Positions 1 through 64,000 of a DNA stretch of 64,000 bases are shown here, one piece after another. Source of the DNA: Paenibacillus sp. FSL R5-0766 (GTDB lineage: Bacteria; Bacillota; Bacilli; Paenibacillales; Paenibacillaceae); contig NZ_CP150227.1 of the NCBI RefSeq assembly GCF_037971845.1, positions 5,580,001-5,644,000 of the forward strand, written 5' to 3'. The notes below the pieces were generated by a model. The model saw nothing but the letters and a program-made list of their open reading frames with translations, was not told where the DNA came from and made no database searches. A program made the position numbers and the translations under genes. Each line of letters opens with the position of its first letter. Positions within the stretch are counted from its first letter, which is position 1.

Positions 1-65
1 GATAATACCATCACCAACACTGCTGCCAATGCCATATATTTCATCCATGAGATAGACCTGTTCAT
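1..65 (-). CDS. N-terminus of an exported protein (partial, cut by window edge)
   Basis: Reading leftward from an ATG at 65 gives 21 codons that run off the window. They encode a short basic start followed by an alanine/valine/leucine-rich hydrophobic stretch, a typical signal peptide. A purine-rich ribosome binding site (AGAGGGGGAAG) lies just upstream. The mature part is not visible. The hydrophobic run ending in Val-Leu-Ser would suit a lipoprotein such as an ABC transporter solute-binding protein, and the neighbouring sulfur-type monooxygenase would fit a sulfonate or amino acid importer. That function is inference from context only. Confidence 0.6.
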   Translation of the reverse strand, partial: MNRSISWMKYMALAAVLVMVL

Positions 66-128
66 ATCGCTTCCCCCTCTGTGTATACAGGTGTCATTAA
101 ATTGATGTTTATACCAATACTCTATATA

Positions 129-139
129 TCCTATGAGTT
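129..139 (-). promoter_or_regulatory. Upstream box shared with the monooxygenase gene
   Basis: The minus-strand word AACTCATAGGA lies upstream of the signal-peptide gene that starts at 65. The identical 11-mer occurs at 1677-1687 upstream of the monooxygenase gene. A word of this length shared by two promoters on the same strand suggests a common regulator. It resembles the conserved half of sulfur-limitation (CymR-type) sites in Firmicutes as I recall them, but that assignment is tentative. Confidence 0.35.
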
Positions 140-237
140 AAGTAGGTTTTAAAGCAGTACGAAACGTAGTAATTGATTTCATTACCGGTTGGAGAAAACA
201 GCCAGACAACATCAGACGCTCGTTCGCTCCCTATCAG

Positions 238-1581
238 TTATGCCAAATCAGATACGACTTGTTCCTTGGCAGCCGTATAACGGTTAACTGGAATTTGCAC
301 CCCAAGGTTACCTCGCAATGTATCGTGTTCATAGTCCGTACGATACAGGCCGCGTTCTTGCAGAATCGGCACAACGAGTTCCACAAAATCAGACAATCCA
401 CTCGGCAGTTCCGAAGCAATAATGAAACCATCCGCTGCTTCCGTCTCAAACCATTCCTGAATCTTGTCAGCGACCTGCTCCGGTGTTCCCAGGAATTTGC
501 TGCGCGGTGTTGCTGCCCGCAGAGCCACTTCACGCAAGGTCAATCCTTGCTCCTTGGCATCCTTCTTGATCTTGTCAGTTCCACTGCGGAAGCTGTTGCT
601 TCCAATGCCATTCAGCTCCGGGAACGGTTCATCAAGTGGATATTGGGAGAAATCATGGTGTTCGAAGAAACGTCCCAGATAATCCAGCGCTTTATCAATG
701 GTAACCAGGCTCGCGATCTCCTGATATTTCAATTCAGCTTCCTCTTCCGTCCGTCCAACAATAGGATTGATGCCTGGCAGAATAACAATATCCTGTGAAG
801 AACGTCCATAGGAAGCCGCACGTGTTTTCACATCCTTATAGAATGCCTGTGCATCTTCAATCGTATCGTGTCCGGTAAAGACAGCATCCGCTTCTTGCGC
901 CGCCAGCGTTTTGCCATCTTCCGATGAACCTGCCTGGAAAATCACCGGCTGTCCTTGCCGTGAACGGGCAATATTGAGCGGACCTTGTACGGAGAAAAAC
1001 TCTCCTTCATGATTAAGCGTGTGCAGTTTGGATGGGTCGAAGAATACACCGCTCTCTTTGTCTCTTACAAAGGCATCATCTTCCCAAGAGTCCCACAACC
1101 CTTTGGTTACCTGTAAATATTCCGCGGCAATACGGTAACGTTCCGGATGCGTAGGGTGATTACTCTTACTGTAGTTCTTCGCTGTACCTTCCAGCGGAGA
1201 AGTCACGACGTTCCAGCCAGCACGGCCATCACTGATCTGATCGAGGGAACCGAACTGTCTGGCTACGGTGAACGGATCACTATAGGATGTCGAGAGGGTG
1301 CCTACCAGTCCAATACGTGAAGTAACGGCAGCCAAAGCGGAGAGGATACTGATTGGTTCGAAGCGATTGAGGAAATGCGGAATGGATTTCTCGGTAATAT
1401 ACAGACCGTCTGCGATAAAGACCAGATCGAACTTGCCTTCCTCCGCTTTCAGTGCCTGACGTTTGTAGAATCCAAAGTTAACGCTGGCATCCGACAGAAC
1501 CTCCGGGTGTCTCCATGTGGTGTTGCTTCCTCCAACCCCATGAATAATGGCTCCAAATTTCAAACTGCGTTTCGCTGTCAT
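238..1581 (-). CDS. NtaA/SnaA/DszA-family FMN-dependent monooxygenase
   Basis: A 447-residue flavin monooxygenase of the bacterial luciferase-like superfamily. It keeps the family's N-terminal [17 protein letters not shown] stretch and the [12 protein letters not shown] segment near residues 117-128; length is normal. Members use FMNH2 supplied by a separate NAD(P)H:FMN reductase to oxidise compounds such as nitrilotriacetate, sulfonates, sulfones or pristinamycin. The substrate cannot be read here. The start is placed at the ATG at 1581 because GGAAGGCGGAG precedes it at good spacing; a GTG six bases upstream is in frame. The transporter-like start at 1-65 and the shared promoter box suggest organosulfur scavenging, which is inference. 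Confidence 0.85.
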
Positions 1582-1676
1582 ATGCACTCCGCCTTCCTTG
1601 GATTAGAATCTTCAAACGAGTGATCAAGGGCCAACTGAACTGATTACGTATGCGAAATAACTTAAAAGTTAACTAT

Positions 1677-1687
1677 TCCTATGAGTT
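1677..1687 (-). promoter_or_regulatory. Second copy of the shared upstream box
   Basis: The minus-strand word AACTCATAGGA, identical to 129-139, lies 96 bp upstream of the monooxygenase start and is followed by the A/T-rich ATAGTTAACTTTTAAG. It is a candidate regulator site or part of the promoter. Confidence rests only on the repeat of the word at two neighbouring genes. Confidence 0.35.
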
Positions 1688-1777
1688 TGGTTTGTTTTAA
1701 TTTCACAAATCTTATCACTGCCCCGTAAAAGGGTCAACAGCGCGACTAATAGATATTTTCTATATGTGCTTTTTCCG

Positions 1778-2056
1778 CTAGACTGCTGCCGCTTCGTCCG
1801 CTCGTGCCAGAAGTTCCGCCAGCTTCTCCAGATCAGGTTCCATCAAGGCTTCAAACTTGCCGTCCCCTCCCACTTCAATGACAGGTACATGCCGAATGCC
1901 ATATTTTGCTTCAAGCACATCACGCAGCACGTCATTGCCCTGCACTTCAATGTTCTCAAAAGGCTGGTTTCGCTCTGTCAAAAATGCTTTTACTTCCCCG
2001 CAGAAATGACAGCCTGTTTTGCTCCACAGCACGACTTTTTTGGTTGATGATGACAT
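1778..2056 (-). CDS. Glutaredoxin-family thiol-disulfide protein
   Basis: A 92-residue single-domain protein with a CHFC active site at residues 16-19 after the first beta strand, and the cis-proline strand RHVPVIEV characteristic of thioredoxin-fold glutaredoxins. It probably reduces disulfides or mixed thiols in the cytoplasm. The start is taken at the second ATG, six bases after a perfect AGGAGGT; the first ATG sits directly on the ribosome binding site. It stands alone between the monooxygenase and the kinase-like gene. A role in sulfur metabolism is possible given the neighbour but is not shown. Confidence 0.85.
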   Translation of the reverse strand: MSSSTKKVVLWSKTGCHFCGEVKAFLTERNQPFENIEVQGNDVLRDVLEAKYGIRHVPVIEVGGDGKFEALMEPDLEKLAELLARADEAAAV

Positions 2057-2276
2057 CGACATACCTCCTGATTGGTTTTAAGATCAAGGTCTGGGTGATT
2101 AACTATTAACGCCCTAGACCTTCAATTCCCATCTGTTAAATAAGAATTATGGCTCTAAATGTACCCCTGTGCCCTTCCTGCGTCAATGGATCTGCTAATA
2201 GAATAAACCTATAACCAAATAGAAAGATTAAATTATCAATTTGAAAGATGGCTTATTTTACAGGGATGAATCGCTA

Positions 2277-3227
2277 TTAGCCCCTCCTAACCTGTTTAAA
2301 AGCATGTTTTGCTAAATCAGTGTAGAACTCGATCTGATCCGGACTTCGATCTATGGCCCACCTCAGGGTATCAAAAGCTTTCAATAACAACACACGGCTC
2401 GCTTGATTCAGTTCGCGCTCTTGCTCTTGTGTACTTGTCCCATAGCCTTCTAAAAACGCTTTCAATTCTTCCTTGTCAGGACCCTCACCCCTTAGCTGGC
2501 ATTGCATGAGTTGAGTGATATCGCCATACGGCACGACGGTGACCTCCGCATTCCCCCAGTCCAGAAGGGTAATCTCACCCGTTGAACTTACGATTGTATT
2601 CTTCAAGGAGAGATCGCCATGGCATAAACCAAAACGGAACTTTTGCAATTTCAATTGTTCGAACCATTGCCTTACGAGCTGTGATTCCTTCATCGTAATG
2701 ACACCAAGCTCAATCAATGGATCTTGCTCCGTGAGACTATTGATATTGTATTGCACATATCCTTGCCAACTGCCATCTGATCCTGCATGAGGGGGAGAGT
2801 AAAATTGGTTTTGTACGGGATCATGCATTTCCCTTCCGAAACCTGCCACCTGGATGGATTGCATACGTTGTGTGTACTCACCGAGTTTCCTCCAAATCAC
2901 AGACGTGGGCACTGTCGTGTCCAACCCGTTATCCCCTTCCACATACGTTTGAATCATATAGGCATGTTCAGCGTTGACCCCAACGGACAATGTCTCTGGC
3001 CCAGGAATACCGGCACTCGCCGCTTGTTCGATGCACCATTTTTCTTTCACAAAGGTAGAATATGTATCTGGATCGTTCATGCGTACAACCACTTTATGAC
3101 TTGCTGTCTCCACCAGACAGACCTGATTAACAAAGCCTTTACCCACGATTTGATGTGAGCATTTTACTTGTTCCAGCAGAAACTCACTGGCAATCTGTTC
3201 GGCTTGTCTGACTATAGAATTCTTCAT
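2277..3227 (-). CDS. Aminoglycoside phosphotransferase (APH)-family kinase
   Basis: A 316-residue kinase-like protein of the APH/choline kinase fold. The catalytic loop HGDLSLKN is at residues 203-210, followed by the metal-binding aspartate in LLDWGN (about 223). The N-terminal nucleotide-binding lobe is degenerate but recognisable, with VVVRMND around residues 46-52. These enzymes phosphorylate small hydroxylated molecules; many chromosomal members do not confer antibiotic resistance. The substrate is unknown. GGGAGGATG lies seven bases before the ATG. It is monocistronic, with repeat copy A upstream. Confidence 0.8.
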   Translation of the reverse strand: MKNSIVRQAEQIASEFLLEQVKCSHQIVGKGFVNQVCLVETASHKVVVRMNDPDTYSTFVKEKWCIEQAASAGIPGPETLSVGVNAEHAYMIQTYVEGDNGLDTTVPTSVIWRKLGEYTQRMQSIQVAGFGREMHDPVQNQFYSPPHAGSDGSWQGYVQYNINSLTEQDPLIELGVITMKESQLVRQWFEQLKLQKFRFGLCHGDLSLKNTIVSSTGEITLLDWGNAEVTVVPYGDITQLMQCQLRGEGPDKEELKAFLEGYGTSTQEQERELNQASRVLLLKAFDTLRWAIDRSPDQIEFYTDLAKHAFKQVRRG

Positions 3228-3264
3228 CCCGCATCCTCCCTCAATCGCTTTATTTTAAGTGGTC

Positions 3265-3532
3265 TATATAAGTTAAACTAATCATTTATACGATAACGGA
3301 GAGGACAGAAAAAACTTGAAAAAGCGAAGCTACAAGCTTTCTGAAAGAAAGCTACTTCGAAAGCATACACTTCGCCTAAAAGCTTTCTGAAAGAAAGCTG
3401 CCTCGGAAGCATACGCTATCCCCGGATTTTCCCTTGAGAAAGGGGATTCGAAAAATTCTGGGGATAACAGCGATTGGAAGGTTATTCTGTCATCGTAGTG
3501 TCAGTATAAATAATCTTTAGTTCAAATTATAT
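3265..3532. repeat. Dispersed palindromic element, copy A
   Basis: This copy fills most of the 402-bp gap between the kinase and glycosyltransferase genes. The outer ends are imperfect inverted repeats of about 47 bp (left end CTATATAAGTTAAACTAA; right end, reversed, CTATATAATTTGAACTAAA), both running into GGACAGAA or GACAGAA. The core holds a hairpin pairing TATCCCCGGATTTT with the later TTCTGGGGATA, plus a locally duplicated AAGCTTTCTGAAAGAAAGCT palindrome. No reading frame is conserved. Related copies are at 29434, 33405, 37405, 48050 and 57745. Confidence 0.8.
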
Positions 3533-3558
3533 AGCTACCAACTCATATGTAATATTCG

Positions 3559-3595
3559 GATGCGGAATGAATCAGAGTGATTACCATTCCGCATC
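3559..3595 (-). terminator. Hairpin downstream of the glycosyltransferase operon
   Basis: A perfect 11-bp stem (GATGCGGAATG pairing with CATTCCGCATC) with a 15-base loop sits 35 bases past the last gene of the minus-strand operon. The following sequence on that strand is A/T-rich but has no long T run, so termination is likely rather than certain. Confidence 0.5.
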
Positions 3596-3629
3596 ATGTT
3601 GCTGATTCGCATAACTAGATCGCCTGACA

Positions 3630-5357
3630 TTACAGATCGGGGTTCAAGAGCTGAGGTGGGGCGATAATCGGCCAGCCTTCTTCCATCGAATTCAGTTGGT
3701 CCGCAGACACACTGATAATATGCCCAGAATGGACACCCCAACGTTCTGCAGCATAGACCGATACAAATCGTCTCCGCTTGTCTCCACTGATCTGATATCG
3801 AATCTCGGGTGCATCCACTGCGGCAACAATACTTCCTTCTGCCCATCCATTGTGAGAACCATGAACCGCTGTCGTATGCACCTGTTGTGATTCCCTCGGC
3901 CATCCTTGCACGTCCCCCGCTGATATCAGTGCTTCTCCGGCAGGAATGGCGAGCAGATCCGGTTTGGCAACCTGAACAGGAGATATTCCACGCGGTACAG
4001 GGATGTTCAGCTTACGCCGCCGACCGCCAGTTAAAGTATAGACATCTCCTTTGGCATCTGACAGGAACGAACCTTCCGGGTAGAAGTCATAACTGTGTCT
4101 GAACTGTAATGCTGGATCTTGGCTGCCCTGCGTTGAGATTCGCTGACGCGGATCCATTGGGTTGGTGTCACCATCCTCTTGTTGACCGGATGGGGTACCA
4201 GAGGTTTGCTGTCTAGCCAAGCGGCAGGTTTCGGCAACCAGCGCATGGGGATCTCCCCACTTTTGGCTATAAAACTGCTCGTTATCCTTATTCACTACAG
4301 CAAAGTCTTGCTCACCCAAAGCTTTCATACTGACACTTCCGAAGTGGTGGATAAAGGCATCCCCGGCTAACGCAAGCTGGTATCCTGCCAGCTTCACCCG
4401 GATGATCCAGTCATCATCTTCGAAATTGCCTACCGCGTACCCTTCGTCCAGATAACCTACCCGTTCCAGCAGCTCCCGTGAGAACAGCCAGCAGAATCCG
4501 ACCAGGCGATCGGTTATTCGATGTTTGTCTGCATCCGGACGATTATGTGTGGCGGCAAAAGGCCACATCTCTTCTATCTCACGGTACGGAACCTGAATCT
4601 GCTGATCCCCGCCAATATAGTTGGTCACCGGACCCACCACACCAATCTTTGGATCACTGGCAAGACAAGTCATCATGTTATCCAGCCAGCCTGGAGTAAC
4701 GAGCGTATCATTGTTCAGCACGATGATATGTCGTCCTCTCGCCATCATCAGCCCATGATTGACACCTCCGGCAAACCCCCGGTTCTTATCCAGGGCAGCC
4801 ACCCTCACCATGCCGCCTTTGCGGAGCATGGCCTCGGCAGTTCCATCCTTGGAGGCATTATCCACGACAATGATCTCGAAGGGGGCAGGGGTATGCTTTT
4901 CGATACTGGACACACATTGCAGCACATAGTCCCGCTGATTGTACGTGGGGATAATGATGCTAACTCCTTCAAAAACAAGACCAAACGAGCTCTGTCCCTG
5001 GCGGACACCTTCGTTGTATCCTCTGGTATACCCCTGTTTGTAGAGCCTGGCGCCTTTGGCTGTGCGCCTGCTTTTGCCTTTACGTCTGGATTTCCGCATT
5101 GAGCGGCGACCTGCTGCATGCAGGACTGCTATGTCAGGTCGCGAGACATCGTGCTGTGTGGCACGGCGGGCCGCTTTTTTTTCGCTGCTTATGCTGCCAT
5201 TCCTGTTGTTTTCACTGCGGCTGTTGTCACTGTGAGTGCTGATATTTGGAATGATGTTCAGATGACTGTGACCCTTTCGACGGACGACGTTTCGAGCCTT
5301 AACCTTGTTGCTGCGGCTATGACGTTCTTCCCCGCGCTGTTGATCGGGTGTGCTCAT
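3630..5357 (-). CDS. GT2 glycosyltransferase with basic N-tail and C-terminal tandem module
   Basis: A 575-residue protein in three parts. Residues 1 to about 125 are disordered, rich in Arg, Lys and Ser, and end in QGYTRGYNEGVRQG. The middle is a family 2 glycosyltransferase (SIIIPTYNQRDY, VDNASKDGT, the metal-site-like LNNDT, and a C-terminal NFEDDDW). The last 150 or so residues contain two copies of a tyrosine-x-leucine/isoleucine-x-glycine-x-arginine-rich segment (YTLTGGRRRKL and YQISGDKRRRF). The start is the ATG preceded by GGAGGGAGCAAC. It is the last gene of the operon, 66 bp after the GT-D gene. It probably adds sugars to a surface or spore polymer; donor and acceptor are unknown. 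Confidence 0.8.
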   Translation of the reverse strand: MSTPDQQRGEERHSRSNKVKARNVVRRKGHSHLNIIPNISTHSDNSRSENNRNGSISSEKKAARRATQHDVSRPDIAVLHAAGRRSMRKSRRKGKSRRTAKGARLYKQGYTRGYNEGVRQGQSSFGLVFEGVSIIIPTYNQRDYVLQCVSSIEKHTPAPFEIIVVDNASKDGTAEAMLRKGGMVRVAALDKNRGFAGGVNHGLMMARGRHIIVLNNDTLVTPGWLDNMMTCLASDPKIGVVGPVTNYIGGDQQIQVPYREIEEMWPFAATHNRPDADKHRITDRLVGFCWLFSRELLERVGYLDEGYAVGNFEDDDWIIRVKLAGYQLALAGDAFIHHFGSVSMKALGEQDFAVVNKDNEQFYSQKWGDPHALVAETCRLARQQTSGTPSGQQEDGDTNPMDPRQRISTQGSQDPALQFRHSYDFYPEGSFLSDAKGDVYTLTGGRRRKLNIPVPRGISPVQVAKPDLLAIPAGEALISAGDVQGWPRESQQVHTTAVHGSHNGWAEGSIVAAVDAPEIRYQISGDKRRRFVSVYAAERWGVHSGHIISVSADQLNSMEEGWPIIAPPQLLNPDL

Positions 5358-5423
5358 GTTGCTCCCTCCATTTCCACTTGTCCGTGAGGCTAACACGCAC
5401 ATGACCAGCCCCCGGACGGTCCA

Positions 5424-6842
5424 CTAGAGTTGAAGCTCTCCTGTTACCAGTTTGTCAGCCAAATGTCCAAAATCCAGAGCGACCTTGCCGAGTTCACCTG
5501 CAATTCGCCGACACAGAATGACCGCCGGAATACCCGCTGCCACCAAAGCGATATCAAAAGCATGTTCTGCGGTTTGCTGCATCACCCTCGGAATATCCAT
5601 AACTCCCGCCACAGAACCAATGATGCCTGTGACATGAATCCCCCGGTTATGCAGCAGTGCCGCAAGCTCTGGTGCCTGGCTGCCTATGAGCAGAACCCGT
5701 CGTCCTTGCAGCAAGGGCAACACCAAGCCGGACTGATGCAGACTGTAATTGATCGTGGAACTAGTCAACTTCAGCCGGGACCAGTCGATCCCGAAGTGGC
5801 GCAATACCGGGAATAACAGCCCCTGGAATGTCGGCGCCCGCGAGATCGGCACGCCAACCCAGTCGGCGGCCTGTATGGCTTCCGCAAGCATCGCGCGGAT
5901 GTCGGGGGTTGAGCATGGCACCCCTGCATAAGGCAGAAACGGTGCCAGCTCCTGCACTTCCTGGCCTGGCAGCACCGTATCAGCTGCCAGCGTGAGCAGT
6001 TCGCCATCTCCGAGGCGAACGACAGACAAGGGGCGCTGCGCATCCAGCGCCGCCGTGATGTGTCCAGCCATCTCATGAGGGCTGGACAGCCGGGTCAGGC
6101 TGGGCGCGTACTGGCGGAATCCCGCCGCGATCAGATCTGCCGCCGCCACGGCAGGCAGAATGTGATCCGGCGGGATGTGCTGCGCCACCAGCGCCTCCCC
6201 GCCGGCGAATACGCCGTCGCGGTAGCCCTCGGCGTAGCCGCCGGGCACGGCCTCCGCCTGCACTGCGTGCTCCGCGGGCGGAGGCGGCAAGCCCTTCGCG
6301 CTGCCCGCATTCGCGCCGGCAGCGCCTCCCCGCCCTGCGGGGGCGACACCCTTCGGGTGTGTCGCCTGGCGCGGGGCGGGGCCAGCACCGCTGGCAGGCA
6401 TCGCCTGTGGCGTGCTGGCTTGCGGTGCTGGCATGGGCGCACGGCGCATCGCCGTGCGCTGCTTGGCGCGGGCAGCGGCACGCCGGCCCCGCGCTGATGC
6501 CGGCCTGCGCCCAGCAGTGGCCTGGCGCAGGCCGGCTTTGCCCTTGCCGGTGCGGCTAGCTCTTGCCGCTCTACTCGCGCGCGCAGAGCCAGCTTTGCCT
6601 GCTCTGCCAACAACACGGCCTGTGCTGCTCGCTTTCCTTGCACGGACCTTATGCGCTGCGCCTGCAGATGTACCCGCTTTGGTCAGGGTACTACGTTTCC
6701 CTGACTTCACACCTCTGACTCCAGCAGACCCTGTATCTGCTGCTGCCGGAGTGCCACTGCCCATAAATACGGCCGGGTGGATGCCCCGGGGCTTACCCGA
6801 CACGGAGGCCCTAGCGGCCCCGGTGCGTGTCACTACTCTCAC
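5424..6842 (-). CDS. GT-D-fold glycosyltransferase with Ala/Arg-rich N-terminal half
   Basis: The C-terminal half is a GT-D-type glycosyltransferase, with VVRLGDGELLTL near residue 270 as the signature and a conserved WVGVPISRAP. The N-terminal 200 residues or so are low-complexity Ala, Arg, Gly and Pro, encoded by very GC-rich DNA (about 6240-6650), and end in GGYAEGYRDGVFAGG, matching the motif in the GT2 gene downstream. I place the start at a GTG at 6842 because AAAGGAGG precedes it by seven bases. The frame extends to an ATG at 6965, but that start has only a weak site. 472 residues from the GTG. Such proteins often accompany repetitive surface proteins in Paenibacillus; the role here is inferred. 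Confidence 0.75.
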   Translation of the reverse strand: MRVVTRTGAARASVSGKPRGIHPAVFMGSGTPAAADTGSAGVRGVKSGKRSTLTKAGTSAGAAHKVRARKASSTGRVVGRAGKAGSARASRAARASRTGKGKAGLRQATAGRRPASARGRRAAARAKQRTAMRRAPMPAPQASTPQAMPASGAGPAPRQATHPKGVAPAGRGGAAGANAGSAKGLPPPPAEHAVQAEAVPGGYAEGYRDGVFAGGEALVAQHIPPDHILPAVAAADLIAAGFRQYAPSLTRLSSPHEMAGHITAALDAQRPLSVVRLGDGELLTLAADTVLPGQEVQELAPFLPYAGVPCSTPDIRAMLAEAIQAADWVGVPISRAPTFQGLLFPVLRHFGIDWSRLKLTSSTINYSLHQSGLVLPLLQGRRVLLIGSQAPELAALLHNRGIHVTGIIGSVAGVMDIPRVMQQTAEHAFDIALVAAGIPAVILCRRIAGELGKVALDFGHLADKLVTGELQL

Positions 6843-6970
6843 GCCATTCCCTCCTTTGGCATGCACGAGGATTGTCGCTGCGCAAAGCGCCGGAGCATCC
6901 TTCCAGCTCCGGCGCAGAGTGTTCTGCTCCCATGGGGCACCGCACAGCGGCAGCATCAGGCGCATATATT

Positions 6971-7702
6971 TTAAGGCAGTTGTCCTTTCATACGGACAGC
7001 TGCTTCCTGGAGCGAATCAAATGTACCTGCATCACTCCAGTATTTCTTCAAAATGTCGTATTCCAGTCCGCCAGCAGACGCGTAGTGATTATTCACATCC
7101 GTAATTTCAAGTTCTCCGCGCGCAGACGGCGCAATGTTGCGAATCAGGTTAAATACATGATCATCATACATGTATATGCCCGTCACACAATAAGAGGTTT
7201 TCGGCTGGCTTGGCTTCTCCTCGATGTACGAGATTCGCTCTGGATGCTTTGGATCAAAAACAGGCACCCCGTAACGTCGTGCATCATCCACCTCTTTGAG
7301 CAGAACTCGCGCTGTACCAGCAGGTTGCTGCATGTAACGGTCCACATAAGGCTTCAGATCATCGCTGAAGAGATTATCTCCGAGAAGCACTACAAATTTT
7401 TCGCCAGGAAGAATAAAAGTGGTCGCCAGATCCAACGCTTCCGCAATCCCGCCTGCCTTTTCCTGAATGCGATAAGTCAACTTCACGCCATGATCCGCTC
7501 CGCCACCAAGATACTCTGTATATAACCCGGCGGAATGTTTGTTGATCACAATCAATAGTTCATCAATGCCTGCCTGGCGGAGCCTGTCGATGCCATACAT
7601 AATCATCGGATGTTTACCGACTGGAAGCAGATGTTTGTTAATGAGCCGGGTCAACGGATACAGTCTAGTTCCTGTTCCGCCGGCAAGAATTACACCTTTC
7701 AT
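6971..7702 (-). CDS. Sugar-phosphate nucleotidyltransferase (RmlA-like)
   Basis: A 243-residue enzyme with the nucleotidyltransferase signature GGTGTRLYPLT at residues 8-18, then NKHLLPVGKHPMI, the metal-site LLGDNLF and the EEKP substrate-loop motif. It couples a sugar-1-phosphate to an NTP to make an activated sugar; closest in form to glucose-1-phosphate thymidylyltransferase, short class. It starts at an ATGA that overlaps the stop of the upstream glycosyltransferase, so the two are translationally coupled. It presumably supplies donor sugar to the operon's glycosyltransferases. The exact sugar and nucleotide cannot be fixed from sequence alone. Confidence 0.87.
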   Translation of the reverse strand: MKGVILAGGTGTRLYPLTRLINKHLLPVGKHPMIMYGIDRLRQAGIDELLIVINKHSAGLYTEYLGGGADHGVKLTYRIQEKAGGIAEALDLATTFILPGEKFVVLLGDNLFSDDLKPYVDRYMQQPAGTARVLLKEVDDARRYGVPVFDPKHPERISYIEEKPSQPKTSYCVTGIYMYDDHVFNLIRNIAPSARGELEITDVNNHYASAGGLEYDILKKYWSDAGTFDSLQEAAVRMKGQLP

Positions 7703-8472
7703 TCCACGTTCCCTCCTTCATCGGATATGTCCATATATTCAAGCGGATCGACATGCCATTTGTTCATAAAAATCGAACGATTACGCTCAAGCAGCTGTTT
7801 CCACGCTACCGGATCTGTCTTCTGGAAGCTGGCACTTCCCTGATGGTGCACGAGAACATCTCCACATACCAGCAGGCGATATCCCTGCAATCTTGCTCTA
7901 TAACAATAATCGTCATCCTCATAGTGTCCCGGAGAATATGCCTCGTCAAGCAGTCCAACCGATTCCACGACATCTCGTTTCATCAGCATGCACAGACCGA
8001 CGATCCGGCGTACTTCCCTCCACCTTGAAGAATCCGCAACATTATTGGAATTGGCCAACTCCTGAAAATGTTCCATGTCCCGAAACTGCAGTTTAATCTG
8101 CTGGATGCCGCTTGCATAATTCGTAACAGGACCCGTGATTCCAATACTTGCGTCACTGTACAGAGCCGTTCGCAGGTTCTCCAGCCAACGGGGCGTGACC
8201 GTAACATCATTGTTCAACAGCAACAACTCATCCCCGCAAGCTGCACGAAGTCCAGCGTTACACGCTGCCGGAAACCCCCGATTGTCCGGGAACCTTACAA
8301 ATCGAATTCGCTCCAGCGCACAATATTCAGCCGTTCCATCCGTCGAACCGTTATCTACCACGATAATTTCATATGACGCAGGATCGCCCGAGTATTGACG
8401 TATGGCATCGATGCAGGGCCTGATCAGATCCAGCCCATTGTAAGTTGGGATAATCATACTCGTCAGTGTCAT
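7699..8472 (-). CDS. GT2 family glycosyltransferase
   Basis: A compact 257-residue family 2 glycosyltransferase without tails: SMIIPTYNGLDLI at the N-terminus, VVDNGSTDGTAEY, the LLNNDVTVTP metal-binding region and HYEDDDYCYRARLQGY near the C-terminus. It resembles the catalytic core of the 575-residue enzyme at 3630. The ATG at 8472 is preceded by AGGAGG and overlaps the stop of the upstream gene by one base (TAATG). Its own stop overlaps the nucleotidyltransferase start. Tight coupling argues that all three products are needed together. Confidence 0.87.
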   Translation of the reverse strand: MTLTSMIIPTYNGLDLIRPCIDAIRQYSGDPASYEIIVVDNGSTDGTAEYCALERIRFVRFPDNRGFPAACNAGLRAACGDELLLLNNDVTVTPRWLENLRTALYSDASIGITGPVTNYASGIQQIKLQFRDMEHFQELANSNNVADSSRWREVRRIVGLCMLMKRDVVESVGLLDEAYSPGHYEDDDYCYRARLQGYRLLVCGDVLVHHQGSASFQKTDPVAWKQLLERNRSIFMNKWHVDPLEYMDISDEGGNVE

Positions 8473-9584
8473 TAGGCGTTCCTCCTGTAAGCGACTTCTA
8501 CACGGGAGAGTGTATGTGCCTGGGCTGGATTCCAACCTGTACCCAGCAATGTAGCCAGTGCCTCCAGATGATCTCCGATGATCAATTTGGCGACATCATT
8601 CCCACTTCCCGTGTTACCAGGACGCAACCGATTGGAACGAATAACATCCACCTGACTTGGTGCCGAGACGTTCATTCCATGCTGAATAGCTAGACTTTGT
8701 GCCTTAGGTGGAACGGCCAGTGATGCTGGCTTCACGGTCTGAATCATACGACGAGATAATGCATGAGGCACAGCTGTCATGGAATTGGAACCCAGATCTG
8801 CCCTGCCTAATGTTCGGTTCAGATATGCTTTGATCCGGCTTACCTCATCCTGCCCTGCAAACGCAGGAAGCAGAGACGTCAGATTATTCAACGCCACATC
8901 CTGTCCCCGATCAACCGCGAACAGAAAGGGTGCAAGCTGTTCAGCCGAGACGACCATATCTCCATCCACAAAAAGTACCGTCTCCGCATCCGTCATCTTG
9001 GCTCCAAGTGCCCGGCCGACATCATGTCCTGCCCGATCAGGTTCATAGATTACGGTAAGTCCCGGCTGCCTTAGTACCTGCTTCAAACTGTCATCTGTCG
9101 TTCCATTCAGTACCACAATAATATCCGTCAGAGGCAACCGCTTTAGTTGCAATAACACCTGCCCCAGTGTGTGTTCCTCATTACAGGCACAGACAATGGC
9201 AGCAGCCGAATGACGAAGAGGGAGTGGCACGATCTGGAAGGAATGTCCCGAGGCCTGAGCATAACCCTGCATAAATGCCTTACCTGCTTTCAGGGCTAGC
9301 TCGAAGTTGCTTAGCTCCGCAACGTTCACCGCGTGTGCATTCCATACGAGACGTGCATGTTTTTCTGATACTGTGTTGTTTGCCTTTGCCTCGCTTCCTG
9401 CAACTTGCCCCGCTTTCCACATCAAGTGCAGATCTACTTGGCCAGACTTTGCTCGGCTTCTTCTTGTTTTTTGAATATCTACATGTTTCTTTTTCCTAAA
9501 ACGCTTGTTCATTACTGTTCTTCCTGCTGTCGTTTGTCTATTTGTTGTCCGCCTGCGGCGGACAACCCCTGAACGTCCCTTCAT
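8472..9584 (-). CDS. GT2-like glycosyltransferase with basic N-terminal tail
   Basis: A 370-residue protein. Residues 1 to about 60 are strongly basic (RRRRTTNR, KRFRKKKH), followed by a helix-prone stretch and a GT2 domain with AAIVCACNEE, VVLNGTTDDS, HDVGRALGAK and the DGD metal motif in LFVDGDMVVS. The C-terminal region parallels that of the upstream gene at 9626, so the two look like paralogues. The start is the ATG after GGAGGTGAGGAA. It is the second gene of the operon. Function is inferred as protein or polymer glycosylation; acceptor unknown. Confidence 0.8.
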   Translation of the reverse strand: MKGRSGVVRRRRTTNRQTTAGRTVMNKRFRKKKHVDIQKTRRSRAKSGQVDLHLMWKAGQVAGSEAKANNTVSEKHARLVWNAHAVNVAELSNFELALKAGKAFMQGYAQASGHSFQIVPLPLRHSAAAIVCACNEEHTLGQVLLQLKRLPLTDIIVVLNGTTDDSLKQVLRQPGLTVIYEPDRAGHDVGRALGAKMTDAETVLFVDGDMVVSAEQLAPFLFAVDRGQDVALNNLTSLLPAFAGQDEVSRIKAYLNRTLGRADLGSNSMTAVPHALSRRMIQTVKPASLAVPPKAQSLAIQHGMNVSAPSQVDVIRSNRLRPGNTGSGNDVAKLIIGDHLEALATLLGTGWNPAQAHTLSRVEVAYRRNA

Positions 9585-9625
9585 TTCCTCACCTCCAGCA
9601 TGCTGCATCATCCGATGCGACATGC

Positions 9626-10582
9626 TTACCTCGCCAGGTTGCGAACACGTTTCAGATCGGTATAACCTCCGCGGGGACCGAGCGTATCCGTAATCCACTT
9701 GATCGCTGCCATATGATCATTCAGTACCACCTGACTTAGCGGATCAGGTCCGCTTCGCTTCTTGATTCGTACTGCATTCATTCTACCCACAGGTACGTGA
9801 TGAACAGCGCGTACCCGAAGTCCGCCGATCACAGCCTTGGCTTGTGCGAGTGGCGGAACTTCCAGTGAGGATATGCCCATGACCTCAAGTCCTTTTCGGC
9901 TTATTGCATGTGGAATAGCTGTCATGGATGCCCCCCGGAGATCGGATCTTGCGAGTATGCTGTTCAACATGTGTTTGGCCTCCACTACCGGATGAACGGG
10001 ATGATGAGTGACCGGCCCATGGTAGTCGTTAAGCGCCACATCCGTTCCCTTCAGCACAGCCTTCACGTAAGGCGCAAGGTGCTCTGCGGGAATTGCGATA
10101 TCTGCATCAGTAAATAACAACACCTGACCATAGGCAGCTGCCGCGCCTACTTTTCGTCCTCCATCATGCCCCAGCGCTTCTGCATACGTGAGCACTCGTG
10201 CTCCAGCCCGTTTGGCTGCGTTAGCCGTACCGTCTGTTGAACCATTCACAACGACAAGCACTTCAGCATCACGGCATATCCGCCGCGCTTCACGGACAAC
10301 TGCACCAATCCTTTTCTCCTCATTCATAGCAGGAATAATGACCGAGAGCATCGGTCGCTGAGAAACATCCCTGTGTGAAGGAGCATCACTCATGCCATTT
10401 TCCGCTCCATTCTCTACTCCATCCTTAGCCTGTGACATCAGCTGTTTGGATGGAATAACGAACGTATAGGCCTTTGTACCCTTTTTGTGTCCAGACTTCC
10501 ATTTTCGTTTCTTCAGTACTGTTTTTCTTCGTGTCACATTGGATCGGGTTGCATAACGTGCTGTGGCACGGGTTTTGCGCAA
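9626..10582 (-). CDS. GT2-like glycosyltransferase, first gene of the operon
   Basis: A 318-residue family 2 glycosyltransferase: SVIIPAMNEEKRIG, VVVNGSTDGTANAA, GHDGGRKVGAAA and the metal motif TDADIAIP. The first 50 residues or so are basic (RRKTVLKKRKWKSG), as in its paralogue at 8472. A TTG at 10582 is the best start because GGGAGGTG stands just upstream; the ATG 18 bases earlier overlaps that binding site. The gene heads the minus-strand operon running to 3630. No clear sigma-A promoter was found in the 600 bp before it. Confidence 0.78.
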   Translation of the reverse strand: MRKTRATARYATRSNVTRRKTVLKKRKWKSGHKKGTKAYTFVIPSKQLMSQAKDGVENGAENGMSDAPSHRDVSQRPMLSVIIPAMNEEKRIGAVVREARRICRDAEVLVVVNGSTDGTANAAKRAGARVLTYAEALGHDGGRKVGAAAAYGQVLLFTDADIAIPAEHLAPYVKAVLKGTDVALNDYHGPVTHHPVHPVVEAKHMLNSILARSDLRGASMTAIPHAISRKGLEVMGISSLEVPPLAQAKAVIGGLRVRAVHHVPVGRMNAVRIKKRSGPDPLSQVVLNDHMAAIKWITDTLGPRGGYTDLKRVRNLAR

Positions 10583-12767
<2,185 letters not shown>

Positions 12768-12869
12768 AATTTTATTTTAATGCGGTTGAACTTATAATGT
12801 ACTTATCCTAATGGTAACAAAACGTTCAGACACCCCTCACCGTCCGAACGGATTAAGCTGATATCAATC

Positions 12870-12906
12870 AAAAGCGGTGTCCCGGACAACTCTGGACACC
12901 GCTTTT
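12870..12906. terminator. Bidirectional rho-independent terminator
   Basis: AAAAGCGGTGTCC pairs with GGACACCGCTTTT around an 11-base loop, giving a 13-bp perfect stem with A/T tails on both sides. It lies between the convergent M4 protease and decapeptide-repeat genes and can end both transcripts. Confidence 0.88.
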
Positions 12907-12937
12907 GTCATTTGTTTATTACGGATACAATCCTGCA

Positions 12938-15900
12938 CTATCCTTGCGAAGGTCCCGCAGCAATCCATGACAACAATCCGTACGTATGCTTGCAATCTGC
13001 TGTACGTGACACTTCAAGTACCGCTTCATCCTCACTCTGCGAGAGCAGGGAAATCTGGAATCCCCGATCATTGCTCATGCCCACAATCACATAATGTTCT
13101 GAAGCAAATGATTCTTCAAAAACAACAGTTACCTCTGTGCATACTTCACTCTCTGGCAGTACAAAAGCTTCCATCCCGAATTGTTGTACAACCGGTTGTT
13201 TGCTTACGCTGCGAACGGGCTGGAAGGCCAGATGTTTGGCCTGAACTGCCCCCGATTGCAACTGGCTGCTGCCCACAGCATCATCACACAGATGCTCCTG
13301 TGTAATCGATTGTTCACTTAACATAAACTCCGTAGTTCCAACAATCTCCTGTGACCGTTCAAGCTGTGGTTGCTGAGCCTGATCTGTTTGGGATATCAGC
13401 TCTTGTTGTTGCTCCAGACCAGCACTCGGCAATGCCTCGACAATGACCTGCTGTGATTGCTGTACACCTTCATTTTGTGGTTGAAGCAATCCCTCTTGTC
13501 TTTTGATAGCTGCCAGCTGCTCCAGCGTTTCTCCACTGAACTGACGAATCGCATTCCAGATCTCTACACTTAAATGGGCAGGACCAACAATTCCCGCATT
13601 CAAGTGATTGGAGGTAATGCTTTGGTCACCCAGTTTGCTGCCAGTTACACTGCCATCAGCTAGTTTGGCGCTCGTTACGGATCCATTCTGCAGGTGAATT
13701 CCGCTTACCAATTCCTCTTCCAGATGGACTGTGCGAATACTGCGTTCCTGAATATGATCAGCAAGAATGGTTCCATCCTGAATATGACGAGATTGCACAC
13801 TTTTGTCTGCTATGTGAATAGCCGATACCGCACCTTCAAGTAATTTATTACCGTTCACACTGCCGTCAGCCATTTTGGCACTTGTTATGGAACCATTGTG
13901 CAGGTGAATCGCACTTACCGATTCCGCTTTGAGGTGGGAGATCCCAATGCTTCGCTCTTGAATATGGTCAGCATGTATGGCTCTCTCTTGGATATGACGG
14001 GATTGCACACTTCCATTGGCAATATGGACATCCGACACCGCATCTTCAAGCAGTTTGCTGCTGCTCACACTGCCATCGGCCAGTTTGGCACTTGTTACGG
14101 ACCCATTTTGCAGATGAACCGCACTTATTGCTTCCTCCTCCAGATGGGACGTACCAATGCTATGTTCCTGAATATGATCAGCAAGGATCGCTCCTGTCTG
14201 GATATGGCGACTTTGCACACTTTCCGATGCGATATGGCTCCCCAATACAGCATCTTCGAGCAATTTGCTGCCGCTAATGCTACCATCAGCCAATTTGGCA
14301 CTTGTGACGGACCCATTTTGCAGATGAACCGCACTTACTGATTCCTCTTCCAGATGGGCTGTGCCGATACTTCGCTCCTGAATATGACCAGCATGAATAG
14401 CTCCTGCCTGAATATGCCCGGATTGCACACTTTCCGATGCGATATGAATCCCGGATACCGTACCTTCAAGTAACTTGCTGCCAGTTATACTGCCATCCGC
14501 CAGTTTGGCACTCGTTACAGATCCATTTTGCAAATGAATGGCACTTACCGACTCCTCTTCCAAATGTGCTGTGCCGATGCTCCGCTCTTGAATATGATCA
14601 GCAAGGATTGTTCCCTCTTGAATATGACGGGATTGCACACTATCGTCTGCAATGTGGATATCTGATACTGCTCCTTCAAGCAACTTGCTGCCGGTTACAC
14701 TGCCATCGGCCAACTTGGTACTTGTTACAGATCCATTTTGCAGATGAATGGCACTTACTGCTTCCTGTTCCAAGTGAAGCATGCCGATGCTGTGCTCCTG
14801 AATGTGATCAGCAAGGATTACTCCTGCCTGGATATGGCGGGATTGCACACTTTCAGAGGCGATATGGATTCCTGACACCGCATCTTCGATCAACTTACTG
14901 CCGGTTACACTGCCGTCGGCCAGTTTGGCACTGATGACAGACCCATTTTGCAGGTGAATCGCACTTACTGCTTCCTCCTCCAGATGGGTTGTGCCGATGC
15001 TCCGCTCCTGAATATGGTCAGCATGAATAGCCCCTGCCTGAATGTGCCCGGGTTGCACACTTTCGGACGCAATATGAATCCCCGATACGGTTCCTTCAAG
15101 CAATTTGCTGCCGTTTATACTGCCATCCGCCAGTTTGGCACTTGTTACAGATCCATTTTGCAAATGAACCGAACTTACAGCCTCCTCATCCAGATGAACT
15201 GAGCCAATACTGCACTCTTGAATATGATCAGCAAGGATTGCGCCTTCTTGGATATGACGGGTTTGCACACTTTCATTGGCAATGTGAGTAGCCGATACGG
15301 TTCCTGCAGCTAATTTGCTGCCATCCACACTACCCGTTGCTAATTTGGAGCGTGTTACAGATTCATCCTGCAAAATAATCGTACTTACCGCTTCTTCTTC
15401 CAGATGAGATGTTCCGATGCTGCGTTCATGGATATGATGAGGAAGAATCTCACCATCTTGAATATGACGGGAATGCACAGCTCCTTGCTGCAGGTGAACA
15501 GCACTTGTTGACTCTGCCTGAAGATGCAAACCACTGATCAAACCTGGCTGAAGGTGAGCTGCTGTAATGGATAAAGGTGCCAGATGGTCTGTTTCGACAG
15601 ATCCGGGTGCCAAGTGATGCGACGTAACCACCTGTTCAGCAATATGCTCCTCATGAATAATGTCTGGCTTCAGATGCTGTGAGCCCACTACTTGAGTCCC
15701 CAAATGATCAGACTTCACGCTGCCTTCAGCCAAATGGACGGATTGTACAACGGATGGCTGCAAGTGCTCGCTACCTACAGCAGCCTGTTGCAGTTCTGTC
15801 CCGGATACCGAGTCTGCTGTCAAATGGTCCGCACTTATGGAGCCATGCCGAAGTTTGTTGCCGGTAATACTGCCATCAGCGAATAACTCGGGCGAGCGTA

Positions 15901-18085
15901 TTTCTTCCGACAAATGTTCCAGTGAAACGGCATGCTGCTTCAGGTGATATCCGCGAATGGTTCCTGCTGGAATATGTTTGGCGTTAATACTCTCTGCCAT
16001 AATCTTGGAAGAAGTCACGCTGCCGTCTGCCAGTTTAGCTGACGTAACAGCAAAATCCGCCAGTTTATCTGTGGCAACACTTTCTGGTGAGAGCTTGGGG
16101 GAGGTAACCGCATGATCTGTTAGATGAGGCGGAAAAATGGACCCGCCAGCCAGCTGGGCTGAAGTTACACTATCAATAGCCAATTTGTCTGTTGTGACCG
16201 CGGACCGTGCAATCGCATCCGTTTCAACACTGCCCGGCTGAAGATGAGGTACACCTACGGCATGTTCTGTCAGATGTTCTGATTTCACTGCATAAGGTCT
16301 TAGGGCCTCGGAACCCACGCTGCCTGGAGCCAGATGTGTCCCTGTGACTCCACCACTCGCAAGATGCGAGGATATAACACTTCCCGGGGCAAGCGCTCTG
16401 CTACTTACTGATGCCGTTCCAAGCTTTTCTGTTGTCACACTTCCATCCGCGAGTTTAACGTCTGTAACGGCAGCATCCTGCAATTCATACGTACCCACGG
16501 CCGACTCTGCAAGATGCCGCTCACACACCACGTCGTCTGCAAGAGCGTCTCCGGACACACTTCCGGCAGATAGATGAGCTGCCTCGATGCTTCCACTTGC
16601 AATGTGAATAGAGTGAATTGCGGAATTGTCCACATGTACCGGTGTAATTCCCCGATTCGCAATGTGTTCCGCACGAATGGACCCTTTGGCAAGATGTTTA
16701 CCCTGTACGGCTTCATCCGCGATTTTGGAAGAAATGACGCTCTGATCAGAGATCTTGGATGCCGTAATGGACTGCTCCAGCAATTTGGCTGTTCCCACAG
16801 ACTGGTCTGCCAGTTTGCTGCTGGTTACTGCACCTTCCGTCAAATGCTCACTGCCCACTTCTCCATTGCCAATCTGCTCCTTGCCAACGGAATGAGCTCG
16901 AATCTGACTTGATCCGATTGAACCGTCCAGGAGATGTCTTCCAGTTAGTGAACCCTCAGCTAAATGTCTTGTTTGTATGGATCCATCCTCTATCTGGTCA
17001 CTTCCAATACTGCCACTTAATAGTTGTGGACGACCGACAGCCCCTTCTGCCAGATGTGTCTGTTTAACAGCACCTGCCTGAATGTGGTGAGATTCGATGG
17101 ATAGTTCTTCGATTTTGCTGCCTGTGACAGCAGCTTCCCGAATTTTGGACGTAGTCACTGCATCGTCAGCAAGTTTGGAGGTATTCACAGCTCCCCCCGT
17201 GAGATGTCTTGTATCCACCCCGCTAATCGCGATCTTGTCTCCGGTCACGGCATGATTCTTAATTAATTCTTCCGTGACCAGCATGCGGCTGAGATGTCTT
17301 GTGCCAATGGAACCGTCGGCAATTTTGGCCGAATCGATGACCTGGTTGCCAAGCTTCTGAGAAGTAATACTGCCATCTCTGATTTTCTCACCGGCAATAG
17401 AAGCATTTCGTATTTTATGACCAGACACAGAACCGTCAATCAGGTGCTCCTCAGATACAGACGCTTCCGCAAGTTTCGCCGAAACAATGGCCCCGTCGGC
17501 AATGTGAATGCTGGTCACCGCATAATCCTGCAATGCCTCACTGCCGACCGCATCCGGTTTCAGCTTGGAAGCATCTACAGAGAAAGGAGCCAACTTGCTC
17601 TCCGTAACAGCAAATTCACTCAAGTCGTCCGTGTAGATGTAATGTCCGGTATGACCCGGCATCTGGTTTTGGTTCAGGATCTGCAGCCGGTCCTTGTTTG
17701 TCACCTCCTGCTTTTTGATGTCCTGCTCTTCTTCCAGAGCAAGCGGAGCCAAGCTGCTAACCTGAATCTGCTTTTCCGAGCTATCTTGTGTCTCGACTTC
17801 CTTGCGATCAGACTCTACGGGTTCCGGCATGATTTTGGCTTCAATCTCTAGCTCTTCCAGCTCGTTTGTTGAAGCAGGTAGCTCCGTTGATTCGAATAGG
17901 AATTCTTCCGACTCCTGAACAGCTCTCGAATCCCTTTTATTCGTATTCAAGCGTTCTTCCCTATTCACAGTGAAACCTGAGTTCATCTTGTCTGCCCGGC
18001 GATCAGTCAGTTCCAATTCCTTAAATTTCGGGCTCACATGCCGCAGTTTCGGCGTTGGAACCTTCTTTTTGCCATTTTTACTCAT
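12938..18085 (-). CDS. Giant decapeptide-repeat protein with WIAG tail
   Basis: A 1715-residue protein. Residues 1-155 are charged and acidic without a signal peptide. From about 157 to 1505 there are roughly 134 ten-residue units of the type GSVTSAKLAD: small residue, Ser/Ala, Val/Ile, three variable, Lys/His, Leu/Ile, two variable. Aliphatic residues recur every five positions. A C-terminal 200-residue region follows, with a Gln/Glu-rich part and a compact end carrying WIAAG seven residues before the stop, which I link to the WIAG-tail proteins of Paenibacillus. Similar repeats occur in phage tail fibres and bacterial adhesins. AAGGAG precedes the ATG. Divergent from yheC/D; likely a spore-surface fibre or coat protein (inference). 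Confidence 0.85.
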   Translation of the reverse strand: MSKNGKKKVPTPKLRHVSPKFKELELTDRRADKMNSGFTVNREERLNTNKRDSRAVQESEEFLFESTELPASTNELEELEIEAKIMPEPVESDRKEVETQDSSEKQIQVSSLAPLALEEEQDIKKQEVTNKDRLQILNQNQMPGHTGHYIYTDDLSEFAVTESKLAPFSVDASKLKPDAVGSEALQDYAVTSIHIADGAIVSAKLAEASVSEEHLIDGSVSGHKIRNASIAGEKIRDGSITSQKLGNQVIDSAKIADGSIGTRHLSRMLVTEELIKNHAVTGDKIAISGVDTRHLTGGAVNTSKLADDAVTTSKIREAAVTGSKIEELSIESHHIQAGAVKQTHLAEGAVGRPQLLSGSIGSDQIEDGSIQTRHLAEGSLTGRHLLDGSIGSSQIRAHSVGKEQIGNGEVGSEHLTEGAVTSSKLADQSVGTAKLLEQSITASKISDQSVISSKIADEAVQGKHLAKGSIRAEHIANRGITPVHVDNSAIHSIHIASGSIEAAHLSAGSVSGDALADDVVCERHLAESAVGTYELQDAAVTDVKLADGSVTTEKLGTASVSSRALAPGSVISSHLASGGVTGTHLAPGSVGSEALRPYAVKSEHLTEHAVGVPHLQPGSVETDAIARSAVTTDKLAIDSVTSAQLAGGSIFPPHLTDHAVTSPKLSPESVATDKLADFAVTSAKLADGSVTSSKIMAESINAKHIPAGTIRGYHLKQHAVSLEHLSEEIRSPELFADGSITGNKLRHGSISADHLTADSVSGTELQQAAVGSEHLQPSVVQSVHLAEGSVKSDHLGTQVVGSQHLKPDIIHEEHIAEQVVTSHHLAPGSVETDHLAPLSITAAHLQPGLISGLHLQAESTSAVHLQQGAVHSRHIQDGEILPHHIHERSIGTSHLEEEAVSTIILQDESVTRSKLATGSVDGSKLAAGTVSATHIANESVQTRHIQEGAILADHIQECSIGSVHLDEEAVSSVHLQNGSVTSAKLADGSINGSKLLEGTVSGIHIASESVQPGHIQAGAIHADHIQERSIGTTHLEEEAVSAIHLQNGSVISAKLADGSVTGSKLIEDAVSGIHIASESVQSRHIQAGVILADHIQEHSIGMLHLEQEAVSAIHLQNGSVTSTKLADGSVTGSKLLEGAVSDIHIADDSVQSRHIQEGTILADHIQERSIGTAHLEEESVSAIHLQNGSVTSAKLADGSITGSKLLEGTVSGIHIASESVQSGHIQAGAIHAGHIQERSIGTAHLEEESVSAVHLQNGSVTSAKLADGSISGSKLLEDAVLGSHIASESVQSRHIQTGAILADHIQEHSIGTSHLEEEAISAVHLQNGSVTSAKLADGSVSSSKLLEDAVSDVHIANGSVQSRHIQERAIHADHIQERSIGISHLKAESVSAIHLHNGSITSAKMADGSVNGNKLLEGAVSAIHIADKSVQSRHIQDGTILADHIQERSIRTVHLEEELVSGIHLQNGSVTSAKLADGSVTGSKLGDQSITSNHLNAGIVGPAHLSVEIWNAIRQFSGETLEQLAAIKRQEGLLQPQNEGVQQSQQVIVEALPSAGLEQQQELISQTDQAQQPQLERSQEIVGTTEFMLSEQSITQEHLCDDAVGSSQLQSGAVQAKHLAFQPVRSVSKQPVVQQFGMEAFVLPESEVCTEVTVVFEESFASEHYVIVGMSNDRGFQISLLSQSEDEAVLEVSRTADCKHTYGLLSWIAAGPSQG
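13570..17615 (-). repeat. Decapeptide repeat tract inside the WIAG-tail gene
   Basis: About 134 tandem 30-bp codon units without interruption or frameshift. The promoter-proximal two thirds (about 15.5-17.6 kb) are diverged units in no fixed order. The distal third is organised in higher-order 210-bp units, listed separately. Confidence 0.85.
13580..15500 (-). repeat. 210-bp tandem higher-order repeat (nine copies)
   Basis: A landmark sequence (ATCCATTCTGCAG and close variants) recurs at 13679, 13889, 14099, 14309, 14519, 14729, 14939, 15149 and 15359, exactly 210 bp apart. Each unit encodes seven decapeptides (70 residues), ordered GSVTSAKLAD, GSVTGSKLLE, GAVSGIHIAS, ESVQSRHIQA, GAILADHIQE, RSIGTSHLEE, EAVSAIHLQN with small changes. 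The exact spacing and high similarity point to recent tandem duplication. Confidence 0.9.
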
Positions 18086-18460
18086 GCAGCTTGCTCCTTC
18101 CTCTAACGTTCATCTCCGGCATCATATGCTCCCATATGGGCATCTGCCACTTCATTTATGACTTTTGCGGATTCCAGAGCACGAATGTACAGGCGTCAAG
18201 ACAGGAAGGTTCGATGATCTTTGTGGAAATAGGCGTGTCAGGGCAGCAGAGGAAAGGCGGCTGTCCACGCCCCCGTCCCAGTCATGTCATAGGATATTAT
18301 GTCTAGGTCATGTCTGAAAACGCGCTGAGCAAGCACTAGTGCATGGCTATGCATATATACACCGGTCTGCGTTATCGCGATGTCTGAGCCATGCGGTGAC
18401 AGGCCGGCATTCCATGAATGGACGATCCATGGTCGCGATAACATCGAAGGAGGAACGGTC
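18086..18460. other. Divergent promoter region, WIAG-tail gene and yheC/D
   Basis: A 375-bp spacer between two genes read outward. A CATAGGATA at 18288-18296 matches the sigma-K -10 pattern CATAnnnTA toward yheC/D, but no -35 of the usual spacing was found. Nothing coding is seen. Sporulation control is expected from the gene families rather than demonstrated. Confidence 0.4.
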
Positions 18461-19591
18461 ATGCTCCAAGAAACGATCGGCATTATGTTCGATTCACGCA
18501 TGTACCGGGGGATACCGGCCGGAAGGACCGGTCAGGAATCACTCGCGAATTATGAACAGGCAGCGGCCAGTTATGGATTAACTCCCTGCTTTTTGAGGCT
18601 GGAAGATATCGATTCGGATCAAAAAACATGTCTTGCCTATGTAAAAAAAGAAGGCAGATATGTTCGCGAGCGCATGCCACTGCCCTCCGTCATTCATAAC
18701 CGCTCACTCCAGCTTCGCCGGACGGAACAGCATCAGATTACCAAGCTGATGTTGCAGGGTATCCAGGTATTCAACGTTCGCAACCGGTACCGTAAAGATC
18801 ACATTCATGACATGCTTCAGCAGGACCCCGCCTTGAGAGAACACCTGCCCCATGCAGTTAAAGCTACGCCAGAATCTCTGGCCTATATGATGGAACAACA
18901 TGATGACCTCGTCATCAAACCATGCAGCGGTAGCATCGGTCATGGGATTATGCGAGTCTTTGAGCGAGATGGACAGTGGAAACTAACCTGTGAGACGAAG
19001 GCTGCACGCAAAGGGTGGGCTACCTTCCGATTGAGCAAAGGACAGCTTCCTTCCGCCACCCTAAGGCGGATATTTCGCCATGCCTACCTCATTGAAGAGC
19101 GTATCCCACTGGTACGTTATGAGGGCAGGCCGGTAGATTTGCGGGTATCTGTACAACGTGGCGGCGATGGTCTTTGGGGAATAACAGGCATGTTTGCCAA
19201 AGCGGCTCCTGCCCATACGTTTGTCAGCAATATCGCCCAGGGAGGTAAAGTCATGAAGCTCGCGGAGGCCCTTGGATTAGGGGAATCTGGCTTCGACCTG
19301 GCTCGACTGGAATACAGAATCGGACTCGTTGCACTTCGAATTGCCCAGAACCTGGCTGCCAGTCTGCCACATCTGGCTGATCTGGGTCTTGATCTCGGGA
19401 TAACGCGCAGCGGCCAGATCTACTTTATTGAATGCAATGGACGGGATCAGCGTTACGGTTTTCGCAAGGCGGGAATGTCGGAACACTGGAAGGCAACGTA
19501 CAGCAAACCGATGGCTTATGGGCGTCTGCTGCTGGAACAGAATTCGAGAATTCCGAGACAACCGCAGACATACGATAGGAGACTATATTGA
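18461..19591 (+). CDS. YheC/YheD-family ATP-grasp protein (spore coat-associated)
   Basis: A 376-residue protein of the YheC/YheD family, whose Bacillus members associate with the endospore coat. The C-terminal two thirds form an ATP-grasp fold: VIKPCSGSIGHGI corresponds to the nucleotide-binding loop, and FIECNGRDQR near the C-terminus to the metal-binding strand. ATP-grasp enzymes form amide or thioester bonds using ATP, so it may ligate or modify a coat component; the substrate is unknown. The ATG at 18461 follows AAGGAGG with seven-base spacing; upstream in-frame ATGs lack sites. It lies divergent to the WIAG-tail gene and 85 bp ahead of psd. Confidence 0.85.
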   Translation: MLQETIGIMFDSRMYRGIPAGRTGQESLANYEQAAASYGLTPCFLRLEDIDSDQKTCLAYVKKEGRYVRERMPLPSVIHNRSLQLRRTEQHQITKLMLQGIQVFNVRNRYRKDHIHDMLQQDPALREHLPHAVKATPESLAYMMEQHDDLVIKPCSGSIGHGIMRVFERDGQWKLTCETKAARKGWATFRLSKGQLPSATLRRIFRHAYLIEERIPLVRYEGRPVDLRVSVQRGGDGLWGITGMFAKAAPAHTFVSNIAQGGKVMKLAEALGLGESGFDLARLEYRIGLVALRIAQNLAASLPHLADLGLDLGITRSGQIYFIECNGRDQRYGFRKAGMSEHWKATYSKPMAYGRLLLEQNSRIPRQPQTYDRRLY

Positions 19592-19676
19592 TTTCGTGTG
19601 CATTCTGTGTCAATATTATGCAGAACGGCCGGTCTTGCCGGCCTTGAAGTTCGCATTAACCCTAAGGGGGATATTC

Positions 19677-20468
19677 ATGGCAAAAACGCTGTTGCGATTA
19701 ATGACCGAGCTTTCTTCGCGCAAATGGATCTCCCGGACTGTGGGAGCCTTCTCCAAAAGCCGGGGAAGTAAGGCATTTATCCCTTATTTTGTCCGGACTT
19801 ACGACATCCCTGTTCAGGAGGCCGAGAAAGACTGGAAGGAATACCGTTCACTGAACGATTTCTTTACCCGCAAATTAAAGCCGGGCATGCGCCCGTTGGA
19901 ACTTTCAGAGCATGCACTGATCAGCCCGGTAGATGCCAAGATTACGGCAGCCGGTCCAATATCTGCAGGGACACTCCTGAATGTTAAGGGACAAAATTAT
20001 ACACTTGCTGAATTATTAAACCATTCTCCCCATCTGGAGAAGTACAAGCACGGGTACGGGTTCGTCCTCTATCTCAGCCCTCGCGACTATCACCGCATTC
20101 ATGCACCTGTCAGCGGCCGCAAAATAGAGAGCGAACACATCAAGGGCAAAGTTTATCCCGTGAATGACTTTGGCCTGACCCATATGAGATCCGTGCTTAG
20201 TCGAAACGAACGGCTCATTACGTATATCGCACATGATTACGGTGAAGTGGCGGTTGTCAAAGTAGGTGCGATGAACGTGAGTAGCATACAATATGCTGAT
20301 ACGGACACAAGTACCTGGGCACAAGGCGATGATCTGGCCTATTTTGAATTCGGTTCCACCGTTGTTCTGCTGACGCAGAGTGGCACATTCGAACCGAAAC
20401 CGGGCTTACAGCCAGGCGATTCGGTCAAAATGGGCGCATTGCTTGGTCGTTTGAAACCGAAGAACTAA
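19677..20468 (+). CDS. psd: Phosphatidylserine decarboxylase proenzyme
   Basis: A 263-residue enzyme that converts phosphatidylserine to phosphatidylethanolamine at the membrane. The self-cleavage motif FGSTVVLL is near the C-terminus, where the serine becomes the pyruvoyl group. The SPVDAKI and YLSPRDYHRIHAP segments are typical. It starts at ATG 19677 after AAGGGGG; the longer open frame upstream overlaps yheC/D and is not coding. It may be read through from yheC/D, 85 bp away; the small GC hairpin in the gap lacks a T tract. A strong terminator follows. Confidence 0.93.
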   Translation: MAKTLLRLMTELSSRKWISRTVGAFSKSRGSKAFIPYFVRTYDIPVQEAEKDWKEYRSLNDFFTRKLKPGMRPLELSEHALISPVDAKITAAGPISAGTLLNVKGQNYTLAELLNHSPHLEKYKHGYGFVLYLSPRDYHRIHAPVSGRKIESEHIKGKVYPVNDFGLTHMRSVLSRNERLITYIAHDYGEVAVVKVGAMNVSSIQYADTDTSTWAQGDDLAYFEFGSTVVLLTQSGTFEPKPGLQPGDSVKMGALLGRLKPKN

Positions 20469-20485
20469 TGAGTCCATACGCAAAT

Positions 20486-20533
20486 AAAGAGGATGGCGCA
20501 GCACCTGTAACCAGGTATTGCGCCATCCTCTTT
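20486..20533 (+). terminator. Terminator after psd
   Basis: AAAGAGGATGGCGCA pairs with TGCGCCATCCTCTTT across a small loop, giving a 15-bp stem ending in a T run. It lies 18 bp after the psd stop and also separates it from the leftward small gene at 20608. Confidence 0.9.
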
Positions 20534-20607
20534 ATGCATTCATATTCATCCATGTATACATGCAATACGAAGCTTCGCTCCGTCGTTATTGGTCTGCTGA
20601 GTTCTCC

Positions 20608-20724
20608 TCAAAACCACACATCTTGCAAGTCCTCTGCCGGTTTGAAGCGACGCAGACGGTTCCGGAAAATATTGCATCCCTTCGTAGAGCATCCCCGGTT
20701 GCGGACCCGACGTTTTCCGTTCAT
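20608..20724 (-). CDS. Possible 38-residue Arg-rich small protein
   Basis: A short frame with ATG at 20724 preceded by AAAAGGGGGAAC. The peptide starts MNGKRRVRNRGCSTKGC, is rich in Arg and Lys with two cysteines four residues apart, and ends in DLQDVWF. It has no recognisable family. It lies in the gap between psd and the AraC-family gene, in the same direction as the latter, 91 bp beyond its stop. Support is a good binding site and protein-like composition; it could still be chance. Confidence 0.4.
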   Translation of the reverse strand: MNGKRRVRNRGCSTKGCNIFRNRLRRFKPAEDLQDVWF

Positions 20725-20815
20725 CACAAGTTCCCCCTTTTGGTCATCTGGAATGCTAGATCATTACCCTTGCGTTTCAGACTTGAAACGGTTTCCTGTT
20801 TTTCTCATCAGAATT

Positions 20816-21601
20816 TCAACGAATCTCGGACGGGCTTTTGCCGGTATATTGCTTGAACTGACGACTGAAGAAGAAAATATCCCGGTAACCCAGAGCATCC
20901 GCCACTTCGGTCACATTCATGCCGGTATGCACCAGCAGATGTTCCGCCCGTTCAATACGCATGCGGATAATATAAGATTGCACCGATGATCCCACCAGTT
21001 CCTTGAACTTGATCGAGAAGTATCGGGGCGATAAGCCAGCCCGCGCAGCCAGATCTTCCACCCGATGCGTAATCCCGGGATGCTGACGCACATAATTGGC
21101 GACCTCCTGGATCACATCGGATAACTGGTTGCTCACCTTTTTCTCCACAGGTTCTTCCGTATCAGCGCGCAGCAAATGAATCATCAATTGTTTCAGAATC
21201 AATCGGCTCTCTTCATCACGTCCGTACACATCCGATAAGAACAGTCTTACATAACGTGCCAGCAAATGCTCAAACTCCACCGTTTCCTGTACCTCGCGAT
21301 AGGACTGCGGAACATCAGCAACAGGCACGTCCACATCAAAATGAATATACGTAAGTACCAACGGTTTTTGCTTATTATGTGTTGCAGTAGGATGATCTCC
21401 TGGTCTGAACAGAAAACAACTACCCTTGCCAACTTCATACGACTGGTCATTCAGTACAAGCGTTCCTTCACCACTCCATACATAAAATAAATCATAGTTT
21501 TGCATCGGTTTTTCGCGCTTCTGCCACTTCCAGCCCGGTTCACAGACAATTTTGGCGACAGCGGGCAAAATAACAAATGATGACGGCGATGCCTGCAGCA
21601 T
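20816..21601 (-). CDS. AraC-family transcriptional regulator
   Basis: A 261-residue regulator. The N-terminal half is a cupin-like sensing domain (PGDHPTATHNKQKP), and the C-terminal 100 residues hold two helix-turn-helix motifs, the first at VEDLAARAGLSPRYFSIKFK and the second at NVTEVADALGYRDIFFFSRQ. Such proteins bind DNA and often control sugar or stress genes. No adjacent target operon is obvious. AAGGGGGAG lies seven bases before the ATG. The ligand is unknown. Confidence 0.9.
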   Translation of the reverse strand: MLQASPSSFVILPAVAKIVCEPGWKWQKREKPMQNYDLFYVWSGEGTLVLNDQSYEVGKGSCFLFRPGDHPTATHNKQKPLVLTYIHFDVDVPVADVPQSYREVQETVEFEHLLARYVRLFLSDVYGRDEESRLILKQLMIHLLRADTEEPVEKKVSNQLSDVIQEVANYVRQHPGITHRVEDLAARAGLSPRYFSIKFKELVGSSVQSYIIRMRIERAEHLLVHTGMNVTEVADALGYRDIFFFSRQFKQYTGKSPSEIR

Positions 21602-21779
21602 GTCGCCACTCCCCCTTGATAGTTAATCTCTCTGCATATGGCATCATTCTGATCTGAATCTCACTTCTTCAATCAAGGCCATATGTATATCAGTATCTTG
21701 CATCATTCAATACAACCTGCTCATATATGATCTCTGCTCCTACAGGAGCGAAATGTCTTATCCCATTATACAGCGGAAT

Positions 21780-23237
21780 TCACCGAAACGAAAATGTGCA
21801 CTTCTCCCAGGCTAGCCGCATTCGCCGGATTCCCTCTGTTATCTCTTCTTTCTCCAGATGTGCAAAAGCAAAGCAGGCCGCCGGATGACCTGAAGTCAAC
21901 CGATATCGCTCTGCATCACGGAACAATATGCCATCCTCCTCGGCAAGCTTTTTAAATCGATGATAACTGTCCACATCGCCATTCCAGGTAGCATAGATAT
22001 GTAGTCCTGCATCACCAAGCTGCATCGTGAATGCTTCAGGCAACTGTAGTTCCATCTCTCGCACAAAAAAATCATGCCGTTCCCCGTATAACCGGGTTAA
22101 CCGTCGTAAGTGCCTCAGGTAACCTCCTCGGGTCATAAACTTCGCCAGTGCGCGCTGCTCCAGCAGTGCGGGAGGTACCGGTTCATACAACGCCTTGGCG
22201 GCAAGGAGAGGTTCTACCAGACCAGGTGGCAGTACAGCATAGCCAAGTCGGAACGAAACAACCATCGTTTGTGAGAATGAACCAACGTAGATGACGCGCT
22301 GTTCACGATCAAGCACTTTGAGGGGTTCAATCGGTCTTCCGCCCCATCGGAATTCACTGTCATAATCATCTTCAATAATGACCGCATTACGCTTTGAGGC
22401 CCACGCAAGCAAGGCACGTCTTCTGTCCAACCCCAGCACGGCCCCTGTTGGAAACTGCCGGGTAGGGGTGACAAATAACGTCTGTGCCTCCCAAGGCTGA
22501 GGAATAATGCCTGCAGCATCCACCTCTGCCGGGATGATATGCCCACCACAGGACTTGACGGCATGGGCGATACCCGGATACCCCGGATTCTCTAATACAA
22601 CTGCTGTATTCTCCGTTATCAGCAATTGAGATAACAAGGTGATGCCTTGCATTGAACCACTGAACAATACAATCTGAGAGGGTTCAGCCTGGATACCACG
22701 TGTCCATCTGAGATGGGAGGCGATGGCCTCACGCAGCTCCGGATCACCGGCTACACCGCTCGATTCTCGCCAACCACTGCGATGAACCGCAGCGAGTGCA
22801 CTCTTCCACTCCCCTAACGGGAAATGTTCTGCAGGCATGCGCTGCATTTGAAAATTAATGACGGACGGCTTCGTTGAATACATCTGAGTCCGCAGGACTT
22901 CATGTTGCATATTCAACCGCTGTACTCGTTCGCCCCAGGCAGACAACTTGAAAACGGCTTCCTGTTTTTCATTTTCCTGAGTGGATAATGTTTCAGTTAC
23001 AAATGTACCTCTTCCCCGATGTGCATGGACATAACCATCCGCAAGCAGCATGTCGTATACCTGAGCTACCGAACCACGTGACATCTCATATTGCCTTGCC
23101 AACTCACGGGTGGAAGGAAGCCGCGTGCCTCCTACCAATGTGCCTGCATGAATGGCATCACGTAACGCATGGTACAGTGCCTCATACTTGTATCGATGCT
23201 GAAGTTCATAGGTATCCATGGGCAGCCACAATTCCAT
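21780..23237 (-). CDS. MocR/GabR-type GntR regulator lacking the PLP lysine
   Basis: About 485 residues. An N-terminal GntR winged helix (TRLPSTRELARQYEMSRGSV) is fused to a class I aminotransferase-like domain. The cofactor-ring aspartate motif VIIEDDYDSEFRW is intact, but the segment that in this family reads SFSKT reads SFSQT here. The codon at 22269-22271 is CAA, so the Schiff-base lysine is glutamine (residue 323). The domain may bind PLP weakly, bind another ligand, or be silent. The start is uncertain: ATG 23237 has GAGAGGTG four bases upstream; ATG 23264 is possible without a site. It is divergent from a PNPOx-family gene, its probable target. Confidence 0.88.
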   Translation of the reverse strand: MELWLPMDTYELQHRYKYEALYHALRDAIHAGTLVGGTRLPSTRELARQYEMSRGSVAQVYDMLLADGYVHAHRGRGTFVTETLSTQENEKQEAVFKLSAWGERVQRLNMQHEVLRTQMYSTKPSVINFQMQRMPAEHFPLGEWKSALAAVHRSGWRESSGVAGDPELREAIASHLRWTRGIQAEPSQIVLFSGSMQGITLLSQLLITENTAVVLENPGYPGIAHAVKSCGGHIIPAEVDAAGIIPQPWEAQTLFVTPTRQFPTGAVLGLDRRRALLAWASKRNAVIIEDDYDSEFRWGGRPIEPLKVLDREQRVIYVGSFSQTMVVSFRLGYAVLPPGLVEPLLAAKALYEPVPPALLEQRALAKFMTRGGYLRHLRRLTRLYGERHDFFVREMELQLPEAFTMQLGDAGLHIYATWNGDVDSYHRFKKLAEEDGILFRDAERYRLTSGHPAACFAFAHLEKEEITEGIRRMRLAWEKCTFSFR

Positions 23238-23394
23238 CATGCACCTCTCTTCATTTTTCTTCATTATGTGATTCCCGACAAATTGGCCTACTAAAGTGAA
23301 TGTAAATTGGATCTATTTCATTGTCAATGTATGAACTATTGTTATCCATAAGATATGGCGTTCTATTATACATTTCAATGATGGGGGAATACAC

Positions 23395-24012
23395 ATGAGA
23401 CGGAAAGAATTCACAGTAGATGAAGAACAGGAGATTACCACATTTCTGGATCAGTGCTCCTTCGGGTTTCTGGGAACGGTCAGTCCGGACGGACAACCAC
23501 GGGTTACACCGCTGAATTTCGTATATATGGACGGTTGCTTTTATTTCCACGGCAGTCTGGCTGGCGAGAAGATGAAACAGATCAAACAGGATTCGTCGGT
23601 CAGTTTCACAGTAGCTGAAGAGTTCTCCCTAATTCCATCCTACTTCAGTGATCCTGAGCTTGCTTGTCCGGCGACTTCTTTCTTCAAAAGTGTCATGGCC
23701 TTCGGTGAGGCTGAACCGGTTAAAGATCTGGACATCAAAGGTAAGGTACTACAACGATTTATGGAGAAACTCCAGCCGCAAGGCGGATATGTACCCATTG
23801 ACGCTACTGACTCGCGTTACACAGGAAACCTCAAAGCTGTAGCCGTAGTCCGAATTATTCCTGAAAAGATCAGTGCCAAATTTAAATTCGGACAAAACCT
23901 CTCCAGTGAAAGATTCGATCATATCAGTGGTCAGTTAGAACAGCGCAATGAAGGAAGAGATACTGAAACTGCTGAAATGATGCGGAAATACTGTCCATTT
24001 CATCAGCAGTAA
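23395..24012 (+). CDS. Pyridoxamine 5'-phosphate oxidase-family FMN-binding protein
   Basis: A 205-residue split-barrel flavoprotein of the PNPOx-like superfamily: GFLGTVSPDGQPRVTPLNFVY forms the first strands, and VVRIIPEKISAKFKFGQ lies near the C-terminus. Such proteins bind FMN or related cofactors; few are true PLP-synthesising oxidases. GGGGGA precedes the ATG. It is transcribed divergently from the MocR-type gene 157 bp away, an arrangement typical of a MocR target. The intergenic region holds two AAATTGG words (around 23280 and 23306), possible direct-repeat operators. Confidence 0.8.
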   Translation: MRRKEFTVDEEQEITTFLDQCSFGFLGTVSPDGQPRVTPLNFVYMDGCFYFHGSLAGEKMKQIKQDSSVSFTVAEEFSLIPSYFSDPELACPATSFFKSVMAFGEAEPVKDLDIKGKVLQRFMEKLQPQGGYVPIDATDSRYTGNLKAVAVVRIIPEKISAKFKFGQNLSSERFDHISGQLEQRNEGRDTETAEMMRKYCPFHQQ

Positions 24013-24120
24013 GTTTCATTTTCTGAGGATTACTCCAAGGTTGAATTCAACGATTACCCACCCGAAAACCCTCTGCAACAACGCGGTAAAGCGATATAAC
24101 TGTCATATTGCGTAATTTCC

Positions 24121-24149
24121 GTGACGGGGGCATGTCAAGGTGATATAAT
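24121..24149 (+). promoter_or_regulatory. Sigma-A-like promoter of the aminotransferase gene
   Basis: GTGACG (24121-24126) and TATAAT (24144-24149) are separated by 17 bp, and a TGA directly before the TATAAT gives an extended -10 (TGn). It lies 42 bp upstream of the start. Confidence 0.65.
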
Positions 24150-24190
24150 GTTAGGCAGTTGAATCACAAAGACTTGGAAGGATGAAAAGA

Positions 24191-25489
24191 ATGAATCCAC
24201 TGGCTGAACAGTTGAACGAAAGTATTCAGACAGGCAGCAGTCACGTCTACTCCATGCTGTCACAGCTTGGCAAAGAAATTTATTTTCCTAAAGAGGGGAT
24301 TTTGAGTCAATCTGCTGAAGCAGCAAGCTTGGCCAAGACCCATAATGCCACGATTGGTATCGCCCTGGAGGGTGGTGTGCCGATGCATCTTCAGGTTATT
24401 CAGGAGAAGCTGTCTGCATTCCAGCCAAAGGATCTGTATCCTTACGCTCCACCTGCAGGCAAACCTGAATTGCGGACCGTCTGGAGAGACAAGATGCTGA
24501 AGGAAACACCTTCGCTTGAAGGCAAAACGTTTGGCAATCCGATTGTAACCAATGCATTAACCCATGGACTAAGTATCGTAGCCGACCTGTTCGCCGATGA
24601 AGGGGACGCTGTCATATATCCGGATAAAAATTGGGAAAATTACGAGCTGACCTTCGGAATTCGTCGTCATGGCCAGTTGGTTCATTATCCCCTGTTCGAT
24701 GATCAGTTGAACTTCAACAGTGAAGGTCTGCTTCAGGCTTTGCTTGATCAAAAGGACAAAGGTAAAGCGATCGTGCTGCTCAACTTCCCGAATAACCCTA
24801 CAGGTTATACACCTGGAGCCGAAGAAGCAGATGCAATTGTGAACACGATTCGTCAGGCAGCTGAAGCTGGCGTTAACGTGGTTGCTGTAACAGATGATGC
24901 GTACTTCGGGCTGTTCTTCGAAGATTCCATTCATGAATCCCTGTTTGGCAAACTTGCCAACATTCATCCACGTGTGTTGACTGTAAAAGTGGATGGTGCA
25001 ACCAAGGAGGAGTTTGTATGGGGCTTCCGCGTTGGATTCATTACGTATGCTCATGAAGATGCAGCCGTTCTGCATGCATTGGAACAAAAAACACTCGGTA
25101 TTATCCGGGCAACGATCTCCAGTGGCCCGCATCCTTCCCAGACTTTTGTACTGGATGCGCTCAAAGCACCGGAGTTTGAAGCACAGAAACAGGAGAAGTT
25201 CGAGATTATGAAAGGCCGCGCCAATAAGGTAAAAGCCATTCTCGATAGCGGCAAGTATGGAGATGCATGGGACTATTATCCGTTCAACTCCGGTTACTTC
25301 ATGTGCCTGAAGCTGAAAGAAGTTGGCGCTGAAGAACTTCGAAGCCATTTGCTGCACCAATATGGTGTGGGTACAATCGCACTGGGTGAATCGGATCTGC
25401 GAATCGCCTTCTCCTGTATTGAAGAATCCGGGTTGGAAGATCTGTATGAAACCATATATCGTGGAGTTCAGGATCTGCGGACGACTTAG
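24191..25489 (+). CDS. Class I/II PLP-dependent aminotransferase
   Basis: A 432-residue fold-type I aminotransferase. NFPNNPTGYTPG and AVTDDAYFGLFFE are the substrate and cofactor-binding segments, and the Schiff-base lysine is in VDGATKEEFVWGFRVGF. It resembles aspartate or aromatic aminotransferases; the amino donor is not determinable. The second ATG (24191) is chosen because GGAAGG lies nine bases upstream, whereas it abuts the first ATG at 24182. The gene has its own promoter and terminator. Confidence 0.87.
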   Translation: MNPLAEQLNESIQTGSSHVYSMLSQLGKEIYFPKEGILSQSAEAASLAKTHNATIGIALEGGVPMHLQVIQEKLSAFQPKDLYPYAPPAGKPELRTVWRDKMLKETPSLEGKTFGNPIVTNALTHGLSIVADLFADEGDAVIYPDKNWENYELTFGIRRHGQLVHYPLFDDQLNFNSEGLLQALLDQKDKGKAIVLLNFPNNPTGYTPGAEEADAIVNTIRQAAEAGVNVVAVTDDAYFGLFFEDSIHESLFGKLANIHPRVLTVKVDGATKEEFVWGFRVGFITYAHEDAAVLHALEQKTLGIIRATISSGPHPSQTFVLDALKAPEFEAQKQEKFEIMKGRANKVKAILDSGKYGDAWDYYPFNSGYFMCLKLKEVGAEELRSHLLHQYGVGTIALGESDLRIAFSCIEESGLEDLYETIYRGVQDLRTT

Positions 25490-25518
25490 TTAACACAGAC
25501 CTGTATCCTGAATGATAT

Positions 25519-25575
25519 AAGAACCCTTTGTATAACGGCGACGTTTCATGTCACTGAATATACAAAGGGTTCTTT
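25519..25575 (+). terminator. Terminator after the aminotransferase gene
   Basis: AAGAACCCTTTGTATA pairs with TATACAAAGGGTTCTT, followed by TTGTG. The stem is 16 bp with a 23-base loop. It lies 30 bp after the stop codon. Confidence 0.8.
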
Positions 25576-25683
25576 TGTGTTTTACAATTCGCATGAGACT
25601 ACTCCACTCCCCCGGACAGCTGCCCAAAAGCTTTAATTTCTGGCTTTACCGGGCATCGGCCCAATCAGCCTACCCCCACGGCA

Positions 25684-25692
25684 CATAATATA
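25684..25692 (+). promoter_or_regulatory. Possible sigma-K -10 element before yjcZ-like gene
   Basis: CATAATATA matches the sigma-K -10 pattern CATAnnnTA, 49 bp upstream of the YjcZ-family start. A matching -35 at the usual spacing is not clear, so this is a suggestion supported mainly by the sporulation family of the gene. Confidence 0.35.
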
Positions 25693-25740
25693 CGATGTAC
25701 GCAAGGGCGTGCCAAACAACCACTTGAAAGGGGAATGACC

Positions 25741-25869
25741 ATGTCTGGAGTTGAAGATACAAGAGGCGGTTATGGATGCGGCGGTTACGGCGGAGGATTT
25801 ACAAACACAGGTGCCATTCTCGTTCTGTTCATCTTGCTCGTGATTATCACTAAATCATTCCTCTGTTAG
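25741..25869 (+). CDS. YjcZ-family small sporulation protein
   Basis: A 42-residue protein: a glycine/tyrosine-rich start (GGYGCGGYGGGF, residues 9-20), then a single hydrophobic helix (GAILVLFILLVII) and a short SFLC end. This layout is that of the YjcZ family, small spore-associated proteins widespread in Bacillales. AAGGGG lies seven bases before the ATG, and a terminator follows, making it a free-standing unit. The exact role of the family is not established; it is probably embedded in a forespore or mother-cell membrane. Confidence 0.88.
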   Translation: MSGVEDTRGGYGCGGYGGGFTNTGAILVLFILLVIITKSFLC

Positions 25870-25916
25870 TACCAATACACACTTGCGCGAGAACCAAGTG
25901 ATCTTATTGCAGCAGT

Positions 25917-25957
25917 AAGAAGGGTATTCCGGGACACAGCCCGGAATACCCTTCTTT
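25917..25957 (+). terminator. Terminator after yjcZ-like gene
   Basis: GAAGGGTATTCCGGG pairs with CCCGGAATACCCTTC over a 6-base loop, followed by TTTTG. It may also serve the convergent EcsB-like gene that ends at 26026. Confidence 0.88.
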
Positions 25958-26025
25958 TGTTATCTTTTGTACCTCTCACTGATGAACCCAATGTAATAAT
26001 CCGAGTTGGTCAGGTGTCCGATTGT

Positions 26026-27243
26026 TTACTCGTCCTCTTCTTCCTTCAACCACTTGTTACCTTGCGAACGCCGCATGATCACAATCACCAGTATACCCAA
26101 AATAAGTGCTACTCCGGTGACAGTCAGTCCGCTTGCTCCGGCAGCCAGCATAGGCAACCACATGAGTAACGCAACCAGTGCATGTAGATGGAATATGAAT
26201 CCCAACACCTGAGAACGACGACTCTCACCCGAGATTGGATAGATCATAATCCAGAACGATTCACTATGACTGCGACGCAGCGCACCAAGTTGTACACCTG
26301 CAAGCAACAGGAAGAACAAATACACCCCGACACCAAAGTAGCTGCCTGCTGTCCACCAGGATAGTAACATGCCCAGTACAACTAGGCGTAACACGATTGA
26401 GAACACTTCGGTTCGAACAAACGTTTTGGTGATCAAGTAACGGTAAGCTTTCCCTGCATTCCAGGGAAGACCACTCCCCAATTTGCTAAGCCAGCGACGC
26501 GAACTTACTTTCTGTCCAGATGAAGGTACATCCACAAACCAGCCGAGCGTCCGCATAACCCTGCCAGCCTGACCCTGCTCTACCTGAATCAGTCGTTCCC
26601 ACGCTACACGATGTTTCACCGGTATACGCAGGGCGACGATGTAGACAACAGCCAGCAACAGCAGGAACCAGACGCTGCGCTGCGGTGGTTGCCATAACCA
26701 GGCGCCAACCGCCAGCACTGCCAGAGCCCATCGTAAGAGACGATATCCTCTTGCTGCCCCAACCTGAACCATTCTTAGCTCTTGCCATGCTCCATAACTG
26801 GACAACCCTTTCCACAGCAGCAGGAACACGATGAACCAGCCAAATGGCCGTGCATCCAGATCTGCTCTGACATAGAGCGGCCACAGTGTAACAAACACAA
26901 GCAGCAAGCCCAGAGTTTTATAGATGATGCCCCGGGCAAAGCTGTTCTTCAAATATTCCTGCATCCGGTATTCCTGTGGTCGCAGGAACACAATATCTGC
27001 CGGAAGCAGATATGTACGATAACTGCTGAACAGCACTAGCGGTGCCAGCAGCAGCAATGCAATCCAGCGAATCGGAAATTCCGCCGGAATGTTCTGGACA
27101 AATGATGTATACCAGGCGGAGAACGCAATGACGAGAAATAAAAAGACCATAGCTACACCGCTCTGGATCACATAACCCAGATAAGGAAGAATTCCGTTCC
27201 AGAATCCTGTGCGTCTTTGCTTCCATAGCAGCTTGAGATCCAT
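26026..27243 (-). CDS. ecsB: EcsB-type ABC transporter permease
   Basis: A 405-residue polytopic membrane protein with about ten hydrophobic segments (for example VAMVFLFLVIAF and VLGMLLSWWTAGSYFGVGVYLF) and the N-terminal DLKLLWKQRR. It pairs with the ATPase gene just upstream, as EcsA and EcsB do. In B. subtilis, Ecs affects secretion, regulated proteolysis and competence. The ATG at 27243 is preferred; an in-frame TTG at 27249 overlaps the ecsA stop. Assignment rests on topology and gene pairing. Confidence 0.8.
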   Translation of the reverse strand: MDLKLLWKQRRTGFWNGILPYLGYVIQSGVAMVFLFLVIAFSAWYTSFVQNIPAEFPIRWIALLLLAPLVLFSSYRTYLLPADIVFLRPQEYRMQEYLKNSFARGIIYKTLGLLLVFVTLWPLYVRADLDARPFGWFIVFLLLWKGLSSYGAWQELRMVQVGAARGYRLLRWALAVLAVGAWLWQPPQRSVWFLLLLAVVYIVALRIPVKHRVAWERLIQVEQGQAGRVMRTLGWFVDVPSSGQKVSSRRWLSKLGSGLPWNAGKAYRYLITKTFVRTEVFSIVLRLVVLGMLLSWWTAGSYFGVGVYLFFLLLAGVQLGALRRSHSESFWIMIYPISGESRRSQVLGFIFHLHALVALLMWLPMLAAGASGLTVTGVALILGILVIVIMRRSQGNKWLKEEEDE

Positions 27244-27245
27244 GC

Positions 27246-27998
27246 TCAATCCCTGCCTTGTACGAGGGAATAGAACATGTGCTCCAGCGTGGCATCCGAT
27301 TCCCCGAATTGGGAGCGCAATTCATTCAGCGTCCCTTGAGCAATAACCTGCCCACGGTGCAGAACGATAAAACGGTCACAGTAATTTTCAATCGTGGACA
27401 GAATGTGTGAACTGAGCAGGATGGATGATCCCGAAGCTTTCATCTCCAGCATAAAATCAAGCAAAGAGCGAATACCCAGCGGGTCCAGTCCCAGGAAAGG
27501 CTCATCAATGATGTACAGTGGTGGTCCGGCCACAAAAGCACACATAATCATAACCTTTTGTCGCATCCCCTTGGACAGGTGAGTCGACAAACTTGTGCTT
27601 TTCTCATTCATACGGAACAGTTCCAGCAGTTTCTCCGTACGTTGTTTGAAATCAGCCTCTGACACATTGTACGCTCTTGCCGTAAATTCCAAGTGCTCCA
27701 TCACCGTCATCTCATCATACAGTTCGGGTGATTCCGGTACAAATGCCATGGCCGATTGGTAGATCTGCGCATCCTCGTCCCGCTTCTTGCCCATCACTCG
27801 TACTTCGCCCTGTTGAGGTGTCATCAAGCCGAGGATATGTTTCATGGTTGTACTTTTGCCAGCACCGTTTAAGCCGATTAGTCCGACCATCTCTCCACGT
27901 CCAACTTCCAGATCGATGCCGTGAAGGACCGGCCGTTTGGCACTATAACCTCCGCTTAACCCGCTGATTTGCAGAACAGGCGATTGAACATTTTCCAT
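27246..27998 (-). CDS. ecsA: EcsA-type ABC transporter ATP-binding protein
   Basis: A 250-residue ATPase with Walker A GLNGAGKS, the signature LSKGMRQK, Walker B LYIIDEPF followed by LGLDPLG, and the switch histidine in LLSSH. It powers the transporter completed by the downstream permease, two bases away, in a two-gene operon. AAAGGGGTG lies nine bases before the ATG. The substrate of Ecs transporters is not firmly known. Confidence 0.88.
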   Translation of the reverse strand: MENVQSPVLQISGLSGGYSAKRPVLHGIDLEVGRGEMVGLIGLNGAGKSTTMKHILGLMTPQQGEVRVMGKKRDEDAQIYQSAMAFVPESPELYDEMTVMEHLEFTARAYNVSEADFKQRTEKLLELFRMNEKSTSLSTHLSKGMRQKVMIMCAFVAGPPLYIIDEPFLGLDPLGIRSLLDFMLEMKASGSSILLSSHILSTIENYCDRFIVLHRGQVIAQGTLNELRSQFGESDATLEHMFYSLVQGRD

Positions 27999-28025
27999 CT
28001 ATCCCTGCACCCCTTTCGTCAGATT

Positions 28026-29399
28026 CTATTCTTCGGAGCGTGGCGTTTTATCTTTACTCCACTTGGGTGCTCCCTTATTTTTACGATCCTGGTCGCGCTC
28101 CGTGCGGCCTGTATTGCCCGTTGGTTTGTTACCTGCCGGACGCGAATTGGAGATTGTAGCTCTGGTTCCCCCATTACGATTGCCCTGACCTGGTTTGCGA
28201 TCTCTGGATTGCCCTGGTTTTCTGGAGAACGAATGTCCCTCAGGCCGCGTGTCCGGACGCGGGTCAGCCTCCAGTACTTTACCGCCAAAGAGTACACGTT
28301 CTGACAGTTCGATTCCGAGTTCGCGTGCGAATTTACGCATAATAAAGATCTGTGTTTCATCCACAATGGACAAAACGATACCCGAACGTCCCATCCGGCC
28401 TGTACGACCTGCACGGTGAACATAGTGCTCCGAGTCAAAGGCAGGGTCATAGTTAATGACCATTGGCAAGCCTTCGATATCCAGTCCTCTGGCAGCGACT
28501 TCGCTGGCAATCAGCAACTGGAGTTTGCCATTACGGAAAGCAGACAATACGTTACTGCGGGTCACTTTGTCAGCATCCCCATACAGCGCAGCAGCGGACA
28601 AGCCCAGATGATTCATTTTTGCTTCAACTTCACCAATATCTTCGGTTGCATTCACAAATACGATTGCCCGATCCGGATTGTACTGTCTAACCAGACGACG
28701 CAGCATGTCAATTTTGTTACGGTTTTCTTCTACAAAATAATAATGCTCAAGGCCCGCAGCCGTAGCTCGATCCGGTTCAATTCCGATCTGAACAGGCTCT
28801 TTCATCTCACGCTTGGCAAGTCCAGCTGTATGCTCATCAATGGTTGCTGACAGGAAGATCAGCTGACGGTCCCGCAATGCGCTCTTGAGTACAAAGTTTA
28901 CGTCACTTACGCCGCCAAGTTGGAACACTTGGTCCGCTTCATCGATAACAATGGTGGAAACGTTGTGCATTTTCAGTTTTTTAAGTGTAATCAATTCCTT
29001 CAGTCGTCCCGGTGTACCCACAACCAATTGTGGATGCTCACGCAGCTTCTCGATCTGACGTTTAGCCGCTGCACCACCAATTAGACCCAATACGCCGATC
29101 TTACGTTCTTCCGCATAACGCTGCGCTTCACGTACAATTTGCATCGCCAGCTCTTGCGTAGGTGCAATAATGAGTTTCTGCGTACCTTTGATATCCATTT
29201 TGATGGATTGTAACAGTGGCAGCAGATATGCCAGCGTTTTTCCTGTTCCCGTCTGGGATTTGGATACGACATCACGGCCTTCCAAAATAACCGGGATCGT
29301 CTGAGCCTGTACAGGTGAAGGTTCGTTAATGCCGTGTTTCGCCAAAACGGCCTCCAGATCCTGTTCCACGCCAATTGAAGCAAATGTTTGATTCGTCAT
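28026..29399 (-). CDS. DEAD-box ATP-dependent RNA helicase
   Basis: A 457-residue helicase with all core motifs: Q motif region FASIG, motif I SQTGTGKT, Ia PTQELA, Ib TPGR, II VIDEADQ, III SAT, and VI HRAGRTGRMGRSG. After about residue 365 comes a basic, Gly/Arg/Asn-rich tail that probably binds RNA. It unwinds RNA duplexes in ribosome assembly or mRNA turnover, often in the cold. The ATG at 29399 follows AAAGGATGG; the longer frame to 29447 enters repeat copy B. Its stop lies 27 bp from the ecsA start, but the long tail ends in frame without damage. Confidence 0.92.
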   Translation of the reverse strand: MTNQTFASIGVEQDLEAVLAKHGINEPSPVQAQTIPVILEGRDVVSKSQTGTGKTLAYLLPLLQSIKMDIKGTQKLIIAPTQELAMQIVREAQRYAEERKIGVLGLIGGAAAKRQIEKLREHPQLVVGTPGRLKELITLKKLKMHNVSTIVIDEADQVFQLGGVSDVNFVLKSALRDRQLIFLSATIDEHTAGLAKREMKEPVQIGIEPDRATAAGLEHYYFVEENRNKIDMLRRLVRQYNPDRAIVFVNATEDIGEVEAKMNHLGLSAAALYGDADKVTRSNVLSAFRNGKLQLLIASEVAARGLDIEGLPMVINYDPAFDSEHYVHRAGRTGRMGRSGIVLSIVDETQIFIMRKFARELGIELSERVLFGGKVLEADPRPDTRPEGHSFSRKPGQSRDRKPGQGNRNGGTRATISNSRPAGNKPTGNTGRTERDQDRKNKGAPKWSKDKTPRSEE

Positions 29400-29433
29400 G
29401 TATGTCCATCCTTTTAATTTATTCATTTTGATG

Positions 29434-29667
29434 TTATATAAGTTCAACTAATGAATATTTACACTGACACTACGAGGACAGAACAACCTTCCGATCACTG
29501 TTATCCCCAGATTTTTTTGATTCCTTTTTTCCAAAAGGAAAAATCCGGGGATAAAGGTGAAGCATATGCTTCCGATGCAGCTTTCTTTCAGAAAGCTTTT
29601 AGCTTCGCTTCTTCAGGTTATTTCTGTCCTCTCCGTTATTGTGTAAAAAGTTTAGTTGAACATATAA
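29434..29667. repeat. Dispersed palindromic element, copy B (inverted relative to A)
   Basis: 234 bp between the helicase 5' end and the SDR 3' end. Ends: TTATATAAGTTCAACTAA and, reversed, TTATATGTTCAACTAAA. The core hairpin pairs TTATCCCCAGATTTTT with AAAATCCGGGGATAA, and GGACAGAA marks both arms. It reads opposite to copies A and C. It lies close to the helicase start and could carry part of its leader. Confidence 0.85.
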
Positions 29668-29771
29668 GTTGCTTGTATAAAACCGAAGCCTGTCATCACA
29701 TTACCTTTCATTATATGCGAAAAAAGCCCGTGTACCAAATCTTATTCCAGAATTGTATATATACACGCCAA

Positions 29772-29805
29772 AAAAAAGAAAAGCCCCTCGGCGGAGCCTT
29801 TCTTT
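29772..29805 (-). terminator. Terminator after the SDR gene
   Basis: On the minus strand AAAGGCTCC pairs with GGGGCTTTT around GCCGA and runs into TTCTTTTTTTT. It lies 30 bp after the SDR stop. Confidence 0.8.
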
Positions 29806-29834
29806 CATTCCGTATATGATGCCTCGTATCACAT

Positions 29835-30608
29835 TTACTTCTGATTCATTACACCGTGCGATAATCGATCTGCAAGACGCGGAAATAGCTGGTACAGCCA
29901 TATGCCAGCAGAAGCTAGTCTTGGCAGGTTCACTTCTTCCTTGCGCTTTTTCATCGCCCGAATCATATGACCCGCAACGTCTTCCGGTTTCAACATCATC
30001 CAGCGTACATTATTCACATAATTGCCAGATGGGTCAGCCCGATGGAAAAATGGTGTATCAATTGGACCTGGATTAATCGTTGTCACCATGACGCCAGTCT
30101 TGCGAAGCTCTTGACGCAGCGCATTACTAAATCCGAGTACAGCGTGTTTCGTAGCTGTATAGGAAGCGGATTTGGCCGTACCGATTTTGCCAGCCATGGA
30201 GGCCACGTTCACAATCTGACCTTTGCCACGTTCCAGCATTTGTGGAAGCACTGCTTTGGTGCAGCGGACAATGCCCATGTAATTAACGTCCATCATCTCA
30301 TCGAATTCCTGTACAGACATCTCTGTCATCGCTGCGAATTTCCCGTAACCTGCGTTGTTCAGCAAAATGTCGATTCGTCCGTATTTATGCAATATCGCAT
30401 CCACAGCTGCCTGAACTTGCTCACTATCCGTAACATCAAGTGTGAGTAATTCATGCGGCCCTTTCAGCGAGGCACCAATCTCTTCCAGCTTGTCCCGTGA
30501 ACGGGCAGCCAGAATTGGGATGGCTCCTTCTTCTATCAGCATCTGCGCACACAGCGCACCGATACCACTCGATGCACCTGTGATAAACACTACCTGATCT
30601 TTCAGCAT
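29835..30608 (-). CDS. Short-chain dehydrogenase/reductase (SDR)
   Basis: A 257-residue classical SDR with the NAD(P)-binding motif TGASSGIG (residues 10-17), the NNAG structural motif, catalytic serine in VASMAG and the catalytic YTATK. It resembles uncharacterised Bacillus SDRs such as YqjQ. The oxidised substrate is unknown. GGGAGG precedes the ATG. It is 57 bp downstream of the cheX-like gene on the same strand and may be cotranscribed with it. Confidence 0.88.
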   Translation of the reverse strand: MLKDQVVFITGASSGIGALCAQMLIEEGAIPILAARSRDKLEEIGASLKGPHELLTLDVTDSEQVQAAVDAILHKYGRIDILLNNAGYGKFAAMTEMSVQEFDEMMDVNYMGIVRCTKAVLPQMLERGKGQIVNVASMAGKIGTAKSASYTATKHAVLGFSNALRQELRKTGVMVTTINPGPIDTPFFHRADPSGNYVNNVRWMMLKPEDVAGHMIRAMKKRKEEVNLPRLASAGIWLYQLFPRLADRLSHGVMNQK

Positions 30609-30664
30609 CCGTGATGTCCTCCCGTATTGAACACATATTGCCTTTTGAGGCGTTTGGTTCTATT

Positions 30665-31123
30665 CTACGAGATCATGACCTGAATATCCATCTCCCCAAT
30701 GCCGTCCATCAGCAAAGGAATGCTCAGTGCTTTCGTTGCACTAAATGTAGTCAGATGTTCGGACTTCATCACTTGTGGAGGTGTAATATCGACCACAACA
30801 CCCTGGTTTGACAGGATCGTGCTGGCGTTACCACTGATCATATTCCCCAGTTCGGAAATCGCACTTTTGCTCATTTCATCCATTTCTGTAATGACAAAAC
30901 CACCCATCATCGCAGATACAATTTTCAATGCAACTTGTTCATTGATTCCAAATACAATGTTTCCGCTAAGTTGTCCGGTCATTCCGATCACGATCCAGAC
31001 ATGGTCTGCAATGTACTCTACATTTTTCACGCCAAGACTCCCGGTGGAAGGCGAAACCTGGATGAGCTGTTCAAATACGTTCCGTGCCGATTCCAGGAAA
31101 GGATTAATCACTTCCGCTTTCAC
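30665..31123 (-). CDS. cheX: CheX-family CheY-P phosphatase
   Basis: A 152-residue CheC/CheX-fold protein. The ELGNMISGNA helix carries the glutamate and asparagine of the phosphatase active site, and the single site fits CheX rather than CheC. It would dephosphorylate CheY to reset chemotaxis or a related two-component signal. The start is a GTG at 31123 with GAGGGGG upstream. No other chemotaxis gene is nearby, so its signalling partner lies elsewhere. Confidence 0.85.
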   Translation of the reverse strand: MKAEVINPFLESARNVFEQLIQVSPSTGSLGVKNVEYIADHVWIVIGMTGQLSGNIVFGINEQVALKIVSAMMGGFVITEMDEMSKSAISELGNMISGNASTILSNQGVVVDITPPQVMKSEHLTTFSATKALSIPLLMDGIGEMDIQVMIS

Positions 31124-31580
31124 TGTCTATGTCCCCCTCACACTGGGTTATTGGTCACACACCAAAAGTCCCATATTCATTAAATTTATTATACTTTATC
31201 ACGTACAAGAATTCATTAAGAATTCGTTAAACCATGTGTACTATAATTTATCGTCATCCGTGGGGCAAATGTTTATAGCTGATTCTAGCGAATAAACAGC
31301 GCTTTTTACTTCTTTTGAAGAAAGATTTTCGTTCATTGTGCGTGGTAAAAGGCATTTAGGACTTTATTACTGTTTTCTCACAACTGTTAAAAAAATCAAA
31401 TTCTTGTATTCGCGTTTTTTTCACAGTCTCTTGAACTACTTTTGATCCTGAGAATTACCTTCATTGCTCTGCTGTCCTGAATCACCTATAATTTAAGATA
31501 ACGGAACAATAACCAGTTACGGGATTACATCGCACCAAACACTACATAATCAAGTTATTTTGCCTGCAAGGAGGTCACCT
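31124..31580. other. Divergent intergenic region, cheX and lysR
   Basis: A 457-bp AT-rich gap with genes read outward. A minus-strand TATAAT at 31188-31193, 65 bp before cheX, may be its -10, but no good -35 pairs with it. No repeat or coding frame is seen. Confidence 0.4.
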
Positions 31581-32483
31581 ATGAACATAAGCCAACTGGA
31601 GACACTAATTACCATTTCCAAAACGATGAGCTTCCGCAAAGCGGGAGAACTTCTGAACCTGACCCAGCCTGCCGTCTCAGCCCAGATCAAAAGTCTGGAG
31701 GACGAATTCAGCACCGTGCTTGTGGATCGTAACCAACCCGTTACCCTGACAGACCGTGGACAGGTATTCCTTGAGCACGCTGAACGGATGCTCGATATCG
31801 TTGATGAGTTGAAACAAAAATTGTCCGATCTTGATGAAACGCCTCAGGGACGTATCGTATTAGGCACAACAACTTCCATTGCTATTCAGATCTTGCCAAG
31901 GGTGTTATCCTATTTCCAAGATCAATTCCCGCTGATCAAAACCAGTATCCAATCCCTTCCTTCATCACAGATCTATACCCAGGTCGAAAATGGTCTGGTT
32001 GATATTGGTATCGGTTATCTCACGGAGCGTAATCCCAACCTGAATACATCTGTGCTGTACTATGACACATTTGAACTCGTGGTATCTCCTTCCCATCCGC
32101 TGGCGAAGAAAAAACATGCTGCAGTGGATGTGCTCCGCAGTACACCATTGATTCTGCTGTCCCCTGATACAGTAGGACGAAGGTTTACGGAAACTATCTT
32201 CAAGAAACATAATATTGAACCTAATATTGTAATGGAGTTATCGAGCAGCGAAGAAGTGAAACGGATGGTCGAGATTGATCTCGGGGCAGCTGTCATCTCC
32301 AAACAATCTGTTGCGCATGAGTTGCGTCAAGGTACATTGCGAATGATACCCTTAAGTGAGCTGGAGGTCAGTCACCCTGTTGGTGTCATCTATAAGTCCA
32401 GTCGATACCTTAACTCAGCAATGCAACAATTCATAAGTGACCTCAAAGGTATGCCGGAAACCCAATTCATCAGTTCAGAATGA
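31581..32483 (+). CDS. LysR-family transcriptional regulator
   Basis: A 300-residue regulator with the N-terminal helix-turn-helix AGELLNLTQPAVSAQIKSLE and a periplasmic-binding-like effector domain (GRIVLGTTTSIAIQILP). A perfect AAGGAGG precedes the ATG at 31581. It is followed 30 bp later by the PHP phosphatase gene, with which it may form an operon. The effector and targets are unknown; LysR proteins usually regulate a divergent neighbour, which here would be cheX. Confidence 0.9.
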   Translation: MNISQLETLITISKTMSFRKAGELLNLTQPAVSAQIKSLEDEFSTVLVDRNQPVTLTDRGQVFLEHAERMLDIVDELKQKLSDLDETPQGRIVLGTTTSIAIQILPRVLSYFQDQFPLIKTSIQSLPSSQIYTQVENGLVDIGIGYLTERNPNLNTSVLYYDTFELVVSPSHPLAKKKHAAVDVLRSTPLILLSPDTVGRRFTETIFKKHNIEPNIVMELSSSEEVKRMVEIDLGAAVISKQSVAHELRQGTLRMIPLSELEVSHPVGVIYKSSRYLNSAMQQFISDLKGMPETQFISSE

Positions 32484-32513
32484 CAATGAGCCATGAGAAA
32501 GGAAGGATTCCAT

Positions 32514-33323
32514 ATGAAATTTGATCTTCATACACATCATTTTCGTTGTGGTCACGCAGACGGCAACATCCGCGATTATATAGAGGCAGGTATTAAGGCA
32601 GGACTTCAGGCGATCGGTATCTCGGATCATACGCCGTACTTTGGCAGTGAGCTTGAGCAGGCATTTCCCCGGATCGCAATGGGCAAGTCTGAATTGCAGC
32701 ATTATGTGGAAGAAGTCCTTGCTTTGAAAGAAGAATACGCTGGTAAAATCGATGTGCTGCTCGGCATTGAATCCGACTATTTCCCTGTTCATGCAGAATT
32801 GTACCGTACCACACTGGGACAGTATCCTTTTGACTATATTATTGGTTCAGTTCATCATACCGAGGATGTGAGTATCTTCAACAAAACCCGGTGGAAAGGA
32901 CTGAGCGATGCTCGCAAAGTTGAAGTGAAAGAGAGTTATTATTCATTGATCCGGCAATCGGCTCGCAGCGGTATGTTCCAGATCCTAGGGCATATTGATG
33001 CGATGAAAGGAAACTATCCACCCTTCTCGGAAATTATCGCTGATCAGGCCATTGATGAAACGTTGCAGGTTATTGCAGAATCCAACGTAGCCATCGAAAT
33101 TAACACTTCAGGCAAAACCAAGATCAGTGGTGGCTGGTATCCCTCAGATGCCATTCTGGAACGGGCCCATCATTATGGGGTGAAGGTGACATTTGGATCG
33201 GACGCTCATAAACCGCAGCGGGTTGCAGACGAGCTGGATGACGTTCGTACACGTCTCAAGGAGATCGGATTCACCGACTGGGTATACTTCAAGCAGAAAC
33301 AAATGCAGGTTGTACCCCTGTAA
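32514..33323 (+). CDS. PHP-domain histidinol-phosphatase (HisJ/HisK type)
   Basis: A 269-residue metal-dependent phosphoesterase of the polymerase-and-histidinol-phosphatase family. Metal-binding motifs DLHTHHFRCGH (near residue 3), GISDH, GIESDY, GSVHH, GHIDA and GSDAH are all present. It would remove phosphate from histidinol phosphate, the penultimate histidine-biosynthesis step, although related PHP enzymes use other phosphates. AAGGAAGG precedes the ATG at 32514. No other his gene is in the window. Confidence 0.85.
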   Translation: MKFDLHTHHFRCGHADGNIRDYIEAGIKAGLQAIGISDHTPYFGSELEQAFPRIAMGKSELQHYVEEVLALKEEYAGKIDVLLGIESDYFPVHAELYRTTLGQYPFDYIIGSVHHTEDVSIFNKTRWKGLSDARKVEVKESYYSLIRQSARSGMFQILGHIDAMKGNYPPFSEIIADQAIDETLQVIAESNVAIEINTSGKTKISGGWYPSDAILERAHHYGVKVTFGSDAHKPQRVADELDDVRTRLKEIGFTDWVYFKQKQMQVVPL

Positions 33324-33342
33324 AAAATATAGAACCACAGAG

Positions 33343-33380
33343 AAACCCCCACAGCGTGAACAAGCGCAGTGGGGGTTTTG
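33343..33380 (+). terminator. Terminator after the PHP phosphatase gene
   Basis: AAACCCCCAC pairs with GTGGGGGTTT over a 16-base loop, ending in TTTTGGGTTT, 20 bp beyond the stop. Confidence 0.85.
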
Positions 33381-33404
33381 GGTTTAATTCTAAATAAAAA
33401 AATA

Positions 33405-33634
33405 TTATATAAAGTTAAACTACATATTTACACGATAACGGAGAGGACAGAAATAACCAGAAGAAACGAAGTGTTCGCCTAAAAGCCTTCTGAAAGAAAG
33501 CTGCATCGGAAGCATACGCTATCCCCGGATTTTCCCTTTTCAAAAGAGAATCAAAAAATCTGGGGATAACAGCGATCGGAAGGTTAATCTGTCATCGGAG
33601 TGGCCAGTGTAAATAATCCACAGTTAACTTATAT
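33405..33634. repeat. Dispersed palindromic element, copy C
   Basis: 230 bp in the convergent gap between the PHP and GNAT genes, same orientation as A. Ends: TTATATAAAGTTAAACTA and, reversed, ATATAAGTTAACTG. The core pairs CCCCGGATTTT with AAATCTGGGG around CCTTTTCAAAAG. It contains ACGGAGAGGACAGAAATAAC as in the other copies. Confidence 0.85.
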
Positions 33635-33636
33635 GG

Positions 33637-33666
33637 GCAAAAAAAATGAACCCGCTCACGCGGGTC
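33637..33666 (-). terminator. Terminator facing the GNAT gene
   Basis: On the minus strand ACCCGC pairs with GCGGGT around GTGA and is followed by TCATTTTTTTT. It lies 144 bp past the GNAT stop. Confidence 0.7.
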
Positions 33667-33809
33667 CCAACAGCATTATCTATTATCAAAAAGGGGGTCA
33701 TGAGATAAGTTTACCCCCTGTCTGTTAGAGTTCAATTGCAGCTATATTTCAATTGTGTAACAAATGATTGAAGTTCGATTCATTCACGTTTGACTACTCT
33801 TACTCTATG

Positions 33810-34442
33810 TCATTGCGGCTTGTCAGATACCAGGGTTTGTAGGTCTTTTTCCTGAAGCGGTCTGGCGTATTGTTCCCGGTACATACTGTACACTTTAACA
33901 TCCATCAGGGATTCTGATCCCTCGTCATCCTCATCATGCAGTCCGAACGAGGGAAGACTCCGCTCATAGGACATCCCTATTTTGCTTAGCACCCGTTGTG
34001 AAGATACATTGGCCTCATAACAACGTGCTTCCACCCTCCCCAGATGAAGATCGTCAAATCCAAACTGCAGCAGCCGCTGTACCGCCTCGGTAGCCACACC
34101 CATGCCCCAACAGGACCTGTTCAGGATATAACCAATCTGTGCGGTACCATTCTGATCATTCCAGTGTTGGAATGAGGTGATCCCAATCACCTGTTCCTTG
34201 CCTCTCCAGCAGATCCCATAATGTAACGAATCCAGCTTGGCGCTGCTGCTCCGTATCTGGTTCAATAACCGTCTCGCTCGGATTGACGTGGGCTGGCTTC
34301 CCCTATTCACATATCTTATGACTTGAGGATCGGAGAAAAGTTCCGATAATGTGCTGTAATCACTTTGACGTAATGATCGCAGGACAAGACGCTCTGTCCA
34401 CAAAGCCGGCAGGCCTTGAAGCAGCATTTTTCGGGTAAGCAT
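33810..34442 (-). CDS. GNAT-family N-acetyltransferase (RimJ/RimL-like)
   Basis: A 210-residue acetyltransferase: TERLVLRSLRQSDY at the N-terminus, IGYILNRSCWGMGVATEAV as the acetyl-CoA binding region, and VEARCYEANVSSQRVLSKIGM as the final motif. Enzymes of this group acetylate protein N-termini or small amines. The substrate is unknown. AAAGGAG lies eight bases before the ATG. Monocistronic, with repeat copy C beyond its 3' end. Confidence 0.88.
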   Translation of the reverse strand: MLTRKMLLQGLPALWTERLVLRSLRQSDYSTLSELFSDPQVIRYVNRGSQPTSIRARRLLNQIRSSSAKLDSLHYGICWRGKEQVIGITSFQHWNDQNGTAQIGYILNRSCWGMGVATEAVQRLLQFGFDDLHLGRVEARCYEANVSSQRVLSKIGMSYERSLPSFGLHDEDDEGSESLMDVKVYSMYREQYARPLQEKDLQTLVSDKPQ

Positions 34443-34610
34443 GACAATCGCTCCTTTTGCCTAAACGGGCTCTAGTCCGGTAAGACAAGCATGCTCTGAA
34501 GATGATCCGGCGTAATACCATTTGAACTGATCCACGAACTTTAGTATTCGCATTTTAGTATTAATATATTGCATCATTCAATTCCTCACGCTAAAAGGTC
34601 CAGATGCTGA

Positions 34611-35342
34611 CTACTCCTGCAGCCCGCGATAGATACCCGTACGAATCTCACGAATATAGAAATCCAATGCAGGAACATTCGCCGACTGCGCAACCTTTAC
34701 TTCTCGCTCAATATCATAAGGCACCCTCACAAATTGAACATTGAATGGGGTGTTGTTATCGTTGCAGTCTTCACCCTCCAGAATACAGTAGGAAGCTTGG
34801 GGAAGATCGAGTGGATTACCAACACTGCCTGCATTAAACAGTAACTTGCCGTTCATATACTGCAAGTATGCGTTATGCACATCCCCATAACCTACAACAT
34901 CTGCAATACCTTGCTCAGGCTCATCAGCCGGAGGATCAAACATTGCCAACCTCTTTTCCATCGCGTCCCACGGCTGTACACGATGGTATACACTTTGAGG
35001 TGAAGCATGGACCAGACGGATGGTGCGACCGCTCAGTTGAAATTGATGACTGAAGGGTAGGCCCGCCAAGTACGCCAATCGTTCCTCACCCAGCCGTTCT
35101 GCTTGCCACGTAAAGTTCTCGTTGTCTTGGTTAACCGCAACCAGTTCATCCCAATTGCCACGGATAACAAGTTCGCACGTCGCTCTCACCTGATCCACAA
35201 CCTGTACCGGTTCTGGCCCCTTGCCCACAAGGTCACCAAGACAAAAGATTCGCTCCACGCCACGACTTCGGATATCTCCTAACACTGCTTCCCAGGCAGT
35301 CATGTTGCCATGAATGTCGGATACAATCGCAATTCGTTCCAT
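34611..35342 (-). CDS. Calcineurin-like metallophosphoesterase (cytoplasmic)
   Basis: A 243-residue phosphoesterase with the metal-binding motifs SDIHGN (residues 8-13), GDLVGKGP, GNWDE and GYGDVHNAY. No signal peptide. It resembles the diadenosine-tetraphosphatase-like or MJ0936-like phosphodiesterases; the natural substrate is not known. The start is the ATG at 35342 after GGAGG; an ATG 15 bases upstream is in frame. It lies next to a second, secreted metallophosphoesterase on the same strand, 57 bp away. Confidence 0.87.
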   Translation of the reverse strand: MERIAIVSDIHGNMTAWEAVLGDIRSRGVERIFCLGDLVGKGPEPVQVVDQVRATCELVIRGNWDELVAVNQDNENFTWQAERLGEERLAYLAGLPFSHQFQLSGRTIRLVHASPQSVYHRVQPWDAMEKRLAMFDPPADEPEQGIADVVGYGDVHNAYLQYMNGKLLFNAGSVGNPLDLPQASYCILEGEDCNDNNTPFNVQFVRVPYDIEREVKVAQSANVPALDFYIREIRTGIYRGLQE

Positions 35343-35399
35343 CTGGATAACCTCCATTCATGTTGAATCCTTTATGTTTTACATTCATCTTATATTCTT

Positions 35400-36374
35400 T
35401 TATGTGGTTAATCCTTTAAGCTCAAACACCGTCAATTCTGGTCTGCACAGAAAACGAATGGGCAGTTGAGTCATGCCAAAACCACGATTCACATACACAG
35501 GCATCTGTGTCTGGGTGGTGTAATATACCCCCTGGACATCCGTGTAGTACAATCCTTGAACATACTTGTGTGAACCTCGCGGAGTTGTCAGTGCCCCGAT
35601 CCAGGGAAAACGTACCTGTCCACCATGACTATGACCGGAAAGTTGTAATCCGAAACCATAGGGAGTGGCAATGTCGGCATAATCCGGTTCATGCATAAGT
35701 AACAATTTCCACACATCATGATCCAATCCCTTGATGGCTTGTGCAGGATCAGGCCTGCCTGTAAGTGCGTCATCCAGACCAGCTATGGCCAGACGTTCGC
35801 CCCCTTGTTCAATCACCACATGTTCGTTCCGTAACAAAGTGAATCCGGCTTCACGAAACATGGTTGTCACTTCATTCTGCTGTCCGCCCCGATAATCATG
35901 ATTCCCCAAAACAGCAAATTTGCCATACTTGGCTTGCATGGAGGCGAGTACGGGAATACATTCACGCATCGGCTCTGCTTCCCTCTCGACGATGTCTCCG
36001 GTAAAACAAATCAAGTCTGGTTGCTGCTCCTCAATCGTTGCTGCCAGCTTCTTCAGCTCTTTCACCCCGGTATGAAAACCAAGATGGGCATCGCTGAACT
36101 GAACTACACGCAAACCGTCAAATGCCTTTGGAAACTTTGGAAGTTTCAGCTCCACTTGCTTGATCTCCAGACGACGCGGTTCCCATAGCCAGGCATAACC
36201 TCCTGTGAGCAAACTGGCACCCGCTGTCATCAAAACCATACGCAATAAGAAACTTCGGCGAGAGGGATCATGATCCTTTTCTTCTCCAGGAAACACAGAC
36301 TCTTCTGCACCTGGTGCTTTGTACGAGCGCTGGGACGGCGAGTTGTTCCTGCCCTGACGCGGTGTCTCTGCCAT
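35400..36374 (-). CDS. Metallophosphoesterase with twin-arginine signal (YkuE-like)
   Basis: A 324-residue phosphoesterase. A disordered N-terminus is followed at about residues 41-70 by SRRSFLLRMVLMTAGASLL, a twin-arginine export signal with a hydrophobic core. The catalytic domain has FSDAHLG, GDIVE, GNHDYRGG and SGHSHGGQ, all metal-site motifs. B. subtilis YkuE, a Tat-exported wall phosphodiesterase, is the best parallel. AAGGAGGGGGAG precedes the ATG at 36374. It is 57 bp upstream of the other metallophosphoesterase, and the two may share a transcript. Substrate unknown. Confidence 0.85.
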   Translation of the reverse strand: MAETPRQGRNNSPSQRSYKAPGAEESVFPGEEKDHDPSRRSFLLRMVLMTAGASLLTGGYAWLWEPRRLEIKQVELKLPKFPKAFDGLRVVQFSDAHLGFHTGVKELKKLAATIEEQQPDLICFTGDIVEREAEPMRECIPVLASMQAKYGKFAVLGNHDYRGGQQNEVTTMFREAGFTLLRNEHVVIEQGGERLAIAGLDDALTGRPDPAQAIKGLDHDVWKLLLMHEPDYADIATPYGFGLQLSGHSHGGQVRFPWIGALTTPRGSHKYVQGLYYTDVQGVYYTTQTQMPVYVNRGFGMTQLPIRFLCRPELTVFELKGLTT

Positions 36375-36456
36375 ATCTCCCCCTCCTTCTACGCTCTTAA
36401 TCCATCCCCTTAGTATACCATATTCTGCATGGATAGCCCGGTTCCTCTGCTTCATC

Positions 36457-36481
36457 ACAAAAAGAAGCCGGGATCTCCGGC
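36457..36481 (-). terminator. Terminator after sdhB
   Basis: On the minus strand GCCGG pairs with CCGGC around AGATC, followed by TTCTTTTTG. It is 70 bp past the sdhB stop and would end the sdhCAB transcript. Confidence 0.6.
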
Positions 36482-36549
36482 ATGTTGCTGCACGGGATCA
36501 CGACTTCTTCTAAGTTGCAGATTACACTTCTGCACATGTTATGACGAGA

Positions 36550-37314
36550 TTAAACTCCCAACCAGCGTTTGAACATATGCTTGGTCGTTTGTTTGTTCAT
36601 TTCGGCAATGGAGGTTGTCAGTGGAATGCCTTTTGGACAGGATTGCACGCAGTTCTGTGAGTTACCACAGCCCTCAATGCCTCCGTCTTCCATCAATGCT
36701 TCCAGACGATCGTCGGCGTTCATCTCCCCTGTTGGGTGAGCATTGAACAGACGCACTTGGGACAGTGCTGCTGGACCGATAAAGTCTGTTTTCTCATTGA
36801 CGTTCGGGCATGCTTCCAGACATACACCACATGTCATGCATTTGGACAGCTCGTATGCCCACTGACGCTTCTTCTCAGGCATCCGTGGACCTGGACCGAG
36901 GTCATAGGTCCCATCGATCGGAATCCATGCTTTTACGCGTTTCAGGGCGCTAAACATCCGGCTACGGTCGATGACCAAGTCACGAACCACCGGGAATGTC
37001 TTCATCGGTTCAATACGAACGGGCTGTTCGAGCTTGTCGATCAGGGCTGCACATGCTTGACGTGGCTTGCCGTTGATGACCATAGAGCAGGCACCGCAGA
37101 CTTCTTCGAGACAGTTGGAATCCCAGCACACGGGAGCAATGGATTTGCCATCTGTATTGACGGGGTTCCGCTGAATCTCCATCAGGGCGCTGATCACATT
37201 CATGTTGGGACGGTACGGAAGCTCAAATTCTTCGTTGTACGAAGATGACTCCGGGCTATCCTGACGGGTGATGATAAACTTGACGGTTTTGTTGGCTGTA
37301 GCTTGTTCCGCCAT
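36550..37314 (-). CDS. sdhB: Succinate dehydrogenase iron-sulfur subunit
   Basis: A 254-residue electron-transfer subunit. The [2Fe-2S] ligands are in CWDSNCLEEVCGACSM, and the [4Fe-4S] and [3Fe-4S] ligands in CMTCGVCLEACP and CVQSCPKGIP. It passes electrons from SdhA to the membrane anchor, in the TCA cycle and respiration. GAGGAGGGG precedes the ATG at 37314. It is the last gene of sdhCAB but stands 532 bp from sdhA; the gap is filled with repeats and hairpins, so its expression may differ from that of sdhCA. Confidence 0.93.
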   Translation of the reverse strand: MAEQATANKTVKFIITRQDSPESSSYNEEFELPYRPNMNVISALMEIQRNPVNTDGKSIAPVCWDSNCLEEVCGACSMVINGKPRQACAALIDKLEQPVRIEPMKTFPVVRDLVIDRSRMFSALKRVKAWIPIDGTYDLGPGPRMPEKKRQWAYELSKCMTCGVCLEACPNVNEKTDFIGPAALSQVRLFNAHPTGEMNADDRLEALMEDGGIEGCGNSQNCVQSCPKGIPLTTSIAEMNKQTTKHMFKRWLGV

Positions 37315-37404
37315 ATCGTAGTCCCCTCCTCTGGTGACGATGATTGTATTGCTGATGCGCAAAATGTTTTGGTGCACGGGAGACGCTTCGTCAGCGGAAT
37401 GCCC

Positions 37405-37496
37405 CTCTGATCGCTGTTATCCCCGGATTTTTTTGATCAACACTTTCCAGGGTTAAAATCCGGTGATAAAGGCGAGCGCTTCGCTTCTTCTGGGCA
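37405..37496. repeat. Dispersed palindromic element, copy D (degenerate)
   Basis: Only the core and part of one arm remain: TCGCTGTTATCCCCGGATTT pairing with AAAATCCGGTGATAA, then GGCGAGCGCTTCGCTTCTTC. No terminal inverted repeats. It lies between sdhA and sdhB, and its right part passes into the tandem repeat that follows. Confidence 0.7.
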
Positions 37497-37740
37497 TTTC
37501 CGCTTCCTCCGCTACGTCGTGCACTGGGTCACTTTGCTGGAAACTGCACTCCATTCATGCTGGAGGCAGTATTGAAGTTCTGAAGCATCGCAAGGCGCTT
37601 TGCTTCTTCTGGGCATTGCTGTTTCCTTCGCTACGCCGTGCACGTGGGTTACTTTGCTGGAAACTGCACTCCATTCATGCTGGATGAGCAGTATTCAAGT
37701 TCTGAAGCATCGCTAGGCGCTTGCTTCTTCTGGGCATTTC
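37476..37740. repeat. Tandem 119-122 bp repeat between sdhA and sdhB
   Basis: Two full units (37476-37594 and 37595-37716) and a partial third (from 37717) each begin GCGCTT.GCTTCTTCTGGGCATT and contain ACTTTGCTGGAAACTGCACT and GTTCTGAAGCATCGC. They differ by a few substitutions and small gaps. The start of the unit is a piece of the dispersed element, so the duplication arose after the insertion. No protein is encoded. Confidence 0.85.
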
Positions 37741-37758
37741 CCTCACGTTGATGGCAGT

Positions 37759-37837
37759 AACTTTGAAGAAGCTTTGCTTCTCCAAAGTTGTCCTGCCTCT
37801 TCGTTCAGGTGCTTAACTATTCATTACATGAATAGTG
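37759..37837 (-). promoter_or_regulatory. Two hairpins downstream of sdhA
   Basis: A stem at 37817-37837 (ACTATTCAT, loop TAC, ATGAATAGT) lies ten bases past the sdhA stop; a longer stem at 37759-37789 pairs AACTTTG.AGAAGC with GCTTCT.CAAAGTT. Neither is followed by a T run, so they look more like mRNA-stabilising or processing hairpins than terminators. Confidence 0.5.
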
Positions 37838-37846
37838 TGGTACTTC

Positions 37847-39589
37847 TTAATCCTTGGAGTAATCCCGGATACGTGGTGGGATCAAGGATACGTCTACTGG
37901 CTCGTACGAGATTTTCGGGCCTTCCTTCGACCAGCTTGCGATAGTCGTTTTCAGGAACTCTTCGTCATTACGTTCCGTGAATTCCGGTTTGTAATGGGCG
38001 CCACGGCTTTCGTTACGCAGCAGTGCCCCGAGAGTCATTGCTTCTGCCAGTTCAATCATGTTCCACAGTTGGCGAGTGAACGCTGCGCTCGGGTTATTCC
38101 AACCGGAGCTGTCATACATGTTGATTTTGCCATAGCGCTCTTTCAATTCCTTGATCTTGCCAATCGTGGCTTCAAGCTTGTCGTTGTAGCGTACAACCGT
38201 CATGTTGGCTGTCATCCACTCGCCAAGCTCTTTATGAATGACATAGGCATTTTCCGTGCCCTGCATTTTCAAGATGCCTTCGTATTTGTCGCTTTGTTGT
38301 TTGGTGTGTTTCTCAAATACGGAAGATGGGATATCAGCGGACGATTTTTTAAGTCCTTTGATATATTCAGCCGCTTTTGGTCCAGCCACCATACCACCAT
38401 AGATCGCGGATACCAATGAGTTTGCACCCAGACGGTTCGCACCATGGTATTGATATTCACATTCACCAGCTGCGAACAGCCCCGGAATGTTAGTCATTTG
38501 GTTGTAATCTACCCACATACCGCCCATGGAATAATGGACTGCCGGGAAGATTTTCATTGGGATTTTACGCGGGTCATCGCCCATGAACTTCTCATAGATC
38601 TCAATGATTCCGCCGAGTTTAACGTCCAGTTCCTTCGGATCTTTGTGCGAAAGATCGAGATAAACCATGTTCTCACCGTTCACACCCAGACCCATGTCTA
38701 CGCAGACACTGAAGATTTCACGAGTCGCGATATCACGTGGAACCAGGTTACCGTAGGATGGATATTTTTCTTCAAGGAAGTACCAAGGCTTGCCGTCTTT
38801 GTACGTCCAGATCCGTCCACCTTCACCACGTGCGGATTCAGACATGAGACGCAGCTTGTCATCCCCTGGAATGGCTGTCGGGTGAATCTGAATGAACTCA
38901 CCGTTCGCATAATTAACACCTTGCTGATACACCGCACTTGCCGCTGTACCTGTGTTGATAACCGAGTTGGTCGTTTTACCGAAGATGATACCCGGACCAC
39001 CACTCGCCAGAATAACCGCTTCTGCCGGGAAGGTCTGTACCTTCATCGTTTTCAGATCCTGAGCCACGATCCCGCGACATACGCCTTCATCATCCAAAAC
39101 CGCCTGCAGGAACTCCCAGTTCTCATATTTCGTAACAAGACCCGCTGCTTCCCAGCGACGTACCTGCTCGTCTAATGCATAGAGCAATTGTTGCCCTGTT
39201 GTCGCTCCGGCAAACGCCGTACGGTGATGCTTCGTTCCCCCGAAACGACGGAAATCAAGCAAACCTTCCGGTGTCCGGTTGAACATTACGCCCATACGGT
39301 CCATCAGGTGAATGATGCCAGGTGCTGCTTCGCACATCGCTTTAACCGGAGGTTGGTTCGCAAGGAAGTCACCGCCGTATACCGTATCGTCAAAGTGTAC
39401 CCATGGGGAGTCACCCTCACCCTTGGTATTTACCGCTCCGTTAATACCGCCTTGTGCGCATACAGAGTGGGATCGTTTAACAGGAACCAGTGAAAATAAA
39501 TGAACATGGACTCCGGCTTCAGCCGATTTGATCGCCGCCATCAAGCCTGCGAGACCGCCGCCCACAATAATTACATTCGTTGATGCCAT
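37847..39589 (-). CDS. sdhA: Succinate dehydrogenase flavoprotein subunit
   Basis: A 580-residue FAD-binding subunit of the Bacillus type: dinucleotide motif IIVGGGLAGLMAA, SVCAQGGINGAVN around the flavin-histidine site, HPTAIPG and the active-site arginine region later on, and HYSMGGMWVDY. It oxidises succinate to fumarate. AAGGGAG precedes the ATG. It is 43 bp downstream of sdhC. Confidence 0.95.
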   Translation of the reverse strand: MASTNVIIVGGGLAGLMAAIKSAEAGVHVHLFSLVPVKRSHSVCAQGGINGAVNTKGEGDSPWVHFDDTVYGGDFLANQPPVKAMCEAAPGIIHLMDRMGVMFNRTPEGLLDFRRFGGTKHHRTAFAGATTGQQLLYALDEQVRRWEAAGLVTKYENWEFLQAVLDDEGVCRGIVAQDLKTMKVQTFPAEAVILASGGPGIIFGKTTNSVINTGTAASAVYQQGVNYANGEFIQIHPTAIPGDDKLRLMSESARGEGGRIWTYKDGKPWYFLEEKYPSYGNLVPRDIATREIFSVCVDMGLGVNGENMVYLDLSHKDPKELDVKLGGIIEIYEKFMGDDPRKIPMKIFPAVHYSMGGMWVDYNQMTNIPGLFAAGECEYQYHGANRLGANSLVSAIYGGMVAGPKAAEYIKGLKKSSADIPSSVFEKHTKQQSDKYEGILKMQGTENAYVIHKELGEWMTANMTVVRYNDKLEATIGKIKELKERYGKINMYDSSGWNNPSAAFTRQLWNMIELAEAMTLGALLRNESRGAHYKPEFTERNDEEFLKTTIASWSKEGPKISYEPVDVSLIPPRIRDYSKD

Positions 39590-39632
39590 TGCTGTTCACT
39601 CCCTTATAAGTCAGCATTTAAACGCTAAATGC

Positions 39633-40301
39633 TTAAATTAGAACTGTTTTTACTGCGTCAATCATCGAAGTAGCTGTTTGGAAATCAATGCTCCGGAAAG
39701 CAAATAGTGAAGCAATAAACATGATGGAAACAATAGCGAACAAGCTCATACATACGTAAGAGGATACACGTTGCGCACGCGGACCAACTGTAATTCCCCA
39801 GCTAACGAGGAATGACCACAGACCATTGGCAAAGTGATATGACGCTGCAACCACACTGATCATATATATCGCAAAGGTTATCGGATTCGTCACCGCATCA
39901 TGTATGACGCCGCCAATCTCTTCATGGGATACATTACCCAGCGCAATCTGTACTCGCGTCTCCCATACGTGCCAGATGACGAATACAAACGTAATAATAC
40001 CGCTTACCCTCTGTAACGTGTAGCGCCAGTTGCGCTCATTACCGTAACGCCCAACGTTAGGCTTGGCCTGATAGGCAATGTAAAGACCATAAACACCGTG
40101 ATAGAACAACGGCAGCCAGATAAGTAATGCCTCAATTACAATAACAAGAGGCAAACCGTTCAGAAATGCAACGGCACCGTAAAAAGCTTCTTTGCCGCCT
40201 TCAACTGCCGTGAAGTTCGTCACCAAATGCTCAACAAAGAACAGACTGAGCGGAATGACGCCAAGCAAGGAGTGCAGCTTTCTGGAGTAAAACCCTTTCA
40301 T
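39633..40301 (-). CDS. sdhC: Succinate dehydrogenase cytochrome b558 subunit
   Basis: A 222-residue membrane anchor with five hydrophobic segments and the conserved start GFYSRKLHSLLGVIPLSLFFVEHL, whose histidines, with others such as FVIWHVWETR and SYHFANGLW, bind two b haems. It anchors SdhAB to the membrane and reduces menaquinone. AAAGGGGATC precedes the ATG at 40301; an in-frame extension to 40352 has no binding site. Confidence 0.92.
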   Translation of the reverse strand: MKGFYSRKLHSLLGVIPLSLFFVEHLVTNFTAVEGGKEAFYGAVAFLNGLPLVIVIEALLIWLPLFYHGVYGLYIAYQAKPNVGRYGNERNWRYTLQRVSGIITFVFVIWHVWETRVQIALGNVSHEEIGGVIHDAVTNPITFAIYMISVVAASYHFANGLWSFLVSWGITVGPRAQRVSSYVCMSLFAIVSIMFIASLFAFRSIDFQTATSMIDAVKTVLI

Positions 40302-40355
40302 AAAATGTCGATCCCCTTTCGCTAAATACAACGTTTTCATAAATGATTTCACTTA

Positions 40356-40439
40356 TCATGACACGAATCCTTTTCCCTGAAAAGGTTCGACAAATTGTTC
40401 CGTTTTCCCCAGGTGTGAACAACTTGTGTCACGATTCAT
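40356..40439 (-). other. Possible 27-codon leader frame upstream of sdhC
   Basis: An ATG at 40439 follows AAAAAAAGGAGTAAC, a very good binding site, and opens a 27-codon frame ending 55 bp before the sdhC start. The peptide (MNRDTSCSHLGKTEQFVEPF and seven more) resembles no family I know. It could be a regulatory leader, or the binding site could be fortuitous. Confidence 0.4.
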
Positions 40440-40486
40440 GTTACTCCTTTTTTTCTTATAAGGGAATTGCAATATAATTATTAAAT

Positions 40487-40515
40487 GTTATAACCTATAG
40501 GTATAAGCAGTGAAA
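40487..40515 (-). promoter_or_regulatory. Candidate sdhCAB promoter with dyad in the spacer
   Basis: On the minus strand TTTCAC (40515-40510) and TATAAC (40492-40487) are separated by 17 bp. The spacer is largely a dyad, TTATAACCTATAGGTATAA (40488-40506), symmetric around CCTATAGG with a one-base bulge. A regulator bound there would cover the promoter. LysR-type sites have this kind of symmetry, and a LysR gene is divergent. Confidence 0.55.
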
Positions 40516-40596
40516 CATTGGGTTTACAGGCTATACAACATGGAAAACGATTAAGCAAGGACAAGAATCACATTCATGGAAAAGAGGTTATTGTTC

Positions 40597-41520
40597 ATGT
40601 TTGAGGAGTTAAATGCATTTGCAGCGGTCGTGGAGCAGTCCAGCCTGAACCGTGCATCCAAGTTACTAAACTTGTCCCAACCCGCACTCTCACGTAAAAT
40701 TGCCAAATTGGAGGATGAACTCGGGGTTGCCCTGTTCCACCGCCGTGGCAAACGGCTGGAGTTAACCAGTGTGGGCCAGTTCACCTATACCTACGCTGTA
40801 GAACAGAAGCAGCAGCAACAGAAGTTCCTCACCATGCTGGCCCAGTATAAAGACGAAGAACAGAGCACCATTACACTCGGAGCCAGTCTGACGACGCTTC
40901 AAACTACGTTACCACCTCTCGTCAATGCCTTTATGGAGAAACATCCAAATGCCGAACTGAAACTGTTGACGGGTAAAACACATGAGATTGTCTCGTTTGT
41001 GCGTGACAAAAAAGCCGATGTGGGCATTGTCGCCTCCTCCATCAGCGAAGTGGGGCTTAACTGTGTGCCGCTCTTTGACGATCACCTGGAACTGGTTGTG
41101 CCGCTTACACACCCCTTGTCCGGCAAGGAAGCCGGGATGGAGCATTTGCAGGATCTGCCGATGATTACGTTCTCCAAAGGCACCTGGTACCGCAAATTAA
41201 CGGACGATCTCTTCCAGCGCTGTGCCGTGATGCCGGATATTCGCATGGAGATTGACTCCTTTGAAGCGATCATCCGACTTCTGCCTTCCGCCAAAGCAGC
41301 TGCTCTATTGCCCAAGTCATATCTTCGTCCACAATTGCTCGCAGACAATGATCTTGTTTCTGTTCATTTGCCTCAATTACAGCAGACCCGCAGAACAACT
41401 TGCATGATCTATGGGGAAAAAGAGGACCTCAGCGAGACCTCCAGACAATGGGTCAAGGAGACGGCTGCACTCTTTACAGCTAAGGCGCCATTGCCCTCAC
41501 GGAGGACTACGACGCCTTAG
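40597..41520 (+). CDS. LysR-family regulator divergent from sdhCAB
   Basis: A 307-residue LysR protein: helix-turn-helix ASKLLNLSQPALSRKIAKLE, then an effector domain with STITLGASLTTLQTTLPPLV. The ATG at 40597 has AGAGGTT upstream; the ATG at 40576 has none. Being divergent from sdhC across a 295-bp region with a dyad makes it a likely regulator of succinate dehydrogenase, comparable in idea to CcpC control of TCA genes. The effector is unknown. Confidence 0.88.
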   Translation: MFEELNAFAAVVEQSSLNRASKLLNLSQPALSRKIAKLEDELGVALFHRRGKRLELTSVGQFTYTYAVEQKQQQQKFLTMLAQYKDEEQSTITLGASLTTLQTTLPPLVNAFMEKHPNAELKLLTGKTHEIVSFVRDKKADVGIVASSISEVGLNCVPLFDDHLELVVPLTHPLSGKEAGMEHLQDLPMITFSKGTWYRKLTDDLFQRCAVMPDIRMEIDSFEAIIRLLPSAKAAALLPKSYLRPQLLADNDLVSVHLPQLQQTRRTTCMIYGEKEDLSETSRQWVKETAALFTAKAPLPSRRTTTP

Positions 41521-41531
41521 TTTTGATCTGA

Positions 41532-41553
41532 ATCAGCCAGGCTCTAACGCCTG
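41532..41553. terminator. Hairpin between the LysR and ktrA genes
   Basis: AGCCAGGC pairs with GCCTGGCT around a 6-base loop in the 60-bp gap between the convergent genes. The T tracts are short on both sides; moderate support. Confidence 0.5.
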
Positions 41554-41580
41554 GCTTCCATATTTAACTCATCTTAATTA

Positions 41581-42252
41581 TCAGCTCTCCTGGCTGATAA
41601 CCTCTTCTTCAAATCGGTCGATATCTGCATTATTACCAATAATGACCATGATATCCCCCGTTTGAAGCGAATCCAGTGCCGTCGGAGCGATAATGACCCC
41701 GGCTTCCTTCTGTAACGCTACAATGCTGCAACCAAAACGTACGCGTGCATTCAGGGTCGAAAGGGTTTTGTTGTGGAGACAGGCGGGTACCTTCATCTCC
41801 ACAATACTGTAATCATTGGATAATTCAATGTAATCCAGCAAGCTCGGGGTAACCAGCTGGTGGGCAACCCGAATGCCCATATCCCGCTCTGGATAAACGA
41901 CACGATCAATCCCCAGTTTATCCAATGCTCGTCCGTGAAGGACGGATATGGCCTTGGCCACGACCGTCTTGACGCCCAGTTCTTTTAACAGGATGGCAGT
42001 GAGAATGCTCGTCTGAATATCATCCCCGATGGCTACGATGCAACAGTCGAAATTTCGAATACCCAGGGAGCGCAGCACTTCCTCATCTGTGGCATCAGCT
42101 ACAACGGCATGGGTGACCAGTTCACTTATGTCTTCGACGACTTCTTCATTTTTATCGATCCCGAGCACCTCGTAGCCGAGTTCCATTAATTCCTGCGCCA
42201 GACTGGAGCCAAACCGCCCAAGCCCAATCACCGCAAACTGCTGTGTTTTCAT
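41581..42252 (-). CDS. Ktr potassium uptake RCK (regulatory) subunit
   Basis: A 223-residue cytoplasmic protein with TrkA-N (GLGRFGSSLAQELMELG, residues 9-25) and TrkA-C domains, matching KtrA/KtrC in size. It binds nucleotides (and in Bacillus c-di-AMP at the C-domain) and gates the membrane subunit. AAGGGG lies 12 bases before the ATG. It is 54 bp downstream of the membrane-subunit gene, in one operon. Confidence 0.92.
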   Translation of the reverse strand: MKTQQFAVIGLGRFGSSLAQELMELGYEVLGIDKNEEVVEDISELVTHAVVADATDEEVLRSLGIRNFDCCIVAIGDDIQTSILTAILLKELGVKTVVAKAISVLHGRALDKLGIDRVVYPERDMGIRVAHQLVTPSLLDYIELSNDYSIVEMKVPACLHNKTLSTLNARVRFGCSIVALQKEAGVIIAPTALDSLQTGDIMVIIGNNADIDRFEEEVISQES

Positions 42253-42306
42253 TGTTCTTCACGAACCCCTTATCCAAATCAATTTCATAACTCACTAAAA
42301 ATAGAT

Positions 42307-43647
42307 TTATCCAATAATCATCTTGCCTTCCGGGTACCTGTATAACTCTTTACCCTTTTTCTGCCCAAGTGCATACGCTAATGTGATCGGTCCAAGCCTT
42401 CCTGCAAACATCGTAAAACAGATCAGGAGTTTGCCCAAAGTAGTCAGCTTCAGCGTCAGTCCGAGCGATAATCCGACAGTACCAAAGGCTGATGTCGTTT
42501 CAAATAAGATCATCATAAAACTGGCGTCTTCTGTGGTACTCAGTGCCATCGTTACAGCTATGATGAACAAAAGCGCCAGCAATGTAATGGTAAGCGCCTT
42601 GAAAATCCGTTCCTGTACGAGCCGATAGCGGAAAAACACGATATCTTCACGTCCACGCATCATGGCGATGACCGCTCCAGCCATAATCATAAATGTCGTT
42701 GTTTTGATCCCGCCTCCGGTAGAACCCGGCGAAGCACCAATGAACATCAGAATGATCATAAAGAACTGTGTTGCCTGTCTCAGCCCGGCAATATCTACCG
42801 TATTAGCTCCTGCTGTTCGCGGCGTAATGGATTGGAAGAATGAACCGAGAATTTTGCCACCCCAGTTCAGGCCACCCAAGGTCCGGGGATTGCTGAATTC
42901 AAATACGAAAATGACAAGTGCACCAAACACAATCAACAATCCAGTTGTTAACAGTACAACTTTGGAGTGCAGAGACAGCTTCCGTGTTTTACGGTAATCC
43001 ACCAGGTCTGACAACACCACAAAACCGATACCGCCAGAGACAATGAGGAACATTGCTGTAAAATTAACCAACGGGTCATACACATAACCGGTCAGACTGC
43101 GGAACTCCCCAAACATATCAAAGCCCGCATTGTTAAACAAGGAGATCGCATGCCAATAGCCATAATAGATCGCCTGTCCGACCGGCATGTCGAACGACCA
43201 GCGGATGGCAAACAGTGTGCCACATATGCCTTCGATAATGAGTGAGTAAATCACAACTTTACGAATCAGTCGGACGATGCCCTCCATCGTGCTTTGATTC
43301 ATCGCTTCCTGTAGAATCAATCGCTCTCTAAGCGAAATCCGCCGTTTGAACGCAATGGCAACCAATGTGGACATTGTCATGAAGCCCAGTCCGCCAATCT
43401 GAATCAGAATCGCAATCACAACCTGACCCAGCACCGAGAAATGAGTCCCTGTATCCACCACTACCAAACCGGTGACACAAACAGCCGAAGTTGCTGTAAA
43501 AAGCGCATCAATAAATGCAAGACTGTCACCGTTACGGTTGGATGCCGGAAGCATTAACAATAGTGTGCCTACCAATATGATGCCAGCAAACCCTAACACA
43601 AGAATACGGGGTGGCGATAATCGCATCCATTGAACATTCAGTTTCAC
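42307..43647 (-). CDS. KtrB/KtrD-type potassium transporter, membrane subunit
   Basis: A 446-residue channel-like transporter with four repeats of M1-pore-M2 and selectivity-filter glycines (TSAVCVTGLVVVDTGTHFS in the first, NNAGFDMFG in the second, PRTAGANTV in the third, FGTVGLSLG in the fourth). It takes up K+, probably coupled to Na+. A GTG at 43647 fits the length of Bacillus KtrB and has GAGGTGG upstream; other GTG and ATG starts in the first 15 codons are possible. Confidence 0.92.
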   Translation of the reverse strand: MKLNVQWMRLSPPRILVLGFAGIILVGTLLLMLPASNRNGDSLAFIDALFTATSAVCVTGLVVVDTGTHFSVLGQVVIAILIQIGGLGFMTMSTLVAIAFKRRISLRERLILQEAMNQSTMEGIVRLIRKVVIYSLIIEGICGTLFAIRWSFDMPVGQAIYYGYWHAISLFNNAGFDMFGEFRSLTGYVYDPLVNFTAMFLIVSGGIGFVVLSDLVDYRKTRKLSLHSKVVLLTTGLLIVFGALVIFVFEFSNPRTLGGLNWGGKILGSFFQSITPRTAGANTVDIAGLRQATQFFMIILMFIGASPGSTGGGIKTTTFMIMAGAVIAMMRGREDIVFFRYRLVQERIFKALTITLLALLFIIAVTMALSTTEDASFMMILFETTSAFGTVGLSLGLTLKLTTLGKLLICFTMFAGRLGPITLAYALGQKKGKELYRYPEGKMIIG

Positions 43648-43682
43648 TTGAGTATCTTCCACCTCTTCTAAAATGAAAATAA

Positions 43683-43698
43683 CTCCACACCGGTGGAG
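43683..43698 (-). promoter_or_regulatory. Small hairpin in the ktrB leader
   Basis: On the minus strand CTCCAC, loop CGGT, GTGGAG is followed by TTATTTTCATTTT, about 35 bp before the ktrB start. Shape and T-rich trail suggest a leader terminator (attenuator). I could not recognise a ydaO c-di-AMP riboswitch in front of it, which many ktr leaders have. Confidence 0.35.
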
Positions 43699-44253
43699 CC
43701 TTCTTCATTGAAATGCTGTTGCCAAACGTTAAACAAGTATGATTCAGATTAATACGACATATATAATGAAGTTGGAATATATTCTATTCGTTCCCTTGTT
43801 GGGCGAAAGAAATGCGAATCATTGCACATTTGCTTCAAAATTATAAGCGCTGCGACGTTTGTAGACAAAACGTTTTTTGTGTAAATAGCATCGAATTCCG
43901 CCAAAAAGGGAAGAACTCAGATATGGCGACGGATGGATCAGATTCTTTCGGTCCTTTTCATTCATTTTCAAGGATTTACACCTGTTTTCGTTACATCATT
44001 GGCATTCGGTGCTTGGCCTGTGCTATGTTAACTTTAATATCCATATTAGTGCGTGTTCAAAAAGGGCGGTTTTCAGTACCAAGAAGATGGGATGAAGATA
44101 GAAATGGAGTAGCGGAGCGTAGATCGAGCTACGTGAGCAACGGACATTTCGGCTGAATTCCATATTCGATGCTGATGATGCCGTTAGGCAACCTTCGTAA
44201 TCAAAAGCGGACTTTTTGAACTACCTCTATTAATTAAGGAGGAACAACATTAC
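43699..44253. other. Divergent intergenic region, ktrB and CPBP protease
   Basis: The gap holds AT-rich promoter sequence for ktrB (43740-43880) and the MITE-like element at 44055-44221. No coding frame is supported. Confidence 0.5.
44055..44221. mobile_element. 167-bp MITE-like element with GTTCAAAAAG terminal inverted repeats
   Basis: Left end GTTCAAAAAGGGCGGTTTT; right end, reversed, GTTCAAAAAGTCCGCTTTT: 19 bp with three mismatches. The inside is non-coding (it contains GTAGCGGAGCGTAGATCGAG and CGTGAGCAACGGACATTTCG). I recall similar sequence being common between genes of Paenibacillus. It lies 32 bp upstream of the CPBP protease start. Confidence 0.7.
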
Positions 44254-45951
44254 ATGAATCCCTTAGGGCAGCCTTTGCTACTCAAGGCTAACTTCAAGCG
44301 GCTGGGGTTGCTTGCGGCGATTGGCCTGATTCTATTTTTTGTATTTCAGATCTTTCCAGCTACCTCATCACAAACGACAGAAATTCCGTCCACGTCCTTC
44401 ATAACCAAGGAGCAGGCGAAGCAATCCGCACGATCATTCGCAGCTTCTGTGAATGACTATTCACTGCCAAATGATGATGAAAAAACTCTGGTAACCTACC
44501 AGACACATTCCGATATCTATGGGTATATGGCCAAAACCAAACAACTTGATACCTATAACCAGAAATGGGAAACAAACTATCCTTACGATGTATTCCGTGT
44601 TCGTTTGCCTGATCAACACAAAGGCGGATATCTTAATATTGACGTACATATGAAAACAGGAAAAGTGGTCGGCTTCAAACGTGAACCGCCTTCTTCCCTG
44701 TATACCGCCATTGAGGCGGAGCAGGTTAGTGGACGAGTGACCACATCGCAAGTGCTTGCAGAAGGTAATATGTCTCTGGATGAGAAACAACAGCTCGCGG
44801 CTGGCGTTCTGACCGAATTCGGTTATGAAGTGCCGGCACTCCAACTGGAGACTCGCGATGGTGAAGCGGGACTGAAGTATGTGGATTCTGAAAAAGCCAT
44901 TGGAGACTCCAAGCTTGAACTGAACTTTACGTTTGAAGAGGGTGCGGTACGATCGTTCGATCCTGGCTTCTCGGTCCCGGAATCCCATACCGATTATGTG
45001 AAAGATCAAACGCGTCAAGCCAATTGGATGACCTATGGCGGCTATGCATTCCTGACCTTTGTTCTGGGCGTGCTGGCAATCATCTATAGCATTCTGACCC
45101 GAGCACATACGTCTTTCAAACGCGGAATCATTCTCTCGCTGGTGTATTTCGCAGCTTCAGTAATTGGTACGCTGAACATGATTCCACTCTTTCAGGCACA
45201 AGGGCTCTCCAGCTTCATGTTAGCGTTCCTGATGTTAATGCAGACGGGTATTACACTGGTCATGAGTGCAACCATCTATCTGTCCCTTGTTGCAGGTGAC
45301 GGCATGTGGCGTAAAATAGGTCTGAACCCATGGCCTCGTGCCAAAGAACCCGGATATGGAAAATATGTACTTCACAGCATGGTTGCTGGTTACCTGTGGG
45401 CATTCATTCTACTGGGTGTGCAATCCATCCTGTTCTTCATTCTGGAGCGAAGCATCGGCACATGGTCAACAACTTCAGCAGATCAATCTACATTTAATAT
45501 GACCTATGCCTGGCTCTTCCCGATCATGGCTTGGATGGCCGGTATTGGTGAAGAAACTGTTTATCGACTGTTTGGCATTCGCATGATGCAGAAGATTGTG
45601 CGTAACACGTTTATTGCCTGTCTGATCCCAACCATCATTTGGGCACTTGGACACACATTGTATCCGATCTATCCAGTAATCACCCGTCCCATTGAGCTGA
45701 TGGTGATTGGATTGCTGTTCAGTCTGATCATGTTGCGTCACGGCTTTATTGCCGTTGTATTCGCGCATGTGATCTTCGACAGCTTGTTGATGGGACTCAG
45801 CTTGGTCTTTATGGGTGATGCCCTGAATATGGCTGCCGGACTCTTCTGGATTGTACTCCCAGCCATTGTTGGATATGTGGTCTACAAATTCAATCCAAAA
45901 CAAAAAGAGAAGCCGTATGTTACGACTCCTCATCACGAAGTGCTGCAATAA
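44254..45951 (+). CDS. CPBP-family intramembrane metalloprotease with large N-terminal domain
   Basis: A 565-residue membrane protein. A transmembrane helix at residues 15-35 is followed by about 215 soluble residues outside the membrane, then six to eight helices. The CPBP (CAAX protease / bacteriocin-processing) core has [12 protein letters not shown] (EExxxR), the histidine in [10 protein letters not shown] and [10 protein letters not shown]. These proteases cleave membrane-embedded substrates or confer self-immunity to bacteriocins. Most CPBP proteins are 200-300 residues, so the N-terminal domain is an addition. AAGGAGG lies 11 bases before the ATG. The 3' end overlaps uvrC by 32 bp. Confidence 0.85.
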
Positions 45952-48007
45952 TCTGATTTGCCAACTTGTCACCAATAGATAGAGGCCGGAAGTCTTCAAC
46001 GCTGGCCTCTTTTATTTTGCGTAAAGAGCCAAAATGCTTCAACAGCAGCTTACGCCGCTTCTCTCCAATTCCCGGAATGGCATCCAAACGTGATGTCACC
46101 ATCGATTTGCCACGCTGTTCCCGGTGGAACGAGATCGCAAAACGGTGGACCTCTTCCTGTATCCGTTGCAACAGGTAGAATTCCTGACTATCCCGTGGCA
46201 GGGAGATGACTTCTGGTGGATTACCGATCATCAACTGTGAAGTCTTATGCTTCGCATCCTTCACCAGACCACATACCGGAATAAACAACCCCAGCTCATT
46301 TTCCAAAATATCGACCGCAGCCGAGATCTGTCCTTTACCACCATCGACCACAATCAGGTCAGGCTGGGTCAGGTTTTCTTTTAATACCCGTTCGTAACGG
46401 CGACGGATGACCTCTCTCATCGTTTCATAATCATCCGGCCCTTCAACCGAACGGACCTTGTACTTCCGATATTCCTTCTTATCCGGTTTACCATCGGTAA
46501 ATACGATCATGGCAGATACCGGGTTTGTACCCTGAATGTTCGAGTTATCAAACGCTTCAATACGGTGAAGCTGATCCAATCCAATAAAACGTCCCAGTCC
46601 TTCGGCAGCTTTGGATGTTCGTTCTTCATTTCGCTCAATCAAACGGAACTTCTCTTCCAATGCCACACGTGCGTTATCCACAGCCATCGTGATCATCTGG
46701 CGTTTCAATCCACGTTGCGGAATGAGCACTTTGATCTCCAACCACTCCTGTAAAGCAGCGGCAACCTGAGTGGGGTCTTCCAACCCTGCAGAAAGTTTCT
46801 CAGCTGATACAGATGGATTAGTTATGGGAGCGTCCTCTTGCACACTCTCAGGTTGTTCAATTTCTACCTCAGCAGAACTTCCATAAGCTGCACGAGTCTC
46901 GGCAACCAGTGGCTGGGAAGCAGTTTTTTGCTCCACTTGTCCCGTCTGTTCGAATTCCGCTGTAACAGCCGCAGGTATTGTTCCGTCTGCAACAGATCCC
47001 AAATCCTCACTGTCACGATCTGTTGCGAGGTCTTTAGGCATTTCCGGCAACAAAATTTCTTGTGGCAATGCCGGATTATCGCTGTAATACTGTGTTACGT
47101 AAGACATGAAATCACTGTACGCCTCACCGTAAAACGGGAAGGTTGATACGTGACGTTCAATCATTTTACCCTGACGCATATATAGAATCTGGACACACAT
47201 CCAGCCTTTATCAATGGCAAAACCAAATACATCACGGTCTCTGGCATCGGCCATCGTAATTTTCTGTTTTTCCATCATCGCATCGATGGCGATTACCTGG
47301 TCGCGCAGTTCCTTGGCACGTTCAAAATAAAGATCCTCCGCAGCCTCTTGCATCTTACGCTGCAAATCCTTCTTAATCTCTTCGTGACCACCGCTTAGAA
47401 ATGAACCAATCTCTTGTGAAATCTGGTCGTACTGCTCCTTCTCCACTTCTTTCACACAAGGGGCAAGACACTGTCCCATGTGATAATACAGGCAAACTTC
47501 TTTGGGCATTACACCACATTTGCGCAGTGGATACATGCGGTCGAGCAATTTTTTTGTTTGGTGTGCCGCATACGAGTTCGGATAAGGTCCGAAATATTTG
47601 GCTTTATCTTTCAGCACACGCCGGGTTACTTCCAGCCGGGGGTGCTTTTCATTTGTAATTTTTAGATATGGGAATGTCTTGTCATCCTTAAGCAACACGT
47701 TGTACCGCGGCATATGTTTCTTAATCAGGTTACACTCCAGAATGAGTGCTTCCATGTTGCTGCCCGTCACGATATATTCAAAATCACGAATTTCAGACAC
47801 CAGACGCTGGGTCTTTCCGTTATGACTGCCGATAAAATAAGAGCGTACGCGGTTCTTCAGCACTTTAGCCTTACCTACATAGATAATGGTGCCTTCACTA
47901 TTCTTCATCAGGTAACATCCAGACATATCTGGCAGCAAAGCGAGCTTGTGGCGAATCTGCTCCAATGCCTTCTCCTGATCCTGCAAATCATTCATGAATT
48001 GATCCAT
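45920..48007 (-). CDS. uvrC: UvrABC system protein C (excinuclease subunit)
   Basis: A 695-residue nuclease. N-terminal GIY-YIG domain ([19 protein letters not shown]), the UvrB-interacting region near residues 205-240, an RNase H-like domain ([17 protein letters not shown]) and a C-terminal helix-hairpin-helix pair ([20 protein letters not shown]). It incises damaged DNA on both sides. Usual length is about 600; the excess is an acidic, low-complexity insertion at about residues 325-410. The start is the ATG at 48007 after AAGGAGG; ATG 47995 is an alternative. The gene overlaps the CPBP gene by 32 bp at its 3' end. Confidence 0.95.
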
Positions 48008-48049
48008 AATTCGGTGAATCCTCCTTCCCGAAAAAACTGAAATCCTCAC

Positions 48050-48220
48050 CTTACATGAGTGACTCCGATGACAGAATGATCTTTCGATCGCTGTTATCCC
48101 CAGATTTTTTCGATTCCCTTTTTTAAAAGGGAAAATCCGGTGATAAAGGCGAACGCTTCGCTTCTACAGCTCATTTCTGTCCTCTCCGTTAACATGTAAA
48201 TTTCCAGTTTCATTTTATAA
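48050..48220. repeat. Dispersed palindromic element, copy E
   Basis: About 170 bp between trxA and uvrC, oriented as B. Core: CGATCGCTGTTATCCCCAGA with a stem to AAAATCCGGTGATAA around CCCTTTTTTAAAAGGG, then GCGAACGCTTCGCTTCT and TTTCTGTCCTCTCCGTTAAC. The terminal repeats are worn. It lies about 45 bp upstream of the uvrC start. Confidence 0.8.
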
Positions 48221-48253
48221 AAAATATTGTCCTATATAAAGGTATTCGACGCA

Positions 48254-48286
48254 AAACGCCCCCGGTATGTAAACCGGAGGCGTATG
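48254..48286 (-). terminator. Terminator after trxA
   Basis: On the minus strand ACGCCTCCGGT pairs with ACCGGGGGCGT around a 6-base loop and is followed by TTTGCG, 15 bp past the trxA stop. Confidence 0.8.
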
Positions 48287-48300
48287 TGTAAGCCTGTAAA

Positions 48301-48618
48301 TTATTGGTGTTTTGCGATAATTCCTTTGAGCGCATCTTTCGAGTTCAGACCAACCACTTTATCTACCGGTTGACCGTCTTTGAAGAAGATCAAAGTTGGA
48401 ATGCTCATTACGCCAAAGCGGGAAGCAGATTCCGGATTTTCATCCACGTTAACTTTAGCAATTTTCACTGCATCGCCAACTTCTGTGGACAGCTCTTCCA
48501 GGATTGGAGCGAGCATTTTACAAGGACCACACCAAGGCGCCCAGAAATCAACAAGAACCGTTCCTTCGCCTTCTACTTCAGCGTTGAAGGATTGATCGGA
48601 TACGTTAACAATAGCCAT
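48301..48618 (-). CDS. trxA: Thioredoxin
   Basis: A 105-residue thioredoxin with WAPWCGPCKM (CGPC active site, residues 29-32) and the cis-proline in SIPTLIFFK. It is the main cytoplasmic protein disulfide reductase, recharged by thioredoxin reductase. It lies directly before uvrC, an order also seen in Bacillus. AAGGAGG precedes the ATG. It has its own promoter and terminator. Confidence 0.96.
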   Translation of the reverse strand: MAIVNVSDQSFNAEVEGEGTVLVDFWAPWCGPCKMLAPILEELSTEVGDAVKIAKVNVDENPESASRFGVMSIPTLIFFKDGQPVDKVVGLNSKDALKGIIAKHQ

Positions 48619-48684
48619 GAAATTGTCCTCCTTATATATACTTACGGTTTTATTTTAACCTGTAACGTCGTGAACGACACTTCC

Positions 48685-48714
48685 AGTATAACACAGGTAC
48701 GTCAAACTTGTGAA
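48685..48714 (-). promoter_or_regulatory. Sigma-A-like promoter of trxA
   Basis: On the minus strand TTCACA (48714-48709) and TATACT (48690-48685) are separated by 18 bp, 66 bp upstream of the start. Confidence 0.5.
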
Positions 48715-48789
48715 TTGAACGCTGCAATGTTCATCTTCCCAACATCAAATCTTCACAATTACAGGATGTCGCATACTAACTGCAAAATC

Positions 48790-48819
48790 TTTACAAACGC
48801 TTTCTTTTCCAAGTATACT
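48790..48819 (+). promoter_or_regulatory. Sigma-A-like promoter of the 51-residue membrane peptide
   Basis: TTTACA (48790-48795) and TATACT (48814-48819) are separated by 18 bp, 62 bp upstream of the ATG. Confidence 0.55.
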
Positions 48820-48881
48820 AAAATTACTCCGGGTTTCAGCCCCCATACGGGCAAGCTGTTTCCCCATAAGGAGGCAATAAC

Positions 48882-49037
48882 ATGGATGCAAATGTGCAGA
48901 TCAGCGACCCGCGTGAACATGTGAACGAGGAACCCCGCAACGATCTGTTTGATCTGATCGCGGGTGTTGCCGGCATGGCCGGCCTGATGACAGTGATCTT
49001 TTTCGGTATGGTTATCTTCAAATTCCTCACTGAATAG
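48882..49037 (+). CDS. 51-residue single-pass membrane protein of unknown function
   Basis: Starts MDANVQISDPREHVNEEPRN, an acidic, soluble stretch, then a hydrophobic helix from about residue 24 to 49 (DLIAGVAGMAGLMTVIFFGM and on), ending in KFLTE. No family is recognised. A perfect AAGGAGG lies seven bases before the ATG, a promoter is 62 bp upstream and a strong terminator follows, so it is a convincing small gene. It is convergent with dnaI and divergent from trxA. Confidence 0.75.
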   Translation: MDANVQISDPREHVNEEPRNDLFDLIAGVAGMAGLMTVIFFGMVIFKFLTE

Positions 49038-49064
49038 GATGCTTCCAGGCTCACGCAGGACCAG

Positions 49065-49107
49065 AAAAGCCCGGTTTTCGCGACAATGCGAAAGCCAGGC
49101 TTTTTTT
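49065..49107 (+). terminator. Terminator after the 51-residue peptide gene
   Basis: AAAGCCCGGTTTTCGC pairs with GCGAAAGCCAGGCTTT with two mismatches around GACAAT, followed by TTTT. Confidence 0.85.
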
Positions 49108-49216
49108 GGGACTACTTTAGTTTTTGATTGCAATCAGCTCAGCTTTTAAATCGTAAGCTCAACCGATAATTTGAAGATTAACCTTGTCCAGAACCATTTC
49201 GTTCAAATAGATAGGT

Positions 49217-50167
49217 TTAACGTTTGCCGCGCTGATTCTCACCCCGAACGGAGATGACATCCACGAATGGACGAATCCGGTCCATGAGACGCTGGCCTTT
49301 ATTCGATTCCTCGCCGTCCCGATTGGTGAAGCTCAGATGTTTTTCAAGCCCATCCAGATTGTAATTGGACGTATAGAACGTTGGTTTGCGATTCATCCGA
49401 TAGTTCAGAATGGACCCCATCACATGATCTCGAACCCAAGGGTTCAGATTCTCTGCCCCGATATCGTCAAAGATGAGCAGATCACAACTTTTCAAAATAT
49501 CCGTCATTTCCTTCAGCTTCTGCCCTTCACTGATCATGGATTTCAGATCCTCCACAAAGTCAGGCATATAAATAATGACACCCGTGTGGCCTGCAACCGC
49601 CAGTTCATGCAGCAGGTAACACATCAGAAACGTCTTGCCCGTCCCGAATGTTCCCTCCAGAAACAGTCCTTGCGGAGATAATCCGTTCTCCTTGGTCTCG
49701 CTAATATACCGAAGCACCTGATTCACTGCCGGAGCACGCATCCGATCCTTGCCCATAATCTCCACGTCGTTGTATCCAGCACTGAGCGCACGCTCGTCCA
49801 CATAGAAACTGCGAATGCGTTGCTTAATGATATGTTCATTTTGCCGGGCGATATGTTTGGAACAAGGCGCTTTTATATCTATGATTTCGGGTTTACCGTT
49901 AAAATGTTCTACTTCCAGTTTGCAAAAGTGGCCCTGAAAATCGTTAGGACAGTTGTCGAGTCCCGGACAATTCGCACAGTTCTTAGAGTCTTTGGCGTAC
50001 TGAAACAGCTTGCTCAGATCGGTCATGAGCTGTGCATCTTGCAGTTCAGGATGACCTGCGCGGAATTCGCGTACGTACGGATTTTCCATCAATTCCGCCG
50101 CAATCCGCCGCGATTGCTCACGAAAGGCAGGGTTCAGCTGCTGAAGCAGTCCTCCCAAGGATTCCAT
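49217..50167 (-). CDS. dnaI: Primosomal protein DnaI (helicase loader)
   Basis: A 316-residue AAA+ ATPase. The N-terminal domain carries a zinc-type CANCPGLDNCPNDFQGHFCK cluster, then Walker A GTFGTGKT and Walker B LLIFDDIG, with sensor region PTFYTSNYNLDGLE. It loads the replicative helicase DnaC at origins and restart sites. AAGGGGG precedes the ATG at 50167. In Bacillales it usually follows dnaB; here the upstream neighbour is an alpha-mannosidase gene, 264 bp away, so dnaB must be elsewhere. Confidence 0.92.
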   Translation of the reverse strand: MESLGGLLQQLNPAFREQSRRIAAELMENPYVREFRAGHPELQDAQLMTDLSKLFQYAKDSKNCANCPGLDNCPNDFQGHFCKLEVEHFNGKPEIIDIKAPCSKHIARQNEHIIKQRIRSFYVDERALSAGYNDVEIMGKDRMRAPAVNQVLRYISETKENGLSPQGLFLEGTFGTGKTFLMCYLLHELAVAGHTGVIIYMPDFVEDLKSMISEGQKLKEMTDILKSCDLLIFDDIGAENLNPWVRDHVMGSILNYRMNRKPTFYTSNYNLDGLEKHLSFTNRDGEESNKGQRLMDRIRPFVDVISVRGENQRGKR

Positions 50168-50390
50168 GGCTTCAAGCCCCCTTAATGTTTCAATATAGAA
50201 TGAACAATGAAGTGTACCTGCGACCATCTTGATGGCATAGGTACTTTCGATCATTTGCAATTCTACTGTTCATTCTATAGAAAAACAACCAATAACTCAA
50301 CAGATACATCTGGTAAATAGCGTAACCCTTCCGCCACCGTGCCTAATGCTTAGTTTAGAGCACACTTGCATTCCTGTACCTTCTAGTGTG

Positions 50391-50423
50391 TGTTCAAAAG
50401 TCTGTTTTTCGACTCTTTAAACA
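50391..50423. repeat. Short inverted repeat resembling the 44055 element's ends
   Basis: TGTTCAAAAGTC, an 8-base loop and GACTCTTTAAACA form an imperfect stem. It resembles the paired ends of the element at 44055-44221 with the middle lost. It lies just past the stop of the GH38 gene and could act as that operon's 3' hairpin. Confidence 0.45.
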
Positions 50424-50430
50424 ACTTTTA

Positions 50431-53214
50431 TCAGCGGCGCAAGCCGACAGTTACGATCTCGCATGAACCTGTCTGTATGTTCCATTCCTTGCTGGCAAAT
50501 GATAATGTCGATGCCTCTTCTATGTTGTGAGAATGAAGCCTTTCGCCCTCTTCCTCCAGGATGTTGCTCTTATATGCCGTTTCGAATGGCTGCGGATTCG
50601 CTTGTGATGCAGCAAGATTCAAAGTGGCAGAGTCGGTGGTCATATTGAACCAGCGTAGCATCACATCACCGGAATCCTCATTTACCTTGAGTGAAGAAAA
50701 AGCCAAGCCGTCTCCTTGCCATGCAAACGGTGTGTTGCTAGGTGTTAAATAACCCGGGTGTACTTCGGTTTGTGCCAGCGTCCAAGGAACCTGGAACTGA
50801 TAGGCCTCGATATATGCACCTGATGCTGCACCATTGCCATCATGCGGAATGATCTCGATCTGAAATGTATGTTCACCAAGGCATTGTGCTTCCGGTGTCG
50901 GGAACAAGCCCCAGTCTCCAAGTTCGCCCACAGCACGTAGCAGCGTAACCGCAATGGTATTGCGTCCATCCTGAAGGACTTCATATTCATTCAGACCCAG
51001 ATTGGCAACGACCAATCCGACGTCTTGTTCACTTACATCTACAAAATTCTGTTGATGCTGTGTATTGCTTGGATTTTGCCACTCCGGTGCAGGCTTGTTA
51101 TCACGTGTTGCAATTTCGAACATGGAATCCACATGATGAACAGCAGATACAAGATCCGTTGGGAAAAGAGCACGCACCCGATGATCCTTCGCCTGATTGT
51201 TGAAGGTTGTCTCCACCTGGACACCTTTTCCACTACGACTAAGCGATATCACTGTACGGATCTGAAGTGGAGTCATTTTCGCTGAACGCTGGGCTTTGCG
51301 ATGTGGATAATAAATCAGTTCTCGCTGTTCCTGATCCAGCATCTCATCCGCAGACTCCGGTATTTCCCAATGATGAATCACTTCAAACGAGGCCAAGTAT
51401 GATGTATCCTCAAGGACCCGAATCTCGGCCTGAAGCTCGTGTGTTGTCCGCGCCACTTCGTTCTCTGGCTGTTTGAACATGTATTCATTACCGATATCGC
51501 CCACATTTTCGTACACGCCAAGGTCCTTGTAAGTCCGGCCTGTTCGTTTGTCTGTGAGTGTGAATGAACCATTGTCTTCAATCGTGACGATCATATGTTG
51601 ATTTTCCATGCCACGTTCACCACGCAACAGCGTAGTCTTTTTCGACGAAGTACCACTCTTAGCATGATCCACTGATTTCACCAAAGCATACGTCTTCAGG
51701 CCCAATGCAGCTACATGCTCTGTTTCAAAACGAATACGTACTCGCCGACAACTATACGGTTGGCGGAAGCGATCATCCGGCAGATCATAGCCGAATTGCA
51801 GACCCAGATCCTCCACCGTACATGGAATGTGGTTACCATTTTCATCTACCAGTATGCGATCTGACAGGTCAACGGCTTTCATCTGCGTCGCCATCTCTTC
51901 CAATGTATGTCCATCCCGGAAATACAACCGAGCCGCATCCAGTTCCATCTGGACCACACCGCTGCGTTCCCATCCCGTTGTATTAAACACCACCACAGGG
52001 CGGGCATTTTCGCCGTAACGCTCAAAGATGGAGGTATCGACAGCTGTAGCAATCTGGCTGGTGCTCTCTTCAATTAAAGCCTCTGCCACATGACGGCTCT
52101 TATCAAACCGTGTCACCATCTCACGATGCACCTCATCCACACTGCATCCACAGATGCTGTCATGCGGGTGATTTTGCATCAGCGTTTTCCAGGCATACGT
52201 CAGTTGATCATGTGGATAGGCATGTCCAAGCAGATAGGCGTAGGATGCTAGGGGTTCAGCCACTTTTTCCAGCATGGACTGGCCCAGCTGGTTCATCTGT
52301 TTCAAATACACACGAGCCGAGGCGGTGTTCACCAGGGTTCCCCAGCCATCAGTTCGCTGGCTGCGCAGTTCTCCTTTGACCGTGGACAGTTCATGTTCAG
52401 ACGATGCTCTCAAAGCTTCCAGATAATCTGGAAAATTCGAGTGAACAAACTCGATATCGGGATATAATTGTTCAGCCATACGGATGGCTTCTGGCAGATC
52501 CCGCTGAATTGGTTGGTGATCACATCCGTTCATGTACAACAACTCATTCGTTGATGCATATTTCTCAGCGTCTGCAAGCTTGGTTTCCCAGAACTTGCGG
52601 GCCGATTCCTCGTCTACTGGAACTTCATTTCCGTTGGAGTACCAGTTGGCAAACAATACGCCAAGCACTTTCGATCCGTCTGGTCCTTCCCACATCAGCT
52701 CCGAGAAGCTTGATTCATATCCGGCATCCGATACCGTATTATTAAATCCCGTAGGCTTCACGCCACGACCAAAAAACACATTATCAATGCCTGATTGCTG
52801 CATCAGCTGTGGAGTCTGCCCGACCAATCCGAATGTATCTGGAAAGTAACCAATTTTCGAAGGTGTACCGTAACGTTTGGCATCTTTATGACCAACCTGC
52901 ATGTTGCGCACATTGGCTTCTCCGCTCGTCAAAAAGGCATCCTGCAAAATGTACCATGGACCAATCACAATCCGTCCATTGCGAATATGTTTCTCCAGTC
53001 GTTCCTTTTGTTCCGGGCGAACCTGAAGATAATCATCGATGATAATCGTTTGTCCATCCAAATAAAAGCTTTTGTAGTCCGATCCCTCATCAAGCTGATC
53101 CAACAGTGAATCGACGAGCTGAATAAGACGCATATGATGCTTCTCATACGGCAAGTACCATTCCCGATCCCAGTGGGTATGCGAAATAATATGTGCTCTC
53201 TTTTTCTTGGTCAT
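50431..53214 (-). CDS. GH38 alpha-mannosidase (first copy)
   Basis: A 927-residue enzyme. HTHWDREWYLPYE at residues 12-24 holds the first zinc ligands, and FFGRGVKPTGFN and SICGCSVDEVHREM are further family segments. It hydrolyses alpha-mannosidic bonds in mannan or N-glycan fragments; no signal peptide, so it is cytoplasmic. It is the last gene of a coupled set: its ATG overlaps the stop of the upstream clan GH-A gene (ATGA). The exact linkage is not readable. Confidence 0.9.
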   Translation of the reverse strand: MTKKKRAHIISHTHWDREWYLPYEKHHMRLIQLVDSLLDQLDEGSDYKSFYLDGQTIIIDDYLQVRPEQKERLEKHIRNGRIVIGPWYILQDAFLTSGEANVRNMQVGHKDAKRYGTPSKIGYFPDTFGLVGQTPQLMQQSGIDNVFFGRGVKPTGFNNTVSDAGYESSFSELMWEGPDGSKVLGVLFANWYSNGNEVPVDEESARKFWETKLADAEKYASTNELLYMNGCDHQPIQRDLPEAIRMAEQLYPDIEFVHSNFPDYLEALRASSEHELSTVKGELRSQRTDGWGTLVNTASARVYLKQMNQLGQSMLEKVAEPLASYAYLLGHAYPHDQLTYAWKTLMQNHPHDSICGCSVDEVHREMVTRFDKSRHVAEALIEESTSQIATAVDTSIFERYGENARPVVVFNTTGWERSGVVQMELDAARLYFRDGHTLEEMATQMKAVDLSDRILVDENGNHIPCTVEDLGLQFGYDLPDDRFRQPYSCRRVRIRFETEHVAALGLKTYALVKSVDHAKSGTSSKKTTLLRGERGMENQHMIVTIEDNGSFTLTDKRTGRTYKDLGVYENVGDIGNEYMFKQPENEVARTTHELQAEIRVLEDTSYLASFEVIHHWEIPESADEMLDQEQRELIYYPHRKAQRSAKMTPLQIRTVISLSRSGKGVQVETTFNNQAKDHRVRALFPTDLVSAVHHVDSMFEIATRDNKPAPEWQNPSNTQHQQNFVDVSEQDVGLVVANLGLNEYEVLQDGRNTIAVTLLRAVGELGDWGLFPTPEAQCLGEHTFQIEIIPHDGNGAASGAYIEAYQFQVPWTLAQTEVHPGYLTPSNTPFAWQGDGLAFSSLKVNEDSGDVMLRWFNMTTDSATLNLAASQANPQPFETAYKSNILEEEGERLHSHNIEEASTLSFASKEWNIQTGSCEIVTVGLRR

Positions 53215-56200
53215 CGTGTTATCCCACCTCGTTCGTCTTGTTGTACAATCTCAACCTCATCCGGGCGATACACCGCAGTCAGGTTTCCAGAAGCATCCGT
53301 GGCAAACAGCACCGAACGATTTTTCTCCAATTGGAACGAGTACGATACACCTGTACGTTGATCTCTCACATGAACTTCATGGTTCAAGGCAAACTCCGAT
53401 ACAAATACATACAGATTTCCTTTTGGAAAACTCAGCTTCCGGCCATAGATCCCTGCGATATCTCCGCCAGATATCCATTCCAACTCCTGTTCGATACCCG
53501 AAATCTCGGTTGCATAACGATATAATTCAGCTAGTGGCTCGTCCCGTCCGTTTAACTCCACCGGCAGCGGGGTCCAGATTAATTTCCCTTTGCCCAAAGG
53601 TAGAACGTGTACTTCATCTGCTGTACCATTATCCCCATGAAGCAACGTCTCCTTTGCCACCTCGGCGATCCGACGCCGTCCATAGGTCACCCGGTGATTC
53701 ACGCCATTAATATTCAGCAGTTCTTCCCGCTGTACGTTACCCAGACTGCGTTTGCCTACAATATGATCTGCACGGTCAGTTGCCTTCCAGTACGCATCCA
53801 GCCCCAGTGGTCCAGTGATGAGCAGGCTCGTGCCTTCTTTCTCTGCAAACGTGAGCAATTGTTGAAGTGCATCGCTGTCCATATTGTGTGGACTCGGCAC
53901 GATAATCAGCTTCGGTGGCAGCTGCTCCAGCGCTTCCAGATGATATTCGGATAATGCACGGAATGGCAATTTCAGATCATAGGACATCACACGAGTAAGC
54001 TTTGTTGTGGCATCATAGGCCAGGGCACGGTTGGAGAAGTCATTGGAATACGGGAACACCACAGCAATATCCTCCAGCTCGCGGTCTTCAAAGAGATCAC
54101 GAATGCCATGCATGAATCGGCCATAATCATAAGACACATCCGCCTCTGGTTTCTCCGTACCATCTGCACGAAGGGCTCCGATATGAGACTCATTGGCGTT
54201 ATCCATATAAAAGTTGGTGTTCCAGATCCATTGCACCGCACCTGCACCGCCTGTCGAGAAAGCATAGGCGTACTTGCGCTCGAGAATGCCACGAAGCTCT
54301 TCTTCCGTACGTTTGGCTCGCCCATCCGGGGTTTCCACATACATGATGCCCGTCTCCTGAATGAGATTCGGTTTGTATGGCGTTTTGGCGAAAATACCGT
54401 CCCAGATCAGATCATCATTCAACCACCAGGAATGCACGGTTGTATAATCCACTTCACGTTCATAGAAGAACGGAGAAGGACGCTGTGCACCAAGGGCTTC
54501 GTCCTGTCCCACGGTAACCAGATGATCGGGAACCAGGTCTTTGATCGTACCTACAAGCTCTCTTGCCCAAACATTGTGCATCTCCATAGAGAAGAGACAG
54601 TAATCGAGCCAGCGTGTTCCCTTTTTGGCCTTGTGCATGTCCTGAACATCAAAGTTAATCTCTTCCGCCTCCGGGATCACCGCGGCAGCAAAGTTCGGAA
54701 GCTGCTTCGGTGACATGTTCCATGCCTCCTGCAACGCCTCAATCGTCTGATGCCGTTGTTCAAGCCAAGCGATAAAGGCCTGCTGTTCATACGAATCCCT
54801 CGCCGAGCGTGGGCCTGCCGAGAAGATACGCACCGGATCAAACATCGATGGCTCATTAATCAGATCCCAGTCCACATGTGTTGTATGCGTGTGACGACTA
54901 ACGATGCTGCGGATGAAACGTTTCTGTGCTTCGACACTCTGCGGGTCCAAATACGGATTCGTGCCTTCCCATGTCTCCGGTGTAAAGGAGAAGAAAGTGA
55001 ACGTGACCTGTAAGCCGTGGCGCTTCGCCGTTAAAATAAATGCATCAATGGCACGAAGCACATCCTCTGCCATATGTCCGTCCACCTGCATCATGTTGCG
55101 ATAGGCGGTCCAGATTCCCGTCCGAATCCAGTTGATTCCTGCTTTTGCCATCTGAGCCATGTCTCGATCCCAAACATCCGCATTTGGCAGAAACAGAAAC
55201 TTCCTTGCCACATCGGAGGTCATGTAGGTCATGCCCACAACAGGCAGAGGACGTCCGTCTTTTACAAAATAATCTCTGCTGCGGCTAATCACTTCTCCTT
55301 CTGCCAGCAGTGCTGCATCTTGTCCCCAGAAGCCTTGACGCAAGGTCCGAACTTCCCCGTCAGGTGCCTGCGCGTGGCATATGATCCGATACAGCCCACT
55401 TTCAATGGAAACCGGGAGAAGTATGCGTTCAAACCGCTGCTCACCGGAAAGTTTCATCTCCAATCGATGGTTCCATACCTTCTCTGTCATGCCACTTGTG
55501 CGATCCTCATGCTCCACCGTTATGTCGAATGTCCACAGCTCGGACTCGATAAGTCTATTGCCTGCTCGCTGTAAAATCTGGCCTTGCAGTGTGAGTACAG
55601 CCCGCTCATCTGGTTCGTACGAAGCATAATTTGTTATCAGGGAGAACTCGGTTACACCTGCCGCACAGAATTGCGCCCACTTCACAATCTCATCAGCGCC
55701 ATCCTGCGTCCAGAATGAGGTGGTCAGCGGCAAATGCACAAACATCCAGCGTGAACCAACGAAAGTCCCGCGGGAATTCTCCCACAGAACGACCGGAGCG
55801 GCGACACTGCGTCCATCCTTACTCATGCCACGAAGTAATGGGTAAATCTGCGTACTCATCGGGCCGGATGATCCCATCTGATGAGGCAGATCACTTGTTT
55901 TGGTTGTATGTGGAACCAGATTCCATGTATCTGCCTTCTCGAACAGCCCCTCTTTCCCAGTGAGAAGCGGGATCTGTTCGGATGAACTGTACGATTGCAC
56001 ATTGGCAGAAGATACGTTCAGTGCCTCATGAATATAGAGTTCCTGATGATACGCGGTCTGCTCGGACTCTACAACCCAAGCCCCATTCTCATATCGAACC
56101 GGACGTTTAAAGGGCGCACCACCAACACTGATCAGGCTTCCGCCCTGATGCAGGTAAGCTGCAATCTCCGTCCAGGCGGACTTGGGAAAATAGGGTGCAT

Positions 56201-56390
56201 GCAGATTGACCAGACATCCTTCACCTGCTGTAGTCTTCAAAACCTCTGCGAGTTCTTCGGCGTTTACAACAGTGATCTCTTCGACTGCTTTCCATGTATT
56301 CAGAGCCTCATGAGTTGGAGAAGCACCTTCCATTGGAAACGCAGGATCAGCGAAGATAATCAGCTTTTTATCATGAAGTTGGATACTCAT
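53211..56390 (-). CDS. Large clan GH-A glycoside hydrolase (beta-galactosidase/GH42-like)
   Basis: A 1059-residue, cytoplasmic enzyme. Residues 1 to about 100 look like a Rossmann-type domain, followed by a beta-rich region and a TIM barrel. Acid/base glutamate in DLINEPS (about residue 512) and nucleophile glutamate in LIQETG (about residue 680) place it in clan GH-A. The later part (PSPHNMDSDALQQLL) resembles the trimerisation domain of GH42. It may be a beta-galactosidase, beta-mannosidase or related; the family is uncertain. Start and stop overlap GH125 and GH38 by four bases each (ATGA), so the three are coupled. Confidence 0.75.
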   Translation of the reverse strand: MSIQLHDKKLIIFADPAFPMEGASPTHEALNTWKAVEEITVVNAEELAEVLKTTAGEGCLVNLHAPYFPKSAWTEIAAYLHQGGSLISVGGAPFKRPVRYENGAWVVESEQTAYHQELYIHEALNVSSANVQSYSSSEQIPLLTGKEGLFEKADTWNLVPHTTKTSDLPHQMGSSGPMSTQIYPLLRGMSKDGRSVAAPVVLWENSRGTFVGSRWMFVHLPLTTSFWTQDGADEIVKWAQFCAAGVTEFSLITNYASYEPDERAVLTLQGQILQRAGNRLIESELWTFDITVEHEDRTSGMTEKVWNHRLEMKLSGEQRFERILLPVSIESGLYRIICHAQAPDGEVRTLRQGFWGQDAALLAEGEVISRSRDYFVKDGRPLPVVGMTYMTSDVARKFLFLPNADVWDRDMAQMAKAGINWIRTGIWTAYRNMMQVDGHMAEDVLRAIDAFILTAKRHGLQVTFTFFSFTPETWEGTNPYLDPQSVEAQKRFIRSIVSRHTHTTHVDWDLINEPSMFDPVRIFSAGPRSARDSYEQQAFIAWLEQRHQTIEALQEAWNMSPKQLPNFAAAVIPEAEEINFDVQDMHKAKKGTRWLDYCLFSMEMHNVWARELVGTIKDLVPDHLVTVGQDEALGAQRPSPFFYEREVDYTTVHSWWLNDDLIWDGIFAKTPYKPNLIQETGIMYVETPDGRAKRTEEELRGILERKYAYAFSTGGAGAVQWIWNTNFYMDNANESHIGALRADGTEKPEADVSYDYGRFMHGIRDLFEDRELEDIAVVFPYSNDFSNRALAYDATTKLTRVMSYDLKLPFRALSEYHLEALEQLPPKLIIVPSPHNMDSDALQQLLTFAEKEGTSLLITGPLGLDAYWKATDRADHIVGKRSLGNVQREELLNINGVNHRVTYGRRRIAEVAKETLLHGDNGTADEVHVLPLGKGKLIWTPLPVELNGRDEPLAELYRYATEISGIEQELEWISGGDIAGIYGRKLSFPKGNLYVFVSEFALNHEVHVRDQRTGVSYSFQLEKNRSVLFATDASGNLTAVYRPDEVEIVQQDERGGITR

Positions 56391-57706
56391 AACAGACCAT
56401 CCTTCATGGATTTATAGACCAACTGGGAGAACAGACTGTTGGACCATGCAAACCATTTTCGTGTAAAAATCGTCGGATCATCCGCGTGGAAGCCTTCATG
56501 CATATACCCTGTATCCGCATCTGTCGCTTCGAGCATGCGAATAATCTCCAATTTCTCCTCGGCAGACTGCGCAGTCAGTCCCTGCATGGACAAGCCCATA
56601 TGCCAGATATAATCTGGTGGTGTGTGCGGGCTTCCGATCCCTTTGGCAACCTTGCCTTCATAATAGAATGGGTTCTCTTTGCTCAGAGCGAAGCGGCGCG
56701 TATTCTGGTAGATCGGATCATCCGCTGTGACGTAACCCAGATATGGAATGGACATGAGTCCCGGTGTACCGGCATCGTCCATGAGACAGTGGTTGCCATA
56801 ACCGTCCGTCTCGTATGCATAGATCGGTCCAAATTCCGGATGACGATAAATCCCGTACAACTGAATGCCGTGATCCACGTCCTGCTCCAGATCCTTCAAT
56901 TCCTGCAAAAGTTCCATATCCCGGAACACCCACTCGGCAAACTCCTGCATTTGGCGCAGAGCTACAACTGCGAACATGTTGCCAGGGATATTGTAGTGGA
57001 AGTCACACGCATCATCACTGGAACGGAAACCGGACCAGATCATCCCCGTGTAGTTGACTGGCATACCTTTTCCATGATTGCGCAGGGAATCTGTTGGGAT
57101 ACCGTTATTGCGAGTGAAGCGATATGGAGATTGTTCCATGTGATGCTGTTCGACTTTGAACAGGTCCACGATTTTACGCATCGCTGCTTTGAAGCTTGAA
57201 TCGAAAATATCGGTTAGCTCGGTTTCCTTCCAATATAAATACGCCAAACGTACAACAAAACATAATGAGTCAATCTCAAATTTGCGTTCCCACACCCAAG
57301 GTGACATCTCGGTCTCGTCCGTGGTGTTCCAATGCCAGTCGTTGGCTGTTTCATTAAAGGCATTAGCATATGGATCGATGTGAACATACTGGATATGACG
57401 TTTGATCAGCCCGCCAATAATGCGTTGCAGGTCCTCGTCTTCTTTTGCAAACGGAATGTAATGTACCACCTGCTCCACGGAATCACGTAGCCAGGAAGCC
57501 GGAATATCTCCTGTGATCACAAAAGTCGTACCGTCCTCCATCAACTTGGTTGTTGTTTCGATAGTGTTGGGGAAGCAGTTTTTGAATAATTGAAGCAGTT
57601 TCGGTCGGTGAGCCAGCTTCTGTTCTGCTTCTTCGAGCACGGCCTGAATGGATTGTGGCAAAGCAACAGGCGGCATGGGTATTTTGGGTAATCTGAACTG
57701 TTCCAT
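56387..57706 (-). CDS. GH125 exo-alpha-1,6-mannosidase
   Basis: A 439-residue (alpha/alpha)6 enzyme of family GH125, with FVITGDIPASWLRDSVEQV (catalytic Asp/Arg region), RHIQYVHIDPYANAFNE and MHEGFHADDPTIFTRKWFAW near the C-terminus. GH125 removes terminal alpha-1,6-linked mannose with inversion. AAGGAG lies about 11 bases before the ATG at 57706. It is the first gene of a coupled trio; repeat copy F occupies its upstream region. Confidence 0.9.
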   Translation of the reverse strand: MEQFRLPKIPMPPVALPQSIQAVLEEAEQKLAHRPKLLQLFKNCFPNTIETTTKLMEDGTTFVITGDIPASWLRDSVEQVVHYIPFAKEDEDLQRIIGGLIKRHIQYVHIDPYANAFNETANDWHWNTTDETEMSPWVWERKFEIDSLCFVVRLAYLYWKETELTDIFDSSFKAAMRKIVDLFKVEQHHMEQSPYRFTRNNGIPTDSLRNHGKGMPVNYTGMIWSGFRSSDDACDFHYNIPGNMFAVVALRQMQEFAEWVFRDMELLQELKDLEQDVDHGIQLYGIYRHPEFGPIYAYETDGYGNHCLMDDAGTPGLMSIPYLGYVTADDPIYQNTRRFALSKENPFYYEGKVAKGIGSPHTPPDYIWHMGLSMQGLTAQSAEEKLEIIRMLEATDADTGYMHEGFHADDPTIFTRKWFAWSNSLFSQLVYKSMKDGLL

Positions 57707-57744
57707 GGATGAGTGCAACTCCTTAAACAAATTGAATGGTGTAG

Positions 57745-57939
57745 CTATACAGGATGAAACAAGAAATTTACACGGGACCACTGCGCGGTCAGAAATATCC
57801 TCCGATCGCTGTTATCCCCAGATTTTTTTGATTCCCTTTTCTAAAGGGTAAAATCTGGGGATAAAGGCGAACGCTTCGCTTCTTCGAATTCTTTCTGTCC
57901 TCTCCGTTATCGTGTGAATTTTTAGTTGAACATATATAG
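57745..57939. repeat. Dispersed palindromic element, copy F
   Basis: About 195 bp between the two mannosidase transcription units. Core: TTATCCCCAGATTTTTTTGA and CCCTTTTCTAAAGGG, pairing to AAAATCTGGGGATAA: the clearest hairpin of the six copies. Then TCTGTCCTCTCCGTTATCGT and the end CATATATAG preceded by TTTAGTTGAA. Orientation as B and E. Confidence 0.85.
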
Positions 57940-57961
57940 CTCAAAAATATTTCAAACAGGT

Positions 57962-60900
57962 TTACCGCAGTAGCACGGTTTGTATTTGGTAAGGTTTAAA
58001 AGATAATGTGATCTGGCCATTGGTATGGGCCAGTGGTTGGACCGGTTCTTCGAGTGCGTTGGAGTGATACGCCTGTTCAAAGGCATGTGGCCATTGCAAT
58101 GTGATGTCTTCGCGTTTGCCAGAAGATTCATAGAAACGCAGCACGGTGCCCTGTCCATCCTCTGCCAATTTGACGGTATCCAGAATGACATGATTACTAT
58201 TAAAGTTAATCCAGGAGCCTGTTGCTGGACGTACAGGTGCCGTATTTGCAGTTGCATCTGCAATTGGATCGACTCCAGTCCCTGTGCTTTGCTGTACTTC
58301 TTCCCTCTGCTGTACCTGCTCTATCTGTTGCTCTTGTTGTATCTGACCCTTTTGGTTCACCTGCTGTACCGTCACCTCATGATTCAGCTCGGCAGCCTGA
58401 CGTACGGTATGTGCAATTCTCCAGTCTCCGTCGTGCGGATATAGGGAATACGTGAATTCATGTTCTCCCAGATCGGCGGTGCGGTCAGGCCATTTGGGTG
58501 CACGCAATAAGGACAAACGAATGGTGCTGCCCTGCACATCGTACCCGTACTTGCAGTCATTGAGAAGGCTCACGCCGTATCCATGTTCGGATACATCTGC
58601 GAAGCGATGTCCACAGACTTCATACTGGGCCTGTTCCCAGCTTGTGTTGCGATGTGTTGGGCGTTCCAGTGCGCCAAATGGAATTTCAAATGTGGCCTTG
58701 GAGGTCACCACATCAATCGGGAAACCAACTTTCAGAAGTTTGTGATTTTCGTTCCAGTTCACCTGTGTTTGAAAATCAATTCGCCGTGAGTCATGATAAA
58801 AGACGATATCTTGTGTGATTTCCGATTGATGGAGATTCCAGCGGAAACGCAGGATATCCTTCGTTGTACCCGCCAGCACCAGCTTTTTCTCCAACAGTTC
58901 CACTTCGCCAGCAATCTGTTCCTCATAACGACTGTCGATATCCCATGCATCCCAGAGCGTTGGACGATCGTGGAAGAAGTGAAGTTGATTGCCTCGTTCA
59001 CCCGGCTTCAACATCTCACGCTCTGCGGTTTTATCCCACAGGCGGATGATCTCCCCACGTTCATTGAACTGCACATGATAAAAGGCGGTATCCCATGTAT
59101 CATTAAAGGTTGGTTGTGCGGCAAGATTCGTCATTTCCCGTACATTCGTTTCCCTTGTATTTTCCGGTACCAGCCAAATTGTTTTATATCCAAACGCCGG
59201 AATGTCTGTCACGAGAATAGACATACTGCCATCCTCCCGATCCATCCGCAGGCGCTGGCCTTCTTCATCGATGCCGTAGCGATCCAAGCTATCCTGCACA
59301 GCCAATTGAACAACTGCACTCCGTTTCCAGCCCAGGCTGTTGAATACAACATAGGCCAATGAACCTTCCGGTCCCTCTGTTTTGATATCCGTAGTCAATG
59401 CTGCAATGCCTTGATCCAGTCCGGTTCTGCCCAATTCAAATACCTGTACATATTCTTCATTCGAAGTGACGTAGGATTCCGTAATCGCCGATCCCGGAAT
59501 AATATCGTGGAATTGATTCAGCAAAATTAATTTCCAGCCGTCAAGCAGATTTGAACGCACTTCAGCTTCTGCATCTGCCTCCATATCTGGAAGAGCAAGT
59601 GTATTCCACAGCTCGGCTTCACGATACAGAACCTCCGCTTTCCGATTGTTACGCTTATTGCGCGCATGGGTCGTGTAGGTTCCCCGATGTAACTCCAGAT
59701 ACAGATCCCCATGCCACTTCGGCAGTACAGGTTGCTCCTTTTCAATCCCGGCAAAGAAAGCTCCAGCTGTGCTATAACGGCTCGCAGGCTGGCCTACCAT
59801 CAGGTCTGCGCGATCCACATACTCCAGCATCTCGCGTGTTACTCCGCCGCCGCCATCTCCGTGTCCGTATAGAAGCATATGCTCCGGATGAGCCGATTTC
59901 TCACGGTAGGACTGCCAGTGATCATGAATGTCCTTCGGCAATGTATGCTCGTTAACACCATGATTGAGGTAAGACAGGATCGGTGTGCCGTCAATGCCCA
60001 CCCAGTGGAAGAGATCGTACGGAAACACATTTGTGTCATTCCATCCGAGCTTTGTTGTCATGAAATATTCCACATTGCCATGCTTCAAAATCTGCGGCAG
60101 GGAGGCACAATACCCAAACGTATCCGGCAGCCATTCAATCTGTGATGTCTTGCCAAACTCCTCCATATAGAAACGCTGACCATATAACATCTGGCGAATC
60201 AGGGACTCCCCGCTTGGGATGTTCAGATCCGGCTCAACCCACATGCCGCCAACCAGTTCCCAGCGACCTTCTACAATCCGCTGCTTCACCCGCGCGTACA
60301 GCTCGGGATCATGCTCCTTCAGAAACGCATATAGTAAGGGTTGGCTCTGGGAATAAACATAGTCCGGATATTCATTCATGAGTGCATCCACGGTGGAGAA
60401 AGTACGGCTCGTTTTGCGTACCGTCTCACGTACAGGCCACAGCCAGGCAATATCAATATGGGACTGTCCCACCATATGCTCCAGACCTTCCGCGTTTCCG
60501 CCAATCTCACGCACATGATGTTTCAGATTATTCTCAATCTGACAAATACCCTCTCCCTGCTCAATCTCTTCTGCTGACATGCCTACAAATTGATCCATCG
60601 CACGATATACCAGTTCTAACAGGCGAACCCGCCGAAAGTCACTTTCCGGTAGCAACACAGCCGAATCACGCACAATAATGACGGTATACATCAGACTACG
60701 AACCGCTTCATTGGGTCTCACCAGCAGGCTCGTAATTGATGTGATCGGTGGCTGAATAACCGCCTGTTGATTCAACGGGTCTACAGGTTCAGGTACCGGA
60801 TCAAACATCTCGATCTCCAGTTCGGGATTGGTTCCAACTTTGGATGGATCAAGCGTGACGTAGGTATGATTGCGGTCCAGACCCTGATAAGAGTTCCCAT

Positions 60901-61177
60901 TTACCCGAAGCAAGCCTTCTCCGCCTGTCTCAAATACAAGCCCATAAGTTGCTTGCTGCCATGTAGCAGGGATCTCCAAACGTGTTCTGAAAAAATAAGT
61001 CGTTCCCTGTTTGCTCGGAAAACGCTCAAAATCTTGCCCTTCGGGGTACTCACCCTGATCCTCATACTGTCCTGGCACATTATAATAAGCGCGGGTAATG
61101 TCCCAGCTGCGCAGCTGTAATTGCTCCAGCCACTGATGTTCGGACAACTCGCGAATAAATCGTCTGATACGTTCCAA
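57962..61177 (-). CDS. GH38 alpha-mannosidase (second copy), with Gln-rich insertion
   Basis: A 1071-residue enzyme of the larger GH38 type: GQSHIDIAWLWPVRETVRK near residue 240 holds the first metal-site residues and DTFGYCASLPQIL lies about 100 residues later. The catalytic and C-terminal beta domains are complete. At about residues 930-985 a Gln/Glu/Val-rich stretch (QKGQIQQEQQIEQVQQREE) interrupts the C-terminal domain. Start is TTG at 61177 with AAGGGAGG upstream. It follows the GH3 gene by four bases. Confidence 0.9.
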   Translation of the reverse strand: MERIRRFIRELSEHQWLEQLQLRSWDITRAYYNVPGQYEDQGEYPEGQDFERFPSKQGTTYFFRTRLEIPATWQQATYGLVFETGGEGLLRVNGNSYQGLDRNHTYVTLDPSKVGTNPELEIEMFDPVPEPVDPLNQQAVIQPPITSITSLLVRPNEAVRSLMYTVIIVRDSAVLLPESDFRRVRLLELVYRAMDQFVGMSAEEIEQGEGICQIENNLKHHVREIGGNAEGLEHMVGQSHIDIAWLWPVRETVRKTSRTFSTVDALMNEYPDYVYSQSQPLLYAFLKEHDPELYARVKQRIVEGRWELVGGMWVEPDLNIPSGESLIRQMLYGQRFYMEEFGKTSQIEWLPDTFGYCASLPQILKHGNVEYFMTTKLGWNDTNVFPYDLFHWVGIDGTPILSYLNHGVNEHTLPKDIHDHWQSYREKSAHPEHMLLYGHGDGGGGVTREMLEYVDRADLMVGQPASRYSTAGAFFAGIEKEQPVLPKWHGDLYLELHRGTYTTHARNKRNNRKAEVLYREAELWNTLALPDMEADAEAEVRSNLLDGWKLILLNQFHDIIPGSAITESYVTSNEEYVQVFELGRTGLDQGIAALTTDIKTEGPEGSLAYVVFNSLGWKRSAVVQLAVQDSLDRYGIDEEGQRLRMDREDGSMSILVTDIPAFGYKTIWLVPENTRETNVREMTNLAAQPTFNDTWDTAFYHVQFNERGEIIRLWDKTAEREMLKPGERGNQLHFFHDRPTLWDAWDIDSRYEEQIAGEVELLEKKLVLAGTTKDILRFRWNLHQSEITQDIVFYHDSRRIDFQTQVNWNENHKLLKVGFPIDVVTSKATFEIPFGALERPTHRNTSWEQAQYEVCGHRFADVSEHGYGVSLLNDCKYGYDVQGSTIRLSLLRAPKWPDRTADLGEHEFTYSLYPHDGDWRIAHTVRQAAELNHEVTVQQVNQKGQIQQEQQIEQVQQREEVQQSTGTGVDPIADATANTAPVRPATGSWINFNSNHVILDTVKLAEDGQGTVLRFYESSGKREDITLQWPHAFEQAYHSNALEEPVQPLAHTNGQITLSFKPYQIQTVLLR

Positions 61178-61181
61178 CGTC

Positions 61182-63536
61182 TTACGCCTCCCTTACGGTC
61201 AGTTCGGCTATTTGCGTATCGTTTACGCTGCTGCCGATATGAATATGGAATTGTCCCGGTTCAACGACAGGCTTCAAATCACGACCAATATACTGAAGCT
61301 GCTCGGCCCCGATGTGGAATTCCACGGTCTGTGTCTCTCCCGGCTCCAAGTTCACTTTTGCAAACCCCTTCAGTTCCTTGGCCGGACGAGTTAGTGAGCT
61401 GACCATGTCAGAGATGTACATCTGTACAACTTCTGCACCTGCATAATGGCCGGTGTTGGTCACGTTCACCGATACCGTAACTGAATCATCAGTTGTCATG
61501 GACGCAGCACTCAGCTGCGGTTCACTGTACTCATATGTGGTATAACTCAGTCCGTATCCAAATGCATAACCTGGCTCCAGATCCTCTTCGAGGTAACGTT
61601 TGCCTCGGGAACGTTTGCCGTTATAATAGATCGGTAATTGGCCGACATGCTTCGGAATGGAGATCGTTAATTTGCCTGACGGATTCACATCACCGAATAA
61701 AATATCTGCAATGGCATGACCGCCCTCTTGACCCGGATACCACGCCTCCAGAATTGCATCGGCATGTTCATCCACCCAAGGTTCAGTGATGGGACGACCA
61801 TTAATGTAAACAACGACAAGTTTCTTGCTGAGCTTGTGAATCTCCTGAATGAGCTCCAACTGTACTCCGGCAAGACCCAACGTCATCCGGTCGATCCCTT
61901 CGCCACACTCCATATCATTCCAGGAGTTATCCGATACATTGGAAGCGCCTGTTTTCAGATCAATTGTTCCTTCTCCAAAGTCACGTGCACTGGAGCCGCC
62001 AACCACCATAATGACCGTATCTGCTTGACTGGCAACTTCGATCGCACGCTCGAATCCTTCTTTCGAATCACCTTTGATCCGGCAGCCTGGTGCATAAAGA
62101 ACCTGATCTGTACTGCTGTCACCAGTCAAAGGACCAACAGAACTCTTCTCCGTTTGCCCATCCACATGATTAGCCAGCTTACTGCGAATCCCATCCAGTA
62201 CCGTCGCCACTTTCGACTTGGGTTGCGGAGATGTGTAATCGCCCAGTTGATTGTAGGCCTGATCCGCATTGGGGCCAATGACGGCAATCCGGCCCACATT
62301 TGTTATCGATAGAGGTAATGTGTCTGCCTCATTTTTGAGAAGCACAATGCCTTCCGCAGCCAACTGGCGTGCCAACTGAACATGCGTCTCACTACCAATC
62401 ACTTCTGCTGCGCGATCGGCATCCACATATGGCTGTTCGAATAAGCCCAGTCTGAACTTCAACGCCAGAACGCGAGAAGCAGCCTGATCCAGAACCTGCA
62501 TATCAAGCTTGCCTTCTGCCACCGCCTGCACCAGATATTGCCCAAACATCTCGCCGGACATTTCCATATCGATGCCTGCCTCAATCGCCTGTACGGAAGC
62601 TTCCATTCCATCCGCCGCGACATCATGCCCACTTGCCAGCATGTTGATCGCACCACAATCCGTAATGACCAGACCGTCAAAGCCCCAATCCTTACGCAAA
62701 ACATCTTCCAGCAATTCCGTATTCACGGTGCAAGGCGTGCCATCAATTTCGTTATATGCTGGCATGATCGACGCAGCGCCAGCTTCCACCGCTTTTCGGA
62801 ATGGATAGAGATCCACTTCCAGCAGCTCGCGCCAGCCCATATGTACAGGCCCTGCATTACGTCCGCCTTCCGAGCTGCCATAACCAACAAAATGTTTCAG
62901 CGTTGCCGCTACTGTATCTCCACGGTCAAGACTTTCACCCTGAAGACCTTCCACGGAAGCAACTGCCAGCTCTCCAATGAGAAACGGATCTTCACCGAAA
63001 CATTCCTCCGTACGTCCCCAGCGCGGATCACGCACAACATCCAGTACCGGAGAATAGGTGACCGCACCACCTTGAGCACGTGTCTCCCGTGCTACTGCCC
63101 GGCACATCTCCCGATACAGATCCACATTCCAGGTGCTCCCCAGTAAAAGCGGGACAGGATAGACCGTTCCGTCAATAGCCATATGACCATGCGAGCACTC
63201 TTCCCCGATCAGAATGGGAATCCCTAGTCTGGAATGTTCTATTGCATAACGTTGAATCAGATTGACCGCCTCAGCGCCTTCTCTGGCGGATAGTCCATTT
63301 TCCAGCGTAACGCCCGTCCACGGATCTGCGCGAAGTGCACCATAGAGGGAGCCGATGCCCCCATTTTCCACTTGCTGTTTAAAGGATTCGTTTAACGTGA
63401 TGTTCCCTTGATCATTCGTATATGTTTGCCAGCCAAATGGCTGCGTAAGTTGGCCTACCTTTTCCTCCGCAGTCATCAGGCTAAGCAGGTGTTGTACCCG
63501 TTCCTCTACGGATTTGCTTTGGTCCTTATAAGTCAT
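61182..63536 (-). CDS. GH3 beta-glycosidase (beta-glucosidase-like)
   Basis: A 784-residue family 3 enzyme. TIM barrel with catalytic nucleophile aspartate in LVITDCGAIN (about residue 291), an alpha/beta sandwich, and a C-terminal fibronectin III-like domain (SVNVTNTGHYAGAEVVQMY). No signal peptide. It releases terminal beta-linked glucose, xylose or similar. The start is ATG 63536, GGAGAG upstream; a TTG at 63554 is possible. It lies between the ABC permease and GH38 genes, four bases from the latter, in one operon with them. Confidence 0.9.
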   Translation of the reverse strand: MTYKDQSKSVEERVQHLLSLMTAEEKVGQLTQPFGWQTYTNDQGNITLNESFKQQVENGGIGSLYGALRADPWTGVTLENGLSAREGAEAVNLIQRYAIEHSRLGIPILIGEECSHGHMAIDGTVYPVPLLLGSTWNVDLYREMCRAVARETRAQGGAVTYSPVLDVVRDPRWGRTEECFGEDPFLIGELAVASVEGLQGESLDRGDTVAATLKHFVGYGSSEGGRNAGPVHMGWRELLEVDLYPFRKAVEAGAASIMPAYNEIDGTPCTVNTELLEDVLRKDWGFDGLVITDCGAINMLASGHDVAADGMEASVQAIEAGIDMEMSGEMFGQYLVQAVAEGKLDMQVLDQAASRVLALKFRLGLFEQPYVDADRAAEVIGSETHVQLARQLAAEGIVLLKNEADTLPLSITNVGRIAVIGPNADQAYNQLGDYTSPQPKSKVATVLDGIRSKLANHVDGQTEKSSVGPLTGDSSTDQVLYAPGCRIKGDSKEGFERAIEVASQADTVIMVVGGSSARDFGEGTIDLKTGASNVSDNSWNDMECGEGIDRMTLGLAGVQLELIQEIHKLSKKLVVVYINGRPITEPWVDEHADAILEAWYPGQEGGHAIADILFGDVNPSGKLTISIPKHVGQLPIYYNGKRSRGKRYLEEDLEPGYAFGYGLSYTTYEYSEPQLSAASMTTDDSVTVSVNVTNTGHYAGAEVVQMYISDMVSSLTRPAKELKGFAKVNLEPGETQTVEFHIGAEQLQYIGRDLKPVVEPGQFHIHIGSSVNDTQIAELTVREA

Positions 63537-63572
63537 CAATCTGCATCTCTCCAATCCTATAACCTGATCCGG

Positions 63573-64000
63573 TTATTCTTTGACCGCGCCCACCGTCAGA
63601 CCCTGTACGAAATAACGCTGGAAGAACGGATAAGCGAATATAATTGGCAACGTAGCAAGCACAACCATCGCCATTCGGGACGTATCCTGCGGAATGGACT
63701 GCATGGCTGCCAGACTCATCGAACTGTTAGCAGAGTTCTGCTGTATAAACTGGATACTCGACTCAATCCGCATCAGCATGGATTGCAGCGGTACCAGATT
63801 CGGATTATCGATATATAATAACGCATTGAACCAATCATTCCAGTAACCGAGTGTACTGAACAACCCGATGGTTGCAAGCCCCGGCAAGGAGAGTGGAACC
63901 ACGATTTTCATAAAGGTATAGAACTCACCAGCGCCATCAATTTTCGCCGATTCAATGACTGCATCCGGTACACTAGTCGAGTAGAATGTACGCAGAATCA
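63573..64000 (-). CDS. Carbohydrate ABC transporter permease (MalG/AraQ type), partial
   Basis: The C-terminal 142 residues are visible, running off the window's right edge. The coupling loop shows the EAA motif ESAKIDGAGEFYTFMKIVVP, followed by transmembrane helices (GLATIGLFSTLGYWNDWF, LATLPIIFAYPFFQRYF) and the usual end FVQGLTVGAVKE. It would be one of two inner permeases of an importer that delivers oligosaccharides to the downstream hydrolases. Gap to GH3: 36 bp. Confidence 0.9.
   Translation of the reverse strand, partial: ILRTFYSTSVPDAVIESAKIDGAGEFYTFMKIVVPLSLPGLATIGLFSTLGYWNDWFNALLYIDNPNLVPLQSMLMRIESSIQFIQQNSANSSMSLAAMQSIPQDTSRMAMVVLATLPIIFAYPFFQRYFVQGLTVGAVKE

Follow-up and report, generated by a model that had tools for sequence, protein, structure and literature searches.

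A decapeptide-repeat protein with a predicted lectin-like WIAG-tail domain in Paenibacillus sp. FSL R5-0766, a candidate fiber of the spore surface

The window analyzed here is a 64,000-nucleotide stretch of the genome of Paenibacillus sp. FSL R5-0766 (NCBI RefSeq assembly GCF_037971845.1, contig NZ_CP150227.1, positions 5,580,001 to 5,644,000 of the forward strand). It contains a gene, which we refer to as the fiber gene, whose product consists largely of ten-residue repeats and ends in a WIAG-tail domain (Table 1). This gene has a strong ribosome-binding site, ggaaggag, with its last base 8 bases 5' of the ATG. The fiber gene is divergent from a YheC/D-type gene, and the promoter region between the two was aligned for the window and 14 sequences of the close group. 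The complete box in this region, CATAnnnTA, is of a kind that one would expect mother-cell sigma factors to recognize. On its other side, the fiber gene is followed by a protease gene and a sugar operon.

Table 1. Features of the fiber gene and its neighborhood, in window coordinates
Feature	Coordinates	Strand	Basis
GT2 glycosyltransferase	3630..5402	minus	Profile
GT-D-fold glycosyltransferase	5424..6965	minus	PF22882 8.5e-77
RmlA-like sugar nucleotidyltransferase	6971..7702	minus	PF00483; TIGR01207 3e-64, below its cut-off
GT2 glycosyltransferase	7699..8535	minus	Profile
GT2 glycosyltransferase, long N-terminal extension overlapping its neighbor	8472..9698	minus	Profile
GT2 glycosyltransferase, first gene of the sugar operon	9626..10600	minus	Profiles and locus comparison
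M4 thermolysin-type protease, between fiber gene and sugar operon	11187-12767	opposite to fiber gene	
Fiber gene (whole), decapeptide-repeat WIAG-tail protein, 1715 aa	12938..18085	minus	ORF with ATG start, domain score, repeats
WIAG-tail domain, residues 1626-1715, H-type-lectin-like beta-sandwich, proposed trimeric knob	12941..13210	minus	Profile and model
About three more decapeptides ahead of the tail, residues 1591-1625	13211..13315	minus	Translation, model
Gln/Glu-rich linker, residues 1508-1590	13316..13564	minus	Translation
Variable decapeptide shaft, residues 328-1507, 118 units	13565..17104	minus	Segmentation and identity comparison
210-bp tandem super-repeat (70 residues, 7 decapeptides), 8.8 copies, inside the shaft	13634..15479	minus	Unit identity and DNA repeat
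Constant base, residues 148-327, 18 decapeptides from cap HYIYTDDL	17105..17644	minus	In-register identity
Variable acidic linker, residues 41-147	17645..17965	minus	Translation
N-terminus, residues 1-40: basic start, then conserved E-[LM] motif (KELEL here); proposed anchor	17966..18085	minus	17-row alignment
Divergent promoter region	18086..18379		15-sequence alignment
Partial box CATATGATG, faces fiber gene	18120-18128	minus	Kept in 15/15 aligned sequences
CATAnnnTA box, faces YheC/D gene	18288-18296	plus	Kept in 15/15 aligned sequences
YheC/D-type ATP-grasp gene (endospore coat-associated by name), divergent	18380..19591	plus	PF14398 2.7e-57

The periodicity of the fiber protein is strong. 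The autocorrelation of its aliphatic residues is ~0.6 at each multiple of five residues and otherwise negative (lags to 30), while none of 200 shuffles exceeded 0.098 in absolute value. An earlier note on this DNA, made from the sequence alone, described an unbroken tract of about 134 decapeptides with an aliphatic residue every five positions. This description holds: by our segmentation, the tract spans residues 150-1505 and comprises 136 decapeptides in a single phase with no break, with V/I/L/M/F at 270 of the 272 core positions and one irregular unit near residue 730. The consensus is G-S-V-T-S-x-H/K-L-A-D; the note gave the unit type as GSVTSAKLAD. It was silent on the histidine at position 7, which is present in 79 of the 136 units (lysine in 41). 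Across 50 proteins of the family, position 7 is His in 54% of units and Lys in 26%. The resulting ladder of histidines (window 13565-17644) could bind metal or sense pH. The two halves of the unit alternate strictly, i.e., the core residue follows K, H, or Q in 125 second pentads of the window and in no first pentad. In the C-terminal part of the tract, there is a further period of 70 residues, with unit identities of 0.72-0.74 at lags 7, 14, and 21 and of 0.25-0.32 at the remaining lags up to 20; the corresponding 210-bp tandem repeat is the sole array reported in the DNA of the gene. A decapeptide profile matches only the fiber gene in its own genome. Hydropathy indicates neither a signal peptide nor a membrane segment in the protein.

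The tract is preceded by an N-terminus with a conserved motif. In an alignment of 17 chosen rows, the glutamate of E-[LM] is invariant and the next residue is L or M in every row; in several relatives, the motif is NELDWLD-like. An N-terminal profile has one match in the genome of the window at E<=1, the fiber gene itself. The first 18 decapeptides of the tract also differ from those that follow. In 29 sequences, including the window, that were chosen for diversity and a recognizable cap, the mean identity of these units is 0.49 in register, versus 0.25-0.30 in controls shifted by 1-5 units. After the first 18 decapeptides, identity is at background (0.28). The comparison covers part of the family: it took 12 of the 21 family ORFs of one set, leaving out L156-L161 and L167, which have a different or unrecognized cap, L149, and the second copy in L165. 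Among the members examined, most have the 18-decapeptide constant base.

Relatives of the fiber protein share a common plan: a Lys/Arg-rich start with E-[LM], a variable linker, a tract, and the tail. The nearest named records are from Paenibacillus xylanexedens and related species (the xylanexedens/amylolyticus group). The 40 fetched loci yielded 39 family ORFs, of which 31, plus the window, were kept (tract of at least 30 pentads). The longest run in these 31 relatives is from 48 to 468 pentads, and runs reach 503 pentads in named contigs. Core positions were counted in the window and in 49 of 78 named proteins; the other named proteins are cut by a contig end, no longer than 600 aa, or without a recognizable cap. 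In these 50 proteins (6667 units), 13,224 of 13,334 core positions are aliphatic, a count that uses only the longest in-phase run and so favors a high figure. The tract keeps one phase in 46 of the 49 named proteins, with changes in three (L091, L092, and L098). Similarly, 29 of the 39 fetched ORFs have one phase, three (L027, L032, and L038) have changes, and seven have no run; in L032, the phase shifts from each run to the next through seven successive runs. In all 24 proteins of the closest group (the window and 23 of L064-L090), the pentad count is even, so tract length changes by whole decapeptides.

Several loci depart from this plan. Four proteins of ~200 aa (L028, L034, L040, and L041) have an NEL(V/G/D)W N-terminus and a WIAG tail with no tract, i.e., a natural version without a shaft. 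L062 and L063 encode a tractless WIAG protein of ~280 aa at a site with an M4 protease (and, in L063, GT2 genes) and YheC/D. These two loci and L051-L057 belong to a Paenibacillus polymyxa-like group, in which a decapeptide WIAG protein of 1900-2570 aa is encoded elsewhere in the genome. Brevibacillus massiliensis (L137:4959-10993) has a tandem pair of decapeptide proteins (1194 and 740 aa) whose N-termini and caps resemble each other.

The tail scores 92.5 bits against the NCBIfam WIAG-tail model (NF012201; cut-off 33), which makes the protein a member of this family and bears out the earlier reading of its C-terminus, WIAAGPSQG, as that of a WIAG-tail protein. Most relatives that we read have a similar architecture, with the tail away from the extreme C-terminus in several more distant ones. 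In the tail model, the means of ten-residue blocks are 84-98 across the domain. When this model was compared with known structures using VIA-align, the top 18 of the 50 matches listed were fiber, tailspike, or lectin chains, after which the list falls to 6.4. The matches listed include LKA1 gp49 (9.9), R1 pyocin (9.8), discoidins (9.1-9.6), Helix pomatia agglutinin (8.9-9.1), and AP22 gp53 (8.1). The fold in this list is H-lectin-like, with no TNF/C1q-like fold among the 50 matches listed, and viral predicted structures agree with a fiber- or lectin-like fold. The model thus assigns to the tail the beta-sandwich of the tail-fiber-tip/H-type-lectin superfamily. Presumably, the structural relatives of the tail are trimeric. 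Sequence similarity is low, with 12-16% identity over the aligned part to the H-type lectins Helix pomatia agglutinin and discoidin I/II. Among 21 family tails picked for diversity, 11 touched Gp53-like_C (best 5.7e-5) and one touched H_lectin (0.0095) at E<=10, where the window's own tail touched neither. A 60-row tail profile had no match among PDB sequences, and a search of a large protein database with the tail gave 82 candidates, none at E<=0.001.

The decapeptides likewise resemble those of phage tail fibers, as the earlier note had stated. All 40 repeat rows match PHROG tail-fiber families at E<=0.001 (best 1.9e-57), and 21 of the 40 match Phage_Tail_Tip at E<=0.01, the window's own row falling below the cut-off of that model. 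With tblastn, the tract finds 85 phage records, each at <60% identity. Because the scores are inflated by repeats, these matches indicate the same kind of repeat, not close descent. The Pfam decapeptide repeat region (PF25296) scores 27.1 bits on the window, below its gathering cut-off of 45, and matches four of the 40 rows at E<=0.01. The closest solved entries by decapeptide profile include Legionella DotG/IcmE (7muc; 1.8e-7) and 9eg4 chain H (5.5e-6). DotG/IcmE is a secretion-system protein with ten-residue repeats, and its first core residue is aromatic in the aligned stretch. In 9eg4, 46 residues of orf16 (about 92-137 of the chain) align with the profile and may show the local fold. Cyanophage gp28 is also among the closest entries; its trimer state is described in the accessible text of PMC10575957, according to which the distal fiber is unresolved in the structure. 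Among the solved entries closest by profile, none was found that resolves a long decapeptide shaft. Two other comparisons were set aside. The phi29 head fiber gp8.5, described in the accessible parts of PMC6542822 and PMC7602432 as a helix-turn-helix supercoil, has a stem without the decapeptide (translation read by eye) and so was not taken as a relative. For lambda gpJ, considered as a guide to the shaft because of a PF09327 match, the accessible part of PMC11101478 did not decide the shaft fold.

Of 398 class genomes sampled (Bacilli, since the source is Paenibacillus), a WIAG-tail profile search was positive in 109. All 109 carriers have SpoIVA, a sporulation marker, versus 269 of the 398 class genomes overall (Fisher p 3.7e-23, for genomes that are not independent). 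Within the sample, WIAG carriers are confined to SpoIVA-positive genomes. The tail is absent from 160 of the 269 SpoIVA-positive class genomes, and in the relatives set all seven genomes that lack it are SpoIVA-positive, so the fiber protein is optional for sporulation. In the relatives set, 52 of 59 genomes have the tail, the window's own included, with one copy in 44 and two in 8. In a phylum-wide sample, it was found in six of 398 genomes, all six from the window's own family, and 14 control genomes had none.

The neighborhood of the fiber gene also recurs. Of 58 loci, 36 have a divergent gene of the YheC/D type upstream. Downstream, a homologue of the first GT2 gene of the sugar operon follows the fiber gene on the same strand in 44 of 75 named loci (78 minus three with <5 kb downstream), and those further GT2, RmlA-like, and GT-D genes that are present are ordered as in the window in 44 of 44 such loci. 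The sugar operon is present in the majority of loci, with fewer independent cases than this count implies, since 26 of the 44 come from the window's close group. The other 18 are from more distant Paenibacillus, with GT2 identities of ~40-61%. At L024, from another family, sugar genes lie beside the fiber gene in a different order. The M4 metalloprotease insertion is present in most of the close group and was not found in the more distant named operon loci.

These observations can be read in several ways. The earlier note suggested a long fiber or solenoid, possibly on the spore surface. On a solenoid reading, one chain would coil into a right-handed beta-solenoid like those of pentapeptide-repeat (Rfr) proteins, and the tract would serve as a rod or a DNA mimic. 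Like HetL and the designed Rfr proteins, the tract has an aliphatic residue every five positions, and it weakly matches HetL (67.5 bits, cut-off 260), Pentapeptide_4 (21.3, cut-off 38), and designed pentapeptide proteins in the PDB (3.8e-5). The first two of these matches, however, are well below the Pfam/NCBIfam cut-offs. In Rfr proteins, the residue at i-2 of each core residue is nearly always small (A/S/T/C/V). By contrast, across 6667 units of the family, this residue is A/S/T/C/V in just 9% (position 1, 0.094) and 35% (position 6, 0.346), and D/E/K/R/H/Q/N in 42% and 50%, respectively. The strict alternation of the two pentads also argues against this fold, as does a monomer AlphaFold2 model of the shaft (40 sequences, gapless alignment), in which a helical turn of three to five residues, rather than a beta coil, recurs in register in 22 of 24 decapeptides (hand count in a low-confidence model). 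No PDB chain matched the repeat model with Foldseek or VIA. We consider a pentapeptide-repeat solenoid improbable, and this part of the earlier suggestion is not supported. The same model, which is weak for the tract (mean pLDDT 62, mostly <50 near its start), could instead reflect a flexible or disordered spacer, such that only the N-terminal anchor and the tail work, on the inner side of the coat. Consistent with this, the repeatless relatives retain an N-terminus and tail, and the tract changes phase in three of 49 and three of 39 relatives. Yet the prediction is not one of confident disorder. One phase in the window and in nearly all named relatives, an almost wholly aliphatic core, and the positional identity of the first 18 decapeptides across many genera are also not what one would expect of a disordered spacer. 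A spacer of this kind is unlikely, if somewhat less so than the solenoid.

The fiber protein might also belong to a phage, prophage, or tailocin particle rather than to a cell structure. Both its shaft and its tip resemble those of phage and pyocin tail fibers (R1 pyocin 6cxb/6cl5, AP22 gp53 4mtm, cyanophage fibers with decapeptides), in decapeptide shaft families and in a C-terminal beta-sandwich tip, and the accessible part of PMC12085832 annotates BQ1_177 of Chrysochromulina parva virus as a tail fiber protein containing a WIAG-tail domain. This haptophyte-virus genome was the only place where our literature search, which left most subscription journals outside, found the term WIAG-tail. 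A similar search, covering few subscription journals, returned nothing relevant on decapeptide repeats with tail fibers, spores, or Paenibacillus. Unlike phage fiber genes, however, the fiber gene is chromosomal in a spore-former host, and at 1e-5 none of its 10 neighbors matches a PHROG with a structural annotation. In the relatives set, WIAG-positive genomes carry just one or two copies, and searches for tail relatives gave a single phage (two records, E 9) and none in plasmids or IMG/VR. WIAG proteins also differ from phage and pyocin tail fibers in having ~40-230 decapeptides (50 proteins). A phage particle is the least probable of these readings, by our estimate very improbable.

We think it rather likely that the protein is a sporulation-linked fiber of the spore surface. 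It lacks an evident secretion signal or membrane segment, which would fit synthesis in the mother-cell cytoplasm and placement on the forespore. Together with a tie to sporulators, a coat-type neighbor, a frequent sugar operon, and a plan of anchor, base, shaft, and knob, a spore-surface fiber is the simplest explanation. The spore link raised in the earlier note is strongly suggested rather than proven, by the universal SpoIVA of the carriers and the frequent YheC/D neighbor. What we observe are the repeats, the constant base in most members examined, the relationships of shaft and knob to tail fibers and lectins, the confinement to SpoIVA-positive genomes of the sample, and the operon in most loci; the location on the spore and a role in adhesion are inferred. 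The fiber is probably a trimer and possibly glycosylated. In the mechanism that we propose, the protein would be made in the mother-cell cytoplasm and then put on the forespore. Docking to the coat or exosporium, and alignment of the chains in register, would fall to the basic N-terminus and the 18-decapeptide base. From there, three chains would run together along the decapeptide shaft, the length of which would vary by gain or loss of whole decapeptides. The Ser/Thr-bearing shaft would probably be decorated with sugars by the products of the GT2/RmlA/GT-D operon. At the tip, the H-type-lectin-like knob would trimerize, display a ligand-binding surface, and bind something outside the spore.

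A fiber of this kind would have a counterpart in BclA/F-BclA of the Bacillus cereus group. BclA also has sugar genes nearby. The proposed shared plan consists of an N-terminal anchor, a long, Ser/Thr-bearing stalk of variable length, and a C-terminal beta tip. The stalk of the fiber protein, however, is a decapeptide and not a collagen GXY repeat, and its tip is H-lectin-like, whereas BclA has sugars on a collagen stalk and a TNF/C1q-like tip (accessible text of PMC11952670, a 2025 preprint on spore appendages that, in the same text, found no tip fibril on the Paenibacillus fibers studied). The Brevibacillus spore protein CpbA, considered as a family member, is far too small, its GST fusion being 54 kDa in the accessible text of PMC5335551; that of PMC6978878 adds nothing.

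For the WIAG-tail proteins, the fold, the constant base, and the operon are additions of the present analysis. More tentatively, and with somewhat less confidence than in the spore-surface fiber itself, we suggest that spore formers of the Bacilli may have turned tail-fiber-type modules (a decapeptide shaft and an H-lectin-like tip) into a glycosylated, length-variable, trimeric spore fiber with its own 18-decapeptide assembly base, a counterpart of BclA with a separate origin, present in roughly one in four of the class genomes sampled. If so, a widespread group of giant proteins would gain a role, as adhesive hair on the spores of bacteria other than the Bacillus cereus group.
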